From assembly GCF_036826855.1 (NCBI RefSeq), contig NZ_CP104578.1, positions 186,001-250,000 on the forward strand: a stretch of DNA of 64,000 bases, written 5' to 3'. A program made the position numbers and the translations under genes. A model generated the notes under the pieces. That model saw only the letters and a list, made by a program, of their open reading frames with translations. It was not told where the DNA came from and ran no database searches. The stretch comes from Streptomyces sp. SJL17-4 (lineage in GTDB: Bacteria > Actinomycetota > Actinomycetes > Streptomycetales > Streptomycetaceae). Positions 1 to 64,000 of the stretch are shown piece after piece (positions within the stretch are counted from its first letter, which is position 1; each line of letters begins with the position of its first letter).

Positions 1-134
1 GCGGCTCATCTACGAGTCGGGTGCCGGGTGCGGCTCATGTGCGGCTGCTCGTGCAGCCGCGCCCGAGCAAGGCCTCGGCGAGGGCGGGGACGCGCGTCGC
101 GCGGACGGCGTCCCCCGCCCCGGCCGGGTGGGGC

Positions 135-162
135 GAGCGAGGGCGCTCGGCGCCCTCGGCTC
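135..162 (-). terminator. rho-independent-like hairpin after the cyclophilin gene
   Basis: An 8-bp perfect stem (138-145 with 151-158) with a 5-nt loop lies 16 nt past the cyclophilin stop codon. A further GAG/CTC pairing can form beyond a bulge. There is no U-tract, as is usual for Streptomyces terminators. Nothing else was recognised in bases 1-134. Confidence 0.5.
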
Positions 163-177
163 AGCTCGGAAAGGCGA

Positions 178-675
178 TCAGGCCTTCACGATGCCGGACT
201 CGGAGACCTTGATGGTCGCGGAGGTGGCGCCGGAACGGGAGCCGAGGCCCTCGATCTTCTTGACCAGCTCCTGGCCCTCGACGACCTCGCCGAAGACGAC
301 GTGCTTGCCGTCGAGCCAGTCGGTGACGACCGTGGTGATGAAGAACTGCGAGCCGTTGCTGTTCGGGCCGGCGTTGGCCATCGAGAGCAGGAACGGGCGG
401 TCGTGCTTCAGCTTGAAGTTCTCGTCGGCGAACTTCTCGCCGTAGATGCTCTTGCCGCCGGTGCCGTTGCCACGGGTGAAGTCGCCGCCCTGCAGCATGA
501 ACTGCGGGATGACGCGGTGGAACGGGGAGCCGGCGTAACCGAAGCCGTGCTCGCCGGTGGCGAGCTCGCGGAAGTTCTGCGCGGTCTTCGGGACGTCCTG
601 GTCGAACAGCTGGAACACGATCCGGCCCGCGGGCTGGTCGTTGATGGTGATGTCGAAGTAAACGTTGTCGCTCAT
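178..675 (-). CDS. peptidyl-prolyl cis-trans isomerase, cyclophilin type
   Basis: A cytosolic cyclophilin of 165 aa that catalyses cis-trans isomerisation of X-Pro bonds. The whole protein is one cyclophilin fold. The catalytic segment [15 protein letters not shown] (residues 52-66) carries the active Arg54 and the substrate-binding Gln62. The second signature, [14 protein letters not shown], forms the proline-binding wall. There is no signal peptide, and length equals that of single-domain actinobacterial PpiA/PpiB enzymes. The ATG is preceded by an AGGA-containing stretch. It is a housekeeping folding gene transcribed alone and followed by a hairpin. The exact Ppi subtype cannot be fixed from sequence. 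Confidence 0.95.
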
Positions 676-798
676 GAGGACATCCTGTCATTAGTCACGC
701 ACGGCGCGCGCACGGGCCGCCTCCTCCCGGGTCATGGCGTGCCGGTGCCCCGCGGCCCGCCGGGGGCGCGGGGCACCGGTCGCCTCGGGTGGCACGGG

Positions 799-1011
799 TC
801 AGAGCAGCCCGCCCGCGCCGGGGGCGGGAAGGGTGCTCTGGGCGCCCTGGACGGTGTCGAGGACGGTGTCGACGCCCTGGTCCTCCTGGAGGAGGCCGGT
901 CGCACCGCCCAGGGGGTTCTCGGCGGCGTTGGCCTGCGGCGGAGGCGTGATCAGAGCGGTGACGACGCCTGCGGCGAGGGAGGCGATGGCGAGCATGCTG
1001 CGCTTCTTCAT
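799..1011 (-). CDS. small secreted protein, unknown function
   Basis: A 70-aa protein with a typical signal peptide: MKKR, then a hydrophobic core of about 17 residues, ending in an A-N-A cleavage motif near residue 29. The mature part of about 40 residues is rich in Gly, Gln, Leu and Asp, has no cysteine and resembles the small secreted peptides found in many copies in Streptomyces. No enzymatic motif is visible. It is divergently transcribed from the AMIN-like gene; the shared upstream region carries two CCATATGG palindromes. Shine-Dalgarno complementarity is weak. It could be a surface or spore-coat associated peptide, but that is inference only. Confidence 0.7.
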   Translation of the reverse strand: MKKRSMLAIASLAAGVVTALITPPPQANAAENPLGGATGLLQEDQGVDTVLDTVQGAQSTLPAPGAGGLL

Positions 1012-1120
1012 GCCCTGGTCAACTGCTGAGCGGCCGAGGAGTTACGGGGTGCGCCGGATCCGGACGCTCGGACGCCACCCGGCCACCGCACGCCCGGCCA
1101 TGGAGAGAGATGGCCATTTA

Positions 1121-1147
1121 CCCCATATGGGGCGGAACCATATGGTT
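1121..1147. promoter_or_regulatory. paired 12-bp palindromes with CCATATGG core
   Basis: CCCCATATGGGG (1121-1132) and AACCATATGGTT (1136-1147) are each perfect palindromes and share the same 8-bp core. Their centres are 15 bp apart. They sit in the divergent gap between the small secreted gene and the AMIN-like gene, in a locally AT-rich patch. Dimeric regulator binding sites are a reasonable inference; the binding protein is unknown. Confidence 0.45.
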
Positions 1148-1207
1148 TGAGTGAGTGTCTCTGTCAGTGACACCACTGTCCCCGAGCAGGAGAAATTGGG
1201 GGACGTC

Positions 1208-1729
1208 ATGCATCACCGTCACACCCTCGCGGCCTTCGCCGCGGGAATCCTGTTGACCGCCGGAATCGGCGCCACGATCCCGGCCGGCGCCACGACCGCC
1301 CCCTCCCCGAGCTCGTCGACCCAGGCCACGGCCCTGGTCGTCAACGCCCGCTGGGGCGGCCACGCGACCTTCGACCGGCTCGTGATCGACATACGGGGTG
1401 CCATGCCCCCGGTCACCGTGCACCAGGTCGGCGCGCTGCACTACGACGGCTCCGGCCAGCGGGTCCCGCTGGCGGGCAAGCAGTTCCTGGAGATCCGCCT
1501 CTCCCCCGCGGCCGCCCACGACGACGCCGGAAAGTCCGTCTACCAGGGGCCCCGGCTGCTGAAGATCCATCTGCCCGCGCTCAAGGGGGTCGCCCTGACC
1601 GGCGACTTCGAGGGGGTGGTCACCATCGGAGCCGCCTTCGACACCAAACCCGTCTACAAGACCTTCCGGCTGCACTCGCCGGAGCGCTTCGTGGTCGACA
1701 TCGCCCACCCGGTGGGCTGCCGGGCCTGA
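1208..1729 (+). CDS. secreted AMIN-like domain protein
   Basis: A 173-aa exported protein. Residues 1-27 form a signal peptide ending near AGATT, followed by a Ser/Pro linker and an AMIN-like beta domain. Diagnostic stretches are ARWGGHATFDRLVIDI near residue 46 and RFVVDIAHP at the C-terminus. AMIN-like domains are thought to bind cell-wall or periplasmic ligands; here there is no catalytic partner domain, so the role is likely adhesion or wall binding. I chose the ATG at 1208 because the upstream GTG codons would put a charged segment in front of the signal peptide; a GGGGGA stretch precedes the ATG. It is divergent from the small secreted gene and convergent with NUDIX. Confidence 0.85.
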   Translation: MHHRHTLAAFAAGILLTAGIGATIPAGATTAPSPSSSTQATALVVNARWGGHATFDRLVIDIRGAMPPVTVHQVGALHYDGSGQRVPLAGKQFLEIRLSPAAAHDDAGKSVYQGPRLLKIHLPALKGVALTGDFEGVVTIGAAFDTKPVYKTFRLHSPERFVVDIAHPVGCRA

Positions 1730-1743
1730 AGGGTCCGGCCCGG

Positions 1744-1775
1744 GGTGGGGACCGCCCGGAGGGACGGCCCCCACC
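1744..1775. terminator. bidirectional hairpin between convergent genes
   Basis: The outer arms GGTGGGG (1744-1750) and CCCCACC (1769-1775) pair perfectly and enclose a further imperfect CCG/CGG stem. It lies between the AMIN-like stop and the NUDIX stop, the expected position for a shared terminator. Confidence 0.5.
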
Positions 1776-1792
1776 TCACTCCCCGCGTACGC

Positions 1793-2302
1793 CTACGGCC
1801 GGTCTCCCTCGGAACCGGTCTCCAGGTAGAACGGGATGCCTGACCTGCGGGCCCGATCGGTGCCCGCGAGGCGGGCGAACTCGCGCGGCTCCATCTCCCG
1901 CTCCCACTCGTCGAGCGTGCGCAGGCGGTACTCGCTGTGCTCCCCGGGGTCGAGGACGACGCCGGCGATCTGCTCGTCCGTCAGCTCACCGCCGTCGAAG
2001 ACGAAGCCGATGTGGTTGGCCGGCCAGTCCTCGCCCCGGTCGGTGACGAAGTGGGTGCCGAGGAGCCGCGGTTCGCCGGTGAAGGTGATCCCGGTCTCCT
2101 CGTGGCACTCGCGCACCGCCGTCTCCCAGGGGGTCTCCCCCGGGTCCATGTTCCCGCCGGGCCACTGCCACAGCTCGGTGTCGTAGCTGGCGCGCAGCTG
2201 GAAGGGGCGGCCCCGGGTGTCGGTGAAGTAGAGGCAGGCGTATGCCGTCGCTCTCGGCAGGGTCGCGACGTACTCGACGGGCGGCAGCCAGATGTTCGCC
2301 AT
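1793..2302 (-). CDS. NUDIX hydrolase
   Basis: A cytosolic 169-aa NUDIX-family enzyme, expected to hydrolyse a nucleoside diphosphate linked to another moiety using Mg2+ or Mn2+. The Nudix box G-x5-E-x7-REUxEExG is visible at about residues 49-71 (GGNMDPGETPWETAVRECHEETGI spans the box), with the metal-binding RE and EE pairs intact. Substrate cannot be predicted; homologues are usually annotated only as NUDIX. It is a single gene converging on the AMIN-like gene. The ATG start is preceded by a purine-rich GAGAG stretch on the coding strand. Confidence 0.92.
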   Translation of the reverse strand: MANIWLPPVEYVATLPRATAYACLYFTDTRGRPFQLRASYDTELWQWPGGNMDPGETPWETAVRECHEETGITFTGEPRLLGTHFVTDRGEDWPANHIGFVFDGGELTDEQIAGVVLDPGEHSEYRLRTLDEWEREMEPREFARLAGTDRARRSGIPFYLETGSEGDRP

Positions 2303-2431
2303 GGGCGGCTCTCTTTCGACGGGCCGATGGGATCACCTTCATCCAATCGGTCCGGCGGGCGGCGCCAGGCCGCTCGGGGGTGGATCACCGGATCGTGTGA
2401 TCAGTTTCCCGCCGGTCCGGGCCGTGTTCTG

Positions 2432-3112
2432 TCAGGTCGCGGAGACGAGCCCCGCCTCGTACGCGATGATGACCAGCTGCACGCGGTCGCGTGCGTCCAG
2501 TTTGGCGAGCAGCCGGGTCACATAGGTCTTGGCCGTGGCGACGCTGATGTGGAGTGCGGCGGCGACCTCCGTGTTGGAGAGGCCTCGTCCGACCAGGGTG
2601 AGGACCTCGCGCTCGCGGTCGGTGATCCCCTCGGCCCGGCGCCGGGGTTCGGCGGGGGCGGTCCGCGGACGGGCGGTGAACTCCTTGATGAGGCGCCGGG
2701 TGACGCTGGGGGCGATGAGCGCGTCGCCGGAGGCCACGACGCGGACGGCGGCGAGGATGTCGTCCAGGCCCATGTCCTTGACCAGGAAGCCGGACGCGCC
2801 CGCGTGGAGCGCCCCGTACACGTGGTCGTCGTCGTCGAAGGTGGTGAGCACGACCACCCGGGCGCCGGTGGGGCCCTCGGTGATGAGGCGGGTCGCCTCG
2901 ATGCCGTCCGTCCCGGGCATGCGCAGGTCCATGACGACGACGTCGGCGCCGGTCTCCTCGACGAGGCGCACGGCCTGGGCGCCGTCCGCGGCCTCGCCCA
3001 CGACGACGAGGTCGGTGGTGTCGCCGATGACCATCCGGAGCGCGGTGCGCACGAGGGGCTGGTCGTCGGCGAGGACGACCCGGACGATCTGCTCGGTGGT
3101 GGTCTCGGTCAT
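2432..3112 (-). CDS. NarL/LuxR-family response regulator (orphaned)
   Basis: A 226-aa two-component regulator. The receiver domain (about residues 8-125) has the acidic pair in VVLADDQ, phospho-acceptor Asp62 in VVVMDLRMPG and the conserved Lys in GFLVKDMG. The C-terminal LuxR-type HTH (about 155-220) contains the signature REREVLTLVGRGLSNTEVAAAL. The ATG at 3112 was chosen because it overlaps the TGA of the upstream kinase reading frame (ATGA), the usual coupling in NarL-type pairs. That kinase survives only as a fragment, so this regulator has lost its cognate partner. Its input may now come from another kinase or from none. Confidence 0.92.
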   Translation of the reverse strand: MTETTTEQIVRVVLADDQPLVRTALRMVIGDTTDLVVVGEAADGAQAVRLVEETGADVVVMDLRMPGTDGIEATRLITEGPTGARVVVLTTFDDDDHVYGALHAGASGFLVKDMGLDDILAAVRVVASGDALIAPSVTRRLIKEFTARPRTAPAEPRRRAEGITDREREVLTLVGRGLSNTEVAAALHISVATAKTYVTRLLAKLDARDRVQLVIIAYEAGLVSAT

Positions 3113-3425
3113 AAAGGGGTGGCTCCTGCGGGAAGGGGAAGGGGAAGGCGGGCGGTGACGCGGAAGCCGCCGCCGGGGCGGGGACCCGCGGCGAACTCTC
3201 CGTGCAGCAGGGTGACGCGCTCCCACATCCCGACGAGTCCGTAGCCGGACCCGGCGGGGGCGGGGGCCCCGTTGTCGGGACGCCGGTCGTGGTTCCGGTC
3301 GCCGTTCCGGCGTGGACCGGGGCCTCGGTCCTCCACGGTGACGACGAGGGTCTCGGGATCCTGCTGGTCGACGGTGACCGTGCAGGAGGCGGCGCCGGCG
3401 CCGACGCCGGACAGTCGGGCGGGCC
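3109..3425 (-). pseudogene. truncated sensor histidine kinase (HATPase_c remnant)
   Basis: The frame read leftward from about 3425 to the TGA at 3109 encodes the last ~100 residues of a NarL-family kinase. It holds VEDRGPGP (G1/D box region), GSGYGLVGMWERVTLLHG (G2 region) and GGGFRVTARLPLP. The sensor region, the dimerisation/His domain and the N box are absent. Upstream of about 3425 the frame runs antisense-like through the membrane protein gene, and no start codon exists within the remnant except an internal Met. The TGA overlaps the regulator ATG. A deletion joining the kinase 3' end to the neighbouring gene is the simplest reading. Confidence 0.8.
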
Positions 3426-3471
3426 GGGTCAGGCGCCGGGCGGCGGGTCGGGTCAGGCGCCGGGCGGCGGG
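3426..3471. repeat. 22-bp tandem direct repeat at the kinase deletion junction
   Basis: The 22-bp sequence beginning GGGTCAGGCGCC occurs at 3426-3447 and again at 3450-3471, separated by 2 bp (period 24). It lies where kinase homology ends and covers the last codons and stop of the YihY/BrkB gene, marking a probable rearrangement scar. Confidence 0.75.
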
Positions 3472-4346
3472 CCGTTGCGCAGGCGCCGGTCGAGCAGGTG
3501 CTCGTGGACCAGGCGGCCGACGAGGGCGCTTCCGTACACGACGAACCCGACGCCGACGAGCCACGACTGGAGGACGAGGACGGTGCCGAACTGACCGTAC
3601 GTCACCGCGTTCGAGGCGATGAGCGGGGAGAAGACGAGCTGGGAGAAGATCCGCAGCCCGAGCAGGCCGAGCGCGGTCAGGACGGCTCCGGGGGCGAGGG
3701 CGCGCCAGCGGATGCGCCCGCAGAGCAGGAACTGCTGCGACCACCAGAAGAAGAGGAAGGTGCCGACGAGGTCGGCCAGGGCCACGAGGGCGGTGATCAT
3801 GGCCGGGGACCGGGCCGGCGTGGGGGTGGCGACGAAGAGGAGCAGACAGGCGATCAGGACGGCCAGCCAGACCACGTGCCGCCACATGGTGTGCCAGCGG
3901 GCCGTGGGGAGGTCCCAGGCCCGCTCGTACCCGGTCTGTACGGCGGACCCGAAGGTGACGCCGAAGGCGGCGAGGGCGGCGAGGCCGAAGGCGGTGGTGC
4001 GTTGCAGGGCCTGCCCCGGTTGCCCGAAGAGCCGCTCGACCTCCTCCTCGGAGACCTCCGAGACTCCGAGGCCCTGCACGAGCCAGCGGGCGAAGCCCTG
4101 TCCGCTGGCGAGGTCGGCCGCGGCGACGACGATGAGCAGCGGCACGAGGGTGAGCAGGCTGAGCGCCGCGAAGCCCATGGCGCGGTGCATGAGTTCCATG
4201 GCGCGGCCGCGGTTCCAGGCGAGCCCGACGGGCGAGACGAGGGCGCGGGTGTGGAGTCGATGGAACCAGTGACCGTGTTCACGGCCGTGTTCGGGGCCGT
4301 GCTCGGTGGGGGCACCGTCGTACGGCGGACCGGGTGTGGAGGGCAT
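3453..4346 (-). CDS. YihY/BrkB-family inner membrane protein
   Basis: A 297-aa polytopic membrane protein of the YihY/virulence factor BrkB (UPF0761) family. After a polar, His-rich N-terminus of about 30 residues come roughly six hydrophobic helices (about residues 52-76, 116-136, 154-172, 182-204, 214-234 and 250-275). The family motif region around FGSAVQTGYERAWDLP, seen in many actinobacterial members, is present. The function is uncertain; some members were once mislabelled as RNase BN. Its 3' end abuts the kinase deletion junction and includes the tandem repeat, so the last few residues may have been altered by the rearrangement. Confidence 0.85.
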   Translation of the reverse strand: MPSTPGPPYDGAPTEHGPEHGREHGHWFHRLHTRALVSPVGLAWNRGRAMELMHRAMGFAALSLLTLVPLLIVVAAADLASGQGFARWLVQGLGVSEVSEEEVERLFGQPGQALQRTTAFGLAALAAFGVTFGSAVQTGYERAWDLPTARWHTMWRHVVWLAVLIACLLLFVATPTPARSPAMITALVALADLVGTFLFFWWSQQFLLCGRIRWRALAPGAVLTALGLLGLRIFSQLVFSPLIASNAVTYGQFGTVLVLQSWLVGVGFVVYGSALVGRLVHEHLLDRRLRNGPPPGA

Positions 4347-4406
4347 GCCTCGTGAGGTACCCGGCCGGGCGGTGGGACATCGCAGGGGTGCGGCCGAACG
4401 GGTGCC

Positions 4407-4480
4407 GGGCCGCGGGATCCGGGGGGGCGCCCGTGGAGCCGCGGATCCCGCGGCCCCCCAGGGGTTCGCCCGTGGAGCCG
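4407..4480 (-). terminator. long inverted repeat plus direct repeat after the HxlR gene
   Basis: A perfect 14-bp stem pairs 4407-4420 (GGGCCGCGGGATCC) with 4443-4456 around a 22-nt loop. The 14-mer CGCCCGTGGAGCCG occurs in that loop (4428-4441) and again at 4467-4480. The position just past the HxlR stop suits a terminator. Confidence 0.55.
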
Positions 4481-4492
4481 TCCGGCCGGGTG

Positions 4493-4966
4493 TCAGGGGG
4501 TGAGCGGGCGGGCGCCGGGGCCGGGGCGGACGACGACGTCGCGGGCGGTGAGGGTGGCCTGTTCCTCACCCTCGCACTGGACGACGACGCGGACGGGGGA
4601 TCCGCAGTCGGTGTGCCGGATGTCGAGGACCGGACCGTCCGGTTCTCCCGCGTGGGTGTCGCCCCACTGCTTGAGGGCGAGGAGTACGGGCCAGAGGTCG
4701 ACGCCCTTGCGGGTGAGCCGGTACTCGTACCGGGTCCGGGAACCGGGTTCGCGGTACGGCTCCGACCGCAGCAGGCCGGCCGCGACGAGTTTGCGGAGCC
4801 GGTCGGCGAGGACGGCCTCGGAGAGCCCGAGGTGCCCGCGGAACTCGTCGTAGCGGCGGACGCCGTTGAAGGCGTCGCGCAGGATCAGCAGGGTCCACTT
4901 CTCGCCCACGAGGTCCAGGGCGCGGCGGACCGGGCAGTTCTCCGTGTCCGTCTCCAGCCACTTCAT
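4493..4966 (-). CDS. HxlR-family winged-helix transcriptional regulator
   Basis: A 157-aa MarR-like HxlR regulator. The family signature is intact: a cysteine near the N-terminus (ENCPVRRALDLVGEKWTLLI spans it), then RRYDEFRGHL, LADRLRKLVAAGLL and the wing RYEYRLTRKG. The C-terminal ~50 residues extend beyond the minimal HxlR domain. I prefer the ATG at 4966 over the GTG at 4972, because a TACAGT -10 box (4978-4973) stands 6 nt before it and gives a leaderless message. Divergence from the thioesterase and an inverted repeat in the shared promoter suggest it controls that gene and itself. The single cysteine could make it redox-responsive, which is inference. Confidence 0.9.
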   Translation of the reverse strand: MKWLETDTENCPVRRALDLVGEKWTLLILRDAFNGVRRYDEFRGHLGLSEAVLADRLRKLVAAGLLRSEPYREPGSRTRYEYRLTRKGVDLWPVLLALKQWGDTHAGEPDGPVLDIRHTDCGSPVRVVVQCEGEEQATLTARDVVVRPGPGARPLTP

Positions 4967-4983
4967 CGTCACACTGTAGCCAC

Positions 4984-5006
4984 CTGACTGCGTCGTTGAC
5001 AGTCAG
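4984..5006. promoter_or_regulatory. candidate HxlR operator and divergent promoter
   Basis: CTGACTG (4984-4990) and CAGTCAG (5000-5006) form a 7-bp inverted repeat with a 9-nt spacer. The right arm overlaps a TTGACA -35 (4996-5001), which with TAGCTT (5020-5025) makes a candidate promoter for the thioesterase. A second palindrome, GCTGACATCAGC, lies at 5041-5052. Repressor occlusion of the promoter is inferred. Confidence 0.55.
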
Positions 5007-5077
5007 CTTTCAGGACAGCTAGCTTCGCAGTACAGAGCCAGCTGACATCAGCCGGCCACGTCGGGCGGAGGGTGGAC

Positions 5078-5593
5078 ATGGGGCGGTCGCGCACGGTCGA
5101 GTGGGAGGACGCCGGAGCCACCGCACGGGCCGCCGGGACGATGGCGGGCCTCGACTTCCTGCGGGAGATGGTGGCGGGACGCCTGCCCGGGCCCCCGATC
5201 GCGGCGCTTCTGGGCTTCGGCCTCGAGGAGGTCGAGGACGGACGCGCGGTGTTCACCCTCGAGCCGGGCGAGGAGCACTACAACCCGATCGGCAGTGTGC
5301 ACGGCGGGGTCTACGCGACCCTGCTCGACTCGGCGGCCGGCTGCGCGGTCCACTCGACGCTCCCGCTGGGCACGGCGTACACCTCGCTCGATCTGTCGAC
5401 CCGCTTCCTCCGCCCGATCACGGTCGACACGGGCAAGGTGCGGGCGATCGGCACGGTGATCTCCCGCGGGCGCCGGACCGCGCTCGCCGAGGCGGGCCTG
5501 TACGACGCGGAGGACCGGCTGCTCGCCCATGCGACCAGCACGTGCATGCTGTTCCCGGTCCCGGCGGCGGGTTCGGGGGGCACGCGCGCGTAG
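5078..5593 (+). CDS. PaaI-family hotdog thioesterase
   Basis: A 171-aa hotdog-fold acyl-CoA thioesterase of the PaaI type. The catalytic segment is visible as HYNPIGSVHGGVYATLLDSA at about residues 67-86, with the HGG motif and the following acidic residue. The second strand RFLRPITVDTGKVRAIGTVI completes the fold. I chose the ATG at 5078 because GGAGGG (5067-5072) lies 5 nt upstream; a GTG at 5072 would overlap it. It is divergent from the HxlR regulator, so it is probably induced when the regulator is relieved. The acyl-CoA substrate may be aromatic or short-chain, but this cannot be decided. Confidence 0.9.
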   Translation: MGRSRTVEWEDAGATARAAGTMAGLDFLREMVAGRLPGPPIAALLGFGLEEVEDGRAVFTLEPGEEHYNPIGSVHGGVYATLLDSAAGCAVHSTLPLGTAYTSLDLSTRFLRPITVDTGKVRAIGTVISRGRRTALAEAGLYDAEDRLLAHATSTCMLFPVPAAGSGGTRA

Positions 5594-5627
5594 CCCGGCG
5601 TCCGGTCGAATCCGTGCGGGGCTCCGC

Positions 5628-5993
5628 TCAGCGGTGTCCGGAGACCGGGCGGGTGCGGGTGCAGCCGTCCGGGGCGACGTCGGGGATGCCGTTGGCCTGG
5701 AGGGCGGCGCTCACCAGGGTGGCCAGCAGGTCGATGTCCGACCCCATGTCCAGACGGACCGTCACCCACCCCGATCCGGCGCGCAGCCGGACCGCGCTCG
5801 ACCCCAGGAGGGCCGGGCGCAGCTTCGCGACCATGGCACGGGTGAGGTGGACGTCGGCCTCGTGCTCGCCGTGGAAATGCACAATCTCCTGCGTCTCGGT
5901 GCCGAGTCCGAGCGCGGCGCCGCAATGGGCGCGGCCGGGGGTCAGCGAGGGCCAGCTCATCAGACGTTCACTGGCATGCCTGGCCGTGTTCAT
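5628..5993 (-). CDS. luciferase-domain (DUF5519-like) protein
   Basis: A 121-aa protein with the features of the small luciferase-domain family common in Streptomyces: LMSWPSLTPGRAHCG, EIVHFHGEHEADVHLT, WVTVRL and a final DIDLLATLVSAALQAN. Despite the family name there is no evidence of light production; the biochemical role is unknown. I used the ATG at 5993; a GTG further upstream (6026) would add a basic tail and neither has a strong ribosome binding site. It converges on the thioesterase gene with a 34-nt gap. Confidence 0.75.
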   Translation of the reverse strand: MNTARHASERLMSWPSLTPGRAHCGAALGLGTETQEIVHFHGEHEADVHLTRAMVAKLRPALLGSSAVRLRAGSGWVTVRLDMGSDIDLLATLVSAALQANGIPDVAPDGCTRTRPVSGHR

Positions 5994-6129
5994 ACGAGGA
6001 GCGTGCCGGGCCCCGGGGCCGCGCACAAGCGTCCGGCCGGAAGAATCCCGCTCAGGGCTGAAACATGCCGGAGGCAGGGGCGGCGTGACCGTGCGTCACG
6101 GCGTTCCGTGGGGCGGATGTGACCTTGCG

Positions 6130-7785
6130 TCACTGCGGTGCACGTGCGCGGATGCGGGCCGCGAGGACGGCCACGTCGTCTTCCGCGCCGTGCGCGCCGA
6201 GGCGGCGGAGCACCTCGTCGACGACCTGGTCGGGGCCGGAGCCCCGGGGAAGCCGGAGGGCGGCGAGGCGGGCGAGGGAGTCGTCGATGTCCTCTCCGCG
6301 GCGTTCGACGAGTCCGTCGGTGAAGAGCAGCAGGGTGTCGCCGGGGCGGAGCGGGCGGGTGGTCGGTTCGTAGCCTCCGACGCCGGTGCCGAGCGGTGGG
6401 CCCACGGGGAGGTCGACGATCTCGGCCGAGCCGTCGGCGCCGAACACCGCGGGCGGGAGGTGCCCGGCGCTCGCGAAGGTCGCGGTGCCGCGGGCCGGGT
6501 CGACCCGGACGAGCAGGACGGTGGCGGGGCGACGGGCGTCGTCCTCGGCGACCACGGAGTCGAGGTGGCGCAGCACCCGGTGCGGGGGCAGGTCGGTCGC
6601 GGCGACCTCGCGGAGTGCGCTGCGGTAGGCGTTCATGTCGACGGCCGCGTCGAGGCCGTGCCCCATGACGTCGCCGACGACGAGCAGACTGCGGCCGAAG
6701 TGGAGCCGTACGGTCTCGAACCAGTCCCCGCCGACGAGGGCGCGAGGCCCGGCGGGGAGGTATCCGCCGGCGATCTCCAGGTTGGGGTGCGGCCGTCCGG
6801 GCTCGGCGACGAGGGCGCGCTGGAGGTGGAGCGCGGCGTCCTCGGCGGCCGCGAGACGGCGGGCATGGCCGAGTTGTCGGGCCGCGAGGCGCGCGGCGTG
6901 CCGGAGCAGGGCCACCTCGTCAGCGGAGAAGGGCGCACCACCGGTACGGGTCAGGCTGACCGTCCCGACCGGCTCCTCGTCGTGGACGGCGAGGGGGAGG
7001 GAGAGCCGGTGGAGGGCGGTCTCTCCGAGAGCGGCGGCACCGTCCGGCGGGACCGGAACGCGGGCAGCCGGGTCGTCCGGCCCGGGGGCGGCGGCGTCCG
7101 CGGGGCGCACCGGTCCGCCGGCGGGGGCTGCGGCGCCCCGCGCGGCGCCCCCGGGTGCCGTGGGACCGGCCGGGACGGCGGCGGACGCCCCACGGCCCGT
7201 CGGACGGTGGGCGGTGGTCCCGGGAGCCGCCTCGGCCCCGTCCGCGGTGCCAGGACCCGCCGTTCCGGTCGGTGGCACGGCAGACCGGGCCTCCTCGGGG
7301 CCTGGCGCTCGGGAGCCCCCCGGGCCGTCCGGCGCGGCGGGCGCGGAAGGGATGCCGCTTGGGGAGGCGGGATCGCGAACCACCGAGCCCTCGTCCAGGA
7401 CCGCCGGGCCCGCCTCCGCCCCGGAGTCCGCAGCCGAGGGACCACCGTGCGCCCCGGCGGGCGAATGGGGCGAGGCGGCCGAGTGGGGCGAGGCGGCCGA
7501 GTGGGGCGAGGCGGGCGAGTGGGGCGCCCTCGCCTCCTCAGCCGGCCGGTCCCTGTGCTCCCACGACTCCGGCGGTCCCGCGTGGGCCGCGCGCCACGGA
7601 GGGGCACCCGGCTCCGCCGGCAGGTCGACGGTGGCGGAGGCGTGCAGGTGTCGGGCCGCGAAGGCCGCGAGTTCGCGGCAGGTGCTCGTTTCGTCGAGCG
7701 TCGTGCCTATCTCGCCGATCGCCTGCTCCATGGCCCGCACCCTGGCCAGGAGGGCCTCTTCCCGCTCCGCTTCCCGTTCCGCCAC
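6130..7785 (-). CDS. GAF-like/SpoIIE PP2C-type phosphatase with repeat linker
   Basis: A 551-aa regulatory Ser/Thr phosphatase of the RsbU/SpoIIE class. Residues 1-35 are a coiled-coil-like charged helix. A GAF-like sensor domain is split by a long Pro/Ala/Ser-rich insert of about 200 residues. The C-terminal ~230 residues are a SpoIIE domain with VGGDWFETV, LVVGDVMGHGLDAAV, FASAGHLPP and LLLFTDGLVERR. The metal-binding Asp residues are present. The GTG at 7785 is preceded by GGAGG at good spacing; longer starts lack one. Such proteins usually dephosphorylate anti-anti-sigma factors; no sigma or anti-sigma gene is adjacent, so the partner is elsewhere. Confidence 0.88.
   Translation of the reverse strand: MAEREAEREEALLARVRAMEQAIGEIGTTLDETSTCRELAAFAARHLHASATVDLPAEPGAPPWRAAHAGPPESWEHRDRPAEEARAPHSPASPHSAASPHSAASPHSPAGAHGGPSAADSGAEAGPAVLDEGSVVRDPASPSGIPSAPAAPDGPGGSRAPGPEEARSAVPPTGTAGPGTADGAEAAPGTTAHRPTGRGASAAVPAGPTAPGGAARGAAAPAGGPVRPADAAAPGPDDPAARVPVPPDGAAALGETALHRLSLPLAVHDEEPVGTVSLTRTGGAPFSADEVALLRHAARLAARQLGHARRLAAAEDAALHLQRALVAEPGRPHPNLEIAGGYLPAGPRALVGGDWFETVRLHFGRSLLVVGDVMGHGLDAAVDMNAYRSALREVAATDLPPHRVLRHLDSVVAEDDARRPATVLLVRVDPARGTATFASAGHLPPAVFGADGSAEIVDLPVGPPLGTGVGGYEPTTRPLRPGDTLLLFTDGLVERRGEDIDDSLARLAALRLPRGSGPDQVVDEVLRRLGAHGAEDDVAVLAARIRARAPQ
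7463..7528. repeat. 18-bp tandem repeats in the phosphatase gene
   Basis: About 3.7 copies of an 18-bp unit (GAGTGGGGCGAGGCGGCC on the plus strand) lie at 7463-7480, 7481-7498, 7499-7516 and 7517-7528. On the coding strand they specify repeated SPHSAA units in the disordered insert. The copy number is in frame whatever its value, so the repeat could vary without breaking the protein. Confidence 0.85.
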
Positions 7786-7973
7786 GACACCTCCACCGCC
7801 GCGCGGTCGCCGGGTGACGTACCCGGTCCCTGGTCCCCCCATTGCACCAGCGGGTGGCGCCCCGCGCGCGGCACGGACCTTGCGCGGGGCGGTTGTGCTG
7901 CGGTGCCTGATCTGATCAAGTACAGCAGAGGCTACTGACCAGTACGAGATTCCGCTCCCCGGGGGGACAGCCC

Positions 7974-8843
7974 ATGACGACCGGTTTCTTCAGCTCCGTC
8001 GACGATGTCGCCGACCGGCTCGCCACGACCGGCTATCTCGCCTCGCCCGCCGTCGCCACGACCGTCTTCCTCGCCGACCGCCTCGGCAAGCCGCTCCTCG
8101 TCGAGGGCCCGGCCGGCGTCGGCAAGACGGAACTCGCCAAGGCGGTCACCGAGGTCACCGGCGCACGTCTGGTCCGGCTCCAGTGCTACGAGGGCGTCGA
8201 CGAGTCCCGCGCGCTGTACGAGTGGAACCACGCCAAGCAGCTCCTGCGGATCACGGCCGGGCGGGGCGAGTCCTGGGACGAGACGCGGACCGACATCTTC
8301 GGTGAGGAGTTCCTGCTCCCCCGGCCGCTGCTCACCGCGATCCGCTCCGAGCAGCCGACCGTGCTCCTCATCGACGAGACGGACAAGGCCGACGTCGAGG
8401 TGGAGGGGCTGCTCCTGGAGGTGCTCAGCGACTTCCAGATCACCGTTCCCGAGCTGGGGACGATCAAAGCGACCCGGCGCCCGTTCACGGTCCTCACCTC
8501 GAACGCGAGCCGCGAACTCTCCGAGGCCCTGCGCCGCCGCTGTCTCTTCCTGCACATCGGTTTCCCCGAGGAGGAGCTGGAGCGCAGGATCGTCACCCTC
8601 AAGGTCCCCGGGCTGGACGACGCGCTCGCCGCGTCAGTGGTGCGGGTCGTGGGAGCGCTGCGGGCGATGGAGCTGCGGAAGGTGCCGTCCGTCTCGGAGA
8701 CGATCGACTGGGCCCGTACGCTGCTCGCGCTCGGCGCCGACCGCCTGGACGAGCGCGTCGTACGCGAGACCCTGGGCGTCCTCCTCAAGCACCAGGACGA
8801 CATCGTGAGGGCCGCCGCCGAACTCGACCTGGAGGCGGTGTGA
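7974..8843 (+). CDS. MoxR-family AAA+ ATPase
   Basis: A 289-aa MoxR-type AAA+ ATPase. Walker A GPAGVGKT is at residues 45-52 and Walker B LLIDETD at about 131-137, followed by sensor 1 in VLTSNASRELSEALRRRC with the arginine finger. MoxR proteins act with von Willebrand A (VWA) partners as chaperones that mature or activate metal-cofactor enzymes. The next gene overlaps by 4 nt and encodes such a VWA protein, so the two form one functional unit. A GGGGGGA sequence serves as ribosome binding site. No CO dehydrogenase or other client genes lie nearby, so the client is unknown. Confidence 0.93.
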   Translation: MTTGFFSSVDDVADRLATTGYLASPAVATTVFLADRLGKPLLVEGPAGVGKTELAKAVTEVTGARLVRLQCYEGVDESRALYEWNHAKQLLRITAGRGESWDETRTDIFGEEFLLPRPLLTAIRSEQPTVLLIDETDKADVEVEGLLLEVLSDFQITVPELGTIKATRRPFTVLTSNASRELSEALRRRCLFLHIGFPEEELERRIVTLKVPGLDDALAASVVRVVGALRAMELRKVPSVSETIDWARTLLALGADRLDERVVRETLGVLLKHQDDIVRAAAELDLEAV

Positions 8844-10255
8844 GCCGGCCCGTCGACGGTGTGGACGTCACCACCGCACCGACGACGGCCGCCACCCGCC
8901 TCACCGGTCTCGTCGGGGCGCTGCGCGCCCACGGGTTCGGGATCGGGACCGGCGAGACCGTGGACGCCGGGCTGGCCCTCGAGGCCGTCGGCTTCACCGA
9001 CCGGGAACGGGTACGCGAGGCCCTCGCCGCGACCCTGCTCCACGGCGAGGCGCAGCGCCCCGTGTTCGACCGCGTCTTCGACCTGTATTTTCCCCTCGGC
9101 CACACTCGGGCCGCGGAGACGTACGAGAACGCCCCGGCCGGTCCGGCGGATCTCGCGGCCCTGCGCGAGCGGCTCGCCGAGGCGCTCACCACCGCTGACG
9201 GCAGCGCTCTCGACCGGCTGGCCGCCGAGGCGGTGGGCGGTTTCGGCGGCTACGGTTCGGGCCCCGAGTCGGACGGCTGGTCCTCGTACCAGACGCTGTC
9301 CCGGCTGCGTCCCGAGACGCTGCTCGCCCGCGTGCGGGAGCGGCTCCGGGCGGTGCCCGGGGCGGAGGACCCCGAGTTCACCGAGCGGCTGCTCGACGAC
9401 GAGATCCGGCGCCGCATCGAGGCCTTCCGCGAGCGGGTGCGGACCGAGGCCCGGCGGCGGGTCGCCGAGCGCCAGGGCCGCGACCGGGTCGCGCGCCGTG
9501 CGGTCGCGGGGACGGCGGACACCGTCGACTTCCTGCTGGCCGGCCGGGCGCAGCTGGACGAGTTGCGGCGTACGGTACGGCCGCTGGCGCGCAAGCTGGC
9601 CACCCGGCTCGCGGCCCGCCGGCGCCGGGCGTCGCGCGGGGAGATCGATCTGCGGCGGACGCTGCGCCGCTCGCTGTCGACCGGTGGCGTGCCGGTGCGG
9701 CCGGTGCTGCGCCGACGCCCTCCCCGGCGACCGGAGCTGGTCCTGCTGTGCGACGTGTCCGGCTCGGTGGCCGGTTTCGCGCAGTTCACGATGTTGCTGG
9801 TGCAGGCCCTGCACGACCAGTTCAGCCGGGTGCGCGTCTTCGCCTTCGTCAACCGGGTGGACGAGGTGACGGGGCTGATCGCCCGGGGTTCCGCGGACCC
9901 GGCCGGGCTCGGCGACCGCATCCTCGCGGAGGCGGAGCTGACCGGGTGGCACGGGCAGAGCGACTACGGGACGGCCCTGGGTGAGTTCGCCGCCCGGTAC
10001 GCCGAGGCCCTCGGCCCGCGCACCGTGGTCTTCGTCCTCGGGGACGCGCGCACCAACGGCTCCGACCCGAACCTCGCGGCCCTGAAGCGGATCGCGGACC
10101 GGGCCCGCCGGGTCCACTGGCTCAATCCCGAGCAGCCCTCGCTGTGGGGCACCGGCGACTCGGTGGCCCCGGCGTACGCCGAGCTCGTCGAGATGCGTCC
10201 GTGCCGCAACGCCCGCCAGCTGGGGGCTCTGATCGGTCGCCTGCTGCCTGTGTGA
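8840..10255 (+). CDS. CoxE-like VWA domain protein
   Basis: A 471-aa protein of the CoxE/VWA-containing family. The N-terminal ~250 residues are helical and Arg-rich; the C-terminal half is a VWA domain with the MIDAS motif in LLCDVSGSVAGF and TGWHGQSDYGTALGEF supplying the downstream Thr/Asp. The GTG start (8840) overlaps the TGA of the MoxR gene, implying translational coupling. In CO dehydrogenase clusters CoxD (MoxR) and CoxE load the active-site metal; here no such enzyme is encoded nearby, so this is a stand-alone pair. An internal ATG would truncate the helical region and is unlikely. Confidence 0.9.
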   Translation: MSRPVDGVDVTTAPTTAATRLTGLVGALRAHGFGIGTGETVDAGLALEAVGFTDRERVREALAATLLHGEAQRPVFDRVFDLYFPLGHTRAAETYENAPAGPADLAALRERLAEALTTADGSALDRLAAEAVGGFGGYGSGPESDGWSSYQTLSRLRPETLLARVRERLRAVPGAEDPEFTERLLDDEIRRRIEAFRERVRTEARRRVAERQGRDRVARRAVAGTADTVDFLLAGRAQLDELRRTVRPLARKLATRLAARRRRASRGEIDLRRTLRRSLSTGGVPVRPVLRRRPPRRPELVLLCDVSGSVAGFAQFTMLLVQALHDQFSRVRVFAFVNRVDEVTGLIARGSADPAGLGDRILAEAELTGWHGQSDYGTALGEFAARYAEALGPRTVVFVLGDARTNGSDPNLAALKRIADRARRVHWLNPEQPSLWGTGDSVAPAYAELVEMRPCRNARQLGALIGRLLPV

Positions 10256-10259
10256 CCGC

Positions 10260-10394
10260 GCGTGGCACCACGGCGGGGAGAGGGCAGCCGGCCGGGTTCC
10301 CGCCGCGGAGCTCGGCGCCCTGCACGGCGTGGGCCCGAAGGCGCTGCGCCTGCTCGGTGAGGAGCTCGCGGCGCGCGGCATGGAGCTGCGGTGA
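10260..10394 (+). pseudogene. C-terminal remnant of a helix-hairpin-helix DNA-binding protein
   Basis: The frame ending at the TGA 10392-10394 encodes PAAELGALHGVGPKALRLLG and a short tail ending ARGMELR. This is the C-terminal half of the small HhH proteins (LHGVGPKA motif) that are common in Streptomyces. No start codon or N-terminal half precedes it: the frame runs back into the end of the VWA gene without homology. It is best read as a 5'-deleted relic. No RBS is present. Confidence 0.6.
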
Positions 10395-10447
10395 GCGCCC
10401 GTCGCGCCCACCGGGACCTCGGCTGTACGGCGGAAGGCGCCGCGAAC

Positions 10448-10461
10448 TAGCGTGACCCCCA
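10448..10461 (+). promoter_or_regulatory. leaderless promoter -10 box for the nucleosidase
   Basis: TAGCGT at 10448-10453 is a good actinobacterial -10 hexamer. It stands 7 nt before the ATG, so transcription would start at or next to the start codon. Confidence 0.6.
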
Positions 10462-11045
10462 TGGAACTCTTGGGAGAGATCACCGCCGGCCGTCCGCTGC
10501 TCGTCCTCGCCGTCAAGGAGGAGGCGCAGTTCCTGGACACGGACCTGCCGGTGCTGCTGACCGGCATGGGCAAGGTGAACGCGGCGACCGCGCTCGCGCT
10601 CGCCCTCGGCCGCGGCCCGCGGCCGTCCGGGGTCGTGAACCTGGGGACGGCGGGGGCGCTGCGTCCCGGCATGACCGGGACGCATGTGATCGGCACCGTG
10701 GTGCAGCACGACTTCGACGGCCGGCTGCTCGCCACGCTGACGGGCGAGTCGTACGGCGCGCCGCTGACGCTCCCGGACGGCGGTGACACGGTCCTGGCGA
10801 CCGGGGACACGTTCATCTCGGACGAGGCCGCCCGCGCCCGGCTCGCGGAGCAGGCCGCTCTCGTCGACATGGAGGGGTACGCCCTCGCGCACGCCGCCGG
10901 GATCGCCGGGGTGCCGCTGCGCATCGTGAAGCACGTCAGCGACGAGGCCGGGGAGGGCGCGGCGCGCACCTGGCGTGAATCGGTCGCCGAGTGCGCGCGG
11001 GTTCTCGCCGACTGGGCGGCGGCGAACACCCCGTACCGCGACTGA
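10461..11045 (+). CDS. MTA/SAH nucleosidase-like phosphorylase-superfamily protein
   Basis: A 194-aa member of the PNP/UDP phosphorylase superfamily, closest in layout to 5'-methylthioadenosine/S-adenosylhomocysteine nucleosidases. It has the GMGKVNAATAL turn, NLGTAGAL, the ribose-binding LVDMEGYALAHAA motif and the catalytic Asp in HVSDEAGEG. It is somewhat short for MtnN (about 230 aa). The start is ATG 10461: a TAGCGT -10 box (10448-10453) lies 7 nt before it and indicates a leaderless transcript. A GTG at 10452 overlaps that box and is unlikely. Expected to recycle purine nucleoside by-products in the cytosol; exact substrate unproven. Confidence 0.85.
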   Translation: MELLGEITAGRPLLVLAVKEEAQFLDTDLPVLLTGMGKVNAATALALALGRGPRPSGVVNLGTAGALRPGMTGTHVIGTVVQHDFDGRLLATLTGESYGAPLTLPDGGDTVLATGDTFISDEAARARLAEQAALVDMEGYALAHAAGIAGVPLRIVKHVSDEAGEGAARTWRESVAECARVLADWAAANTPYRD

Positions 11046-11077
11046 GTGGACGGACCTCCGGCGTGGTCACTGGTGGG

Positions 11078-12247
11078 TCACTGGTGCGGGAAGTGGACCT
11101 CCGGGTTCGCCGGCGACGGGCCGTCGAGGAGCGGGCGCGGGAGTCCGCGCAGGTGCTGGTCGAAGAAGGCGGCGACGTACGTCCGGGTGACGGCGACGGC
11201 GCGGTCGGTGGGCAGTTCGGGCTGCGGCAGGCCGAAGTGGCGCGAGATCACGGGACCGTCGGAGAAGGTGAAGTGCTCGGAGCCGGCCACGGTGACCCAG
11301 CGCTTCCACCCGTCGAGGGCGTTCCACGTCCGGTCCCAGGTGGTGTCCGTGCCGCCGGGCAGGTGCATGGCGTCGTGGGTGCCGAGCATCATGAACGGAC
11401 GGCCTCGCAGGCCGTCCGCCGGCAGGTCCTCCCAGAACGACCCGTCCATGTTGATCCCGGCGTCGACGCGCGCGTCGGCCACCATCGTGGAGGCCGCGCT
11501 CGCCCCGCCGATGGAGTGGCCCGCCATGCCGATCCGACGGGCGTCGATCACGTCGGCGTGCTTCCAGACGGGCCGGGGCCCGGTGAGCCGGTCCAGGACG
11601 TGGCGCATGTCGGCGGCGCGGGTCGAGGTGACCACGCTGCCGTGCACGCCTCCCTCGTCGAGGGCGGTGCAGGCGACACAGGTGAGGGTGCGGCCGCCGG
11701 GGAGGCTGATCCCGTAGGACTCGTAGGCGTGGTCGACGGAGGCGACGACGTAGCCGCGGGAGGCGAGGTCCTCGGCGAGATGGGTGAGGGTCCAGCGGGA
11801 GACGCTGAAACCCGGTGAGAGCAGCACCAGGGGGCGGTGGCCCGGGGCGGGCCGCGCGTCGGTCCTGCTGTGGGTTTGCGTCCGGGCGAGCACGTCGCCG
11901 GACACGCCGGGCCCGAGCTGCCCGGCGAGCAGTCGCGCCTCCTCCCCGGTGGCGTACGGGGCGGGGCGGCCACCGCCGGCCGCGGCCGGGTAGTGGAGGG
12001 TGACCATGAGCGCGCGTCCGTCAGCGGCGGGAACCCACGGGTCGGTGCGGGAGCGGTCGACGAGCGGGAGGACGGTGCTCCCGACGGAGTACGGCCCGGT
12101 GGGCGCGGGCAGCGTGGCGGCCTTCGCCGCCTGTGCGGCCTGCAGCGGCGGCGGGGCATCGGGAGTGGCCGCGGTGGCGACACCGGCGGGTAAGGCGACG
12201 GAGCAGACGAGGAGGGCGGCGACGGCCGCCCTGGTGAATCGGATCAT
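11078..12247 (-). CDS. secreted alpha/beta hydrolase (PAF-acetylhydrolase/lipase-like), TTA codon
   Basis: A 389-aa exported serine hydrolase. The signal peptide (residues 1-26) ends in a VATAA-type site. The nucleophile elbow is GHSIGG within MAGHSIGGASA, preceded by the long pre-core typical of the PAF-AH-II-like/dienelactone hydrolase group. An Asp (DARVDAGINMDGSF region) and a C-terminal His (GSEHFTF) complete a plausible triad. Codon 19 in the signal peptide is TTA (12193-12191), so translation may depend on the bldA tRNA and be developmentally timed. The gene stands alone, convergent with the nucleosidase. Substrate is unknown: lipid, ester or polyester. Confidence 0.88.
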   Translation of the reverse strand: MIRFTRAAVAALLVCSVALPAGVATAATPDAPPPLQAAQAAKAATLPAPTGPYSVGSTVLPLVDRSRTDPWVPAADGRALMVTLHYPAAAGGGRPAPYATGEEARLLAGQLGPGVSGDVLARTQTHSRTDARPAPGHRPLVLLSPGFSVSRWTLTHLAEDLASRGYVVASVDHAYESYGISLPGGRTLTCVACTALDEGGVHGSVVTSTRAADMRHVLDRLTGPRPVWKHADVIDARRIGMAGHSIGGASAASTMVADARVDAGINMDGSFWEDLPADGLRGRPFMMLGTHDAMHLPGGTDTTWDRTWNALDGWKRWVTVAGSEHFTFSDGPVISRHFGLPQPELPTDRAVAVTRTYVAAFFDQHLRGLPRPLLDGPSPANPEVHFPHQ

Positions 12248-12395
12248 GAGGACACGCTAGGAGTCCCGGCCGCCGCGCCGCGTCCTGCTGCGGGCCCATG
12301 CGCCGTCAGACCAGAGGCGGATACGCGGCGGTCCGAGTGACGTGACCTCGGGCCCGGCCCGCTGGGACCGCCACTCTCGCCGCCGCCCCGGCGCC

Positions 12396-12441
12396 ACGGC
12401 GGACGGGCACGCGCGCGTGCAGCCGCGGGCCCGTCCGCCGT
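12396..12441 (-). terminator. 13-bp stem terminator after the CocE-type hydrolase
   Basis: ACGGCGGACGGGC (12396-12408) pairs perfectly with GCCCGTCCGCCGT (12429-12441) around a 20-nt loop. It lies 26 nt past the hydrolase stop on the minus strand. The rest of the gap 12248-12466 shows nothing recognisable. Confidence 0.6.
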
Positions 12442-12466
12442 ACGGCTCGGACAGGAGCCGACCCGG

Positions 12467-14398
12467 TCAGCCCAGCGGCAGTTCCAGGCGGGACGGTTCG
12501 CCCTGCGGGGAGCCGATGACGGTCTGCGTCCAGGTGACGGAGGCGTCCCCGTACAGCGGGTCCTTGCTGTCGACGACCAGCATCAGCCGGTTCCCGGAGG
12601 GGATGTCGTACGCGGCCGCCTGGAGCTCCCAGGTGACGGTGGTGTCCTGGTCGGGCGTCAGGCCGTAGACGTTGAGCGGCTCATGGCTGATGATCCGGGC
12701 CGTGCCGTCCTCGGCGACGTCCAGGAGGTGGGCGTAGAGGCTCGCCGAGGTGGCCGTGGAGCGGACGGTGAGGCGCAGCCGGGGGATGCCGCGGACGCGG
12801 CGGCCGACGCCGTCCTCCCCGTCGCGCGAGACGAAGGGTTCGGTCGTCCAGGCGACCGCGTGGCGGCGGTCGATCTTGCGGGTGTCGTAGATCTTGGGGT
12901 TGCCCTGCCACTCCGCCTGACCGGTCTTCATGATCGCGTCCATGGCGGTGGCCTCGGTGTCCACGCCCGCGAGGAAGGCGCGTCGCCAGCCGGTCTCCTC
13001 CGCCCCGGGGTCGCCCGTGGGGACGAGCCGGCCGTCGGTGCCGGCCGCGCCGTCGCCGGTGAGGCCGAACACCTCGGTGCTGCCGGTGACCTCGCTCCAA
13101 CCGGGGCTGGTCTCGCGGCGGGCGGGCACGACGATCCGGTTCTCGCCGGTGGGTTCGCCGGTCTCCGGGTCCAGGACGGGTTCCGTCACGTACGAGAACA
13201 TCACCTGGTTGCAGACCTGCGGCCAGTCCTCCACGCCGTTGCGCTCGCCCCTGAGGTGGTGGTCGAGCCAGGCGTACGCCTCCGCCATGGGGAGGTTGAT
13301 CTCCCCCCGGACGGCCGGCGGGCCGATGAGGGCGGGGCCCTCGGGTGCGGCGTGGTCGCCGATCCACATGTTGAGCCGTTTGGGGACGTCCAGGCCGTTG
13401 AAGGTCTCGACGGTCTGGTTGACCGCGAAGAGGCTCTCGTGCCAGGTGTTGGAGAAGAAGGTCGGCGTGCCCTTCTCGTTGGTCAGGGACAGGTACGACT
13501 CGGGGGCGCGCTTGAGGCCCCACTCGACGACGGCGTCCAGGTTCCGGTCGGCCTGGAAGTCGGCGAGGATCGCCTGGTTGGCCTCGTCGAACTTGCTCTC
13601 GACCGGTCCGCCGGTGAGGGCGAGGAGGGCCTTCACGGCCGCGAGGTGGCGGGTGTTGTGGTCGTAGAGGCTGGTCGCGAGGTTGCCCCAGGTGCTGAGG
13701 GCGACGACGGCGGCGACCCGGTCGTCGTGGGCGGCGACGAGCTGGCTGATGCCGGAGCCGTACGACTCCCCCATGAAGCCGATGACGCTCGGGGCGAAGC
13801 GGTCGACGGCGAAGTCGATGACCGCGGAGCCGTCGGCCCAGTCGTGGGGTCCGGCGACGTCGACGAAGCCGCTGGAGGTGGAGGGCAGTCCGGGGATGCC
13901 GAGGCCGCGGGGCGTGTAGGCGAGGACGTGGTAGCCCTTGCGGGCGAGGACCAGGTAGGACCAGAGGAACAGGGGCCAGCCGAAGGGGGTCCAGCCGGCG
14001 GGCACGACGACGAGCGGGTGCGGGCCCGGGCCGAGCTGTCGGAGGCTGAAGGCGGAGAGCCGGACGTTCTCCGCGCTGCCCTCGCTCTCCGCGGCCCCTT
14101 CGATGCGGTGGTACGCGGGCAGCGCCAGGCCGCGCACCTCCTCGACGATCGCGGCGAGTTCGGCGGGGAGCAGCGCGGTGGCGGTGTCGGTGCCGTCGGT
14201 CGTTTCGCTCAGGAGCGCGTTGGCGAGGGTCTGGCCGAGCCGGACGGCGCCGGGGTCCACCGTTCCGTCGGCGGCCCAGAGGCCGCGTGCGGTGATCCGG
14301 GAGGTCTCGGCCGCGGTCAGGGCCGCCGTGACGTCCGGGAAGCCGGGAAAGTGTTCGGACGAGCCGGTGGTGAAGGGGTTCTCCTTGGGCACGTGCAC
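12467..14398 (-). CDS. CocE/NonD-family hydrolase (X-Pro dipeptidyl-peptidase-like)
   Basis: A 643-aa alpha/beta hydrolase of the CocE/NonD, S15-type group. The nucleophile Ser is in GFMGESYGSG; a catalytic-domain Asp region (MWIGDHAAPEG) and a helical cap follow. A C-terminal jelly-roll beta domain (about the last 200 residues, with LRLTVRSTATSASLYAHLLD) is typical of the family. I chose the GTG at 14398 because AGAGGA precedes it at about 5 nt; a second GTG (14392) is possible and longer frames upstream are not homologous. There is no signal peptide. Members cleave esters or N-acyl bonds, such as cocaine esterase and glutaryl acylase; substrate unknown. Confidence 0.88.
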   Translation of the reverse strand: MHVPKENPFTTGSSEHFPGFPDVTAALTAAETSRITARGLWAADGTVDPGAVRLGQTLANALLSETTDGTDTATALLPAELAAIVEEVRGLALPAYHRIEGAAESEGSAENVRLSAFSLRQLGPGPHPLVVVPAGWTPFGWPLFLWSYLVLARKGYHVLAYTPRGLGIPGLPSTSSGFVDVAGPHDWADGSAVIDFAVDRFAPSVIGFMGESYGSGISQLVAAHDDRVAAVVALSTWGNLATSLYDHNTRHLAAVKALLALTGGPVESKFDEANQAILADFQADRNLDAVVEWGLKRAPESYLSLTNEKGTPTFFSNTWHESLFAVNQTVETFNGLDVPKRLNMWIGDHAAPEGPALIGPPAVRGEINLPMAEAYAWLDHHLRGERNGVEDWPQVCNQVMFSYVTEPVLDPETGEPTGENRIVVPARRETSPGWSEVTGSTEVFGLTGDGAAGTDGRLVPTGDPGAEETGWRRAFLAGVDTEATAMDAIMKTGQAEWQGNPKIYDTRKIDRRHAVAWTTEPFVSRDGEDGVGRRVRGIPRLRLTVRSTATSASLYAHLLDVAEDGTARIISHEPLNVYGLTPDQDTTVTWELQAAAYDIPSGNRLMLVVDSKDPLYGDASVTWTQTVIGSPQGEPSRLELPLG

Positions 14399-14570
14399 CC
14401 GTTCCTCTCGACTGGACTGGTGACTGTCCGCGATGCGGACGGTCGCAAGCCTCACGTATGTGGGGCGGAGCGGCCAGAGCGCACGAACAGCGCACGTGTC
14501 ACGCAACCGGTCGGGAACGACACAAGCCGCCCCGAACTCGATGTTTGGGGACGACGAGGGCGGGTCGGGG

Positions 14571-15683
14571 TCAACGGGATTCGGGTGGATACACCACGAG
14601 CAGGGCGGCGACGTCGTCGTCGAGGCTGCCCGATCCGTACGCGGTGAGGTCTTTGTGGAGGAGGGCCGGCACGTTCTCGGCGGGTTCACGCACCCAGCCG
14701 CGCAGGCGCAGTTCCAGCGGATAGAAGGTGCCGGTCCGGTCGCGGGTCTCGCTGACCCCGTCGGTGTAGAGGAGCAGCCGGTCCCCCGGGCCGAACGGCA
14801 CCTCCTCGATGTGGTGGTGGGAGTCGGCGAGGCCCGCGAGGTTCACGGGCAGCGAGGGGTCGGCGAAGCGCACGGCCTCGACCCCGCCGCCGCGCTGGAG
14901 CAGCGGGGTGGGGTGGCCGCAGCTGAGCAGCCGTGCGATGTCCTCGCCGTCGGGGAACTCCACGAGGACGACGGTGGCGAAGCGTTCGGCGGCGTCGGAG
15001 TCCGGATCCCAGGCGCCGTAGCGGGCGAGGCCCTCGTCGAGCCGGTCGGCGAGGGCGGCCAGGTCGGCCGCGTCGTTGACGGCGGCGCGGAAGGAGCCCA
15101 GGAGCACGGAGGCGGTCTCGACGGCGCCGAGTCCCTTGCCCTGGACGTCGCCGAGCATGACCCGTACGGCCCCGGGGACGCGTACCGCCTCGTAGAAGTC
15201 ACCGCCGATCCTGGCCTTGGCCGCGGCCGCCACGTACAGCAGGTGCAGGTCGAAGCGGCCGAGGTGGGTGGGGAGGGGGCGCAGCACGACGCGCTGGACG
15301 ACTTCGGCGACGGCGGTGAGTTCGCTCAGGTCCTGCTCGTAGCGGGTGCGGACCCGGCTGACCCAGGCAGCGGCGGCGGTGACGCCGACGATCACGATCA
15401 GGTTCGCGAGGAGTTCGGGCGCCGCGGCGAACTCGTCCCTGACGACGCCGAGCAGCAGTCGGGCGGCGACGGCGAGCAGCCCGATGACGATCGTCCCGGG
15501 CACGCTCCAGGTGACGGCGGCGAGCGCGGGTGCGGCGACGAGGAGCCGGTCGAAGCGCTCCTGCTCGGGGGTCATCAGATCGGCGACGAACGCCAGGGCC
15601 AGGACCAGGAAGGGCAGCGCACGACCGAGGTTGAACTGGGTGCGCTTCGGTGCGTCGGGGTGAACCCGCTGACCTGCCGGCAT
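14571..15683 (-). CDS. membrane-anchored SpoIIE PP2C-type phosphatase
   Basis: A 370-aa protein. About three hydrophobic helices (roughly residues 20-36, 46-80 and 92-110) anchor it in the membrane. A coiled-coil linker leads to a SpoIIE phosphatase domain with ARIGGDFYEAV, VMLGDVQGKGLGAVE, LLSCGHPTPLL and LLLYTDGVSETRD, and a C-terminal LDDDVAALLVV. All metal-ligating acidic residues are present. It starts directly after the MFS stop (TGAAATG), so it is probably translated by coupling as the third gene of a TetR-MFS-phosphatase operon. It likely acts on an anti-anti-sigma factor (STAS domain), but no partner is encoded here. Confidence 0.9.
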   Translation of the reverse strand: MPAGQRVHPDAPKRTQFNLGRALPFLVLALAFVADLMTPEQERFDRLLVAAPALAAVTWSVPGTIVIGLLAVAARLLLGVVRDEFAAAPELLANLIVIVGVTAAAAWVSRVRTRYEQDLSELTAVAEVVQRVVLRPLPTHLGRFDLHLLYVAAAAKARIGGDFYEAVRVPGAVRVMLGDVQGKGLGAVETASVLLGSFRAAVNDAADLAALADRLDEGLARYGAWDPDSDAAERFATVVLVEFPDGEDIARLLSCGHPTPLLQRGGGVEAVRFADPSLPVNLAGLADSHHHIEEVPFGPGDRLLLYTDGVSETRDRTGTFYPLELRLRGWVREPAENVPALLHKDLTAYGSGSLDDDVAALLVVYPPESR

Positions 15684-15684
15684 T

Positions 15685-17142
15685 TCATGATCGTACGCAC
15701 GGGCCGCGTCCGGGCCGGGGTGACGGCGGCTCCGGGCGTGTCCGCCGCCGGTCGGCGCCGCGGGGCAGGGCGAGGGCGGCGGGGAGGGCGAGTGCGGCGA
15801 TCAGGGCGAGGGCCGGGAGGGCGGCGCCCCGGGCCGGTACGAACCCGCCGTCCGGGACGAGGGCGAGCAGCAGGGTCGCGGTGGCGACGCCGAGCGCGGG
15901 CCCGATGTTCATCACGGTCTGCTGGAGGCCTCCGGCGACTCCGGCGTGGGCCTCGGGGGCGCGGTGCACGACGACCGAGGTCGCGGTGACCATCAGGGTG
16001 ACGAACCCGGCGCCGAGCAGTGCGGCGCTCACGCCGACGGCGGCGGCGCCGGCCGTCGTGTCGAGCCGGGAGAGCAGCAGCACCCCGAGGGTGAGCAGGG
16101 CGGCGCCGGCGGTCGCCGTGCGCCGGGGGCCGAAGCGGCGCTGGAGCGGTGGGCAGAGCGGCGCGCCGAGCACCATGAGGACGGCGAGCGGGAGGCCGCG
16201 CAGCGCGGAGCCGAGGGGGTCGAGCCCCTGGACGTCCTGGAAGAAGTAGGTCGCCACGAAGAGCGAGCCGAAGAGGGCGGCCGAGGCGGCGAGCAGGACG
16301 GCGAGGCCGGCGATGACGGGCACGCTCCGGAGCAGCTCCGGGGGCAGCAGGGGGCGCGCGGCGCGACGCTCGTGCCACGCGAGGGCGCACCCGGTGACGA
16401 CGGCCCCGGCGACGGCGAGCAGACCGGTGGGGGCGCCGCCTGGACGGGCGGCCTCGACGAGCCCGTGCACGAGCAGACCCAGCGTGACGGCGAGCAGCAG
16501 CGCACCGACGGGGTCGAGCGCGGACAGGCCCGTGACCGTGGCGGACCGCGGGGCGCGAGCCGTCTCGTACGGCGGGCCCGGTTCGGTGGGGCGGTCTCGG
16601 GTGGCGAGGGCGAGCAGGCCGATGGCGAGGGTCGGGGGTACGCCGAGCAGGAAGACCGAGCGCCAGCCGTACGCGGAGACCAGCGCGCCGCCGACGAGCG
16701 GGCCGGCCGCGGCGGCGAGGCCGATGGCGGCGGTGCGCACGGCGATCGGGGTCCCGAGCCGATCCGGCGGGTAGGCGGTACGGAGCATGCCGAGGGTGGC
16801 GGGCTGGAGGAGCGCCCCGAACACCCCCTGGAGCACCCGCAGCACGATCACGGTCCCTATGCCGGGGGCCAGGGCGATTCCGGTGGAGGCCGCGGCGAAG
16901 CCGAGGGCGCCGACGGCGAAGACCCGGCGGTGGCCGTGGCGGTCGCCGAGCCGTCCCGCGAAGACCAGGAGGCTCGCGACGGCGACGAGATATCCCGTGC
17001 TGGTCCACTGGACCTGTCCGACATCGGCGTGCAGATCGCGCTGGAGGGCGGGTTGGGCGATGGTGAGGACGGTGCCGTCGAGGGCGACGACCGCCGCGCC
17101 GACGACGCTGCACGCCAGGACCGGGGCACGACGCGGGGTCAC
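15685..17142 (-). CDS. MFS drug transporter, DHA2 (14-TMS) type
   Basis: A 485-aa major facilitator of the DHA2 drug:H+ antiporter class. Motif C-like and A-like regions are visible: VALDGTVLTIAQPALQRDL, GRLGDRHGHRRVF and GGALVSAYGWRSVFL. The protein has about 14 hydrophobic helices. It starts with a GTG at 17142 that overlaps the TGA of the TetR gene (GTGA); the longer frame above that codon has no homology. Such TetR-MFS pairs typically export a toxic ligand that inactivates the repressor. The transported compound is unknown. Confidence 0.9.
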   Translation of the reverse strand: MTPRRAPVLACSVVGAAVVALDGTVLTIAQPALQRDLHADVGQVQWTSTGYLVAVASLLVFAGRLGDRHGHRRVFAVGALGFAAASTGIALAPGIGTVIVLRVLQGVFGALLQPATLGMLRTAYPPDRLGTPIAVRTAAIGLAAAAGPLVGGALVSAYGWRSVFLLGVPPTLAIGLLALATRDRPTEPGPPYETARAPRSATVTGLSALDPVGALLLAVTLGLLVHGLVEAARPGGAPTGLLAVAGAVVTGCALAWHERRAARPLLPPELLRSVPVIAGLAVLLAASAALFGSLFVATYFFQDVQGLDPLGSALRGLPLAVLMVLGAPLCPPLQRRFGPRRTATAGAALLTLGVLLLSRLDTTAGAAAVGVSAALLGAGFVTLMVTATSVVVHRAPEAHAGVAGGLQQTVMNIGPALGVATATLLLALVPDGGFVPARGAALPALALIAALALPAALALPRGADRRRTRPEPPSPRPGRGPCVRS

Positions 17143-17837
17143 GAGGCCTCCCCCGCGGGACCGAGGTGCGCGTCGAGAGCGGCCGCGAGGAGCGGGGCAG
17201 GGTCGTCGCCGCCGGTCGCGAGCCGGAGGCTCCCCCAGTGCCAGAGCTGGGCGATGCCGTGGAGGTTGGCCCAGAGGGCGCCGGACAGGACGGCGGGTTC
17301 GGCGGCGTCGGGACGGACGCGGGCGACGAGTTCGGTGAGGCGGGCGAAGAGCGGCAGGCTCGTCTCCCGGAGGCCGAGGCCGCCGCTCTCCCGGAGGCCG
17401 AGGCCGCCGCTCTCCCGCAGCCCGAGGCCGCCGCTCTCCAGCAGGTCGTGCCGGAACATGAGCTCGTACATGCCGCGTCGGGTGTCGGCGTAGTCGAGGT
17501 AGACGCGGGCGAGAAGCTCGATCCGTGCGCGCGGGGCGGCGGTCTCCCGGTCCTGGGCGGCGATGCGTCCGGCCAGTTCGGTGAAGCCCTGTCGGGCGAT
17601 GGCCGACAGGAGTTCGAGATGGGTCGGGAAGTAGCGGCGGGGGGCGCCGTGGGAGACGCCGGCGCGGCGGGCGATCTCGCGGAGCGAGAGGGCCTGGGCG
17701 CCTTCGGCGTTCACGAGCTCGACGCCGACGCGGACGAGTCGCTCCCGCAGGCCGCCGTCGCTCCGGTCGCCGTCGCTCCGGTCGCCGCCCTCGCTCTTCG
17801 TCCCGGGCGCGTGATGATCTTCGGATGTGTGAGGCAT
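17139..17837 (-). CDS. TetR-family transcriptional repressor
   Basis: A 232-aa TetR regulator. The N-terminal HTH is clear (LSLREIARRAGVSHGAPRRYFPTH in parts, residues about 53-76). The C-terminal ligand domain belongs to the group with LYANLHGIAQLW-like sequence (here LSGALWANLHGIAQLW). An insert of three ESGGLGLR repeats is encoded by a 24-bp tandem repeat and lies in the ligand-domain helices. I chose the ATG at 17837: a TAGACA box (minus strand 17849-17844) is 6 nt upstream, giving a leaderless transcript whose -10 is part of the operator. It is expected to repress itself and the MFS operon. Confidence 0.9.
   Translation of the reverse strand: MPHTSEDHHAPGTKSEGGDRSDGDRSDGGLRERLVRVGVELVNAEGAQALSLREIARRAGVSHGAPRRYFPTHLELLSAIARQGFTELAGRIAAQDRETAAPRARIELLARVYLDYADTRRGMYELMFRHDLLESGGLGLRESGGLGLRESGGLGLRETSLPLFARLTELVARVRPDAAEPAVLSGALWANLHGIAQLWHWGSLRLATGGDDPAPLLAAALDAHLGPAGEAS
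17364..17435. repeat. 24-bp tandem repeat inside the tetR gene
   Basis: Three copies of a 24-bp unit (CTCCCGGAGGCCGAGGCCGC...) at 17364-17387, 17388-17411 and 17412-17435; the third has two or three substitutions. On the coding strand each unit specifies the octapeptide ESGGLGLR. The repeat preserves frame, so copy number could vary between strains. Confidence 0.85.
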
Positions 17838-17838
17838 G

Positions 17839-17881
17839 GACACTGTCTACCAAGATCGAGTAGACAGTGTCTACTCGATCT
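17839..17881. promoter_or_regulatory. interlocked palindromic operator (TetR box)
   Basis: A perfect palindrome of 14-bp arms around one base spans 17853-17881, with core TAGACAGTGTCTA at 17861-17873. Its left half also pairs with an upstream copy: GACACTGTCTAC (17839-17850) and GTAGACAGTGTC (17860-17871) form a second 12-bp inverted repeat with a 9-nt spacer. The array covers the tetR -10 region and lies just ahead of the riboswitch transcript start. It is a strong candidate for two adjacent TetR dimer sites. Confidence 0.75.
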
Positions 17882-17896
17882 CGCGCCCCGGTCCGC

Positions 17897-17902
17897 TACA
17901 CT
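17897..17902 (+). promoter_or_regulatory. candidate -10 box for the riboswitch/GDT1 transcript
   Basis: TACACT at 17897-17902 fits a -10 element and would start transcription near 17908, just before the riboswitch motif. No good -35 is visible; the expected position overlaps the right arm of the TetR palindrome. Confidence 0.45.
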
Positions 17903-17907
17903 CGGGG

Positions 17908-18030
17908 ACAGCGAAGGGGAGTAGCCCTGCGAATCGGTCGTCGACATACTGGAGCCCTCGGGTTCCCGGTGACCGGGTCCGCGTTCGACGCGGGCGGGCG
18001 AGACCTTCGGCCAGGCATCAACCGCGTCCG
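17908..18030 (+). ncRNA. yybP-ykoY manganese riboswitch leader
   Basis: The leader carries both conserved loops of the yybP-ykoY family: AAGGGGAGTAGCCC at 17914-17927 (the GGGGAGUAGC loop) and GGGCGAGACCTTCGG near 17995-18010 (the GAGACCUU loop). The intervening GGTCGTC element and GC-rich hairpins between them also match. These two loops bind Mn2+ at their docking interface in characterised members. It lies directly upstream of a GDT1/TMEM165-family gene, a known target class. Boundaries are approximate; the switch mode (termination or translation) cannot be read with certainty. Confidence 0.85.
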
Positions 18031-18135
18031 CGCTTCCGTGGGCGTGGTCCGTCATGCCGGGCCGAGTGGTCCTTCCGTCGCCCATCGCGGTGCCGCGCCG
18101 AGTCCACGGGCCCGGACCGAGCAGAGAGCCCCGGT

Positions 18136-18720
18136 ATGCACCTCGACCCCTTGGCGATCCTCACCGCCTTCGGGCTGATCTTCCTCGCCGAGCTTCCCGA
18201 CAAGACGATGTTCGCGTCCCTCGCCATGGGCACGCGGATGCGTCCTCTGTACGTATGGATCGGCACCTCGACCGCCTTCCTCGCGCATGTCGCCATCGCG
18301 GTCGGCGCGGGCAGCCTGCTCGGGCTGCTCCCGGGCTGGTCCGTGAAGCTCGTCTCGGCCCTGTTGTTCGGTTTCGGCGCGTTCATGCTGCTGCGCGGCG
18401 GGGGCGACGACGACGAGGCCGACGAGGGCGGCAAGACCGTCACCGGCTTCCTGCCCGTCTTCTCGACGGCCTTCATGGCCGTGTTCATCAGCGAGTGGGG
18501 CGACCTCACCCAGATCACCACCGCCAACCTGGCCGCCACGAACGGCACCTGGTCGACGGCGATCGGCTCCCTCGCCGCCCTGATGAGCGTCTCCGCGCTC
18601 GCCCTGGTCGCGGGCCGCTTCATCGCGAAGCGTGTTCCGCTCAAGACCGTGCAGCGCATCGGCGGTGTCTGCATGGCGGGCCTCGCGATCTGGTCCCTGA
18701 CCGAGGTCTTCACCGGCTGA
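18136..18720 (+). CDS. GDT1/TMEM165 (UPF0016)-family cation exporter
   Basis: A 194-aa integral membrane protein with about six helices arranged as two repeats. Each repeat carries the family motif E-x-G-D-(K/R)-(T/S) in variant form: ELPDKT near residue 16 and EWGDLT near residue 119. An acidic cytoplasmic loop (GGGDDDEADEGGK) separates the halves. UPF0016/TMEM165 proteins move Mn2+ or Ca2+ against H+; bacterial relatives such as MneA-type proteins export Mn2+. The Mn-riboswitch leader upstream supports Mn2+ export induced by excess metal. The ATG at 18136 begins the conserved first helix; longer upstream frames run through the riboswitch and are not real. Confidence 0.92.
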   Translation: MHLDPLAILTAFGLIFLAELPDKTMFASLAMGTRMRPLYVWIGTSTAFLAHVAIAVGAGSLLGLLPGWSVKLVSALLFGFGAFMLLRGGGDDDEADEGGKTVTGFLPVFSTAFMAVFISEWGDLTQITTANLAATNGTWSTAIGSLAALMSVSALALVAGRFIAKRVPLKTVQRIGGVCMAGLAIWSLTEVFTG

Positions 18721-18747
18721 ACTCGGTCGCGCACCCGCACGGCGCAC

Positions 18748-18772
18748 GCCCCCACCCGCACAGGGTGGGGGC
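18748..18772 (+). terminator. strong hairpin after the GDT1 gene
   Basis: GCCCCCACCC (18748-18757) pairs perfectly with GGGTGGGGGC (18763-18772) around a 5-nt loop, 27 nt after the stop codon. It is the expected terminator of the riboswitch-GDT1 transcript. Confidence 0.75.
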
Positions 18773-18921
18773 GCGCGCCGTTCTCGCGCCTGTCTCCGGC
18801 GCGTCCTCACCCTCGCGGAGAAAAACCTCTGGCCCGCCGCCTGCCCTCTCGATACGATCATCGTGATGACGACCTACTCTGCTATCAGATCGGGGGTCCC
18901 GTCCGCGCAAGGTGAGTGCTG

Positions 18922-20343
18922 ATGCTCACTCATACCGCGAACGGCGATTCTCGCCTTTCCCTCTGGCTGCGCGTGCGCGAGTTCGCCGTGCCGCCCTCCA
19001 TGATCGAGACCGCTGCACTCCGGCGCACCGCCGGTGACTGGGCGGGCGCCTGTGCCGCCGCGGGCGTCGACGTCGATCTCGACCTGCGCTCCGCCGCCCA
19101 TGCGTACGGGCGGCAACTCGCCGCCCTGGTCAGGGCGGATCTCCGGCGACTCGCTCCCGACCTGCTGCGCTGGCACATGCCGCGGATCGCTCCCGACGGC
19201 GTCCTGCGCCCTGGGCTCACCGTCCCGCTGGCACGCTACGAAGTCTCGGGGGACGGCCCGGGGGGCGTCGCGGGGGACGACGACGTGAGGGACGACGACG
19301 TGGGGGACATCGCCTCCCACTCGGTGTACCTCGTGGTGCGGACCGCGCCCGCGTGGGCGGACGCCGGACAGCGGATGAGCCTCGCTCTGTGGGACGGTTC
19401 CCGTTCCGCGGGCGGTGAGCGCCGGCATCCGCATCCGCGCCCCAGTCGGCGGTACCGCCTGGATCTGCACCGCCATCTCTGGGACGCGGGGCGCAGCGAC
19501 GAGCTGCGGGTCCGCTCCGGGGCCGACGCGGGACCCTCCGTGGATCCGCCGTCGGCACACGAGGAGGTACCCGGCCGCGCCGTCGACCGCTGGGCGGCGG
19601 AGGCCGGGATCCTGCTCCGGGCCGAAGGGCGGACCTCCGGGCGTGTCCGCGTACGTCTGGGGGCCCGCCGGCAGGTGGTTCTCGACGTGCCGGCCGGCGG
19701 TGGACCGGCATCGGTGGCCGCTGTGACGTCCCCGTCGACATCGCGGACGCTGCCCACGCTGCCCGACGCCGCGACCTGGGTGCCGCCCGACCTGGAGTTG
19801 CTGCGCGCCGGTCTGATCGAGGCCGGGCGGCTGCATCCGCTGGTCGCCTCGGCGCTCGTACCCGACCACCGGCCCGCCGGACCGGCCCCGGTCGCGGACC
19901 CGCCCGGGCAGCCCCGACTGGTGGAGTGCCGGGGAGTCCGGCACCGGATCGGCCTCTCCGACGGCGTACTTGCTCCGCTCGACCACGGCCCCGCCGAGCT
20001 CCGGCGGGAGGAGCTCCTGGTCGCGCTGGGCGGGCCTCCCCTGCCCTGCCTCCAGGCCATCGACGAGGCCCATCGCCGTCCGGACTGCCTCACCGGTGTC
20101 CGCGAACGCCTGGACCACGGCGACACCGTCGGCGCGCTGGCCGTGGTCGAGGGCCTGCTCGGTCCCGGCGCCGCGCTGCGCAACGGCGCGCTGCGGGACG
20201 TACTCGAGTCGGCCGCCCGGCGGCGGATCGCGTACGGGCTCTACCGAGCGGACCTGTACGGCCCGGGACCGGGCCGTGTGCTGCCCGGGGACGCCCGCCC
20301 TCGACACCATCGCGCCCGCCCTCGCCACAGCTACGCCCTCTGA
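18922..20343 (+). CDS. uncharacterised protein of an AAA+/VWA three-gene unit
   Basis: A 473-aa protein with no domain I can name. It begins with a short region (LWLRVREFAVPPSMIETAAL) that recurs at the head of such proteins next to AAA+/VWA pairs, contains an acidic Asp-rich patch near residue 110, and ends in an Arg/His-rich tail. There is no signal peptide or membrane helix, so it is cytosolic. AAGGTGA precedes the ATG at 18922 at suitable distance; a GTG two codons earlier is possible. Its position immediately upstream of the ATPase suggests it is the substrate adaptor or third subunit. The last ~25 residues are compositionally odd and could be altered. Confidence 0.7.
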   Translation: MLTHTANGDSRLSLWLRVREFAVPPSMIETAALRRTAGDWAGACAAAGVDVDLDLRSAAHAYGRQLAALVRADLRRLAPDLLRWHMPRIAPDGVLRPGLTVPLARYEVSGDGPGGVAGDDDVRDDDVGDIASHSVYLVVRTAPAWADAGQRMSLALWDGSRSAGGERRHPHPRPSRRYRLDLHRHLWDAGRSDELRVRSGADAGPSVDPPSAHEEVPGRAVDRWAAEAGILLRAEGRTSGRVRVRLGARRQVVLDVPAGGGPASVAAVTSPSTSRTLPTLPDAATWVPPDLELLRAGLIEAGRLHPLVASALVPDHRPAGPAPVADPPGQPRLVECRGVRHRIGLSDGVLAPLDHGPAELRREELLVALGGPPLPCLQAIDEAHRRPDCLTGVRERLDHGDTVGALAVVEGLLGPGAALRNGALRDVLESAARRRIAYGLYRADLYGPGPGRVLPGDARPRHHRARPRHSYAL

Positions 20344-20373
20344 TCGAAGCCGCACCTGCCCTCTCACCGGCAT

Positions 20374-20440
20374 CGCCGGTGTCTCCCGATGCCGCCGGTG
20401 TCTCTCGAATGCGCCGGTGTCTCCCGACATCGCCGGTCCG
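20374..20440 (+). repeat. imperfect ~19-bp direct repeats between unknown gene and AAA+ gene
   Basis: CGCCGGTGTCTC(C/T)CGA occurs three times (starting at 20374, 20393 and 20412), with a shortened fourth copy CGCCGGTCCGA at 20431. The phasing is about 19 bp. It fills much of the 149-nt gap and contains no gene; a regulator array or a remnant of repeat expansion are the options. Confidence 0.7.
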
Positions 20441-20492
20441 AGGGGTCACGCCGGTACCGGCCCACTCACGACCAACCCACAGGTGATCACCC

Positions 20493-21749
20493 ATGCCCTT
20501 GAGCACCACCTCCCCCGCCCAGCTCGACGTCGCCGACGAACTGCTCGCCCTGCTGCGCGACTCCACGACCGAACCCCGCCCCGACGACCAGCTGGAGGCC
20601 CTGACCCTCGCGGTCGCCGCCGACCTGCCCGTACTCCTCTGGGGTGAGCCGGGGATCGGCAAGACGGCCGCGCTGACCCAGCTCGCCGAGTCTCTCGACC
20701 TCCCGCTGACGACGGTGATCGCCAGCGTGCACGAGCCGTCCGACTTCTCGGGGCTGCCCGTGATCGGCGACGACCCCGCCGAGCAGGGCGTCCCGATGGC
20801 CCCGCCGGACTGGGCGGTACGGCTCGTGAAGGCCGGTCGCGGGCTGCTGTTCCTCGACGAACTGTCCACCGCCCCACCGGCGGTGCAGGCGGCTCTGCTG
20901 CGTCTGGTCCTGGAGCGGCGGGTCGGCGCCCTGCGGCTGCCGTCCGGGGTGCGGATCGTGGCCGCCGCCAATCCGCGGGCCTCGGCGGCCGACGGCTGGG
21001 AGCTGAGCCCACCGCTGGCCAACCGTTTCGTCCACCTCCAGTGGACCCACGACCACGACGTCGTCGTCCGCGGCCTCGGCGGCATCTGGCCACGGGCGAC
21101 ACTGCCCCGGCTCGACCCGGAACGCCTGTCGCACGCCGTGGACTTCGCCCGGCGCGCGGTGTGCGGACTCCTCGCCACCCGCCCCACCCTCGTCCACCGG
21201 CTGCCCGACGGGGAAACCCGGCGGGGTGGCGCCTGGCCCTCGCCCCGCAGCTGGGAGATGAGCCTGCGCCTCATCGCCTTCGCCACCGCCGCCGGTTCCT
21301 CCCGTGAGGTGATCTCGCTCCTGGTCAGGGGCACCGTCGGGGACGGTCCGGGGCTCGAACTGCTCGCGAGCCTGGACCGGCTGGACCTCCCGGACCCCGA
21401 GGAGTTGCTCGCCGACCCGGCCGGCGCCGAGCTGCCACAGCGGGGTGATCTGCGCCAGGCCGCGCTCGACGCTGTGGTGGCCGCGGTCGGGGCGCGCCCC
21501 GAGAAGGCGCGCTGGGAGGCCGCCTGGGCTCTGCTCGCCAGGGCCGTGGAGACCGGCGCGCCGGATCTGGTCGTCGTCCCGGCGACCACGCTCGCCGCGC
21601 TTCGCCGTACGGAGTGGGACGTGCCACCCACCATCGAACGGCTCGCGGGGGCGGTCTCGATGTCCCGGCGTGCGGATGACGCGGCGACCCTGGTCGCGAG
21701 CGGCGCGCGACGCGTGAACGGGGCGGCGTCTGCCGCGGGCGCGCGATGA
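20493..21749 (+). CDS. AAA+ (MoxR-like) ATPase of the three-gene unit
   Basis: A 418-aa AAA+ ATPase. Walker A is GEPGIGKT (about residues 51-58) and Walker B LLFLDELST (about 118-126); sensor 1 is VAAANPRASAADG and the second-region arginine lies in LANRFVHLQW. A C-terminal helical region of about 200 residues extends beyond the AAA+ core. It differs from the MoxR protein at 8 kb, which is shorter and pairs with a CoxE-like protein. Its TGA overlaps the ATG of the VWA gene (ATGA), so the two proteins are made in equal amounts. It probably remodels or drives the VWA protein. Confidence 0.9.
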   Translation: MPLSTTSPAQLDVADELLALLRDSTTEPRPDDQLEALTLAVAADLPVLLWGEPGIGKTAALTQLAESLDLPLTTVIASVHEPSDFSGLPVIGDDPAEQGVPMAPPDWAVRLVKAGRGLLFLDELSTAPPAVQAALLRLVLERRVGALRLPSGVRIVAAANPRASAADGWELSPPLANRFVHLQWTHDHDVVVRGLGGIWPRATLPRLDPERLSHAVDFARRAVCGLLATRPTLVHRLPDGETRRGGAWPSPRSWEMSLRLIAFATAAGSSREVISLLVRGTVGDGPGLELLASLDRLDLPDPEELLADPAGAELPQRGDLRQAALDAVVAAVGARPEKARWEAAWALLARAVETGAPDLVVVPATTLAALRRTEWDVPPTIERLAGAVSMSRRADDAATLVASGARRVNGAASAAGAR

Positions 21750-23113
21750 GCACGGGTGCGGGTGCAGGCACCGGCGTGGGCGTGGGCACGGGCACGGGTG
21801 CGGGTGCGGGTGCGGGTGCAGGCACCGGCGTGGGCGTGGCCACGGGCACGGGTGCGGGTGCTGGTGCTGGTGCGGGTGCCGACGCCGGCACGCTCGACCT
21901 CGACAAGCTCTTCGCCGCCAGGCTGTTCGCCGTCCGGGCCCGGCCGTATCTGGCGACCGCGTTGTTCGCCCTGCACGTCGTCGAGTCCCGGCGGGTGCCG
22001 ACGATGGCCGTCGACCGGCACTGGCGGTGCTACGTCTCGCCGGTCTTCGTGAACCGGACCCCGGTGGAGGAGCTGGCCGGGGTGTGGGTCCACGAGGTGT
22101 CGCACCTCCTGCGCGACCACCACGGGCGCGGTGACCGGGTCGCCCGGCAGCGCGGTCTGACCGGCCCGGGCGCCAGGCTGCTGATGAACATCGCGGCGGA
22201 CTGCGAGATCAACGACGACGTGTTCGGGGACGGGCTGGTGAGCCCCGAGGGCGCGGTCACTCCGGACTCCCTCGGGCTCGCGTCCGGCGAGTTGATGGAG
22301 GACTACCTGCGCAGGATCGGACTCGGCTCCGGCATGCAGCACCTCGCCTGGCTGGACTGCGGCAGCGGTGCCGACGGGCTGGAACGCGAGTGGGATCTGG
22401 GGCCCGACGGCGCTGACGGCCTCAGCGAACAGCAGCAGGACGCCGTCCGGTTCCGGGTGGCACAGGCCGTCAAGGGCCGCCCCGGGAGCACGCCGAAGGG
22501 GTGGAAGCGGTGGGCGGAGGAGGTCTTCCACCCGCCGCAGCCGTGGCGGGACCTGCTGGGGGCGGCGGTCCGCTCGGCGGCCTCCGCGTCCGGCGCCGGC
22601 GAGGACTACTCGTACGGCCGGCCGTCGCGGCGCTCGGCGGGCGTGCCGGGTGCCGTGCTGCCGAGTCTCCGGCGCAGACCGCCCCGGGTCTCGGTGATCG
22701 TGGACACGTCCGGATCGGTGAGCGACGCGGAGCTCGGCGGCGCGCTCCTGGAGGTGGCCGCGATCTCCCGGGCCGTGGGCGGGCGCCGTGACCTGGTGAC
22801 GGTGATGTCGTGCGACGCGGCGGCCCGTACCGTCCATCCGTTGTGCCGTGCCGAGGGCATCCCGTTGGTGGGCGGCGGCGGTACGGATCTTCGTACGGGC
22901 TTCTCACGGGCGCTGCGGACGGTGCCACGGCCCGACGTCATCGTGGTCCTGACGGACGGCCAGACGCCCTGGCCGGACGACCGGCCGCCGTGCCGGACGG
23001 TGGTGGGCCTGTTCCCCCGTGACGGGTCGCGCGGCGGTTCGTGGATCGAGAACGATCCCGACTACGAGCCGGACACCCCGCCCGACTGGGCGCGCGTGGT
23101 GACGATCGGATAG
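21746..23113 (+). CDS. VWA-like domain protein with predicted metallopeptidase site (DUF2201-like)
   Basis: A 455-aa protein. Residues 1-48 are a low-complexity Gly/Ala/Thr/Val tract encoded by GGTGCG/GGCACG repeats. A putative metallopeptidase domain follows with the zinc motif HEVSHLLRDHH (HExxH, about residue 114) and a downstream acidic segment NIAADCEINDDVF typical of this family. The C-terminal ~130 residues form a VWA-like domain with the MIDAS motif DTSGSVSD and GGGGTDLRTGF. The fusion of HExxH and VWA matches DUF2201-type proteins associated with MoxR ATPases. It starts at an ATG overlapping the ATPase stop. The unit may act as an ATP-driven protease or chelatase-like machine; substrate unknown. 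Confidence 0.88.
   Translation: MSTGAGAGTGVGVGTGTGAGAGAGAGTGVGVATGTGAGAGAGAGADAGTLDLDKLFAARLFAVRARPYLATALFALHVVESRRVPTMAVDRHWRCYVSPVFVNRTPVEELAGVWVHEVSHLLRDHHGRGDRVARQRGLTGPGARLLMNIAADCEINDDVFGDGLVSPEGAVTPDSLGLASGELMEDYLRRIGLGSGMQHLAWLDCGSGADGLEREWDLGPDGADGLSEQQQDAVRFRVAQAVKGRPGSTPKGWKRWAEEVFHPPQPWRDLLGAAVRSAASASGAGEDYSYGRPSRRSAGVPGAVLPSLRRRPPRVSVIVDTSGSVSDAELGGALLEVAAISRAVGGRRDLVTVMSCDAAARTVHPLCRAEGIPLVGGGGTDLRTGFSRALRTVPRPDVIVVLTDGQTPWPDDRPPCRTVVGLFPRDGSRGGSWIENDPDYEPDTPPDWARVVTIG
21752..21890 (+). repeat. GC-rich hexamer repeat encoding the N-terminal GA/GT tract
   Basis: Hexamers such as GGTGCG and GGCACG are repeated, and a 54-bp block beginning CAGGCACCGG recurs at 21765 and 21819 with one main difference. 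It encodes the first ~48 residues of the VWA protein. Unit lengths are multiples of 3. Confidence 0.85.
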
Positions 23114-23123
23114 ACGATCGTGA

Positions 23124-23235
23124 GCGATGCGGGTTCGGTGCGGGTTCGGTGCGATGCGGCTTCGGGTGCGTGCGCGGTGCGGTACGGCTTCGGGTGCCGG
23201 CACGGTGCGGTGCGGTGCGCTGCGGCGGGTGCGCG
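23124..23235 (+). repeat. short GCGGTTCGGGTGC-type repeats upstream of the amidohydrolase
   Basis: The gap after the VWA gene consists of reiterated variants such as GCGGGTTCGGT and ACGGCTTCGGGTGC. No reading frame, hairpin or promoter is convincing. It looks like expanded simple sequence. Confidence 0.5.
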
Positions 23236-23288
23236 CCGGACGGTGACCGGTGCCGCCGGGGATGGCAGCCTGGTGGAGCACGTACCCC

Positions 23289-24629
23289 ATGGCCACGGCC
23301 GATCCGCGTCGGCCGGAACGACAGGGAGTCCCGTTGGGCGGCGAGGCGATCCACGAGGAACTGGACAAGCGGGCGGCCGAGGTGGCGGATCAGGTGGTGG
23401 CCTGGCGGCGCCACCTGCACCGGCATCCGGAGCTGTCCAACCGTGAGGTGAACACGGCCCGCCTGGTGGCGGACCACCTGCGCTCCCTCGGCCTGGACGA
23501 GGTCCGTACGGGCATCGCCGGACACGGGGTCGTGGGCGTCCTGCGCGGCGGTGCCGCGGGCGAGCGGGTCGTCGCGCTGCGGGCCGACATGGACGCGCTG
23601 CCGGTCCAGGACCTGTGCGGGGTGGACTTCGCCTCCGAGGTGGTCGACGCCGACTATCCGGGCGGTCCGTTCCCCGTCTCGCACGCCTGCGGGCACGACT
23701 GCCACACGGCGGCGCTCCTCGGCGCCGCGACGGTGCTCGCCGGGGTGCGCGACCGGCTGCCGGGCACCGTGCTCTTCGTCTTCCAGCCCGCCGAGGAGGG
23801 GCCGCCGGTCACCGAGAAGGGCGGGGCGCGGGAGATGGTCGCGGCGGGCGCGTTCGCCGACCCGGTGCCGACGATGGCCTTCGGGCTGCATGTGACTCCG
23901 CATCCGAAGGGGTACGTGGGGTACCGGATCGGCAACCAGTACGGTGCCTCGACCCTCGTCCGTATCGTCGTCACCGGGAAGCAGACCCACGGCTCCACGC
24001 CCTGGGACGGGATCGATCCCATGCCGGCGGTGGGGGCGGTCCTGACGGGCATCGGCCAGCTGTACCGGCAGGTGTCGGCGTTCGACCCGGTCACGGTCTC
24101 CATCGGGCACATCGAGGACGTCGGGCGCTTCAACATCGTCGGGCAGACGGTGACGCTGTGGGGCACGGTCCGGTGTGCCGTGGAGTCCGACATGGGGCGG
24201 GTCCAGCAGCGCCTGACGACGCTCGCGGAGCACTCGGCGGCGGCGTTCGGGGCGACGGCCACGGTGGAGTACCTGCAGTCCGTGCCGCCCGTGCACAACA
24301 GTGGGCCGTGGGTGGAGGCGGGTCTTCCGACCTTCCGCCGTGTGGTGGGCGAGGAGCGTGTGGTGGAGACGGGGGCGACGCTCGGGTACGACGACGTCTC
24401 CGAGTTCGTGAGCCGCTTCGGCGGCCTGTACGTGATGCTCGGCGTCCAGGACGCCACCCTGGACGCGTCCGGGCGTCCGGTGCCGGTGCCCGGCGGGCGC
24501 GGTCTGGTCACCAACCACAACCCGCACTTCTATGCGGACGACGACACCCTCGTCACGGGCGTCCGGCTGCACGCGCACGTGGCGTACGACCATCTGACGG
24601 GCGCGCTCGTCCCGCACGACGGCGACTGA
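23289..24629 (+). CDS. M20-family metallo-amidohydrolase
   Basis: A 446-aa M20D amidohydrolase of the AmhX/IAA-amino-acid hydrolase group. Metal and catalytic motifs are present: RHLHRHPELSN, RADMDALPVQD, SHACGHDCHTAALLG and FQPAEEG; a dimerisation domain carries KQTHGSTPW, and the C-terminal ligand is in LVTNHNPHFYADDD. The expected reaction is hydrolysis of an N-acyl amino acid or related amide. I chose the ATG at 23289; GGTGGAG lies about 10 nt upstream. The preceding gap holds GCGGGTTCGGT-type short repeats. No signal peptide is seen, so it acts in the cytosol. It converges on the LysR gene. Confidence 0.9.
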   Translation: MATADPRRPERQGVPLGGEAIHEELDKRAAEVADQVVAWRRHLHRHPELSNREVNTARLVADHLRSLGLDEVRTGIAGHGVVGVLRGGAAGERVVALRADMDALPVQDLCGVDFASEVVDADYPGGPFPVSHACGHDCHTAALLGAATVLAGVRDRLPGTVLFVFQPAEEGPPVTEKGGAREMVAAGAFADPVPTMAFGLHVTPHPKGYVGYRIGNQYGASTLVRIVVTGKQTHGSTPWDGIDPMPAVGAVLTGIGQLYRQVSAFDPVTVSIGHIEDVGRFNIVGQTVTLWGTVRCAVESDMGRVQQRLTTLAEHSAAAFGATATVEYLQSVPPVHNSGPWVEAGLPTFRRVVGEERVVETGATLGYDDVSEFVSRFGGLYVMLGVQDATLDASGRPVPVPGGRGLVTNHNPHFYADDDTLVTGVRLHAHVAYDHLTGALVPHDGD

Positions 24630-24681
24630 TCGGTCGGGGGTCAGGACTCCCGCGACGCGACGGCGGCTGAACGGCCGGGTG

Positions 24682-25572
24682 TCAGGACTCCCGCACGGTG
24701 CCGACCGCCGCCACGAACGCCCTCGTCAGGGCGGAGTCGGCTGCGGTGGGCCAGACCAGGCCGTACTCGAGGGGAGGGGCGTCCCGCAGGGGAACGTAGG
24801 CGATGCCGCTTCGCGGGTGGTAACGGGCGCCCCGGGCCGCGCCAGGGGTGACACCCCGGCCCGCCGTCACATGGGAGAGGACCTCCTGCCAGGTGACGGC
24901 GACGGGGCCCCGCGGGATGGCGGCCCCTGACGGGGTGTGCCGGGGATAGTGGTGGTCGAGCCAGTGGCGCGGGTGGGCGCCCCCGATGGTGATCAGGGGC
25001 AGCTCGGCGAGGTCCTCCAGGCCGAGGGACGGTCGTCCGGCCAGCGGGTGGGCGGCGGGCAGCAGCAGGACCCGGTCGTCGCGGACGGCGACGGGACCGG
25101 TGGTCAGATCCGGCTCGCGCACGGGGAAGGCGGCGATCTGGATGTCGAGTTCGCCGTCCTGGAGGGGCCGCACTCCGCCGTCGAGGGGGACCTCGCGGAC
25201 GGTGATCTCGCAGCCCGGATGACGGGCGACGAGGGCGTCGGCGGCGGCCGTGAGCAGTTCGGCGTCCCAGGGGGTGCCGAAGCCGGTCCGCAGTCTCCCG
25301 TGCACGCCCCGACCGGCCTCGGTGGCGCGCTCCAGGGCGGTACGGAGCTGCTCGTAGGCGGGGAGGAGGTCCTCGTAGAGGCGCAGACCGACCGGGGTGA
25401 GGACGACGCTGCGGCTGGTGCGCGCGAAGAGCGGGGTGCCGATGCGGCGCTCCAGCTTCTTGACCGTCTGGCTGACGCGGCCGGTGGAGACGCCGAGTCG
25501 CCCGCCGGTGCGTCCGAAGTGGAGCTCCTCGGCGAGCGTGAGGAACGTGTCCAGTTCGTACCGTTCGAGCAC
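24682..25572 (-). CDS. LysR-family transcriptional regulator
   Basis: A 296-aa LysR-type regulator. The N-terminal winged HTH is typical (LDTFLTLAEELHFGRTGGRLGVS, split over residues 6-28, then VSQTVKKLERRIGTPLF). The effector domain follows with the usual alpha/beta repeats. The start is a GTG at 25572 with AGGGGG upstream; the longer frame would add 18 unrelated residues. It is divergent from an MFS exporter and likely controls it from the shared 190-nt region, which holds the homopyrimidine tract. Its last codons are duplicated just downstream (13-bp repeat TCAGGACTCCCGC at 24641 and 24682). Confidence 0.92.
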   Translation of the reverse strand: MLERYELDTFLTLAEELHFGRTGGRLGVSTGRVSQTVKKLERRIGTPLFARTSRSVVLTPVGLRLYEDLLPAYEQLRTALERATEAGRGVHGRLRTGFGTPWDAELLTAAADALVARHPGCEITVREVPLDGGVRPLQDGELDIQIAAFPVREPDLTTGPVAVRDDRVLLLPAAHPLAGRPSLGLEDLAELPLITIGGAHPRHWLDHHYPRHTPSGAAIPRGPVAVTWQEVLSHVTAGRGVTPGAARGARYHPRSGIAYVPLRDAPPLEYGLVWPTAADSALTRAFVAAVGTVRES

Positions 25573-25670
25573 CGGGCCCCCTGTCGACCGCTCTGATCGT
25601 TGAGTGTGGCTCAACGCCGGTTTCATGATGACACCTTGTTCCGCCGGGGCGGGGGCGGGGAGCCTGGATG

Positions 25671-25741
25671 CCTCCCCTCCCGCTCCCCTTCCCCCTCCCC
25701 TTCCCCTTCCCCCTCCCCTTCCCCCTCCCCTTCCCCCTCCC
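25671..25741 (+). repeat. homopyrimidine tract between divergent lysR and MFS genes
   Basis: Bases 25683-25741 are 59 uninterrupted pyrimidines built from CCCCTT and CCCCCT blocks; the tract begins at 25671 with a single G at 25682. It is nearly mirror-symmetric, so it could form a triplex (H-DNA) under supercoiling. It lies 19 nt before the MFS start codon and about 100 nt from the LysR start. Confidence 0.9.
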
Positions 25742-25760
25742 GCCGTACGGAAGAGACTTC

Positions 25761-27041
25761 GTGGACCCTCGCAGCACCGCCGCCCCGGACCCCGCCGCCG
25801 CGCACGAGCGGCCCGTGAAGGTGAACGTCCTGCTCTTCGCCGTCGCCGGAGCCGTCACCGTCGCCAACATCTACTTCCCGCAGCCGCTCCTCGCCGCTGT
25901 CGCCCGGGGCCTCGACGTGTCGGAGCGAACGGCGGGGCTCATCGCCTCGGCCGCGCAGATCGGGTACGCGCTCGGCATCCTGCTGCTCGTACCGCTGGCC
26001 GACACCGCGCGGCTCCGACGCCTGACCTCGGTGCTGCTCGTCCTCACCACCGCCGCGCTGCTCGTCGCGGCGTCGGCGCCGGGTGTGGTCACGCTGACGC
26101 TCGCGACGCTGGCGCTGTCCACGACGACGGTGCTTCCGCAGATCCTCACCCCGGTGGCGGCCGTGCTCGCGGGCCCCGGGCGGCAGGGCCGGGTCGTCGG
26201 GCTCGTCGGGCTCGGGCTCACGCTGGGCTCGACCCTCTCGCGCACGGTCTCGGGCGCCGTCACCGACGCGAGCGGCAGCTGGCGGACGGCCTACCTCGTG
26301 GCCGCCATGGCGACGGCGGCCCTGCTGTGCGTCCTGCCTCGCCGGCTGCCCGAGCGACTGGGGGCGCACGGTGGCACCTCGTACGCCGGGCTCCTCGCCG
26401 GGCTGCCCCGGCTCCTGGCGGCGCACCGGGCGCTGCGGGTCTCGGCGCTGCTCGGGGCCTGTGTCTTCGCCGCTTTCAGTGTCTTCTGGGCGGTGCTCGC
26501 CTTCCACGTGGCGGCGCCGCCGCTGGGGTACGGGCCGGGCGCGGCCGGACTCTTCGGAGTGTTGACCCTGCCCGCCGCGCTGCTCTCGGCGACGGCGGGG
26601 CCGCTCACCGACCGGTACGGGGCACCTCTGGTGAGCGCCGGGGGGCTGGGTCTCGCGGGGCTCGGGCTCGGTGTGGCCGGCCTGGTCCCCTACTCGCCCG
26701 TGGGCCTGGTCGTCGGGGCGAATCTGCTGGTGGTGGGGGTGAGCTCCTGCCAGGTGGCCAACCAGGCGAGGATCTTCGGGATCGGCCGGGAGGTGGCCGC
26801 GCGGGTGAACACGGTCTTCATGCTGGCCACCTTCGGCGGCGGCGCGCTCGGCTCCCTCGCCGGGGCCTGGCTGTACGCGGAGCACGGCTGGTCCGCGGCC
26901 CTGCTCGCCGCCGGGGTGTTCGTCGCCGCCGGCGGGACCGTGCTGGTGCGGTCCGCACGAGAGGCGGCCCCGAGTTGCGTCCCGGACGGCACACGGGAGG
27001 CTGGGGGTATCCGCCCGCGCATCCCGCAGGGAGAGTCATGA
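25761..27041 (+). CDS. MFS transporter (12-TMS, sugar-efflux/drug type)
   Basis: A 426-aa MFS protein with about 12 hydrophobic helices. Family cues include NIYFPQPLL in helix 1, VPLADTARLRRL (motif A variant in loop 2-3) and a second motif A-like TDRYGAPLV. It resembles the YnfM/AraJ-like group that often follows LysR regulators. The GTG at 25761 is preceded by GGAAGAG; the ORF upstream would translate the pyrimidine tract into Pro-Leu-Phe repeats and is not a real extension. The stop overlaps the cupin ATG. Probably activated by the divergent LysR protein in response to its substrate. Confidence 0.88.
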   Translation: MDPRSTAAPDPAAAHERPVKVNVLLFAVAGAVTVANIYFPQPLLAAVARGLDVSERTAGLIASAAQIGYALGILLLVPLADTARLRRLTSVLLVLTTAALLVAASAPGVVTLTLATLALSTTTVLPQILTPVAAVLAGPGRQGRVVGLVGLGLTLGSTLSRTVSGAVTDASGSWRTAYLVAAMATAALLCVLPRRLPERLGAHGGTSYAGLLAGLPRLLAAHRALRVSALLGACVFAAFSVFWAVLAFHVAAPPLGYGPGAAGLFGVLTLPAALLSATAGPLTDRYGAPLVSAGGLGLAGLGLGVAGLVPYSPVGLVVGANLLVVGVSSCQVANQARIFGIGREVAARVNTVFMLATFGGGALGSLAGAWLYAEHGWSAALLAAGVFVAAGGTVLVRSAREAAPSCVPDGTREAGGIRPRIPQGES

Positions 27042-27355
27042 AGCTGGACCTCACCGCCCTCGCCGACGAGCACATGGCCGCGGCCCGCACCGCGCCGCAC
27101 GGGCGCAGCGCCCATCTGATCATGCACGACGGGGTACTCCGGCAGTCCGTGATCGCCCTGACGGCGGGCACGTCCCTCGACGAGCACAACGCGCCGCCGG
27201 CGGCGAGCCTCCAGGTACTGCGGGGCAGGGTGAACCTGACGCTGGCGGGCCGGACGGAGGAACTGCCGACGGGAACGCTGCGGATGCTCAGGGAACGGCA
27301 CGGGATCACCGCCCTGGACGACGCGGTGGTCCTCCTGACGGCGGTGAACGACTGA
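27038..27355 (+). CDS. small cupin-domain protein
   Basis: A 105-aa single cupin. The two-strand motifs are degenerate: GTSLDEHNAP and GTLRMLRERHG. His84/His90-type ligands are only partly kept. Small cupins of this kind accompany LysR/MFS genes in Streptomyces and may bind a small hydrophobic or metal ligand. The ATG overlaps the MFS stop (ATGA), so the two genes are co-translated. The stop codon lies inside a 34-bp tandem repeat. Confidence 0.82.
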   Translation: MKLDLTALADEHMAAARTAPHGRSAHLIMHDGVLRQSVIALTAGTSLDEHNAPPAASLQVLRGRVNLTLAGRTEELPTGTLRMLRERHGITALDDAVVLLTAVND

Positions 27356-27418
27356 CGGCGGTGTACGGCCGAGGGCGGTGAACGACTGACGGCGGTGTAC
27401 GGCCGAGGGCAGTGAACG
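27340..27418 (+). repeat. 34-bp tandem repeat spanning the cupin stop codon
   Basis: The 34-bp sequence starting GGCGGTGAACGACTGACGGC is present at 27340-27373 and 27374-27407, with a partial third copy to about 27418. It includes the cupin TGA. Immediately after comes the reiterated CCTCACCCCA at about 27440-27470. Confidence 0.85.
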
Positions 27419-27462
27419 CCTGAAGGAACGCGGGCCGCGCCCTCACCCCACCTCACCCCACC

Positions 27463-27981
27463 TCACTCGATCGCGTCGAGGTCCTCGGCGTAGTGCTCGA
27501 TGGCCGGGCGGTACTCCCGTACGGACGGGTCCTCGCTGGTGGCGGCGAGCAGGCGGAGCAGCAGCCGGGTGGACTCGTGGTGCCGGCCGGTGTTGTAGAG
27601 GGCCATCGCGAGGAAGGTCCGCAGGGAGCCGTCCTCCGGGAACTCCTCGGCGGCGCCGGTCAGGAGGGCGACGGACTCCTCGTAGCGGCCCAGGACGCGG
27701 TAGGTGCTGCCGAGGCCGAGCAGCGCCCCGCGCCGGTCCTCGGGGGTGAGCCCGGTCCCCGCGGCCCCACCGCCGGCGAGGGCGCGTTCGTAGTACGGCA
27801 CGGCCTCCGTCTCCAGGCCGAGGACGTCGTGCGCCCAGGCCGTCTGGTACGCGATCTCCGCGTCCCGCGGATACCGGGCGGCGAGGGCGACGAGCCGCTC
27901 GCGGGCCTCCTCCCGGTGGCCCTGCCCGCGCAGCGCGACCGCCTCGGCCAGCAGGCCGTCCCTGTCCTGGTGGTCTTCCAT
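27463..27981 (-). CDS. tetratricopeptide repeat protein
   Basis: A 172-aa protein made of about three to four TPR helices. Recognisable units are EARERLVALAARYPRDAEIAY, EAVPYYERALAGG and EESVALLTGAAEEFPEDG. A final block RLLLRLLAATSEDPSVREYR is typical of this small Streptomyces TPR family. Cytosolic, no other domain. The ATG at 27981 has GAGG upstream; the long N-terminal ORF is not homologous. A role in protein-protein contact is likely; the partner is unknown. It diverges from the esterase gene. Confidence 0.85.
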   Translation of the reverse strand: MEDHQDRDGLLAEAVALRGQGHREEARERLVALAARYPRDAEIAYQTAWAHDVLGLETEAVPYYERALAGGGAAGTGLTPEDRRGALLGLGSTYRVLGRYEESVALLTGAAEEFPEDGSLRTFLAMALYNTGRHHESTRLLLRLLAATSEDPSVREYRPAIEHYAEDLDAIE

Positions 27982-28150
27982 GAGGGCATCCTCGCAGTTC
28001 CCGTCGGGCGTCCCCGCGGCGGCTGCCAGGTGACGGGCCGCCATACCGGAGTGGCCGGATTGTGGCGTCCTCGCCCATGGAGGAGGGCTCCTGACCGCCC
28101 ATAGCCTCCCGGCCGACCCTCCGTCAGGAACGAGCCGCCCGGGAGATCCC

Positions 28151-29761
28151 ATGCGTTCACCCCGTCCCACCCGTCGCCGCGGGCCACGCCGCCTCGCGGC
28201 GCTGCTGCTGTGCGTCGCCGCGTCCCTGTTTCCCACCGCGTCCCCCGCCGGGGCCGCGGCTCCCCCGCCCGTGCCCGGCACGCTCCAGGGCTACGACATC
28301 GGCTCCGTGTTCAGTGCCGGGGTGTCGTCCGGCGGCTATATGGCCACCCAGTTGCACGTCGCGTACTCGGGTACGTTCGAGGGCTCGGCGGCGTTCGCCT
28401 CGGGGCCGTACGACTGTGCGCGCGGCCAGCTCGCCACGGCGCTCAACGCCTGTATGGACACCACGCAGAACCTTCAGCTCGCCGCCCTGGAACAAGCCAC
28501 GCGCGACCGGTCGGCGCAGGGCCAGGTCGACCCGGTGGCGAATCTGGCCGGTGACCCGGTGTACGTGTTCAGCGGCTCCGGCGACACCACGGTGAAGCGG
28601 CCCGTGGCGGACGCGCTCGCCGACTACTACGGCCGTTTCGGCGCCCGGGTCCAGTACAACCGGTCGACGGCCGCGGGCCACGCCTGGATCACTCCGCTCG
28701 GCCCCAACTCCTGCACGGTGACGCAGACTCCGTTCCTCAACAACTGCGGGATCGACACGGAGGGGGCGCTGCTCGGGCATCTCTTCGGCTCTGTCTCGGC
28801 GCCCGGCTCCGGGACCGGCGGCTCGCTGATCCGCTTCGACCAGAACGCGTACGCGCCGGGTGGCTCGGCGGCGGCCCTGTCGATGGGCGCGGAGGGCTTC
28901 GCGTACGTCCCGGTCTCGTGTGCCCAGGGGGCGCGCTGCAAACTGCTCGTGGCTCTGCACGGCTGCAAGCAGGGGTACGCGTACCAGGGCTTCGGCACCC
29001 GCTTCGTCGAGAACGCGTACCTGAACGAGTACGCCGACACCAACGACATGATCGTGCTGTATCCGCAGGCGGCACCGACCGCGACCCTGGAGAACCCGAA
29101 CGGCTGCTGGAACTGGTGGGGCTACCTCGGTGACGCGGCCTACGCCCGGCACGGCGGGAAGCAGATCGAGGCGATCATGGGGATGGTGCGGGCGCTGCGC
29201 GGCACCGGCACGCCGCCGCCCACGGGCGACCGGACGGTCCTGTCGAGCACGGACGCCGAGGACGGTTACGTGAAGGCGGCGGCGGACGGTTCGGGCGCGG
29301 CGGTCGGCACCCTGGAGGACGTGTACGGGCTCGCGCTCGGCCGAGGCACGGACGGCAGGGTGAACCGGTCGGTGGTCTCCTTCGACACCTCGCGGATTCC
29401 GGCCGGCAAGGAGATCACCCGGGCCTGGCTGACCGTCACCCGCTCCAGCGGCTCGGGCGATCCGTGGGCGTCGCCTGCGGGCAACCGGCTGCAGGTGGAC
29501 CTGCGCTCGGGCTGCTTCGGCGGCTGCGCGGTCGAGCCGGCGGACTGGTCGGCGGCGGCGTCGGTGGCGGGCGCGGCGCGCATCGACGCGTTCTCTTCGG
29601 GGAGCGCGGTGTCGACGGACCTGTCGGCGGAGGCGCTCGCGGCACTGAACCGGGGCGGGGTCACACAGTTCCGGCTCGGGTTCACATCGGCGCCGACCGG
29701 GACGGCGTACCTCTTCGTGAACCAGGCGACGCCGGTGACCCTGACGGTCGAGTACCGGTAG
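28151..29761 (+). CDS. extracellular PHB-depolymerase-like esterase
   Basis: A 536-aa secreted enzyme. A Tat-like signal peptide (RSPRPTRRRGPRR then a hydrophobic stretch ending AGAAA) is followed by an alpha/beta hydrolase core of the PHB-depolymerase family. The lipase box is GVSSGGYMA near residue 58; LLVALHGCKQGYAYQG and NWWGYLGD are family motifs; Asp and His in SGSGDTTV and AAGHAWI complete the triad. The C-terminal ~170 residues are a beta-sandwich binding domain (DNRLRE-like), consistent with attachment to solid polymer. It would release hydroxyalkanoate oligomers outside the cell. Cysteines suggest disulfides. Confidence 0.9.
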   Translation: MRSPRPTRRRGPRRLAALLLCVAASLFPTASPAGAAAPPPVPGTLQGYDIGSVFSAGVSSGGYMATQLHVAYSGTFEGSAAFASGPYDCARGQLATALNACMDTTQNLQLAALEQATRDRSAQGQVDPVANLAGDPVYVFSGSGDTTVKRPVADALADYYGRFGARVQYNRSTAAGHAWITPLGPNSCTVTQTPFLNNCGIDTEGALLGHLFGSVSAPGSGTGGSLIRFDQNAYAPGGSAAALSMGAEGFAYVPVSCAQGARCKLLVALHGCKQGYAYQGFGTRFVENAYLNEYADTNDMIVLYPQAAPTATLENPNGCWNWWGYLGDAAYARHGGKQIEAIMGMVRALRGTGTPPPTGDRTVLSSTDAEDGYVKAAADGSGAAVGTLEDVYGLALGRGTDGRVNRSVVSFDTSRIPAGKEITRAWLTVTRSSGSGDPWASPAGNRLQVDLRSGCFGGCAVEPADWSAAASVAGAARIDAFSSGSAVSTDLSAEALAALNRGGVTQFRLGFTSAPTGTAYLFVNQATPVTLTVEYR

Positions 29762-29772
29762 GCCTTCGCGGG

Positions 29773-31131
29773 TCACAGTGTCGGGCGGAGGGCGGCCGCG
29801 GTGCTTCCGGAGCGGTGGCCCGCCGCACCGGGGGCGAGGGCGCTGCCCCGGCGCCACTCGGGCCAGCTGAGGTTCCAGTCGCCGAAGCCGTTGTCGAAGG
29901 GGGTCATGAGCTCGCCGTACCCGTTGACCACGCGGACGAGGTCTCCCTCCCGCACGGTGGCGAACAGCCAGGCGGCGTCCGCGGTGCTCATGCCGGTGCA
30001 GCCGTGGCTGACGTTCTCGCTGCCCTGCGCGTCGAGCGACCAGGGCGCGGCGTGCAGATACTCGCCGCTCCAGGTCACCCGGGTGGCCCAGCGGACCTTC
30101 AGGTCGTAGTAGTCGCGGCTGCCGCGCGCGATGCCGATGGAGTCGCCGCGCATCCGGACGAGCGGCTCCTTGCCGAGGACGACCTTGGTGCCGCCCCGGG
30201 TGCGGTAGCCGGCCTTGCCGGTGGTGACCGGGAAGGTGCGGAGCGGTTCTCCGTCGCGGAGCACGGTCATCTCCAGGGCGGCGATGTCGGTGACGGCTTC
30301 GATCCGGGCCCCGGTGGTGAAGGTGAGGGGCTGTGAGCGGCCGCCGTACAGGCTGCCGGTGACCCTGGCCCCTTCGAGGCCGCTGCGCACCCGGACCGTG
30401 GTGCGGGCGGGCCAGTACGCGCGGGGCCGGTAGTGGAGGGTGGTGGAGTCGACCCAGTACCAGGCGCCCTCGACGTGGGGTTCGGTCCGCACGAGGAGGG
30501 CGCGTTCGACGACTCGCCGGGCCTCGGGTTCCTCCGCCGGTACGGGGTGGCTGAGTTCGGCGGTGACCGGCCGGCCCACGCCGTACGTGCCGTCGTCGTC
30601 GGGGCCGAAGGTGACGGTGAGCCGCTGCCCGGCGGGGGCGGCCACCGTACGGAAGTCCAGGCGGGCGAGGTGTCGGTCGGGGCCGTGGGCCCCGGCCCGC
30701 TCGACGACGAGGCGGGCGGCGTACCGGGCGCCCGCGGGGAGCGCCGCGGCGCTGGTCCAGCGGGTGCCGTCGACGCTCGGCGCCCCTGCGACGCGGCGGC
30801 CGCGCTGGTCGGTGACGGTGACGTCGGCGAGCACGCCGGGGGTGCGCAGCGCGAGCTCCACGGGTCCGGAGACCTGCGCTCCGAGTGTGAACTCCTCCCC
30901 CGTCAGTACCCGTCCGCCGCGGAGTGCGACGGTGTGGCGGGGTGCGGAGCAGAGCCCTCCGCCTGCGGAGCAGCCGTCCACCGTGACGAGGGCGGTGGGC
31001 TCCGAGGCCGCGAAGGCCCCCGTGTCGGGGTCGGCGGGCGACTGGGCCGCCGTACTGACGAGGACGGCTCCGACGGCCAGGGAGAGCGCTCCCCACCCCC
31101 GTACGGATCTGCGTGACGACACGTCCGACAC
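29773..31131 (-). CDS. L,D-transpeptidase with Ig-like domains
   Basis: A 452-aa exported peptidoglycan cross-linking enzyme. An N-terminal hydrophobic segment (residues 12-29) is the signal. Two bacterial Ig-like domains (BIG-type, about 60-290) precede the YkuD catalytic domain, whose signature HGC appears in SENVSHGCTGMSTADA with the catalytic Cys. Upstream His is in TWSGEYLHAAPWS. It makes 3-3 meso-DAP cross-links in the wall. The start is uncertain: a GTG at 31131 is preceded by GGGGAGGAT, slightly close, and a GTG at 31122 gives better spacing. It converges on the esterase gene with an 11-nt gap. Confidence 0.93.
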   Translation of the reverse strand: MSDVSSRRSVRGWGALSLAVGAVLVSTAAQSPADPDTGAFAASEPTALVTVDGCSAGGGLCSAPRHTVALRGGRVLTGEEFTLGAQVSGPVELALRTPGVLADVTVTDQRGRRVAGAPSVDGTRWTSAAALPAGARYAARLVVERAGAHGPDRHLARLDFRTVAAPAGQRLTVTFGPDDDGTYGVGRPVTAELSHPVPAEEPEARRVVERALLVRTEPHVEGAWYWVDSTTLHYRPRAYWPARTTVRVRSGLEGARVTGSLYGGRSQPLTFTTGARIEAVTDIAALEMTVLRDGEPLRTFPVTTGKAGYRTRGGTKVVLGKEPLVRMRGDSIGIARGSRDYYDLKVRWATRVTWSGEYLHAAPWSLDAQGSENVSHGCTGMSTADAAWLFATVREGDLVRVVNGYGELMTPFDNGFGDWNLSWPEWRRGSALAPGAAGHRSGSTAAALRPTL

Positions 31132-31198
31132 ATCCTCCCCTTTCCGACGACGACCGGGACGTCGGCGAGCGGTGCCGACCGCAGCATCAAAACGGATG

Positions 31199-31240
31199 AA
31201 AGGAGAAAAAGATGATCAAGGCGCTGGGCGTGGCGGCGCA
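31199..31240 (+). other. orphan ribosome binding site and start, truncated signal-peptide-like frame
   Basis: AAAGGAG followed 6 nt later by ATG (31212) is the best Shine-Dalgarno in the area. The frame begins MIKALGVAAQW and then loses any coding character. It may be the head of a deleted secreted-protein gene. Nothing else is visible in 31132-31312. Confidence 0.35.
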
Positions 31241-31312
31241 GTGGCGGCCGAGACGACTCGAATGGGTCAGCGGGGTGGATGCGGACCGGGGCGGCGGGGC
31301 GGCTCCCAGTGG

Positions 31313-31798
31313 TCAGCGGGGCGGTTCCGGAAGTTCCTCGCCCGTCTCCAGAAGGGACTTGAGGCTGGAGATCAGCGCGGGCCAGCCCTCACCGATCATC
31401 CCCTCCATCAGGCCGTCGGGGTCCAGGTCGCCGTGGGTGACCGTCAGCTTGACCGTGTCGCCGGAGGGCTCGATCAGGAAGGTCACCTTGGACCGGGGCT
31501 CCTGGGTGAGCCGCTCGTACACGTCCTGGTCGAGGCGTACCGCCTCCGCCCAGGCCGGCGTGAAGGTGTGCCAGGTGTACGAGAGGAGGCGGCCGGGCTC
31601 CGCCTCGAGGACGACCTGCTCGGGGTCGGCGGTCCGGCGTCCGACCTCGTCCCAGACCATGGGGGCGCCGGGGGTCCACTCGCTCTCGAAGGCCACGCCC
31701 CAGTACCGGCGGGTGAACGCCGGGTCCGTGAGCGCCTTCCAGAGCTCGTCGGGGGTGGTCCGGATATAGGTGGTGTAGACAAACGTGTGGCTGTCCAT
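31313..31798 (-). CDS. SRPBCC / AHSA1-like domain protein
   Basis: A 161-aa START/Bet v1-like protein of the activator-of-Hsp90-ATPase-like group. The fold is recognisable from TTPDELWKALTDPAFTRRYW, the strand block ending TYTWHTF-like SYTWHTF, KVTFLIEPSGDTVKLTVTH and the C-terminal helix WPALISSLKSLLETG. These proteins bind hydrophobic ligands. In Streptomyces they often sit next to PadR or ArsR regulators; here the divergent PadR gene is an obvious partner. Ligand unknown. Confidence 0.9.
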   Translation of the reverse strand: MDSHTFVYTTYIRTTPDELWKALTDPAFTRRYWGVAFESEWTPGAPMVWDEVGRRTADPEQVVLEAEPGRLLSYTWHTFTPAWAEAVRLDQDVYERLTQEPRSKVTFLIEPSGDTVKLTVTHGDLDPDGLMEGMIGEGWPALISSLKSLLETGEELPEPPR

Positions 31799-31896
31799 CG
31801 CGCTGCCCCTCGGATCTGCCGTCCCCTCCCCCCAGCCTAGGCAGGCGCCGCACGGACGTGCCAGCGTAGGACCCCCGTCCGGCCTGCGGGTCGCCG

Positions 31897-31926
31897 GTTG
31901 AATAGGTGCGGAGGAAACTATTCAAC
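31897..31926. promoter_or_regulatory. inverted-repeat operator between SRPBCC and padR
   Basis: GTTGAATAG (31897-31905) and CTATTCAAC (31918-31926) are perfect 9-bp arms with a 12-nt spacer. They lie upstream of a TAGCGT -10 box (31934-31939) that is 6 nt before the PadR ATG (leaderless). Autoregulation by PadR is inferred from location. Confidence 0.65.
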
Positions 31927-31945
31927 GTGCTGCTAGCGTGTCGGG

Positions 31946-32581
31946 ATGTCGCTCAAGCACGCCGTCCTCGCAGCTCTCCTGGAGGGCGAGGCATCCGGAT
32001 ACGACCTTGCCAAGATCTTCGACGTGTCCGTCGCCAACTTCTGGGCCGCCACCCCGCAGCAGCTCTACCGCGAGCTGGACAAGCTCGCCGAGGCCGGTCT
32101 CATCACGGCGCGCGTGGTGGAGCAGGAACGGCGTCCCAACAAGCGGATGTTCAGCCTGACGGAGCCCGGGATGCGGGATCTGGCGGCGTATACGTCCACA
32201 CCGCCGCGTCCCAGCGCCGTACGGGACGAACTGCTGGTCCAGGTCCAGGCCTGCGACGGGGGCGACACGGCGGCCGTCCGCGGGTTCGTGGCCCAGCGGA
32301 TGGAGACCTCGCGGGCCAAGCTGGCCCGCTACGACCGGTTGCGCGCATGGATGCTCGCCGGACGGGACGAGGAGACGTACCTCAACGAGGCGGAGCGGGT
32401 CGGGCCGTACCTCACGTTGATGCGCGGCAGGTTCTTCGAGGAGGAGAACCTGCGCTGGGGCGAGCGTGCCCTCGCCGTGCTCGACCGGCGCGCCACGGCC
32501 CGGAGCGGGGCGGCGGCAGAGGTGATCACGGCGACTACGGCAGCTGCGGCGGCTTCGGCGGCTTCTACCCACCAAGCCTGA
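31946..32581 (+). CDS. PadR-family transcriptional regulator
   Basis: A 211-aa PadR regulator. The winged HTH is at residues 1-80 (HAVLAALLEGEASGYDLAK, then QQLYRELDKLAEAGLI and RRMFSLTEPG-like NKRMFSLTEPG), followed by a C-terminal PadR_C/VirR-like helical domain that mediates dimerisation. The last ~25 residues are Ala/Thr-rich and low-complexity. The message is probably leaderless. Divergence from the SRPBCC gene and the perfect operator suggest it represses that gene until a phenolic or other ligand binds. Ligand not predictable. Confidence 0.9.
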   Translation: MSLKHAVLAALLEGEASGYDLAKIFDVSVANFWAATPQQLYRELDKLAEAGLITARVVEQERRPNKRMFSLTEPGMRDLAAYTSTPPRPSAVRDELLVQVQACDGGDTAAVRGFVAQRMETSRAKLARYDRLRAWMLAGRDEETYLNEAERVGPYLTLMRGRFFEEENLRWGERALAVLDRRATARSGAAAEVITATTAAAAASAASTHQA

Positions 32582-32727
32582 ACGGGCAGTGCCGAGCCCG
32601 ACCGGGCATGACCGCGCCTGACCGCCCACCCGAAAGGGTGACGGCGCGTCCTACCGTGCGGTAACGTCACCGGCCGGCCACCGGAGTCGCCGGTGGCGGA
32701 GCACGTACGGATCGGGGACGGGCCTCT

Positions 32728-33177
32728 ATGAACGTCGGTGACCTCGTCGAGGACTTCAGCCTTCCGGACGAGACGGGGGCCGCGCGCTCCCTGAGCGGCC
32801 TGCTGGCCGAAGGGCCGGTCGTCCTCTTCTTCTACCCGGCGGCGCTCACCCCCGGCTGCACCGCGGAGGCCTGCCATTTCCGGGATCTCGCGGCCGAGTT
32901 CCGCGCCGTCGGCGCGATGCCCGTCGGCATCAGCACGGACCCGGTGCAGCGGCAGCAGGAGTTCGCCGAGCGGCACTCCCTCGGCTATCCCCTGCTGTCG
33001 GACCCCGACGGTGCCGTACGCGACCTGTTCGGAGTGAAGCGCGGGTTCTCGCTCGCGCCGACGAAGCGGGTGACGTTCGTGATCGGCCAGGACCGGCGGG
33101 TGCGGGAGGTCGTCCGCAGCGAGCTGCGCATGAGCGCCCACGCCGACCGCGCGCTCGCGGCTCTGCGCGGCGCCTGA
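32728..33177 (+). CDS. peroxiredoxin (BCP/AhpC-TSA type)
   Basis: A 149-aa thioredoxin-fold peroxidase. The peroxidatic Cys lies in ALTPGCTAEACHFRDL (about residues 41-56), with a second Cys five residues later in the position used by 2-Cys BCP enzymes. FYPAALTPGC and the C-terminal RVTFVIGQDRRV complete the fold. It reduces H2O2 or organic hydroperoxides using thioredoxin. The start ATG has GGGACGGG upstream. A short hairpin CACCCGAAAGGGTG (32627-32640) lies in the gap after padR. Confidence 0.92.
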   Translation: MNVGDLVEDFSLPDETGAARSLSGLLAEGPVVLFFYPAALTPGCTAEACHFRDLAAEFRAVGAMPVGISTDPVQRQQEFAERHSLGYPLLSDPDGAVRDLFGVKRGFSLAPTKRVTFVIGQDRRVREVVRSELRMSAHADRALAALRGA

Positions 33178-33237
33178 GGCGCGGCCCCTGCCGAACCGCC
33201 CCTCAGCGCGTCGGCGCCCAGCAGCAGTCCTCGGCCG

Positions 33238-33306
33238 CGGTTCCACCGCCGCCACCTTCAGCCGCTCCCCCGGGAAGGCGAGCACGACACATTCCACCGG
33301 CCCCAT
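33238..33306 (-). pseudogene. 5' remnant of a DUF6325-like gene
   Basis: From the ATG at 33306 the minus strand reads MGPVECVVLAFPGERLKVAA, which looks like the start of the DUF6325 family (MGPVEY-, -FPG-). Homology stops after about 22 residues; the frame then becomes Arg-rich and is overlapped by noise. Such genes are frequently next to SHOCT-domain membrane genes, which is what lies to the right. The identification rests on pattern memory, so it is tentative. The rest of 33178-33462 is without gene. Confidence 0.5.
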
Positions 33307-33462
33307 GGCACTCCGTTCCTCGTGCCGTACGCGCCCTCCATCCGAACACGGCGGCCGGAGCCCCGCACATGGGCGGCCACGACATGCGGAAGCGGCGGGG
33401 CTGGGTGACGATCGCTGCATGCCCGGCCTCCCCCGGCCGGTGCGGGAACGGAGTGCGCAGGA

Positions 33463-33858
33463 ATGGACGACTACCCCCTCCTCAACCTCTTCTGGACCAT
33501 GCTGTGGTTCTTCCTCTGGATCATGTGGCTCTTCCTGCTCTTCAAGGTGATCAGCGACATCTTCCGGGACCAGTCCCTGAACGGCTGGGCCAAGGCCGGC
33601 TGGCTGCTCTTCTGCATCGTGCTGCCGTATCTCGGCGTGCTGGTCTACGTCATCGCCCGGGGCAAGAGCATGGGCGAGCGTGACATGAAGCGGGCCAGGG
33701 AGAGCGAGGCCGCGCTCCAGGACTACATCCGCAGGACCGCCGCCAAGGAGGGCGGTGGCAGTGCCACCGACGAGCTGGCCCGGCTCGCGGAGCTGAAGGA
33801 CAAGGGCGCGATCACTCCCGAGGAGTTCGAGAAGGCGAAGGCCAAGGTCCTGGCCTGA
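33463..33858 (+). CDS. PLDc_N/SHOCT-domain membrane protein
   Basis: A 131-aa protein with two strongly hydrophobic, Trp/Phe/Leu-rich helices (residues 8-32 and 47-68), matching the phospholipase D nuclease N-terminal-type (PLDc_N) region. A charged linker and a C-terminal SHOCT motif (DELARLAELKDKGAITPEEFEKAKAKVL, residues 103-130) complete it. The role is unknown; SHOCT segments mediate oligomerisation. A GGAG lies about 9 nt before the ATG. The next gene starts 38 nt later and may be cotranscribed. Confidence 0.88.
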   Translation: MDDYPLLNLFWTMLWFFLWIMWLFLLFKVISDIFRDQSLNGWAKAGWLLFCIVLPYLGVLVYVIARGKSMGERDMKRARESEAALQDYIRRTAAKEGGGSATDELARLAELKDKGAITPEEFEKAKAKVLA

Positions 33859-33895
33859 GGCCCAGGAGGAGCACACGGAGAAAGAGCACGCGGAC

Positions 33896-34843
33896 GTGCT
33901 GAGGAGGACGCGGGCGGCACCGGCCGCCGGGCTCGCCGGATCCCTGCTGAGGGAGGTCCGGGCGGAGCCCGGCAGGCTTCCGGAGTCGCTCGCGTCCTTC
34001 GCTCTGCGTCATCTGGGCCCGGGGGCCGGCCCGACGGTGGCCCGCCTCCGCGAGGCGCACCCCGAGGCCGACGCGGTCGCCCTGCGCGCCCTGATCACGG
34101 ACCGTGGACGACGGGCGGTGACGACGGAGGGCGCGTTCGTCGGTGGCCCCTTCCTGCTGCTCATCCCCCTGGCCTTCTGCGGCGCGCTCCTCACCCAGGT
34201 GCGCACGGTGCTGGAGATCGCCGCTGCCGAGGGGCGGGACTCCACGGACCCGCAGCGCGCTGCCGAACTCCTCGTTCTGCAAGGGGTGTACGGGGACACC
34301 GAGATCGCGCGGGCCGCGCTCGACCCGGCAGGAAGCCGGCCCGGGAGCGGAGGAGACCGGCCCGGGAGCGGAGGAGGCCGGGGGCGGGTGGCGGCGTTTT
34401 GGGACCTGATCGGCCGGATGACACGGGTCCTCGGCCTCGTCACGCCCGATGGCGGAGCCGGCCTATGGGTCCGCATCGGCAGGTGGGCGATCCTCGGCGC
34501 CGTGTTCCTGGTCGGCCTGGTGGCGCCGCTGGTCTGGCTCCCGTACATGGCCGTGGGGTACTACCGGGGCACCACACGCCTGACCGACCGCGCCACCGCC
34601 TTCTACGTCGGCTCCCCCGACCCACCCTCCTCGCGGAGTGTCCGGCTCGACCCTGTGATGGCTCGAGCGGGGCTGCGGGCCGCCGGTTCCGTTCTGCTGC
34701 CTACGGTCACCCTCATCCTCGTGATCGTCACCGACGTCCGCATCGCGGACGGACGGTGGCCGGTCGTGGGGATCGTCCTCACCACCAGTTGCCTGGTCTC
34801 GGGCGGCTGGTGGCTGTGGCGGCACTACCGACGACGCTCCTGA
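33896..34843 (+). CDS. membrane protein of unknown function
   Basis: A 315-aa protein that I do not recognise by name. It has hydrophobic stretches at about residues 81-103, 196-225 and 260-300, each long enough for one or two helices, and a polar central part with a PGSGGDRPGSGGG repeat. The N-terminal third contains ARLREAHPEADAVALRALI, which looks helical. It starts at the first GTG (33896) of the frame. It follows the SHOCT membrane gene by 38 nt and probably shares its message. A transport or envelope role is only a guess. Confidence 0.65.
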   Translation: MLRRTRAAPAAGLAGSLLREVRAEPGRLPESLASFALRHLGPGAGPTVARLREAHPEADAVALRALITDRGRRAVTTEGAFVGGPFLLLIPLAFCGALLTQVRTVLEIAAAEGRDSTDPQRAAELLVLQGVYGDTEIARAALDPAGSRPGSGGDRPGSGGGRGRVAAFWDLIGRMTRVLGLVTPDGGAGLWVRIGRWAILGAVFLVGLVAPLVWLPYMAVGYYRGTTRLTDRATAFYVGSPDPPSSRSVRLDPVMARAGLRAAGSVLLPTVTLILVIVTDVRIADGRWPVVGIVLTTSCLVSGGWWLWRHYRRRS

Positions 34844-34856
34844 TACGGACCCGGGG

Positions 34857-34920
34857 CCCTTGAAACGTACGCAGGGGACCCCCTTATGCGTACACAGGGA
34901 CCCTTAATACGTATGCCGGA
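34857..34920 (+). repeat. three ~22-bp direct repeats upstream of nsrR
   Basis: Units of the form CCCTT(A/G)A..CGTA..C.GGGA start at 34857, 34881 and 34901; the central CGTA is spaced 23 and 21 bp, about two helical turns. They end just before the nsrR promoter. They resemble a phased operator array rather than coding DNA. Confidence 0.6.
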
Positions 34921-34943
34921 TACCGCTTTGATACGGTCATGGC

Positions 34944-35387
34944 GTGAGGCTGACGAAGTTCACCGACCTGGCACTCCGCGCCGTGATGCGCCTGGCGGTC
35001 ACCACATCGGAGGAATCCGTCACCACCCGCGAGGTGGCGGAGTCGATGGACGTTCCCTACGCCCATATGGCGAAGGTGGTCACCCGGCTCCAGCACCTCG
35101 GCGTGGTCGAGGCGCGGCGCGGCCGCGGCGGCGGCCTGGTCCTCACGGAACGGGGTCGCCGCTCCTCCGTGGGCTGGCTGGCCCGCACGCTTGAGGGCGA
35201 GGAGGAGGTCGTCGCCTGCGAAGGCGACCCCCCGTGTCCCCTGCGGACCGCCTGTCGGCTGCGGGGGGCTCTGCGCGAGGCGCAGGAGGCGTTCTACCGC
35301 GCACTGGACCCCTTGACCGTGACGGAGCTGGTCGACTCCCCGACCGGTCCCCTCCTGCTCTCCCTCACCCCACGCCCCACCCCCTGA
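34944..35387 (+). CDS. nsrR: Rrf2-family nitric-oxide-sensing repressor NsrR
   Basis: A 147-aa Rrf2-type repressor. The winged HTH is at residues 1-60 (FTDLALRAVMRLAVTT; VPYAHMAKVVTRLQHLG). The three Fe-S cluster cysteines are in CEGDPPCPLRTAC (about residues 92-104), spaced C-x5-C-x5-C, the signature of NsrR. In Streptomyces the [4Fe-4S] form binds operators and NO releases it. The GTG at 34944 is preceded by a TACGGT -10 box (34932-34937), so the message may be leaderless. The next gene is the NO dioxygenase it is expected to regulate. Confidence 0.93.
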   Translation: MRLTKFTDLALRAVMRLAVTTSEESVTTREVAESMDVPYAHMAKVVTRLQHLGVVEARRGRGGGLVLTERGRRSSVGWLARTLEGEEEVVACEGDPPCPLRTACRLRGALREAQEAFYRALDPLTVTELVDSPTGPLLLSLTPRPTP

Positions 35388-35422
35388 GTCGTACGCGCCC
35401 GGCGGCGCGCACGCACACCTTT

Positions 35423-35447
35423 AAATACGTAGATCATCTACCAGATT
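35423..35447. promoter_or_regulatory. NsrR-binding site in the hmpA promoter
   Basis: The 25-bp stretch starting AAATACGTAGATCATCTACC contains a perfect GTAGATCATCTAC palindrome (35429-35441). It resembles the published S. coelicolor hmpA operator, including the ATCATCTACCA half. The right flank CAGATT (35442-35447) would be the -10, so binding would block transcription. Confidence 0.8.
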
Positions 35448-35457
35448 GCGAGTTCCC

Positions 35458-36645
35458 ATGCTGTCCGAGCAGGCCGTCCCGGTCGTCCGCGCCACCCTGC
35501 CCGCCGTCGGCGGCGCACTCGACGAGATCACCGAGCGGTTCTACGGCCGCCTCTTCGCCGCCCACCCCGACCTCCTGCGCGACCTGTTCAACCGGGGCAA
35601 CCAGGCCGCCGGCGAGCAGCGCAAGGCGCTCGCCGGCTCCATAGCCGCCTTCGCCGTGGCCCTGCTCGAGAAGCCGGACGAGCGTCCCGACGTGATGCTG
35701 TCGCGGATCGCCCACAAGCACGCCTCGCTCGGCGTCACCTCGGCGCAGTACAAGACGGTGCACGAGCACCTCTTCGCCGCGATCGTCGAGGTTCTCGGCG
35801 AGGCGGTGACGCCCGAGGTCGCACAGGCATGGGACGAGGTGTACTGGCTGATGGCCAACGCGCTGACAGCGGTGGAGTCCCGGCTCTACCAACAGGCCGG
35901 TGTCACCGAGGGCCAGGTCTGGCGGACGATGGAGATCGTCGAGCGGCGGGAGGAGACGCCCGACACCGCTTCCTTCGTCCTGCGCCACACCGACGGCACG
36001 CCCACGGCGGCGTTCCGACCGGGCCAGTACGTGAGCGTCCAGGTCGCCCTGCCCGACGGCGCCCGGCAGATACGCCAGTACAGCCTGTCCGCCGCTCCCG
36101 GTCACCCGCAGTGGCGGATCACCGTCAAGCGGGTCGCCGGCGACCCGGCCGGCGAGGTCTCCTCCTGGCTGCACGACCACACACGCGCGGGCGACACGGT
36201 GGAGGTCTCCGCGCCGTTCGGCGACCTGGTCCTGCCCGAGGGCGGGAGCCCGCTGCTGCTCGCCTCCGCCGGAATCGGCAGCACTCCGATGCTGGCGATG
36301 CTCGACCATCTGGCGTCCACGGGTTCGACCCGGCCGGTCGTCGTCGTCCACGCCGACCGCACCCCCGCGGCCCACGCCCACGCCGCCGAGCTGCGGCGCC
36401 TCGTGGAGGCGCTGCCGCAGGGAACGCTGCACCTCTGGTACGAGGAGCCGGGCGACTCCGGAGCGCGGACGGGCCGCGCGGACGTCACGGCGCTCGACCT
36501 GCCGGCCGGCGTCACGGCGTATCTGTGCGGGCCGCTGCCCTTCCTCCGCACGGTCCGCGGCGACCTCGTCGGCCGGGGTGTCGCGGCGGCCGACATCCAC
36601 TACGAGGTCTTCGGCCCCGACCTGTGGCTGGGCGACGAGCGCTGA
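35458..36645 (+). CDS. hmpA: flavohaemoglobin (nitric oxide dioxygenase)
   Basis: A 395-aa flavohaemoprotein that oxidises NO to nitrate with O2 and NAD(P)H. The N-terminal globin (residues 1-135) carries the proximal His in ISRIAHKHASLGV-type sequence (here RIAHKHASLGV) and the B10 Tyr near FYGRLFAAHP. The FAD domain (about 145-250) has RQYSLS and the NAD domain has ASAGIGSTPMLAML and LCGPLPF. The length equals typical Hmp. The ATG at 35458 follows the NsrR box. Transcription is probably repressed by NsrR and induced by NO. A 16-bp hairpin ends the transcript. Confidence 0.96.
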   Translation: MLSEQAVPVVRATLPAVGGALDEITERFYGRLFAAHPDLLRDLFNRGNQAAGEQRKALAGSIAAFAVALLEKPDERPDVMLSRIAHKHASLGVTSAQYKTVHEHLFAAIVEVLGEAVTPEVAQAWDEVYWLMANALTAVESRLYQQAGVTEGQVWRTMEIVERREETPDTASFVLRHTDGTPTAAFRPGQYVSVQVALPDGARQIRQYSLSAAPGHPQWRITVKRVAGDPAGEVSSWLHDHTRAGDTVEVSAPFGDLVLPEGGSPLLLASAGIGSTPMLAMLDHLASTGSTRPVVVVHADRTPAAHAHAAELRRLVEALPQGTLHLWYEEPGDSGARTGRADVTALDLPAGVTAYLCGPLPFLRTVRGDLVGRGVAAADIHYEVFGPDLWLGDER

Positions 36646-36654
36646 GGGGCCGCA

Positions 36655-36694
36655 CCGCCCCCTCCCCGCCCGGTGAGCGGCGGGGAGGGGGCGG
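36655..36694. terminator. 16-bp stem bidirectional terminator
   Basis: CCGCCCCCTCCCCGCC (36655-36670) pairs perfectly with 36679-36694 around an 8-nt loop. It lies between hmpA and the convergent I36 inhibitor gene, and could serve both. Confidence 0.85.
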
Positions 36695-36733
36695 GCGGCC
36701 GAACCACGACGCGGGGAGGGCGCGTGGAACGGG

Positions 36734-37105
36734 TCAGCAGCCCATCGACCAGATGTGGGAGTCGCCCCGGTCGTTGGCCGCGCCGTTGTAGCCGACCTCC
36801 TGGCCGGGGGCGAGACAGATGGTCATGCTGCCGCCCTGCCAGGCGCTCTCGTAGACCTTGACGTGGTCCTTGATGCCGGGTCCTGAGATGCCGTGGTTGG
36901 CCCAGGAGGAGTCGGTGTCGGAGATCCAGCTCTCCCACCAGCCGTCGTCGCCGCTCCAGTTGGCTCGCTGCCCACCGAAGTTGGAGTCCTGCCAGACGCA
37001 GAACTCGCCGCTGGGGCATTCGGCTGCCCCGGCGGAGGTCGCGAGGGCGAGTCCTGAGGCGGCGGCGAACAGGGCCGCGGCGGTGGTGACGAGAAGTCGC
37101 TTCAC
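36734..37105 (-). CDS. secreted peptidase-inhibitor I36-family protein
   Basis: A 123-aa exported protein. Signal peptide residues 1-28 end in SAGAA; the mature ~95 residues have the I36 (Streptomyces metalloproteinase inhibitor-like) pattern with four cysteines (CPSGEFCVWQDSNFGG; ICLAPGQEVG; MGC at the end) and many Trp/Gly. Such proteins are stable beta folds that inhibit metallopeptidases or bind crystallin-like partners. The start is a GTG at 37105 overlapping the TGA of the lipoprotein gene upstream. It may protect the cell from its own secreted proteases, which is inference. Confidence 0.85.
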   Translation of the reverse strand: MKRLLVTTAAALFAAASGLALATSAGAAECPSGEFCVWQDSNFGGQRANWSGDDGWWESWISDTDSSWANHGISGPGIKDHVKVYESAWQGGSMTICLAPGQEVGYNGAANDRGDSHIWSMGC

Positions 37106-37827
37106 GAGGGGGTGGTGCCTTTCTGCGGGTGGGTGGGCGCGGGCAGTTCGACTGCCTGCCGCAGTGCGCGGTCGCGCAGCTGCCGGTATGCGGTGACCTC
37201 GTCCCGGCGCAGCGCACGCACGGTGGCCAGCTCGGCGGCCTCCAGCCGCTCGCGGACCTCGTCGAGTCCGCTCTCGCGGGAGCAGCGGGTGGCGACCACC
37301 GGATCGGGACGGTCGGGGCGGGGGCTGCCCGGTGGTGTCACGCACCGGGTCCACCGGGCGAGCGCCGCCCGGTGGGCGGGGTCGGCGCGCATCCGGGCCT
37401 GGGCCTCGGCTCGGAGGTTGTCGACGACGACCTGTGCCCGGAACCAGCGGCGCTGGTCGCCGTAGAGCCGCTGCCGGGCACCGGCGACGCAGCCGTCCTC
37501 GTGGGCGGTGACGGTGGCGCCCGTGGCGAGGGTGACGGAAAGCTCTCGGGGGCCGGCGCCGAACAGCGCCGCCTGGAGCTTCCGCTCCTCGTCCGGGGCG
37601 CGGGGCCTGGACGTCAGAGAGAGTCCCCGGCCGCTCAGGCAGTCCACCACGAGTCGATGCTCGGCGGCCTTGAGGAGTGCGTCCTGAGCCGCCGCGCCGG
37701 AGGGGACACCGCCGGGGGTCGTGGGGGCGCCGGAGCCGACGACGGTGCAGCCGGACAGCAGGAGTGCGGCGGCCGCGGTCACGAACGCACGGCGTGTGCG
37801 GCAGGCGCGCGGAGCGGTGCGAAACAC
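37102..37827 (-). CDS. lipoprotein of unknown function
   Basis: A 241-aa lipoprotein precursor. A twin-Arg-like basic head and a hydrophobic core end in the lipobox LLLSGC near residue 27. The mature part is helical and Arg/Ala-rich with four further cysteines; no named domain is recognised. It precedes and overlaps the I36 gene by the GTGA junction, so the two proteins are probably produced together at the envelope. No clear RBS is visible; ATG 37827 is the only sensible start before the lipobox. Confidence 0.8.
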   Translation of the reverse strand: MFRTAPRACRTRRAFVTAAAALLLSGCTVVGSGAPTTPGGVPSGAAAQDALLKAAEHRLVVDCLSGRGLSLTSRPRAPDEERKLQAALFGAGPRELSVTLATGATVTAHEDGCVAGARQRLYGDQRRWFRAQVVVDNLRAEAQARMRADPAHRAALARWTRCVTPPGSPRPDRPDPVVATRCSRESGLDEVRERLEAAELATVRALRRDEVTAYRQLRDRALRQAVELPAPTHPQKGTTPS

Positions 37828-38205
37828 GGGGTCCCCCTTCGATCGTCCCTGGTCGGAGCGGCCGGCGAGTGATCGACTCGGCGCTCGGGATGATCACTTC
37901 CCGTGGGCGGAGCCACCATGCCGGGGCTCACTCGAACGGGTCGAACGCGCCGGGGTGCACGCCGCTCATGCGCCACTGTCGTGCCGTGCGGAAGGGGGGC
38001 CAGGAACGACAGAGCCCCGGTTGGACGGGGGATTCCAACCGGGGCCGATCTGCCGTGACGCGAAGGGCGGTCACCTCATGGGGGGGACCTTGGGGACCGG
38101 GCCCCTTCGGTGTCACGTACGTATGAACGGTAAACCTTTTCCGAATGTTCCGAGCATGCCTCTGTGGGCGGTGTGAGTCACCTCACCCGATTTCGGATGG
38201 TCTCG
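37828..38205. other. 378-nt gene-free region with one strong hairpin
   Basis: Apart from the hairpin at 38014-38045, this region shows no convincing reading frame, tRNA or promoter pair. The part 38100-38200 is locally AT-richer (GTAAACCTTTTCCGAATG at 38130 area), as expected for the promoter of a divergent or antisense transcript, but nothing could be assigned. Confidence 0.5.
38014..38045. terminator. 12-bp perfect hairpin
   Basis: GCCCCGGTTGGA (38014-38025) pairs with TCCAACCGGGGC (38034-38045) around an 8-nt loop. No gene ends close by on either strand, so its use as terminator of an unseen transcript is uncertain. Confidence 0.55.
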
Positions 38206-38991
38206 TCAGTCCTTCTCGGGGCGGTAGACGGCACCCGGTTCGGCCTTGCCCGGCGCCAGGAGTTCGGGCACGGTCACGAAGGTGAAGCCCCGCCGCTTGA
38301 GCTCGTCGATGATGGAGGGAACAGCCGGGACGGTTCCGTCGTAGATGTCGTGGAGCAGGATGATCCCGTCGCCGTGCGCCTGTTCGAGCACCCGCTGCCG
38401 TATGAGGGCGGAGTCGGTGGTGGAGTAGTCCTTGGCGGTGATGCTCCAGAGGATCTGGGCGAGTCCGAGCTCCCGGCTGACATCGGACACGGCCCCGTCG
38501 GTGCGGCCCTGCGGCGGGCGCATGAGGGTGGGCCTCCGGCCGGTGATCTTCTCGACGGCGTCCTGGGTGCGGGACAGCTCGTCGCGGACTTCCGACTCGT
38601 CGAGATCCGTGAGGATCCGATGGGTCCAGGTGTGGTTGGCGACCTCGTGGCCCTCGTCGGCTATACGCTTGACCACCTTCGGGTAGCGGTCGACGTGCTT
38701 GCTGCCGAGCAGGAAGAAGGTCGCGGGGACCTGCTTCTCCTTGAGGATGTCGAGGAGCCGGGGGGTGTCCTTGCCCGGGCCGGCGTCGAAGGTCAGCGCG
38801 ATGCACTTGACCTCGGCGCAGTCGACGCGACGGGCGGTGGAGCCCGCCTTGTCGTCCGTTCCGCCTTCTCCCCGGGCGTCCTGCGGTGTGACGGTGTCGA
38901 CTCCGCAGCCGCCGAGCGTGAGCATCAGTGACGCCGCGGCGATCAGGGCAGTGGCCGTCCCCCTGCGTCGGCCCAGCCTGGATCGGAACAT
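38206..38991 (-). CDS. polysaccharide deacetylase lipoprotein (NodB domain, CE4)
   Basis: A 261-aa lipoprotein with lipobox LTLGGC (about residue 28). The NodB domain follows with motif 1 LTFDAGPG (the second Asp is replaced by Ala, a variant common in actinomycetes), motif 2 NHTWTH with the zinc histidines, motif 3 RPPQGRTD and motif 5 IILLHDIY. It likely removes N-acetyl groups from peptidoglycan or chitin-like polymers. I used the ATG at 38991 because it precedes the signal sequence; upstream starts add a basic region. The upstream region contains an ACACGGTGTATACC box-like AT-rich stretch. Confidence 0.9.
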   Translation of the reverse strand: MFRSRLGRRRGTATALIAAASLMLTLGGCGVDTVTPQDARGEGGTDDKAGSTARRVDCAEVKCIALTFDAGPGKDTPRLLDILKEKQVPATFFLLGSKHVDRYPKVVKRIADEGHEVANHTWTHRILTDLDESEVRDELSRTQDAVEKITGRRPTLMRPPQGRTDGAVSDVSRELGLAQILWSITAKDYSTTDSALIRQRVLEQAHGDGIILLHDIYDGTVPAVPSIIDELKRRGFTFVTVPELLAPGKAEPGAVYRPEKD

Positions 38992-39133
38992 GTTGGAACC
39001 CGCTTTCCCCGGTGATGTCTTCGATACGGCCGGAAACCGCCTGGTCAGGGCGGCACTCACGGCAGACGGAGAACTCTACACACGGTGTATACCGGGGAAT
39101 GCGGTGGGGGTCCCTCACAGCGCGCGGGCACAC

Positions 39134-39176
39134 GTGAACCCCGGACGGCGCCCGTCCGCTCCGTCCGGGGAGTTCA
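39134..39176 (-). terminator. hairpin after the 39.2 kb gene
   Basis: GTGAACCCCGGACGG (39134-39148) pairs with CCGTCCGGGG-A-GTTCAC (39161-39176) with one or two bulges and a 12-nt loop. It lies 42 nt past the stop of the minus-strand gene. Confidence 0.6.
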
Positions 39177-39217
39177 CGCCTCAGCGCCTCAGCGCGCCTC
39201 AGGCGCAGGCATCAGGC

Positions 39218-39595
39218 TCAGCGGGAGGCGAGCAGCAGTCGGGCCTCGGTCTCCTGGTCGCCGGAGACGGACTGCTGGGACTGGATGTCGAAGCCGACGG
39301 CGAGCACCTTCTCGACCTCGTTGACGGCGTGGTAACCACCGCTGAGTGTGGCGCCGACCTGGGAGGTCAGGTGGGTGGGACGCACCTCCTGGTGACGTCC
39401 GCCGGCCGTGTCGAAGGTGGCCATCCAGACGGTGGGGGAAAGTCCCGCGGCCGCCTGGGGGCCCGGGGCCGTCATGTCCTCCAGCTCGTAGACACCGTCG
39501 AGGACGGCGAAGACCGCCTGCGCGTCCTCCCGGCTGCAGCCACTGAGCTGCACGGTCACGTCGGTGTCGATGTGCAAGTCGTACACGTCGCTCAT
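39218..39595 (-). CDS. hypothetical protein
   Basis: A 125-aa soluble protein of unknown function. It contains VYDLHIDTDVTVQLSGCSRED, a hydrophobic core DAQAVFAVLDGVYELED and GRHQEVRPTHLTSQVGATLSGG. The length and composition suit a small globular alpha/beta domain. No catalytic motif is obvious; a single cysteine is present. The start is ambiguous: AGGAG abuts the ATG at 39595, which is too close, while the GTG at 39586 is at ideal distance. The gene lies downstream of the ligase gene on the same strand with a 116-nt gap. Confidence 0.65.
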   Translation of the reverse strand: MSDVYDLHIDTDVTVQLSGCSREDAQAVFAVLDGVYELEDMTAPGPQAAAGLSPTVWMATFDTAGGRHQEVRPTHLTSQVGATLSGGYHAVNEVEKVLAVGFDIQSQQSVSGDQETEARLLLASR

Positions 39596-39711
39596 CTCCT
39601 CACGGCCCGCCGGTCGCTCGTGGCGCCCACGCTCGTCGTGCCGGCGATCGTCGTGCCACGTCTCCAGCATCCCTCGCGGGGCGTCGTCCCGCGAGATCCG
39701 CCGCCCTTCGC

Positions 39712-41259
39712 TCAGGAACCGCCGATGATCTCCTCGACGGTGTCGGCCTCGGAGGCCTGCTTGTCGGGGCGGTGGCGCAGGACGCGGGCGAAGCGGAGGG
39801 TGACACCGGCCGGGTAGCGCGTCGAGGCCTGGAGACCGTCGTAGGCGATCTCGACGACGAGCTCGGGCCGTACCCGCACGGTGAATCCGTCGTCCTCCAC
39901 GGCGAGTTCACCGAGCCGCTCGGTCTGCCAGCGCAGCATCTCGTCGGTAAGTCCCTTGAAGGTCTTCCCGAGCATGACGAAGCCGCCGTCCGCCGTGCGC
40001 GCGCCGAGATGCAGGTTGGAGAGCAGCCCGGTCCTGCGCCCATGCCCCCGCTCCACGGCGAGGACGACGAGGTCGACGGTGTGGACCGGCTTCACCTTCA
40101 GCCAGGTGCGCCCTCTGCGGCCGGCCACGTAGGGCGCGTCCAGCGCCTTGACCAGGACGCCCTCGTGGCCCCTGGACAGCGTGTCGGCGAGGAACCGCTC
40201 GGCTGCCTCCCTTTGCCCGGGATCGGCGGGATCGGTCACGACGAGGCGGCGGACCCGATGGGATTCGGGGAGCAGTCGCGCGAGGATCGCGTGCCGTTCC
40301 CGGCCGGGCCGGTCGATCAGTCCCTCGCCGTCGACCGCGAGGACGTCGAAGAAGACCGGAGTGAGGGGCAGGGTGGCGTGCGCACCGGCGACGTCCGTGC
40401 GGGATCCGACCCGGGAGGCGATGGACTGGAACGACACCGGCCGTCCGGTGTCGGGGTCGAGCGCGATCACCTCGCCGTCCAGGATGAATCCGTCGGCCGG
40501 TACGGCGCGGGCGGTCGCGACGACTTCGGGAAGCCGGTCGGTGATGTCGTCGAGCGAGCGCGTGTGGACCCGGACGACGTCGGCGCTCCGGTGGACCTGG
40601 ACGCGGATGCCGTCGAGCTTCTCCTCGACGACGCAGGGCCCGAGAGCACCGATCGCCTCGGTGACGGAGGCCGCGGTGTGCGCGAGCATCGGCTGTACGG
40701 GATTGCCGACGCGGAGGGTGAACCGGTCGAGCGCGGTGGCGCCTTCGGCGAGCACCGCCTGGGCGACCGGCGGCAGCGAGCCTTCGAGCATCACGGCACG
40801 CCTCAGCTCGGCGGCGGGCACGGTGGCGGCCTGGGCGACTCCTTCCAGGGCGACGGCGTCGAGGGCTCCCTGGCGCACCTCCCCGGTGAGCAGGCGCAGC
40901 AGGAGCTGTTGTTCCTCGTCGGTGGCGGCGGCGAACAGGGCGTGGACGAGCCGGGTCCGCTCGGCTCGGGAGCCGGCTCCGGAGACCGCCGCGAGCTCCG
41001 TCATCGCCTCGTCGACGAGCCCGAGTGTGAGGCCCGGCCGTTCGGCGGGCGGGACGGCGGGTGGGACCGCCTCTTTGAGGACGCTCCAGCCGACCCCGAT
41101 CCTGCCCTGCGGGAGCCGACCCGAGAGGTACGCGATGACGAGGGGGCTCTCCTCGGGCTCGGCCTCCGCGAACAGCTCGGCGAGGAGGCGGATCTTGCGT
41201 GAGCGCGCGGACGCGGCGGCGACCTCCCGGGACACCTCCGCAACACGGGCGAGCAGCAT
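39712..41259 (-). CDS. ATP-dependent DNA ligase
   Basis: A 515-aa ATP-dependent ligase (LigB-like, archaeal/eukaryal-type I). An N-terminal helical DNA-binding domain (about 1-190) precedes the nucleotidyltransferase core: motif I EKLDGIRVQVH with the adenylated Lys, motif III FILDGEVIA, motif IV HEGVLVKALD and motif V WLKVKPVHTVD. The OB-fold follows with LRFARVLRHRPDK. It seals nicks using ATP; being extra to LigA it is probably for repair or non-essential tasks. The start at 41259 has GGAGG at 8 nt. It runs behind the DUF6397 gene (50 nt gap), possibly in the same message. Confidence 0.93.
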   Translation of the reverse strand: MLLARVAEVSREVAAASARSRKIRLLAELFAEAEPEESPLVIAYLSGRLPQGRIGVGWSVLKEAVPPAVPPAERPGLTLGLVDEAMTELAAVSGAGSRAERTRLVHALFAAATDEEQQLLLRLLTGEVRQGALDAVALEGVAQAATVPAAELRRAVMLEGSLPPVAQAVLAEGATALDRFTLRVGNPVQPMLAHTAASVTEAIGALGPCVVEEKLDGIRVQVHRSADVVRVHTRSLDDITDRLPEVVATARAVPADGFILDGEVIALDPDTGRPVSFQSIASRVGSRTDVAGAHATLPLTPVFFDVLAVDGEGLIDRPGRERHAILARLLPESHRVRRLVVTDPADPGQREAAERFLADTLSRGHEGVLVKALDAPYVAGRRGRTWLKVKPVHTVDLVVLAVERGHGRRTGLLSNLHLGARTADGGFVMLGKTFKGLTDEMLRWQTERLGELAVEDDGFTVRVRPELVVEIAYDGLQASTRYPAGVTLRFARVLRHRPDKQASEADTVEEIIGGS

Positions 41260-41308
41260 GAGCCCATCCTCCCCACACCGCGCCCGCGCCGCATGCCGCG
41301 CGTCGCCG

Positions 41309-42424
41309 TCAGGGCCAGGACACCGGGCGCTTCCGTCCACCGGCCCGGCCGCCGTCGGCCGCCCTCCTGCGTCGTAGCCGGTCGAGGAGCCTGGTGCGGG
41401 CGGCCGGACGGCTCGGCTGCCGGTCGACCACAGCCCGCCGCCCTACTGGAGCCGGAACCGAAGCAGGAGCGGGAACAGAAGCAGGAGCGGGAGCCGGAAC
41501 CAGCGCTGGTGGAGTCGGCGGCACAGGCGGTACGGACAGTACGGCCCGTACGGGCGCCATGGTCGGAACCGGCTGCCGGAGCACCGGCACGGGCACCCCC
41601 GCTCCCGGCCATCGTTCCCCGGCAGCACCCGAACCGCCCGGACCACCCGAACCGCCCGGATACGGCGCGGGCTGCTCTGTCCGGGCCTCGTCCAGTGCCA
41701 GGGCCAGGCTCAGCCGGTGCCAGAGGATCTCGTCCGGGTCGTCGGCCCGCATGAGCCGCTCGGCAAGGTCGCGGGCCGCCGCCTGCACCGGCATGCCGGA
41801 CGGCGCCGGCGGGCGCAACCGGTCGAGGTGGGCGCGCTCATACGGGTCGTCGACGACCTCGGCCACCTGGACCGGGTCGAGCATCGAGGCCATGGCTGCG
41901 GCCTGCGCCCAGGGGTCGTCCGTGGCGCGGAGCAGCGCACCGAGCCGCCGCGCCCGCCAGTTCCTGGGCCGCAGGTCCTCGTGCGCGGCCAGTCGTTCGC
42001 GGAGTTCCATCGGCAGTCGCCCGGTGAGCAGCGCCGGGCACATGAGGCCGAATTCGGCGACCTCTTCCGCGAGATACGTCCAGACCACCGCCCGGTAGCG
42101 GTTCAGGGAGAACCGCACGGGACTCACGTGACCCGTCCGGGCCAGCCTGGTGAAGCGCTCCGGGGTGATCTCCAGGAGTGCCGCGGCCTCCGCCGTACCG
42201 ACCGCCTGCACCCGTTCGCGCAGGCCGGCGGGAAAGTCGGGCGCGGCCCTGAGACGGTCGAGCTCGCGCCGCTCGACCCGCCGTCGACCGCCCTCCCCCG
42301 CCGGCACCGTCCTGACCAGGCCGAGTTGAACCGCGAGCCGGAACTCGTCGCGCCTCAGTTCCAGTTCCTGCGCGGCCCGCCCCGGTGTCACCGTCACCGT
42401 GCGCGCCCCTTCGTCCACCGCCAT
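41309..42424 (-). CDS. DUF6397-family protein
   Basis: A 371-aa protein. The N-terminal ~260 residues are a family found in streptomycetes, with motifs GRAAQELELRRDEFRLAVQLG, ALLEITPERFTRLARTGHVSPVRF and NWRARRLGALL; an HTH-like pattern suggests a DNA- or protein-binding role. The C-terminal 110 residues are a Pro/Ala/Val-rich linker with PAPASVP repeats and a basic tail. The ATG at 42424 has GGGAGGG at 8 nt. It follows the roadblock gene on the same strand. Function is not established. Confidence 0.8.
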   Translation of the reverse strand: MAVDEGARTVTVTPGRAAQELELRRDEFRLAVQLGLVRTVPAGEGGRRRVERRELDRLRAAPDFPAGLRERVQAVGTAEAAALLEITPERFTRLARTGHVSPVRFSLNRYRAVVWTYLAEEVAEFGLMCPALLTGRLPMELRERLAAHEDLRPRNWRARRLGALLRATDDPWAQAAAMASMLDPVQVAEVVDDPYERAHLDRLRPPAPSGMPVQAAARDLAERLMRADDPDEILWHRLSLALALDEARTEQPAPYPGGSGGPGGSGAAGERWPGAGVPVPVLRQPVPTMAPVRAVLSVPPVPPTPPALVPAPAPASVPAPASVPAPVGRRAVVDRQPSRPAARTRLLDRLRRRRAADGGRAGGRKRPVSWP

Positions 42425-42523
42425 GCCGTGGCCCTCCCCCGTACGTCCGTGTTCTCTCCGTGTCGCAGATCTCTCCGACCCACCACCGAGAACGTAACGC
42501 AGAGTGACGAACCCCGCACGACC

Positions 42524-42546
42524 TGTGGACAACCGCCTGTGGACAA
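42524..42546. promoter_or_regulatory. two DnaA-box-like sequences (TTGTCCACA)
   Basis: TGTGGACAA occurs at 42524-42532 and 42538-42546; the reverse complement is TTGTCCACA, the perfect streptomycete DnaA box. Both have the same orientation and a 14-bp spacing. They lie upstream of the DUF6397 gene, far from a plausible oriC. Confidence 0.55.
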
Positions 42547-42571
42547 CGCCCACAGGACGGTGCCCGGGGCG

Positions 42572-42985
42572 TCAGATCAGGCCGCCCTCCGGGCGCCCCG
42601 GCTGCCGGGCGGCCACGCCGAGGTGCTCGCCCACGCGGTTCACCAGCAGCGTCATCTCGTACGCCACCTGGCCGACATCCGCTTCCGCCGTGCTCAGGAC
42701 GCAGAGGCAGCTGCCCTCGCCCGCCGCCGTCACGAAGAGGAGCGCCTCGTCGAACTCCACCATCGTCTGGCGCGCCCGGCCTGCCCTGAAGTGCCGGCCC
42801 GAACCCCGGGCCAGGCTGTGCAGTCCCGAGGAGACGGCTGCGAGGTGTTCGGCGTCCTCGCGTGCGAGTCCGCTGCTCGCGCCCGTCACCAGGCCGTCGT
42901 TCGACAGCACGAGCGCGTGTCGTATGAATCCGACCCGCTTGGTCAGGTCGTCGAGCAGCCAGTCCAGTCCCTTGTCCAACGCCAT
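42572..42985 (-). CDS. roadblock/LC7 domain protein (second, outside the conservon core)
   Basis: A 137-aa roadblock/LC7 protein. It aligns along most of its length with the CvnB protein of the neighbouring operon: LDWLLDDL, ALVLSNDGLVTGASS, REDAEHLAAVSSGLHSLARG, GEGSCLCVLS and RVGEHL. Roadblock proteins assist GTPase signalling, dimerising and acting as platforms near the membrane. GGGGGAGG lies upstream of the ATG. It is separated from the conservon by the opposite-strand PPOX gene, so it appears to be a duplicated member. Its partner could be CvnD or another GTPase. Confidence 0.9.
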   Translation of the reverse strand: MALDKGLDWLLDDLTKRVGFIRHALVLSNDGLVTGASSGLAREDAEHLAAVSSGLHSLARGSGRHFRAGRARQTMVEFDEALLFVTAAGEGSCLCVLSTAEADVGQVAYEMTLLVNRVGEHLGVAARQPGRPEGGLI

Positions 42986-43137
42986 CAGTGGTCCTCCCCC
43001 TGGGTGGTGCGTCCCGTGGTCCCGGTTGTCCCGTGGTCCCCGTGCCGCAGTGGTCCGCCGTATCGCCGCAAGCCTTACGCACTGTCGTGAACGGGGCAAG
43101 CACTGCACCACGCCCGCGCGTGCCGCAGGATGGGGGC

Positions 43138-43563
43138 ATGACGAGGATGACCGATGATCAGTGGCGGACCTTCGTGTCCGAGGGGACCCGTACCGGCAAG
43201 CTGGCGACCGTGCGTGATGACGGCAGTCCGCACGTCGTACCGATCTGGTTCCTCCTGGACGGGGACGAGTTCGTGTTCAACACGGGCAAGGACACGGTGA
43301 AGGGCCGCAACCTCGGGCGCGACGCACGGGTCTCCCTGTGCGTCGACGACGACACTCCGCCGTTCGCCTTCGTCTCGCTCAGCGGCCACGCCGAACTCAG
43401 CGAGGACCCCGCCGAGTTGCGTCACTGGGCCGGCCGCATCGGGGCCCGCTACATGGGCGAGGACCGGGCGGACGAGTTCGGGGAGCGCAACGCGGTCCCG
43501 GGCGAACTCCTCGTCCGGGTGCGCATCCAGAAGGTGATCGCCCAGGCCGACGTGGCCGACTGA
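43138..43563 (+). CDS. PPOX-class F420-dependent oxidoreductase
   Basis: A 141-aa split-barrel flavin/F420 reductase of the pyridoxamine-5'-phosphate oxidase-like superfamily. Recognisable parts are TGKLATVRDDGSPHVVPIWF, NTGKDTVKGRNLGRDARVSL and the C-terminal RIQKVIAQADV. The family uses F420H2 to reduce unsaturated esters or quinones, or binds FMN/biliverdin. The gene is likely leaderless: a CAGGAT box (43127-43132) lies 5 nt before the ATG. It sits alone, on the opposite strand, between the roadblock gene and the conservon. Confidence 0.87.
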   Translation: MTRMTDDQWRTFVSEGTRTGKLATVRDDGSPHVVPIWFLLDGDEFVFNTGKDTVKGRNLGRDARVSLCVDDDTPPFAFVSLSGHAELSEDPAELRHWAGRIGARYMGEDRADEFGERNAVPGELLVRVRIQKVIAQADVAD

Positions 43564-43585
43564 CCGACCCGGGTCGCCATACGGG

Positions 43586-43606
43586 GCGGGGCTCGACCGG
43601 CCCCGC
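43586..43606. terminator. hairpin between PPOX gene and conservon
   Basis: GCGGGGC (43586-43592) pairs with GCCCCGC (43600-43606) around a 7-nt loop, between two convergent stops. Confidence 0.5.
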
Positions 43607-43650
43607 TCCGCCGGGCACGCCCCCCTCGGCCCGGGTCGCCGTACGAGGGC

Positions 43651-44280
43651 TCAGCCGACCGTGTCGAGGAGCCGGGCGGTGTGCATCCGCCCGGCGTACT
43701 CGACGAGCCGGATGAGGACTTCCTTCCCGGAGTCGCGGTCGCGCGCGTCGCACAGCACGACGGGCGTGCCCCGGTCCAGGTCGAGTGCGCGGGAGACGTC
43801 GGCCGCGCCGTACGTACGCGCGCCCGTGAAGCAGTTGACGGCGACCACGAACGGGATCTTCCGGTGCTCGAAGTAGTCGACGGCCGGGAAGCAGTCCTCG
43901 AGTCGCCGGGTGTCGGCGAGCACGACGGCCCCGAGGGCGCCCTGTGACAGCTCGTCCCACAGGAACCAGAACCGGTCCTGGCCGGGCGTCCCGAAGAGGT
44001 ACAGGGAGAGCCCGGAGCGGATGGTGATGCGGCCGAAGTCCATGGCGACGGTCGTGGTCGTCTTCTGGTCGACTCCCCCGGTGTCGTCGACCGACTCCCC
44101 GGCACGGCTGAGCTGTTCCTCGGTGCGAAGCGGACGGATCTCGCTGACCGCGCCGACGAGGGTGGTCTTGCCCACGCCGAATCCGCCGGCGACCAGGATC
44201 TTCAGGGCGAGGGCGGTGGTGTCCGCGACGTCGTCCCCGCCGTTGTCCGCGCCGGTGCTCTCAGAGCGCTCGTAGGCCAT
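43651..44280 (-). CDS. cvnD: conservon GTPase CvnD
   Basis: A 209-aa small GTPase-like ATP/GTP-binding protein of the CvnD type. Walker A GGFGVGKTTL is at about residues 32-41; G3-like DFGRITI, FGTPGQDRFWFLWDEL and G4-like VVAVNCFTG are present. In conservons the GTPase is assembled on a roadblock protein and a sensor kinase at the membrane in a eukaryote-like G-protein complex. It is the last gene of the operon and overlaps the CvnC coding sequence by 20 nt. Confidence 0.93.
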   Translation of the reverse strand: MAYERSESTGADNGGDDVADTTALALKILVAGGFGVGKTTLVGAVSEIRPLRTEEQLSRAGESVDDTGGVDQKTTTTVAMDFGRITIRSGLSLYLFGTPGQDRFWFLWDELSQGALGAVVLADTRRLEDCFPAVDYFEHRKIPFVVAVNCFTGARTYGAADVSRALDLDRGTPVVLCDARDRDSGKEVLIRLVEYAGRMHTARLLDTVG

Positions 44281-44677
44281 CGATTACTTCCCTCAGGATT
44301 CTTTCGTCGGGGAGCTGTGCGGGCGGAACGGGCCGGCTGACGCGTACGAAGCCCGCTTCGAGGAGGTCGCCGAGGAGGACCCGGACGACGCCGACGGGCA
44401 GGTCGGCGTCGGCGGAGAGCTCGGCGACCGACTGGGTCTCGGCCCGGCACAGGGCGAGCAGGGACCGGTGCTCAGGGCCGAGGAGGGACTCCTCGGCCGG
44501 TCCGGGCGGGTCGTCGTCCACGACGACGAGGGCGATGAGGTCGAACCGTACGTTGCTGGGCCCGGGCTTGGTCCGGCCACCGGTCATCGCGTACGGGCGT
44601 ACGAGCGGTCCGGCGTCGGCGTCGTACCACTGACTGCCCGGCGCGGACGGGCCGCCGCCGGTGCTGTCCTCGTTCAT
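44261..44677 (-). CDS. cvnC: conservon DUF742 protein CvnC
   Basis: A 138-aa DUF742 protein. Its marks are VRPYAMTGGRTKP near the N-terminus, the centre FDLIALVV and the C-terminal LPVGVVRVLLGDLLEAGFVRV, followed by the typical ILREVIDGLRAL end. The C-terminal half looks like a winged HTH. It links CvnA/CvnB to CvnD in the membrane complex. The ATG at 44677 gives the family length. It overlaps the CvnD start. Confidence 0.92.
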   Translation of the reverse strand: MNEDSTGGGPSAPGSQWYDADAGPLVRPYAMTGGRTKPGPSNVRFDLIALVVVDDDPPGPAEESLLGPEHRSLLALCRAETQSVAELSADADLPVGVVRVLLGDLLEAGFVRVSRPVPPAQLPDERILREVIDGLRAL

Positions 44678-44691
44678 GGGCCTTCTCCGGG

Positions 44692-45126
44692 TCAGCCCGC
44701 GGCCGGCGGGGTGACCGTGAGCCGCGGCGGGGTGTGCAGGTGCTCGCCGACGCGCTTGACGAGGCGGGCCATCTCGTACGCGATGAGGCCGATGTCGGCG
44801 CTCACCGAGCTGAGGACGGCGAGGCAGGAGCCGTCCCCCGCCGCGGCGACGAAGAGGAAGCCGTCGTCCATCTCGACCATGGTCTGGCGGACGCCGCCCG
44901 TGTGGAACTGGCGACCCGCCCCCTTGGCGAGGCTGTTGAAGCCGGAGGCGATGGCGGCCAGGTGTTCCGCGTCCTCGCGGCTGAGCCCGTTGGAGGCCCC
45001 GACGGCGAGTCCGTCGTTGGAGAGCACCACGGTGTGGCGGACCTCCCTGACCCGCATGACAAGGTCGTCGAGGAGCCAGTCGAGCTCGCCGGACCGGTGG
45101 TGGGAGATCCTCTCGTGGTCGATCAT
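44692..45126 (-). CDS. cvnB: conservon roadblock/LC7 protein CvnB
   Basis: A 144-aa roadblock protein of the conservon. Domain spans almost the whole length: GELDWLLDDLVMRVREVRHTVVL in parts, NGLSREDAEHLAAIASGFNSLAKG, GDGSCLAVLSSVSAD and RLVKRVGEHLH. It overlaps the CvnA stop by 4 nt (ATGA), fixing the start. It pairs with CvnA and CvnD; a paralogue lies at 42.6-43.0 kb. Confidence 0.95.
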   Translation of the reverse strand: MIDHERISHHRSGELDWLLDDLVMRVREVRHTVVLSNDGLAVGASNGLSREDAEHLAAIASGFNSLAKGAGRQFHTGGVRQTMVEMDDGFLFVAAAGDGSCLAVLSSVSADIGLIAYEMARLVKRVGEHLHTPPRLTVTPPAAG

Positions 45127-48100
45127 GGCTGGTCTCCTTCGGGGCGGGGGTCGTCGAGGGGGGTCGTGCCGTGGCCGGGTTCGTGACCGGTGCCGGTGCC
45201 GAGGGGGCGTCTGCTGCCGGGGGCCGCGCCGCCGCCCCGCTGCCAGCCGTCGCGGTAGGCCGACATCCGGTCCCGGACCACTTCCGGGGTGCGGGCGTCC
45301 GTGCCCGGCTCGGGCGGCACGAACACCGGTGCCGAGGCGGGCGCTTCGCGCAGCTGCGGGACCAGGCTCGCCTGCCGTACCCGGCGCGGCAGCTCGCCCT
45401 CCGCGTCGTCGCCGTGTCCGGCGTGACGGGCGGCACCCGTGGGACCTGCGGGACTCGCGGGCGTGCCGGGCCGCTGTTCCCGGGCGGGCGGCGGTACGGA
45501 GGAACCGCGACGGCGCAGTTCGGTGACCCCGGCGGGCGGGGGTCCTGGCTCCGCGGGCGGCGCGAGCGCGGGAACGACGGTCGGACGCGGAAGGGGCTGC
45601 GGGCGCGAGGACGCGGGAGCCTGGGGCGGGGCCGGCGGTCGGGAACCGCTCGTCTCCCTGGGCAGGATTCCGGGCCTCGTACCGCCCGGCGGCTGAGGGG
45701 CGGTCCTGCGGGGCGTCGGAACGGGCCCGGCGGGGGCGCCTCCCCCGAGGGCGGGGGCGGGCGGACCGGCCTGCGCCGGCGGACGGGACACCTGGGGACG
45801 GCCGAAGCGGCGGGCCTCGGCGCGCTGCGCCTCCTCGCGTTCGCGTGCGGCGCGTGCGTCGTCCGTACGCCGGTCGGCGCCGAGGCGGTGGGAGCCGACA
45901 TCGGCGCCGGACCGATCGACGCCGAACCCATCAGCGCCGGACCCGTCGGCGCCGGACCGGTCACCCGTCGTCCGGTCGTCGTGGCTCTGCCGGTGATCCG
46001 CACCCGGCTCTCCCCTGCCGGTGGCGGGCGTACGGGGGTCGCGCACCTGCGGGGTTCCGGCATGGGGTGTGTCGTTTCCGTGGCCGGTCGCCCCCGCGCC
46101 TCGGCCCGGGGGCAGGGCGCCCTGGAGGAGATCGGTCGGGAGCAGCACGACGGCCGTGGTGCCGCCGTACGGGGAGGTCCGCAGCTGGACCTTGATGTCG
46201 TGGCGGGAGGAGAGCCTGCTGACGACGAAGAGGCCGAGCCGGTCGCTGTCGAAGAGGTCGAGCGCCTCCGACTGGGAGATGCGGGCGTTGGCCTCGGCGA
46301 GGGTCTCCTTGCCCATGCCGAGGCCCCGGTCCTCGATCTCCAGGGCGTACCCGTTGCCGACGGGCTCGCCGCTGACCCGGACCTTGGTGTGGGGCGGGGA
46401 GAACTGGGCCGCGTTCTCGATGAGTTCGGCCAGGAGATGGGTGAGGTCGGCGACGGCTCCGCCGACCACGGCCGTCTCGGGGAGTCGGCGCACCTCCACG
46501 CGCGCGTAGTCCTCGATTTCGGAGACGGCGGCGCGGACGACGTTGGTGAGGGGGACGGGCATCCGCCAGGCGCGGCCGGGGGCGGCGCCCGAGAGGATGA
46601 TGAGACTCTCGGCGTGGCGGCGCATCCGGGTGGTGAGGTGGTCGAGCCGGAAGAGGTCGCCGAGTTCGTTGGGGTCGTCGGCGCGCCGCTCCATGCTGTC
46701 CAGGAGGTTGAGCTGGCGGTGGACGAGGACCTGGCTGCGCCGGGCGAGGTTGACGAAGACACCGGAAATGCCGCTGGCGAGTTCGGCGCGTTCGACGGCG
46801 GCGGAGAGGGCCGCGCGGTGGACGGTGGTGAGGGCCTCGCCGACCTGGCCGATCTCGTCCTGGGAGACGGGGCCGGGCGGGGCCTCGGCCTCGACGTCGA
46901 TCTCCTCCCCGGCGCGCAGCCGGCGCATGGCGGCGGGGAGTTTGCCGCGTGCGATGCCGAGGGCGGTGTTGCGGAGGCTGACGAGTTCGACCACCAGACC
47001 GCGGCCGATCCGGACGGAGATGACGAGGGAGGCGGCGACAGCCGCCAGGCCGAGGATCACCGCCGCGCCGCCCGCGGTGAGGACACCGCCGGCGAAGGGG
47101 TCGGAGCGTTCGCCCGCGGCGGTGCGGGCGTCGGTCTCGATCGCGGTGAGTCCGCTCCGTACGGCCGTGAGGGTGTCGTCCCAGTCGGCGCTGGAGACCG
47201 CCTGGGCGGCGGGGCGGCCGGGGCTCGCGGCGCGGATCAGGTCCTCGGCCCTTGTGAGCCGTGCGTGGTCTCCGCCGGCGGCGAGCCGGTTCCACGCGGC
47301 GCGTTCGGCGGCGGGCAGGTCCGCGGTGGCGGAGGCGGTGAGGGTGCGCCGGGTCTCGACGGCGCCGGAGAAGGCGCGGAGCCCCTCCTCCGTGAACCGG
47401 CCGGTGAGGTGGGCGGCGGTGAGGAGGGCGTCCTCGCGGGACAGCATCTCGCCGGCCCGGCCGAATTCCAGGAGTACGCGCGCGTCGGAGCCCTGCTGGG
47501 TGTCCTGGATGCCGGTGAGGGCGCCGCCGACGGCGAACGCGGCGGAGACCGCCGCGGTGTACTCCTCGTACACCTGGATCCCGTCGGCGCGCCCGTCGGT
47601 GGCGGCGGTACGGAGCAGGGCGAGGCCCGCGACCTTGCCGACGAACTCGCTGACCCGCTGCCCGACGTCGCCGGGGAGGTCCCCGGTGTCGCCGACGGTG
47701 TGCGTGTCGTTCAGGCGGAGGCGGTCGACGGCCTCGTCCGTGCGGCGCATCCGGTCCTTGAGCTCGGCGGCCCGGGTGGCGCCGGGGGCCGCGATCTGCC
47801 GTACGGCGGCGCGCCGTTCGGCCTGGAGGGCGGCGAGTGCGGCCGTCACGGGCTCGCGGATCTCGGCGTCGACGCGCTGGAGCTGGCGGAGCCGGGCGAC
47901 GTCCTGGGCGGTGGTGACGGTGGCGAAACCCCACAGCGCGAGGAGCGACACGACCGGGACCATCAGCAGCGAGACGATCTTGGCGCGGACGGTACGGGGG
48001 CGCAGGCCGCGACGTGGGGCGGTGGGAGGCGCGAACGGCGCGGCGGTGACGGCGTTGCCGGTGGTGCCGATGCGTCCGGTGGTGGCCGTGTGAGCGGTGC

Positions 48101-48320
48101 CGACCCCGTGGCCCGTGCCGGCCGCGTGTCCGGTGCCCGTCGGGTGTCCGATGCCGGCTGTGCGCCCAGTGCCGGCCGCGTGTCCGGTCGTGGGGAAGGC
48201 CTCGGGGGTGGGCTCGCCCGGCTCGTCGGCGGGCGGCCCGGCGTGTGCGCGCCGCCCACGCGCGGCCGCCGACGGCGGCGCCGACGCCTCGGCGTCGTTG
48301 GTCCTGCGGGGAGTTCGCAT
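45123..48320 (-). CDS. cvnA: conservon sensor kinase CvnA (NIT domain)
   Basis: A 1065-aa sensor histidine kinase-like protein. Residues 1-105 are a low-complexity Gly/Thr/His/Ala tail; two transmembrane helices (about 118-138 and 410-435) enclose a nitrate/nitrite-sensing (NIT) extracellular domain. A HAMP-like linker (about 440-500) leads to a kinase core with the N box region AELIENAAQFSPPHTKVRV, the DXGXG box EDRGLGMGKETLAEAN and GGTTAVVLLP. The C-terminal ~340 residues are Pro/Ala/Gly-rich with GAD-type repeats. No classic phospho-His block is seen, as in other CvnA proteins. First gene of the operon; the MHYT gene lies 54 nt upstream. Confidence 0.93.
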   Translation of the reverse strand: MRTPRRTNDAEASAPPSAAARGRRAHAGPPADEPGEPTPEAFPTTGHAAGTGRTAGIGHPTGTGHAAGTGHGVGTAHTATTGRIGTTGNAVTAAPFAPPTAPRRGLRPRTVRAKIVSLLMVPVVSLLALWGFATVTTAQDVARLRQLQRVDAEIREPVTAALAALQAERRAAVRQIAAPGATRAAELKDRMRRTDEAVDRLRLNDTHTVGDTGDLPGDVGQRVSEFVGKVAGLALLRTAATDGRADGIQVYEEYTAAVSAAFAVGGALTGIQDTQQGSDARVLLEFGRAGEMLSREDALLTAAHLTGRFTEEGLRAFSGAVETRRTLTASATADLPAAERAAWNRLAAGGDHARLTRAEDLIRAASPGRPAAQAVSSADWDDTLTAVRSGLTAIETDARTAAGERSDPFAGGVLTAGGAAVILGLAAVAASLVISVRIGRGLVVELVSLRNTALGIARGKLPAAMRRLRAGEEIDVEAEAPPGPVSQDEIGQVGEALTTVHRAALSAAVERAELASGISGVFVNLARRSQVLVHRQLNLLDSMERRADDPNELGDLFRLDHLTTRMRRHAESLIILSGAAPGRAWRMPVPLTNVVRAAVSEIEDYARVEVRRLPETAVVGGAVADLTHLLAELIENAAQFSPPHTKVRVSGEPVGNGYALEIEDRGLGMGKETLAEANARISQSEALDLFDSDRLGLFVVSRLSSRHDIKVQLRTSPYGGTTAVVLLPTDLLQGALPPGRGAGATGHGNDTPHAGTPQVRDPRTPATGRGEPGADHRQSHDDRTTGDRSGADGSGADGFGVDRSGADVGSHRLGADRRTDDARAAREREEAQRAEARRFGRPQVSRPPAQAGPPAPALGGGAPAGPVPTPRRTAPQPPGGTRPGILPRETSGSRPPAPPQAPASSRPQPLPRPTVVPALAPPAEPGPPPAGVTELRRRGSSVPPPAREQRPGTPASPAGPTGAARHAGHGDDAEGELPRRVRQASLVPQLREAPASAPVFVPPEPGTDARTPEVVRDRMSAYRDGWQRGGGAAPGSRRPLGTGTGHEPGHGTTPLDDPRPEGDQP

Positions 48321-48374
48321 GGCCTCCTCGTTCCGGCTGCGACGGTCTCTGGTGCGGGGCGTGCGGAGTTCGGT

Positions 48375-49202
48375 TCAGCTCGTGGGTGTGCGGGCGGATT
48401 GAGCGGCCCGGAAGCCGGGTGGTGCGACGTCCACCGCACGCTCGTCGGTGAGGCGACCGGCGGAGGCGTACGCCGCGCGTTCCTTTGCCGTGGGCGAGAG
48501 GGCGACGAAGGCGGAGGTGATGAAGAGGTAGGAGCCGAGGCCGACGGCGAGCGGGAAGATGAACTGCATGACCGTGGCGCCGGGGAGGGCCGCGGTCGAG
48601 GGAACCACGTCCACCCGCACCGCGAACATGCCCGTGTAGTGCATGCTGCTGACGGCCGCGCCCATCACGAGCGAGGCGACGGCCACGGCGGCGGGTGAGT
48701 GGATGTTGAGGGCCGCCCAGAGTGCCGCGGTGGCGGCGACGACGGCGATGAGCACGGAGAGGCCGACGAGCAGGGGGGCGAAGCGGACCTCGCCGTGGAG
48801 CCGGAGGGCGGCCATGCCCATGTAGTGCATGCTCGCCACGCCGATACCCGTGGTGAGTCCGCCGATCAGGAGCGAGCGGACCCGGTCGCGTCCGTAGCCG
48901 ACGGCGAACACACCGACGCCGACGACGGCCATCGCGATGACGAGGCTGAGGATGGTCAGCGGAACGTTGTAGCGGATGTCGGTACCGGTCACGCCGAAGC
49001 CGAGCATCGCCACGAAGTGCATCGTCCAGATGCCGGTGCCGATCGCTGAGGCGGCCGTGAGCAGCCAGTTGCGCCGCGAGCGGCCGGTCGCGTCGAGGGC
49101 GCGTACGGTGCAGCGCAGCCCGAGAGCGGCGCCGACGCAGGCCATCGCGTACGACAGTGCAGGTGTCAGCCAGCCGAAGGTGGCGTGGTCCAGGTGTCCC
49201 AT
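48375..49202 (-). CDS. MHYT-domain membrane sensor
   Basis: A 275-aa membrane protein with about seven helices and three MHYT motifs: TMHFVAM near residue 62, SMHYMGMAAL near 127 and SMHYTGM near 187. The Met/His residues are thought to bind copper or sense O2, CO or NO. There is no GGDEF/EAL or kinase domain, so it is a short MHYT protein. It precedes the CvnA gene by 54 nt on the same strand and may be part of the same message. It begins MGHLDHATFGWLTP, usual for this group. Confidence 0.9.
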   Translation of the reverse strand: MGHLDHATFGWLTPALSYAMACVGAALGLRCTVRALDATGRSRRNWLLTAASAIGTGIWTMHFVAMLGFGVTGTDIRYNVPLTILSLVIAMAVVGVGVFAVGYGRDRVRSLLIGGLTTGIGVASMHYMGMAALRLHGEVRFAPLLVGLSVLIAVVAATAALWAALNIHSPAAVAVASLVMGAAVSSMHYTGMFAVRVDVVPSTAALPGATVMQFIFPLAVGLGSYLFITSAFVALSPTAKERAAYASAGRLTDERAVDVAPPGFRAAQSARTPTS

Positions 49203-49378
49203 GGCTCCCGGACGCTAGTGCGCATCAGGGGGCGCATCGGGGGCGCATTTCGAAAGCTGATGGAATATGACACAGAGATGATCCCGAACGATCGCGCCGG
49301 GCTCGAACATGCACGCAGAAGGTGCACACACAATGTTCACACCGATGGTCACTCCTGCGGGTACGGAATCATGAGCGC

Positions 49379-49987
49379 ATGAGCGATGACCCCACACACG
49401 TCCGAGAGTTCTTCGGCGCCCGCGCCGCCGACTGGGACAGCCGTTTCCCCGACGACGGCCCCGCTTACGCGGCCGCGGTGAAGGAGCTCGGCCTGCGTCC
49501 GGGCGACGCGGTGCTCGACGCCGGCTGCGGAACCGGGCGCGCCCTCACGCCGCTCCGCGCCGCCGTCGGCCCGACCGGCACCGTACTCGGCGCCGACCTC
49601 ACGCCCGAGATGCTCGAGCGGGCCGTCGCCACCGGGCGCGGCGGCACGGACGGGACGGCGACGCTGCTGCTCACCGACGTCGGGCGCCTGCCGGTACGCG
49701 ACGGCGCGCTCGACGCGGTCTTCGGCGCAGGCCTCGTCTCGCACCTCGCGGATCCCGTCGCCGGTCTGCGTGAACTCGCCCGCGTCGTACGGCCCGGCGG
49801 CCGGCTCGCGCTCTTCCACCCGATCGGGCGGGCGGCCCTCGCGGCCCGGCACGGCCGGCAGATCACCCCGGACGACCTGCGCGCCGAGCCCCGGCTGCGC
49901 CCCGTACTCGCCGAGGCGGGCTGGCGGCTCGTCGGTTACGTCGACGAGGACGCGCGCTACCTGGCCATGGCCGTACGGGAGGGCTGA
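49379..49987 (+). CDS. SAM-dependent methyltransferase (class I)
   Basis: A 202-aa class I methyltransferase. The SAM-binding motif I is VLDAGCGTGRALTPL (about residues 44-58), followed by GADLTPEMLERA and motif III-like VRPGGRLALFHP. The N-terminal HVREFFGARAADWDSRFPDDG is typical of UbiE/COQ5-like enzymes. The acceptor molecule is unknown. The longer frame begins 19 codons upstream without homology; ATG 49379 is preferred. It is divergent from the MHYT gene. Confidence 0.9.
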   Translation: MSDDPTHVREFFGARAADWDSRFPDDGPAYAAAVKELGLRPGDAVLDAGCGTGRALTPLRAAVGPTGTVLGADLTPEMLERAVATGRGGTDGTATLLLTDVGRLPVRDGALDAVFGAGLVSHLADPVAGLRELARVVRPGGRLALFHPIGRAALAARHGRQITPDDLRAEPRLRPVLAEAGWRLVGYVDEDARYLAMAVREG

Positions 49988-50169
49988 AGCGCGGATCGCG
50001 TGCTCCGCACCGCCATGCGGAGCACAGGTGGAACGGACACTCCGCCGTCGAGGGTGACGCTCTCGACGATCAGGTGATCGTTTCACCGTCCCGAGGAAGT
50101 CTCCCTCTCGTTTCTGCAGGTGAGCCGGGTGCACGGAGAACAGGTGCCCCCGGGAAACAGGAGGATGAG

Positions 50170-50337
50170 ATGGCCCCCTACAGAGGGACGGGCGCCGTGG
50201 CCCTCGGGGCGGTGGTGCTGGGGGTCACCACGGCCACCGGCTTCGCCCCGGCCCAGGCCGGAGACGCGGCAGGGCCGGCCGGTACAGCCGCGACGCACGA
50301 GCAAGACGTACGGGCGGCCGTGGCGGCGGGGCACTGA
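50170..50337 (+). CDS. signal-peptide-only ORF (5' part of a broken metalloprotease gene)
   Basis: A 55-residue ORF with a strong RBS (AGGAGG, 6 nt before the ATG). It encodes a signal peptide (hydrophobic residues 8-26, cleavage near APAQAG) and ~25 mature residues, then a TGA at 50335-50337. It could be a tiny secreted peptide, but the same frame continues without another stop into the protease-like ORF after the TGA, so it is best read as the start of that gene. Confidence 0.55.
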   Translation: MAPYRGTGAVALGAVVLGVTTATGFAPAQAGDAAGPAGTAATHEQDVRAAVAAGH

Positions 50338-50381
50338 ACCCGGACACCGGCGAACGGACCACCACCGCGCCGGCCCCCGGG

Positions 50382-50434
50382 ACACGGGCACGGGCATGGA
50401 CACGGGCACGGGCACGGGCACGGGGACGGAGACG
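50382..50434 (+). repeat. CACGGG hexanucleotide repeats in the broken protease
   Basis: About eight near-perfect CACGGG units, interrupted once by CATGGA, occupy 50382-50434, where the reading frame loses sensible composition. In frame with the signal ORF it would encode (HG)n. Unit length is a multiple of 3, so unit-number changes alone would not shift frame. Confidence 0.8.
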
Positions 50435-50487
50435 AGCGCGAGCAAGGACTCCGGCGCGCGCGTCATACCCGCCGCGCTCGCCCCCGT

Positions 50488-51567
50488 GTGTTCGGCAGCG
50501 GCTACGGCCGAGAAGTGACGTTTCCTCTCTTCGGTGACCTGACGGTGCAGGCCGTCGAGGAGTCCCGGTCGACCGTCGGATCCACCCTCGTCCGGCACGG
50601 AACCGTCGCGGGCACCGTCGACCAGAACGTCGTCCTGACGCTGGAGGGCGGTTGCGACGGGACGCCCGGCAACGAGACCCTCTCCGCGCAGTTCCTGCTC
50701 GGCGGAGACCTGTACGCCGTCGAGCCCCTGGCTCCCGGCCGGGTGACCATCGTTCAGCTCTCCCCCCTCACCGACGAGGACGCGCAGCCCACCGGCGACC
50801 CGCCGGACGCCGCGATCGCCGCGGAGGCCCGGCGGGCCCCGGGTCCGGTCGCGCGCGCCCGGGCAGCCGCGGCCGCCTGCAAGGGCGGCAAGGGGTACGC
50901 CCTCATCGACGCCCTGGTCGGCTGCACCCCGCCGGACCCCGGCCCGTCGACCGCCGCCTGGGGTTACAGCGTCGTCGGCCAGAGCGCCATCGCCCGCTAC
51001 TCCATGGGCCACGAGATCGGCCACAATCTCAGTGCGGACCACGACCGGGTCACCCAGCCGGTGCAGCCGGAGGACGGCGCCACCGGCTACTTCCCGCCCA
51101 AGGGCGACTGGTCGTCCGTGATGGCCTACGAGTCGAGCTGCCGCAAGGCCACGAAGGGTGCCTGCACCCGGATCAACCGTTTCTCCAACCCCCGCCAGAC
51201 ATACCGGGGCGAGACCATCGGCGTCCCGCTCGGCAAGCCGGGCCAGTCCGACACCTCCGACGTACTGAGCAGGACCGGCACCGCCGTGGCCGCGTACCGC
51301 GCCGCCAAGACCTCCGACGCGATGTGCGCCGTCACGTCGTCGGTCTCGCCCAAGGGCGCCGGCACGGTCGAGGCCGCGACCCCCGGCCCGTATCCGCAGG
51401 GCACCGTCACGACCCACGACGCGGTCGCGGCGAAGGGGTACGTGTTCAGCGGCTGGACGCTCGACGGTGAGCCGTACGGCGGCGACGAGGAGCACGCCAC
51501 GGGCGAGACGGCGGTCACCTTCGCAGAGCGGGGGCACACCTTGACGGCGGTCTTCGGGCGGGCGTAG
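50488..51567 (+). pseudogene. truncated secreted zinc metalloprotease (reprolysin-like)
   Basis: A 359-aa frame beginning at a GTG without RBS. It has a pro-domain-like N-terminal region (LFGDLTVQAVEE...), then the zinc site HEIGHNLSADH with DWSSVMAYES (Met-turn MAY) and a C-terminal InlB-type B-repeat (KGYVFSGWTLDGEPYGG). Between IDALVGCTPP and HEIGHN only about 40 residues remain, whereas reprolysin-like catalytic domains have well over 100, so a large internal deletion is likely. Together with the in-frame TGA that separates it from the signal peptide ORF, the gene is probably inactive. Confidence 0.7.
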
Positions 51568-51674
51568 GGGCGCCCGCCCCGTGGACCGCGGCCCCGTCCT
51601 TGATCCGGCCGGATCCACCACCCGGATGTGGCAGAGTCGGGGCGGGGTCGACGGTATGACTGAGGGGGCTGTGC

Positions 51675-53681
51675 GTGGCGCGGGTGATCGACGATCGGTT
51701 CGAGCTGGTGGAGCGGCTCGGCGGGGGCGGAATGGGCACCGTGTGGCGCGCGCGGGACCTGGCGCTCCACCGCGACGTGGCCCTGAAGGAGGTCCGCCCG
51801 CCCGACCCCGCGCTGGCCGAGTACGACCCCGGGGCCGCGCGGGAACTCCGCGTCCGGGTGCTGCGTGAGGCCCGGGCACTCGCGCGCGTGGCACACCCCC
51901 ACGTGGTGACCATCCATCACATCGTCGACGGCGGCGAGGGCACCTACCCCTGGCTCGTCATGGAACTGGTCCCCGGCGGTTCGCTCCAGGACCGTCTCGA
52001 CCGCGGTCAACTCGCCGTAGGCGAGGCGGCGACACTGGGGCGCGGAATCCTCGCGGGGCTGCGCGCGGCCCATGCGGCGGGTATCCAGCACCGGGACATC
52101 AAGCCGCCGAACGTCCTGCTGCGGCCCGACGGACAGCCGGTCCTGACCGACTTCGGCATCGCGGCGATCCACGGGGCCACCGCTCTCACCGCCGCCGGCT
52201 CCATCATCGGCACACCCGACTACATGGCGCCCGAACGTGTCAGCGGCGAGGAGGGCGGGCCGGCCGCCGACCTCTGGTCGCTGGCCATGACGCTGTACGT
52301 CGCGGTGGAAGGCCACCATCCGCTGCGCCGGGCGAACACGCTCGCCACGCTCGCGGCGGTCCTCGGCGAGGACGTGCCGCCGCCCCGGCGGGCCGGGCCG
52401 CTGACGCGGGTGCTGACGCACGTGCTGGTACGAGACCCGGCGGCGCGTCCCGACGGCGAGGCGTTGGACCGGATGCTCGCCGAGGCGGAGGCGGCAGCGG
52501 GAACCGACGCTCACGCTCGACCTGAGCTCCAGCCTCAAGCTCGACCTCAGCCCCGGCTCCAGCCTCAAGCTCGACCTGAGCCCCGGCTCCAGCCCCAGCC
52601 CCAGCCCCGACCTCAGCTCCAGGATCGGGTTCCAGGTCCGGCCGTGGGCGACGGACGTCCCTTCGTCGACGCCGGCGCGGACACCGCCACCGCCTTCTCC
52701 CTCGCGCCCCCGGTACCGACCGGGCCGCCCCCGGCACACAAGCGGCGCGGCGGGGTGTACGCGGCGGCAGCGGGGGCGGTCGTCGTACTCAGCGGCGTGC
52801 TCGTCTGGAACCTCCTCCCGCTCGGCGGCGAGAAGGACGACGGCGACCGCATCGAGGGCAAGCCGAGCGGCCAGGGATCTTCCTCGCCGTCGACACCTTC
52901 CACGCCCTCCACCGGGGCCTCCGGGACGACCCCGACCGGGACCGGCTCCAAGATCACCATCGGCATCAAGTTCGATCAACCCGGACTCGGCTTCAAGCAC
53001 CCGGACGGCACGTACGCAGGTCTCGACGTCGACGTGGCCACCTACGTCGCCCGCGCGCTCGGGCACCAACCCGCCGACATCGTCTGGAAAGAGGCCCGGA
53101 GCTCCACCCGCGAGTCGCTCCTCACCGGCGGCGATGTCGACCTCGTCGTGGCCACCTACACGATCAACTCCCTGCGGGACAAGAAGGTCGACTTCGTCGG
53201 TCCCTACTTCATGGCCCATCAGGACGTCCTGCTCCCCGCCGACGACACCACCGTGAAGCGCCGGACGGACCTCAACGGCCGGAAGGTCTGCACGGCCACG
53301 GGTTCCAGCACGGCGCTCCTGATCCGGACGACGCTCGCCCCCCAGGCACAGGTCGTGACACACGACAGCTACACCCGCTGCATCGACGACCTCGCCTCGG
53401 GCGCCGTCGACGCCGTCACCACCGACGACACGCTGCTCGCCGGGTACGCCGCGCACGACGCGTACAAGGGGCGGTTCAAGCTCGCCGGGTTCAGTGTCAG
53501 CGACGAGCCCTACGGCATCGGCGTCCCGGAGGGCGGCGATGCGAAGGGCACCATCCGACGGGCCCTCCAGAAGATGATCGACGACGGCTCCTGGCAGATG
53601 GCCGTCGAGAGGAACCTCCCGCTCCTGAGGAACGCCACGCCGCCGGTCCAGCAGCGGTCCACCAGCGGCGAGGCTTCCTAG
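51675..53681 (+). CDS. receptor-like Ser/Thr kinase fused to extracellular substrate-binding domain
   Basis: A 668-aa protein. The N-terminal kinase (1-275) has the Gly loop GGGGMGTV, Lys38 in ALKEV, HRD at 139-141 and DFG at 159-161. A Pro/Gln/Arg linker with PQ(A/P)RPQP repeats (about 285-320) and a single transmembrane helix (about 355-375) follow. The extracellular part (about 420-650) is a bacterial solute-binding protein of family 3 (amino-acid type): ITIGIKFDQPGLGF, FVGPYFMAHQDVLL and DAVTTDDTLLAGYA. A ligand would control the kinase directly. Start GTG 51675 with GAGGGGG upstream. Confidence 0.92.
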   Translation: MARVIDDRFELVERLGGGGMGTVWRARDLALHRDVALKEVRPPDPALAEYDPGAARELRVRVLREARALARVAHPHVVTIHHIVDGGEGTYPWLVMELVPGGSLQDRLDRGQLAVGEAATLGRGILAGLRAAHAAGIQHRDIKPPNVLLRPDGQPVLTDFGIAAIHGATALTAAGSIIGTPDYMAPERVSGEEGGPAADLWSLAMTLYVAVEGHHPLRRANTLATLAAVLGEDVPPPRRAGPLTRVLTHVLVRDPAARPDGEALDRMLAEAEAAAGTDAHARPELQPQARPQPRLQPQARPEPRLQPQPQPRPQLQDRVPGPAVGDGRPFVDAGADTATAFSLAPPVPTGPPPAHKRRGGVYAAAAGAVVVLSGVLVWNLLPLGGEKDDGDRIEGKPSGQGSSSPSTPSTPSTGASGTTPTGTGSKITIGIKFDQPGLGFKHPDGTYAGLDVDVATYVARALGHQPADIVWKEARSSTRESLLTGGDVDLVVATYTINSLRDKKVDFVGPYFMAHQDVLLPADDTTVKRRTDLNGRKVCTATGSSTALLIRTTLAPQAQVVTHDSYTRCIDDLASGAVDAVTTDDTLLAGYAAHDAYKGRFKLAGFSVSDEPYGIGVPEGGDAKGTIRRALQKMIDDGSWQMAVERNLPLLRNATPPVQQRSTSGEAS

Positions 53682-53777
53682 CCGACCCCGACGCACCCCA
53701 ACGCACCCTTCTTTCCCGGCACTTCACTGACTACCGTGGATGTGCCGGGCAGTCGTGCCCGGGAAAGGCGGTGCGGC

Positions 53778-54113
53778 GTGGCACGGGTACCCGAAAGACT
53801 GCGCAGGCTCCTTCCGTCCGCCCGGCGGGCGCCCGAGGCCGCCCCGTCGGCGCCACCGCGCCCCCGGCAGGGGCACAACCTCTTCGAGGCGGCCGCCGAG
53901 TACGTGGCCGCCTGCGCCGAGGACGATCCGGGGCGGGCCGAGGAGGCGGCCAGCCGGGTCTCCCCCGGGATGCTGTCGTTCGGGGTCAACGAACTGGCCT
54001 GCCGGGCTCTCCTCACCCTCGCCCGGGAACGTGACGAGTCACCGAGGGCCGTGGCCCGCTCGCTGCTCGGCCTGCGGGAGGATCCGGCGCGGCGACCGGC
54101 GGCCGATGCGTAG
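53778..54113 (+). CDS. hypothetical protein
   Basis: A 111-aa protein of unknown function. Basic N-terminus (VPERLRRLLPSARRAPEA), Pro-rich stretch, then a helical domain HNLFEAAAEYVAACAEDDPGRAEEAASRV and LLTLARERDESPRAVARSLLGL. No named domain is recognised. GTG start at 53778 chosen because the longer frame overlaps the intergenic region without RBS. It follows the kinase by 96 nt and precedes another unknown gene. Confidence 0.6.
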   Translation: MARVPERLRRLLPSARRAPEAAPSAPPRPRQGHNLFEAAAEYVAACAEDDPGRAEEAASRVSPGMLSFGVNELACRALLTLARERDESPRAVARSLLGLREDPARRPAADA

Positions 54114-54250
54114 GACCCGTGTGCGGCGCCGGCCCGAGCGCGGGGGACCCAGCGGCGCCCGTACGGCGATGCAGGTCACGGCGCCGGGCTATGGACAGGG
54201 CTCCCTACTCACTGGTTAAGGTGCGCCGACAACCAGATGGGGAGGCATGC

Positions 54251-55318
54251 GTGGCTGGGACGGACCCGATCGCCGAAGCCGAGGCCGAGGGCGCTGCCGA
54301 CGCGCTGTTCGTGCTGACCGCGGCACTGCTGACGCCCGCGCGTTTCCCGAGCGTCCTCGGTGACGACTACCCGGCGGCGTGCGCGGCGCTCGGACTCGTC
54401 GAGCCGCACGCGGAGGGCTACGGGCTCGTGTTCGGCCAGGACGGGCTCGGCGCACGGTGGACGGTCGTCGTCGACGACGTGTCGCTCGTCGCGGTGGCCA
54501 TCTCCTCCTGGGACTGCGGCATGGCCTACGACCTCTCCCCCGACGAACACTCGGTGGTCGCCGGGCTTCCGGGCTGGCCGCTGGAGGTGGCGACCCACGC
54601 GCCCGGCATACCGGCCCCGCACGACCCGGAGCCGGAGGAGGGCGATCCCGCCCCGCTGGTCCCGCCGTCCGGTGACGTGTGGGGACCTGCCCAGCGGCGC
54701 CTCGGCGCCGACCAGGTGGCACTCCAGTGGGACGCCTGGCGAAGCCAGGTCACGGACGACTCGTCGGCCGGGGCGGGGGCTGAGGTCCCGTCCGACGACG
54801 CGGTCCCGGCCAAGGCGGTCCCGGCCAAGGAGGCGGCATCGTTCGAGCCCGCCGCCTCGTCCCGGCCGCCGGTCACGTCCGGGCCCCCGACCACGACGTG
54901 GTTCGAGAGGCCCTCCCCCACGAAGGCGGCGCCGACCGCCGACGCGGCACCCTCGGGCAAGGCCGTCTCGCCCTCGGGCAAGGCCGTCTCGCCCTCCGTC
55001 GCGACACCGGCCGTCGACGCCGACGCCGAGTCCGTCCCCGACCCCTACGCCGGAGTCCGCCGGGCCCTCGACGAGATCCGCGGCTACCTCGAGGAGCCGC
55101 CGCCGGTCGGGCGGGTGCGGTCCTCCGACGCCGGTACGGACGGGGGCGCACGGACGCTGCGCGCGGACGGCCCCGGCTGGTCGCTGGTGGCACGGCCGGA
55201 CGACATGGCCTTCGTCCTGCTCGACGAGCTGCCGGGCGAGGTCCTGCCGGTGGCCCGCGGTCCGCGGCTGCCCGCGCTCCTCGAGGGGCTGGACGCGATG
55301 GCGGTCCGGCCCTCCTGA
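54251..55318 (+). CDS. hypothetical protein with Ser/Pro/Ala-rich middle
   Basis: A 355-aa protein. Two similar small globular blocks flank a low-complexity region: residues 1-125 (ADALFVLTAALLTPARFPS, ARWTVVVDDVSLVAVAISSWD) and the C-terminus (GWSLVARPDDMAFVLLDELPGEVLP), with a linker containing VPAKAVPAKE and SGKAVSPSGKAVSPS repeats. No catalytic motif or signal peptide is evident. The GTG at 54251 has GGAGG at 6 nt; a TAAGGT box at 54217 may be its -10. Possible regulatory or scaffolding role; unknown. Confidence 0.65.
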   Translation: MAGTDPIAEAEAEGAADALFVLTAALLTPARFPSVLGDDYPAACAALGLVEPHAEGYGLVFGQDGLGARWTVVVDDVSLVAVAISSWDCGMAYDLSPDEHSVVAGLPGWPLEVATHAPGIPAPHDPEPEEGDPAPLVPPSGDVWGPAQRRLGADQVALQWDAWRSQVTDDSSAGAGAEVPSDDAVPAKAVPAKEAASFEPAASSRPPVTSGPPTTTWFERPSPTKAAPTADAAPSGKAVSPSGKAVSPSVATPAVDADAESVPDPYAGVRRALDEIRGYLEEPPPVGRVRSSDAGTDGGARTLRADGPGWSLVARPDDMAFVLLDELPGEVLPVARGPRLPALLEGLDAMAVRPS

Positions 55319-55438
55319 TCGGTTTCCGAGCCACACGGCCCGACAGCCCGAGGTGTGGTCCGGGACCATGGCCCGGTGGTGGGGGTGCGCCGCACGATGT
55401 GGCGCCGCATACCTTTCCGCCGTCCCCCGGAGGCCTCC

Positions 55439-56827
55439 ATGCGCCTGTTCCCAGGCGTCCCGCTGTTCGCCGCGCTCCTGTCCGCCGTCACCGTCCTGGC
55501 CCCCGCGAGCCCCGCCGGGGCGGAGGAGCCCGCGAAGGCGGGAGGCAGCGCGCACTGCGCGCGCCAGGACCGGCTCCACGTTCCCGGCGCCGAGCACCAG
55601 CAGTCCGCCTGCCTGGCCGATCTGACGACCGCCGGGCTCGCGGGCACGCCGTACACCGACACGGCGGACCAGGCCGGGCTCGCTGCCCTGGGGACCCGTA
55701 ACCCCTCGGGCGTGCCCGGCGTCCAGATCGACGGCTACTTCCCCGACGACTCGCGGCTCAACGCCACCCACGGCTGGGCACACGACGCGCAGTTCGTCAT
55801 CCGGCTGCCCGACCGCTGGAACGGTGGCCTCGTCGTCACCGGCGCGCCCGGCACCCGGCGCCAGTACTCCACGGACGCGCTCATCTCCGACCAGGTCCTC
55901 GCCCGGGGCTTCGCCTACGCGGCCACCGACAAGGGCAACACGGGACCGGACTTCTTCACCGACGGACGCGGTCCGGGCGACGCGGTCGCCGAGTGGAACC
56001 GCCGGGTGACCGAGCTGACGCGGGCCGCGAAGAAGGCCGTTCGACAGCGTTACGGCGCCGCCCCGGAGCGCACGTACATGACGGGCATCTCCAACGGCGG
56101 CTATCTGACGCGCTGGCAGCTGGAGAACCGGCCCGAGCTGTACGACGGCGGCGTCGACTGGGAGGGCGTGCTGTGGACCTCGCGCGGCCCCAACCTCCTG
56201 ACGAGCCTGCCGGTGACGGTGGCCCGGTCGTTCGGGCAGGCTTCCGACGAGGATCTGATCGGGGCGGGCTTCGCGCCCGGGTCCCGCTTCCTGTGGCCGT
56301 ACCACGAGAAGGCGTACTGGGGGCTGACGCAGAAGATCTTCCGGGCCGAGTTCGACCCCTCGTACGACCCCGCCTGCCCCGGTTCCACCGCCGGCGGGAC
56401 CGTGGAGCAGCTCTTCGCGCCCTGCGCCTCGGACGCCTCGTACGACTACGCGTCCCGGCCGGCGTCCGTCCACCGCGCGGTGGCGAAGGTCGCGCTCACC
56501 GGTCGGATCGGCAAGCCGCTCATCACCCTCCACGGCGACCTCGACACCCTGCTGCCCCTCGCCACCGACTCCGAGGTGTACGCGCGGATGATCGACGCGC
56601 GGGGCCGGGGCGGGTTGCACCGGTTCTACACGGTGCAGGACGGGACGCACACCGACGGCCTGTACGACACGTATCCGGACCGTCTGCGTCCGATCCTGCC
56701 GTGCTACCGCTCCGCGTTCGACGCGCTGACGAGCTGGGTCGAGAAGGGCGCGACTCCGCCGGCGAACCGGACGATCACCCGACCCGCGGGCGGAGACGTG
56801 GTCAACTCCTGCGCCCTGGAGGGGTGA
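55439..56827 (+). CDS. secreted tannase/feruloyl-esterase-like hydrolase
   Basis: A 462-aa exported alpha/beta hydrolase. The signal peptide is residues 1-26. The nucleophile motif is TGISNGGYL (about residue 212), with a long insertion and a His in DGTHTDGLYD near the end and a likely Asp in LHGDLDTLLPL. The layout is that of tannase/feruloyl esterases and relatives, such as the hydroxybutyrate oligomer hydrolases. GGAGG lies 6 nt before the ATG. It hydrolyses an ester outside the cell; substrate cannot be chosen between plant phenolics and polyesters. Confidence 0.85.
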   Translation: MRLFPGVPLFAALLSAVTVLAPASPAGAEEPAKAGGSAHCARQDRLHVPGAEHQQSACLADLTTAGLAGTPYTDTADQAGLAALGTRNPSGVPGVQIDGYFPDDSRLNATHGWAHDAQFVIRLPDRWNGGLVVTGAPGTRRQYSTDALISDQVLARGFAYAATDKGNTGPDFFTDGRGPGDAVAEWNRRVTELTRAAKKAVRQRYGAAPERTYMTGISNGGYLTRWQLENRPELYDGGVDWEGVLWTSRGPNLLTSLPVTVARSFGQASDEDLIGAGFAPGSRFLWPYHEKAYWGLTQKIFRAEFDPSYDPACPGSTAGGTVEQLFAPCASDASYDYASRPASVHRAVAKVALTGRIGKPLITLHGDLDTLLPLATDSEVYARMIDARGRGGLHRFYTVQDGTHTDGLYDTYPDRLRPILPCYRSAFDALTSWVEKGATPPANRTITRPAGGDVVNSCALEG

Positions 56828-56873
56828 GCCGCGGGGTCCGGTTCCGCTCTGGGCCTGAATGACGCCCGATGGC

Positions 56874-57419
56874 TCAGACCTTCTCCAGCGGACGGTGCGG
56901 ACCCTCCGGCAGCTCGATGCGGATCGAGTCGCCGGGGCGCACCTCGCCGCCGGTCAGGACGATGCCCATGATCCCGGCCTTGCGCACGATCTCGCCGTTC
57001 TCGTCACGGCCGAGCACCTGCTTGAGCAGTCCGTGCCGAAAGTTGTCGATCTGGGCGCACGGGTTGCGGAGCCCGGTGATCTCGACGACCGCCTCCGCGC
57101 CGAGGTGCAGACGGGTGCCGGTCGGCAGGCCGAGGAGGTCGATCCCCCGAGTGGTGACGTTCTCACCGAGGTCGCCGGGAGCGACCTCGAAGCCGGCTCC
57201 GGCGACGTCGTCGAAGAGCTCCGCGTGGATGAGGTGGACCTGACGCAGGTTCGGCTGGGTCGGGTCCTGGGCGACGCGGGACCGGTGCTTGACCGTCACT
57301 CCCGCGTGGACGTCCCCCTCCACGCCGAGCCCGGCGAGGAGGGTGATGCCCTCGCGGTTGGGCTTGGTGAACGTGTACGTGCCGTTGCTGCTGACCGTGG
57401 TGACCGTGCCGTCGCTCAT
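56874..57419 (-). CDS. MOSC domain protein
   Basis: A 181-aa MOSC (Moco sulfurase C-terminal) protein. Typical features are EGDVHAGVTVKHRSRV, PNLRQVHLIHAEL, FEVAPGDLGENVTTRGIDL, GLRNPCAQIDNF (the conserved Cys) and AGIMGIVLTGGEVRPGDSI. It is expected to bind a molybdopterin or transfer sulfur, perhaps in detoxification of N-hydroxylated compounds. The ATG at 57419 begins the family; longer frames add a Pro/Glu-rich lead. It stands alone, downstream of the desaturase on the same strand. Confidence 0.93.
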   Translation of the reverse strand: MSDGTVTTVSSNGTYTFTKPNREGITLLAGLGVEGDVHAGVTVKHRSRVAQDPTQPNLRQVHLIHAELFDDVAGAGFEVAPGDLGENVTTRGIDLLGLPTGTRLHLGAEAVVEITGLRNPCAQIDNFRHGLLKQVLGRDENGEIVRKAGIMGIVLTGGEVRPGDSIRIELPEGPHRPLEKV

Positions 57420-57506
57420 GGCGAGGAGCTCCCCTTCTCCGCTCTCCGGCGGTCGAAACACCGACCGCCGGACCGATGATCACATCGCGTGTGACCGTCT
57501 GCGACC

Positions 57507-58598
57507 CTACTCGGCCCACTCGGACCGCAGCGGCGCGCCCACCTCGTGCAGGTGGCCGAGGGCCTGGCGGTACGAGTCGACGAAACCGGTCTCCGTGTAC
57601 GGCACGCCCAGGGCGGCACAGTGGGCCCGGACGGCGGGCTGGGCGAGGCGCAGGTTCGGGCGCGGCATGCTCGGGAAGAGGTGGTGCTCGACCTGGTAGT
57701 TGAGGCCGCCGAGGAACCAGTCGGTCAGGGCGCCGCCCTTGATGTTGCGCGAGGTGAGCACCTGGCGTCGCAGATGACCCCAGCTGTCGCCGTCCGCGTG
57801 CTCGTCGGGCCGCTCCATGCCCTTGTGGTTGGGGGCGAAGGCCATGCCCAGGTGCACGCCGAGCAGCATCTGGTGGACGAGGGCGAAGACGAGCGCCTGA
57901 GCCGGGGTGAGCAGGGTGAGCAGCAGAGCCGTGTAGCCGGCGAAGTGGGCGAGGAGCAGCGCGCCTTCGACGAGCCGCTCGCGGCGGGAACGGCAGGGAC
58001 CGTCCTTGGCGAGCAGGGCCTGGACGCCGTACACCTTGAGCGCGATGCCCTCCAGGGTCGTCAGCGGGAAGAACAGCCAGGCCTGGTGACGGGTGAGGAA
58101 TCCACGCAGTCCGGTGCGGCCGGCCGTCTGGTGCTCGGCGAAGACGAGGATGTCGGCCGCGACGTCCGGGTCCTTGTCGAGGTGGTTGGGGTGTGCGTGG
58201 TGGCGGTTGTGCTTGTCGTTCCACCACTCCCGGCTCATGCCGAGGAGGAGGTTGGCGTGGACGAGCTGGAGGATCCGGCTGACCTTGCGGTTCGCGGTGA
58301 TCTGCGCGTGGCCCGCGTCGTGGCCGACGAACGCGGCCCGGGCGGAGAGCAGCGCGAGGGGTACGGCGAGGAGCAGCGCCCACCAGGAGGGGCCGATCAG
58401 GGCGAGCCCTGCCACGACGGCGGCGATGCCGAGGAGGTTGACGGCGATTCCGCGGGCGTACCAGCCGGGGCGGTGTTCGAGGAGGCCCTGTGACCTGACC
58501 GTCCGCAGGAGCGGGGTGAACTCGCTGCCGCCCCTGGCGCGGGCGGGCGCCGCGGCGGGTGCGGCGGCGGCCGGGGGCAGGACGGTGGCCTGGGACAT
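57507..58598 (-). CDS. membrane fatty-acid desaturase
   Basis: A 363-aa integral membrane di-iron desaturase. The three histidine boxes are GHDAGH, NKHNRHHAHPNH and QVEHH, the last in LNYQVEHHLFPSMP. About four helices flank the boxes. It inserts double bonds in acyl chains of lipids; the Glu-containing QxEHH box is that of front-end/acyl-lipid enzymes. The electron donor gene is not adjacent. The upstream gap of 327 nt contains GTGGCGGTGA-type repeats and a hairpin. Confidence 0.92.
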   Translation of the reverse strand: MSQATVLPPAAAAPAAAPARARGGSEFTPLLRTVRSQGLLEHRPGWYARGIAVNLLGIAAVVAGLALIGPSWWALLLAVPLALLSARAAFVGHDAGHAQITANRKVSRILQLVHANLLLGMSREWWNDKHNRHHAHPNHLDKDPDVAADILVFAEHQTAGRTGLRGFLTRHQAWLFFPLTTLEGIALKVYGVQALLAKDGPCRSRRERLVEGALLLAHFAGYTALLLTLLTPAQALVFALVHQMLLGVHLGMAFAPNHKGMERPDEHADGDSWGHLRRQVLTSRNIKGGALTDWFLGGLNYQVEHHLFPSMPRPNLRLAQPAVRAHCAALGVPYTETGFVDSYRQALGHLHEVGAPLRSEWAE

Positions 58599-58925
58599 GA
58601 CGGGCTCCGGTTTCTGTCGGTCGGAATGCGGCGGCGACGCGGTGAAGACGGTGGCGGTGACCGTGACGCGGTGGCGGCGACGCGGTCGACGACGGTGGCG
58701 GTGAAGGTCGTTGGGCGCCTACCGAGAACGTACGGATTCGTGATCGTCCGGGGCCATGGCGTCACCACCCGTCCCCGGCCGGGGGTGCGCCGGGGGCCGG
58801 GGGTGGGGCGAACCCCACCCCCGGCGACTGTGGTATGGATCACGCGAGGCGGATGCCTTGTCGAGCCGGAGTGGTGAGGTACCCTCGGCCGCTCGGACTT
58901 CAGGTAGTCAAATTTGAGGAATGCG
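58599..58925. other. 327-nt divergent intergenic region with repeats
   Basis: Next to the desaturase start (58620-58710) are short GC-rich repeats of the type ACGGTGGCGGTGA. The remaining part holds the hairpin at 58796-58825 and, near the SNF2 gene, TACCCT (58880) and TTTGAGGA. A small ORF at 58626-58877 has no homology. Confidence 0.55.
58796..58825. terminator. 13-bp perfect hairpin with CGAA loop
   Basis: GCCGGGGGTGGGG (58796-58808) pairs with CCCCACCCCCGGC (58813-58825) around CGAA, a stable tetraloop. It lies upstream of both divergent genes, about 100 nt from the SNF2 start, so it may attenuate the SNF2 leader or end a small transcript. Confidence 0.55.
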
Positions 58926-61900
58926 TTGTCGCTGTCGCACGGACCCGATGATTCCGCCCGCGAACCCGCTCAGGTGTACACCCCGGCATCCGCCAAGGAC
59001 TCCTTCCAGGAGCCTTTCCAGGAGCCACTCCAGGCCCCCTCCCTCGAACTCACCCGCCACTCCGCCGTCTTCCTCCCCGCCGATCCGCCCCGCGCGGGCC
59101 GCATCGCCTTCTGGTCCTCGGACGGCGACACGCTGTCCGACCCCGACGCCCTCACCACCGGCACCCGGCACGACGGCAGGACCGCCACGGCCACCGCCGC
59201 CACCGGCACCGGCACCGCCACCGACACCGACACCGACGTCACGGTCGTCGACATCACGGTCGTCGACGGGGCGAGCCTCCGGCCGGTGACCGTCCCCGCA
59301 CGTGCCCTCTCCGTGCGGGACGCCCTGCCGCTGCTCGCCCGCGCCCGCTTCTCCGACACCGCGTCGCCCGCGAGCGCCTTCTGGGGTGCCGCCTCACTCC
59401 TCGCCCTCGATCTGGTCTCACGCGGACTGCTGCTGCCCGGCCTCACCCCCGGCGACATCGACGCGTGGCGGGCCGGTCCGCTCGGGCCCGGCGAACTCAC
59501 CGCACTGCGGACGCTCGCCGCTTCGATGCCTCCCGAGGCCCACGCCGTACCGCTCTCGTCGGACGAGCCGCCGCTCCTTCCCGAACCCGAGGCGCTGCTG
59601 CGCGCGTTCGCCGACGCCGTCGCGGACACCCTCCCCCGTACGCCGGCCGCTTCCCTCGCCGCCGGTGGCCCCGCCTTCGCCGCCGACGCGCCGCAGCCGA
59701 TTCCCGAGCAGCGGGCGTGGGCCGCCGATGTGGCGGCGGTGCACGACGCGGGCGTCAGGCTCTCGCTCCGGCTCGAACTGCCGGGCTTCACCGCCGAGTC
59801 GGAGAAGGCGCCCGACTTCCGGGCGGTCCTGCAGCTGCACGGTGTCGCCGACCCCACCCTCGTCGCGGACGCGGCCGAGGTGTGGGCGGGCTCCGGGCGG
59901 ACGGCGGCCGCTTTCGGCCCCCGGGCCCGGATGGACACCCTGCTCGGCCTCCGGCGCGCCGCACGGGCCTGGCCCCCGCTGGCCCCGCTCCTCACAGCGG
60001 CGGTACCCGACACCGTCGAACTCGCCGACGAGGAGGTCGCGGAGCTGCTCGGCACGGCGGGCCGGGCCCTCACGGCCAGTGGTGTCCAGGTGCACTGGCC
60101 GCGCGAACTCGCCGACCGGCTGACGGCGAGTGCGGTGATCGGACCGGTGGGCGGGGAGCCGCTGCCGCACGGACAAGGCACCGCCGGCGGGTCCGGTTCC
60201 GGCGCCGAAGGGCCTGGTTCCGGCGAACGCGCGCAGCAGCGCCTCGGGTCCGGTGCCGCGACGTTCGGGCCCGACGAAGAGGCGGAGGAGGGACGTTCCT
60301 CCTCGGCTCTCCCCTCCTTCCTCTCCGCCGACGCCCTGCTCGGCTTCAACTGGCGCTTCGCCGTCGGCGATCAGGAGCTGACCCGCGCCGAGCTCGACCG
60401 GCTCGCCGAGGCCGGGCGGCCCCTGGTCCGCCTTCGGGACCGCTGGGTGCTCGTCGACCCGGCCGAGGTACGCCGGGCCCGGTCCCAGCAGGACCGCGCG
60501 GTGACTCCGGTGGACGCCCTCTCGGCCGTTCTCACCGGCACCACCGAGGTCGACGGCACGTCCTTCGAGGTGGCGGCGACCGGCTGGCTGGAGCGGCTGC
60601 GGGAGCGGCTCGCCGACCCTGAGGGCGGCCAGCCACAGGTCACCCAGCCCCCGGCGCTCGCGGCGACCCTGCGCGACTACCAGCTGCGCGGGCTCGACTG
60701 GCTGCACCGGATGACCTCGCTCGGCCTCGGTGGCTGTCTCGCCGACGACATGGGTCTCGGCAAGACGATCACGGTCATCGCCCTGCATCTGCACCGCCAG
60801 GCCGACCCGGCCTCCGCCGGGCCCACCCTCGTCGTCTGTCCGACGTCCCTGATGGGCAACTGGCAGCGCGAGATCGAGAAGTTCGCGCCCGGCACACCGG
60901 TGCGCCGCTTCCACGGCGCGACCCGTGACCTGGAGGACCTCGCCGACGGCGGGTTCGTCCTCACCACGTACGGCACCATGCGGCTCGACGCGGCTCGACT
61001 CGCCGCGCGAAGCTGGGGACTCGTCGTCGCGGACGAGGCTCAGCACGTCAAGAACCCCTACTCGGCGACGGCCAGGCAGCTGCGGACCATCGGGGCACGC
61101 GCACGCGTGGCCCTGTCCGGCACGCCCGTGGAGAACAACCTCTCCGAGCTGTGGGCGATCCTCGACTGGACCACGCCGGGGCTGCTCGGCACCCTGGGCG
61201 CCTTCAGGACCCGGTTCGCCGCCGCGGTGGAGGGCGGGCGCGACCCGGCTGCCGCCGCACGCCTCGCGGCGCTGGTCCGCCCGTTCCTGCTGCGCCGCCG
61301 CAAGTCGGACCCCGGCATCGCGCCCGAGCTGCCGCCGAAGACGGAGACCGACCGGGCCGTCTCCCTGACGCCGGAACAGGCCGGTCTCTACGAGGCGGTG
61401 GTACGGGAGACCCTGACGGCGATCGCCGAGGCCGAGGGCATGGAGCGGCGCGGTCTGGTCGTCAAGCTGCTGACCGGTCTCAAGCAGATCTGCAACCACC
61501 CCGCCCAGTACCTCAAGGAGGAGCGGCCGAGGATCGAGGGCCGCTCGGGGAAGCTGGAGCTGCTCGACGAGCTACTCGACACGATCCTCGCCGAGGGCGC
61601 GTGCACCCTTGTCTTCACCCAGTACGTGGGGATGGCCAGGCTTCTGGAGGCCCACCTCGCGGCACGGGGCGTACGGACGCAGTTCCTGCACGGCGGGACG
61701 CCGGTCGCCGAACGCGAGGCGATGGTCGCCCGTTTCCAGGCCGGCGAGGTCCCGGTCTTCCTGCTCTCCCTCAAGGCCGCCGGTACCGGGCTCAACCTCA
61801 CCCGCGCCGAGCACGTCGTGCACTACGACCGCTGGTGGAACCCGGCCGTTGAGGCCCAGGCCACCGACCGCGCGTACCGGATCGGGCAGGACCGCCCGGT

Positions 61901-62081
61901 GCAGGTGCACCGGCTGATCGCCGAGGGGACGATCGAGGACCGGATCGCCACCATGCTCGACCGCAAGCGGGAGCTCGCGGACACCGTCCTCGGGACCGGC
62001 GGCGACGCCCCGCCGGAGCTGACCGAACTGACCGATGCCGAGCTGGCGGAGCTCGTACGACTGCGGGGTGACGCACGATGA
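58926..62081 (+). CDS. SNF2-family DNA/ATP-dependent helicase
   Basis: A 1051-aa SNF2/Rad54-like ATPase. The N-terminal ~480 residues are the bacterial SNF2_N-associated domain with a low-complexity Ala/Thr/Asp region. The helicase core has motif I MGLGKT, DEAQ motif II VADEAQHVKN, LSGTPVENNLSELW (III) and the C-terminal RYRIGQ-type motif QATDRAYRIGQDRPV. A TTG at 58926 is chosen because GAGGA (58916-58920) is 5 nt upstream; the ATG at 58921 is out of frame. The stop overlaps the SWIM gene ATG (ATGA). The pair probably remodels DNA- or protein-DNA complexes in repair or chromatin-like functions. Confidence 0.92.
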   Translation: MSLSHGPDDSAREPAQVYTPASAKDSFQEPFQEPLQAPSLELTRHSAVFLPADPPRAGRIAFWSSDGDTLSDPDALTTGTRHDGRTATATAATGTGTATDTDTDVTVVDITVVDGASLRPVTVPARALSVRDALPLLARARFSDTASPASAFWGAASLLALDLVSRGLLLPGLTPGDIDAWRAGPLGPGELTALRTLAASMPPEAHAVPLSSDEPPLLPEPEALLRAFADAVADTLPRTPAASLAAGGPAFAADAPQPIPEQRAWAADVAAVHDAGVRLSLRLELPGFTAESEKAPDFRAVLQLHGVADPTLVADAAEVWAGSGRTAAAFGPRARMDTLLGLRRAARAWPPLAPLLTAAVPDTVELADEEVAELLGTAGRALTASGVQVHWPRELADRLTASAVIGPVGGEPLPHGQGTAGGSGSGAEGPGSGERAQQRLGSGAATFGPDEEAEEGRSSSALPSFLSADALLGFNWRFAVGDQELTRAELDRLAEAGRPLVRLRDRWVLVDPAEVRRARSQQDRAVTPVDALSAVLTGTTEVDGTSFEVAATGWLERLRERLADPEGGQPQVTQPPALAATLRDYQLRGLDWLHRMTSLGLGGCLADDMGLGKTITVIALHLHRQADPASAGPTLVVCPTSLMGNWQREIEKFAPGTPVRRFHGATRDLEDLADGGFVLTTYGTMRLDAARLAARSWGLVVADEAQHVKNPYSATARQLRTIGARARVALSGTPVENNLSELWAILDWTTPGLLGTLGAFRTRFAAAVEGGRDPAAAARLAALVRPFLLRRRKSDPGIAPELPPKTETDRAVSLTPEQAGLYEAVVRETLTAIAEAEGMERRGLVVKLLTGLKQICNHPAQYLKEERPRIEGRSGKLELLDELLDTILAEGACTLVFTQYVGMARLLEAHLAARGVRTQFLHGGTPVAEREAMVARFQAGEVPVFLLSLKAAGTGLNLTRAEHVVHYDRWWNPAVEAQATDRAYRIGQDRPVQVHRLIAEGTIEDRIATMLDRKRELADTVLGTGGDAPPELTELTDAELAELVRLRGDAR

Positions 62082-63511
62082 GCGGTTACGGACACGAGGG
62101 CGGCGAGCGGACGTTCGCGGCACTGCCCCCCGCGCGGGGAGCGGCTTTCGCCAGGACCTGGTGGGGTCTGGCATGGCTGAAGGCCCTGGAGGACACCGCG
62201 CTCGACGGCCAGCAGCTCAAGGCGGGACGGCGGCACGCGCGCGCGGGAGCGGTGGGGGCCGTGTCGGTACGGCCCGGCCGCATCACGGCGGTCGTGAAGG
62301 ACCGGGACGGCACGGCGTACCGCAGCGACGTCCTGGTGCGGGAGTTCTCGGAGGAGGAGTGGGAGCGGCTCCTGGACCTCGCCGTCGACAGCGCGGGGCA
62401 CATCGCCGCGCTCCTCGACCGTGAGATGCCGCCGCACCTGGTGGAGGACGCGGCGGCGGCCGGGCTCGATCTGCTGCCGGGGATCGGCGATCTCGACCCG
62501 GAATGCGGCTGCGAGGCGTGGGACCACTGTCCGCACACCTCGGCGCTCTGCTATCAGGTGGCCCGTCTCCTCGACGAGGATCCCTTCGTCCTGCTCCTCA
62601 TGCGCGGGCGTGGCGAGCGCACTCTCCTGGACCAGCTCCAGGCGCGCAGCGCCTCGCGTGCCGCGCACGGCGGGCGAGGAGCGGACGACACGCCGGACGC
62701 GGACGCGGCCGAGGGCGGCGGAGGGATGCCGGGCGTGTCGGCCGAGGAGGCCTACGCGGCGGCGTTCCTCGTGCCGCCGCTGCCCGCGCCTCCGGTCGCC
62801 GGGGACGCGCCGGGCCGGTCGTTGCCCCTGGACACGGATACGGAACCGGAACCCGGGGTCGACCCGACCGCACTGGAGTTCCTCGCGACGGAGGCCGCGG
62901 GCCGCGCGCATCGGATGCTGGTCGAGGCGCTGGACGCCGAGGCGTCGGCCGCTGGGTCATCTGCCGGCGGGGCTCCCGCCCCTGGGTCATCTGCCGTCGG
63001 GTCATCTGTCGGCGGGGCGCCGGCCGGCGGCGGGTCTCTCGCCCCGAAGGCGCGGACGGCGACGCCCGTGGTCTCGCTGACGGTCGCTCAGGACGCGGTG
63101 CGAATGGCCGCGGACTCCCCCGAACCGTGGCTCACGGCACGACTCGCCTCCGGCTCGGGCCGGACGCAGGCGGAGATGGACCTCGCGACACGCGCGTGGC
63201 GGTTCGGCGGCGCCGCCGCCCTCGCCGTACTGGAGGAGGACTGGACGCCGGACACCGAGGCGCTCGCGTGGGCCGGGACCCGGCTCACGGAGGCCTGGGA
63301 GGACGACGAGCGCCCGGTCCTGCGACGGTCCGGGGGCGCGCGGTGGACGGTGGTGGGTGCGGAGGCGCAGCTGCGGCTCGGCGAGGACGGACGCTGGTGG
63401 CCCTACCTGAAGTCCGGTGCCCGCTGGTCCCCCGCCGGACCGGCGGACCGCGATCCGGCGACGGCTCTGGCGACGGCCTTCGCCGCCGGTCCTACTGGAG
63501 CCGGCGGCTGA
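62078..63511 (+). CDS. SWIM zinc-finger protein
   Basis: A 477-aa protein linked to the SNF2 gene by a 4-nt overlap. The N-terminal ~190 residues hold the SWIM domain with the zinc ligands CGCEAWDHCPHTSALCYQ (C-x-C-x-n-C-x-H) after a partner domain (WWGLAWLKALEDTALDG). The middle has a disordered Gly/Ser/Ala repeat region (SSAGGAPAPGSSAVGSSV), and the C-terminus a helical domain with WRFGGAAALAVLEEDWTP. SWIM proteins bind DNA or proteins and typically accompany SNF2 proteins. The 3' end overlaps the next gene on the other strand by 20 nt. Confidence 0.9.
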   Translation: MSGYGHEGGERTFAALPPARGAAFARTWWGLAWLKALEDTALDGQQLKAGRRHARAGAVGAVSVRPGRITAVVKDRDGTAYRSDVLVREFSEEEWERLLDLAVDSAGHIAALLDREMPPHLVEDAAAAGLDLLPGIGDLDPECGCEAWDHCPHTSALCYQVARLLDEDPFVLLLMRGRGERTLLDQLQARSASRAAHGGRGADDTPDADAAEGGGGMPGVSAEEAYAAAFLVPPLPAPPVAGDAPGRSLPLDTDTEPEPGVDPTALEFLATEAAGRAHRMLVEALDAEASAAGSSAGGAPAPGSSAVGSSVGGAPAGGGSLAPKARTATPVVSLTVAQDAVRMAADSPEPWLTARLASGSGRTQAEMDLATRAWRFGGAAALAVLEEDWTPDTEALAWAGTRLTEAWEDDERPVLRRSGGARWTVVGAEAQLRLGEDGRWWPYLKSGARWSPAGPADRDPATALATAFAAGPTGAGG

Positions 63512-64000
63512 GGGTGCCGCCGTCGGTGGACGTGATCGCCAGGCTGCAGGCGACGGCGTCCGAGCCGAGGAGGTAGCTCGTCCGGTACGGGTACTGGACG
63601 AAGGTGGTCCAGCTCGTGCCGAGCGGCTGGAGCTCGGCCTTGCGTCGCAGCGGTTCACGGCAGAGCAGTGCGGCGGCCTCACGGATCGCCGTGTCCGTGG
63701 CATGAACGCCGGTCAGGCGGAGCCGGGCGACGAGTTCGGCGTGATGCGGCGTGTCGCAGGCGCGCGGGAGAGCGGTGCCCGGCGCGCCGCGGTCGATGTC
63801 GAAGCAGTCGCCGACGCGCAACGCCTCGAAGGAGACGGGGCGGGGCGAGTCGCCGCCACTCGTCGCGGGGCCGGTCGGCCGGGGCGGGGCGGTGGTGCCG
63901 CCGGTCCGGGTGGGCGTCGCGGACGCGAGCTCCCCGGGGCCGACGGCCCGGTGCGGGGAGGCGGTCCGGCTCGGCGTGGCGTCCGAGGTCACGCCCGCTG
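63492..64000 (-). CDS. septum-formation-family protein, 5' partial
   Basis: A frame that runs off the window end (reads open at 64000). The C-terminal ~115 residues contain the septum-formation family core: LRVGDCFDIDRGAPGTALPRACDTPHHAELVARLRL, split over two motifs, and CREPLRRKAEL, with paired cysteines likely in a disulfide. The N-terminal visible part is a Thr/Pro/Gly-rich linker that suggests an exported, membrane-tethered protein whose anchor lies outside the window. A GTG at 63992 could be the start but it is probably internal. The function is unknown. Confidence 0.7.
   Translation of the reverse strand, partial: AGVTSDATPSRTASPHRAVGPGELASATPTRTGGTTAPPRPTGPATSGGDSPRPVSFEALRVGDCFDIDRGAPGTALPRACDTPHHAELVARLRLTGVHATDTAIREAAALLCREPLRRKAELQPLGTSWTTFVQYPYRTSYLLGSDAVACSLAITSTDGGTLSRRLQ

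Follow-up and report, generated by a model that had tools for sequence, protein, structure and literature searches.

The window analyzed in this study is a stretch of 64,000 nucleotides from Streptomyces sp. SJL17-4, which corresponds to positions 186001-250000 of a source genome consisting of one 8.54-Mb contig. Three genes on the + strand occupy 18922-23113 of the window and encode, in order, a protein without an assigned family (P1), an AAA+ ATPase, and a VWA protein (Table 1). The ATPase and VWA genes share an ATGA overlap at 21746-21749, the gap between the P1 and ATPase genes is 149 bp, and the next gene after the VWA gene encodes an M20-type peptidase. The earlier note had described a three-gene unit with these proteins, the ATGA overlap, the GEPGIGKT, HEVSHLLRDHH and MIDAS motifs, and the MoxR-like and DUF2201/VWA families. 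The analysis bore this out: the coordinates and lengths were exact, the overlap was present, all the motifs were located in the predicted proteins, and the Pfam scores of both families were over the cut-off.

Table 1. Features of the three-gene locus (window coordinates; residues of the VWA protein in 407-residue numbering).
Feature	Position	Strand	Remarks
P1 ORF	18916-20343	+	ATG at 18922 is the likeliest start, behind AAGGTGAG; 473 aa
P1 N-terminal conserved helical block (GDWxGAC...LAPDLLRWHxPR)	18976-19185	+	Columns of alignments A1 and A3 often invariant or nearly so; helices in the predicted model
P1 C-H-H-C module (C336, H341, H355, C376)	19915-20115	+	Four residues invariant
P1 ankyrin-like C-terminal segment	20110-20241	+	Aligns with the beginning of the ankyrin repeats found in long P1 proteins
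MoxR-type AAA+ ATPase	20493-21749	+	418 aa; Pfam AAA_5 and AAA_3 above cut-off
Walker A GEPGIGKT	20643-20666	+	
Walker B LLFLDE	20844-20861	+	
DUF2201 protein, HExxH (M48-like) domain and VWA domain	21746-23113	+	455 aa
Low-complexity N-terminal tail (Gly/Ala/Thr/Val) of VWA protein	21746-21889	+	
HEVSH motif (H68, E69, H72)	22091-22105	+	HEVSHLLRDHH starts at 22091
D104 and E106, candidate third metal ligands	22199-22207	+	D104 invariant in 28/28
MIDAS DTSGS	22703-22717	+	D272, T273, S274 and S276 invariant in 28/28; with T332/D333 and D356

MoxR-VWA pairs are widespread remodelling machines, and how they choose their targets is poorly known. The ATPase of the window matched the Pfam families AAA_5 (34.9 bits against a cut-off of 22, E 1.8e-8) and AAA_3 (27.6 bits against 27), and these matches, the Walker A and Walker B motifs and the VWA partner place it in the MoxR clade. 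Its solved relatives include midasin and NorQ. The VWA protein matched DUF2201_N, a "putative metallopeptidase" family (PF13203, 97.6 bits against a cut-off of 23.2, E 1.3e-27), and the VWA-like DUF2201 family (PF09967, 53.4 bits against 26.4, E 3.5e-14). Pfam gave no family C-terminal to the VWA-like match (315-420 of 455 aa), and no effector domain was found there. The TM0930 subfamily of MoxR is linked to DUF2201, and PF13203 also had matches in Thermotoga maritima. Over the HExxH region, the VWA profile weakly matched an M48 peptidase (E 0.0032). In the predicted model, H68, E69, and H72 lie on a confident helix (59-74), and D104 and E106 lie on a helix at 93-111. A structure search with the VWA protein was filled by its VWA domain, and the VWA domain of NorD was among the solved relatives. 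Judged by the M48 match and the predicted model, the HExxH domain is plausibly a metallopeptidase.

P1 had no family match in Pfam, NCBIfam or PADLOC, and even at E<=1 the Pfam search returned 0 families. The predicted model of P1 (pLDDT 83.2, pTM 0.81), searched as a whole against the PDB, gave no clear match, and a divergent domain could still be present. P1 of the window matched no ankyrin family, despite the short stretch that aligns with ankyrin repeats. Among 8000 scored candidates, 3005 were homologues of P1 at E<=0.001. The nearest of the matches listed was from Streptomyces sp. YH02 (95% identity), and nearly all of the 120 family members listed were unnamed or called "hypothetical protein". 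The earlier impression of a "conserved-looking" protein was correct, although P1 evolves the fastest of the three: its mean distance was 0.365, against 0.200 and 0.242 for the other two proteins (26 loci used, with exclusion of four of the 41 loci described below whose gene calls were truncated). Some regions of P1 vary strongly among relatives.

In 41 genomes, comprising the window's own genome and 40 relatives, P1 was found in 24 and the VWA gene in 25. At the clear VWA places in these genomes, which omit partial or weak rows of two genomes (G028 and G005), P1 lay within 6 kb at 21/24. P1 and the VWA gene were on different contigs in G035 and G036, and G037 matched P1 in part and the VWA gene not at all. 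In G012 (L119, L120), P1 was located about 38 kb from the ATPase-VWA pair on the opposite strand, a layout that looks as if an inversion had ended between the P1 and ATPase genes. In a broader set of 296 actinomycete genomes, 32 contained P1 and 43 matched the VWA profile. At the VWA matches with E<=1e-130, the coordinates placed P1 alongside in 33/33; among them, P1 was split across two contigs in G077 and was a 171-aa remnant in G094. The separation in G012 and the remnant in G094 indicate that adjacency of P1 is not always needed. When 41 loci (the window and 40 others, all picked for carrying P1) were compared gene by gene, order and strand were identical at 41/41. The P1 and ATPase genes overlapped by 4 bp in six of these loci (L143, L144, L146, L148, L152, and L158). 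The flanks of the 41 loci mostly differed, and shared flanks were confined to a few groups of relatives. Among 72,556 plasmid records, P1 was found in 9, and both records that were opened carry all three genes. Because 3005 of the 8000 candidates match P1 and the gene order is kept at 41/41 loci, neither P1 nor the trio is a product of chance.

P1, the ATPase, and the VWA protein very probably form one functional unit. The earlier note had proposed a cytosolic, ATP-driven machine with the unknown protein as its putative adaptor; of this, the co-occurrence at 33/33 and 41/41 supports a single unit to which the unknown protein belongs as a dedicated third part. The co-occurrence across actinobacteria that the earlier note had put forward as a check held in part: P1 was present in 33/33 cases in the close branch, whereas the distant actinobacterial pairs lacked a full P1 and, where neighbours were seen, had other ones.

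One branch of the family has a fourth gene. A leucine-rich-repeat (LRR) gene was directly upstream of P1 at 7/41 loci and also at L121. P1 in these seven loci was 540-665 aa long, and both of the long P1 proteins scanned had C-terminal ankyrin repeats (Pfam), with similar tails in others. A search starting from the LRR protein, in which 80 of the 169 loci found were kept, showed the order LRR-P1-AAA-VWA at 73/80 loci. As for the rest, the last gene or genes of the set were missing in short contig stretches at L233, L274, L279, and L283, L269 had only the LRR and P1 genes, and at L260 and L272 (Planotetraspora) the LRR gene stood alone behind a dehydrogenase-like gene, and P1, the ATPase and the VWA gene were all missing. 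In 22/79 LRR loci (L204-L283), the LRR gene was preceded by a gene from one and the same cluster; the member scanned (L260:5541-7004) was a short-chain dehydrogenase (PF00106) whose N-terminal stretch is zinc-ribbon-like. Tandem P1 pairs were seen before the ATPase gene at L121, L239, L255, L266, and L273.

More distant relatives have other third parts. In fifteen distant DUF2201 systems (E 1e-60 to 1e-93), no full P1 was found in the stretches examined, two of which (L116 and the 3.1-kb L107) stop at a contig edge. The ATPase adjoined the VWA gene in 14/15 of these systems. Several had other neighbours: a divergent gene pair (Y and Z) or, downstream, either a repeat protein (X) or a small protein. 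Protein X (L109, L110, L111, and L113) carries WxxxGFTxxEA-type repeats and lies downstream of a VWA protein without the HExxH glutamate; the one member scanned had no Pfam family. Of the weaker VWA rows in the 296 genomes, a second Streptomyces MoxR-DUF2201 pair (L197-L201) was examined. As in the trio, its MoxR gene adjoins that of the DUF2201 protein; unlike the trio, it has no P1 and a VWA protein of about 600 aa. This pair has a common neighbourhood, behind a 684-707-aa protein. HExxH was kept in 3/3 of its VWA proteins scored, and two HxxxH motifs were also seen in these three.

In two sets of P1-linked VWA proteins, the HExxH glutamate was retained in 46/46 and 73/73, respectively. Among the P1-free relatives, it was lost in 15 of the 18 that could be scored and kept in L103, L114, and L192. 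The sister systems without the glutamate retained both histidines and D104. P1 and the glutamate are not strictly tied, because these three P1-free relatives, the second Streptomyces pair and two phage proteins also keep it. In the sister lineage, by contrast, most members no longer have this catalytic glutamate. The two lineages thus offer a natural comparison, through which one could ask directly whether the P1-linked branch cuts what its sister may only remodel.

The C-H-H-C module of P1 occurs beyond P1. C336, H341, H355, and C376 were invariant across 60 P1 sequences and 12 module sequences, and this invariance of four potential ligands suggests a putative metal site. Protein Z has one 60-residue module in common with P1 (hhalign probability 95.5%), and the small downstream protein of the distant systems has the same module as P1 and Z. 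In the 296 genomes, 39 of 40 module matches adjoined MoxR/DUF2201 pairs, 8 of these 39 being rows of the module profile itself; the lone match elsewhere is probably due to chance. In three systems outside the class (L202, L203, and L189), the VWA gene is likewise followed immediately by the module. Systems in which the HExxH glutamate is gone keep the module too, so the machine evidently can persist without peptidase chemistry. The module occurs in third proteins of different build, which suits a role in docking better than one in catalysis.

The trio resembles the published MoxR-vWA ternary systems and was assigned to none of them, TERNS3 being compared by description only. The accessible part of Kaur et al. 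(2020, PMC7159879) describes VMAP, iSTAND, FtsH, and beta-propeller systems as MoxR-vWA ternary conflict systems. Like the trio, they have a MoxR ATPase, a vWA protein and a dedicated third protein and occur in hyphal actinomycetes, and the VMAP systems have the order third component-MoxR-vWA found for the trio. Unlike in the systems of that text, the vWA protein of the trio carries an HExxH domain in its N-terminal part and lacks C-terminal effectors, and P1 matches no Pfam family; metallopeptidases appear there only as rare effector domains or separate peptide-processing genes. No VMAP-type effector was found, as the vWA protein has no domain beyond the VWA-like match. A beta-propeller system was rejected, with the ATPase at 17.1 bits for the bpMoxR type (cut-off 27) and no propeller family, and so was an FtsH system, in which the third component has two FtsH-type AAA+ domains whereas P1 has no AAA family. 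In the iSTAND comparison, P1 had no sequence family and its whole model no clear PDB match, and a divergent fold could escape both. VMAP models are present in Pfam, and VMAPs diverge fast. The iSTAND2/TERNS3 systems, as outlined in part of PMC8195603, also encode a conserved third component 5-prime of MoxR and vWA and include actinobacterial hosts. Their effectors are on a separate vWA-L gene, unlike in the trio, which is followed by the M20-type peptidase gene.

Two-protein systems are also comparable. Jumbo phages have the same core, in which MoxR is paired with a vWA protein that bears a metallopeptidase at its N-terminus; the available text of PMC7824862 gives virion assembly as the proposed role. 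HExxH and D104 were kept in both of the jumbo-phage proteins examined, and P1 had no match in the phage collection. The nitric oxide reductase chaperones NorQ/NorD likewise combine a MoxR ring with a VWA partner; unlike the trio, in the sections of PMC9976466 at hand, they have no P1-like protein and no HExxH domain described on NorD. The VWA domain is proposed there to plug the ring and the MIDAS to contact the target. Among the paper listings and text passages covered in the open-licence PMC literature, no description of the trio was found; one may exist in a supplement.

We tentatively favor, at somewhat less than an even chance, the reading of the trio as a three-part MoxR-VWA machine that uses ATP to remodel a target, has a metallopeptidase of its own and includes P1 as the dedicated third subunit. 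We infer its ring, docking, recognition, cleavage, and target as follows. By analogy with MoxR relatives, the AAA+ protein would form a ring. The VWA domain, as in NorQ/NorD, would dock on this ring, and the MIDAS would grip a peptide or partner. P1, docking via its C-H-H-C module, would select the target or set a switch, and in the longer branch it would be extended by ankyrin repeats and an LRR partner. The ring and VWA domain would then remodel the target, which the HExxH domain may cut. What the computations show is the shared inheritance and gene order, the family assignments, the conserved motifs, the tie of the C-H-H-C module to these systems, and the kept HExxH glutamate of P1-linked proteins. 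Across a whole lineage, one new protein family accompanies a MoxR-VWA pair, and a role for the trio would give a function to this large family, whose listed members nearly all lack an informative name. It is a doubtful possibility that the trio represents a new MoxR-VWA ternary class, marked out by a third component whose C-H-H-C module would be a zinc module of a new kind. Such a machine would couple ATP-driven remodelling to a metallopeptidase within it, and its LRR/ankyrin branch would be a recognition-triggered protease. If true, this branch would be a bacterial parallel to LRR-gated protease activation.

The trio could instead be a non-proteolytic maturation chaperone, in which P1 is the client that the MoxR ring and its VWA partner would remodel or load with metal, in the way that NorQ/NorD treat nitric oxide reductase, and the HExxH site is a relic or serves in metal handling. 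Client maturation is described for several characterised MoxR-VWA pairs in the parts of PMC7159879 and PMC9976466 available, and the four invariant potential ligands of P1 and the histidines and D104 kept by the glutamate-less sister systems fit this explanation. We consider it unlikely, however, given that every P1-linked protein examined keeps the glutamate, that P1 has no enzyme family and varies strongly in parts, and that the module sits in differently built third proteins.

An anti-invader conflict system similar to the VMAP ternary systems is, in our view, unlikely as well. Here, P1, joined by LRR/ankyrin parts in one branch, would sense an invader and the ATPase would release the peptidase effector. 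The shared gene order (accessible part of PMC7159879), the patchy presence (24/41 genomes) with mostly differing flanks, the plasmid copies, and the fast evolution of the third component agree with such a role, as do the LRR and ankyrin repeats, which are of a kind often used for recognition. In contrast, no effector domain follows the VWA domain, and the strong conservation of the LRR protein, at 82% mean column identity in 8 loci, is not that of a hypervariable sensor. None of the three trio proteins had a full-length PADLOC match, and the ATPase had only weak partial ones (best 1.9e-6). Few of 120 flanking proteins (32/41 loci) were defence-like, a count made without a background set: each PADLOC family at E<=1e-20, mad2, mad3, and mad6 included, matched one or two of them. 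That an ordinary MoxR-DUF2201 pair merely neighbours an unrelated P1, as the wide P1-AAA gap beside the AAA-VWA overlap and the separation in G012 might suggest, is very improbable in view of the co-occurrence (33/33, 41/41, and 73/80) and the 4-bp P1-ATPase overlap at 6/41 loci.

Several minor features were seen in the window. ARAGORN reported a tRNA-like element with a four-base anticodon at 45651-45740, which is probably spurious because the Rfam scan of the window gave zero tRNA. A SpoIIE-type phosphatase gene is close to the trio on the minus strand (14571-15683). The low-complexity tail of the VWA protein is encoded by a 54-bp tandem repeat (21753-21873), and tandem-repeat arrays also lie before the ATPase gene (20362-20437) and after the VWA gene (23124-23219).
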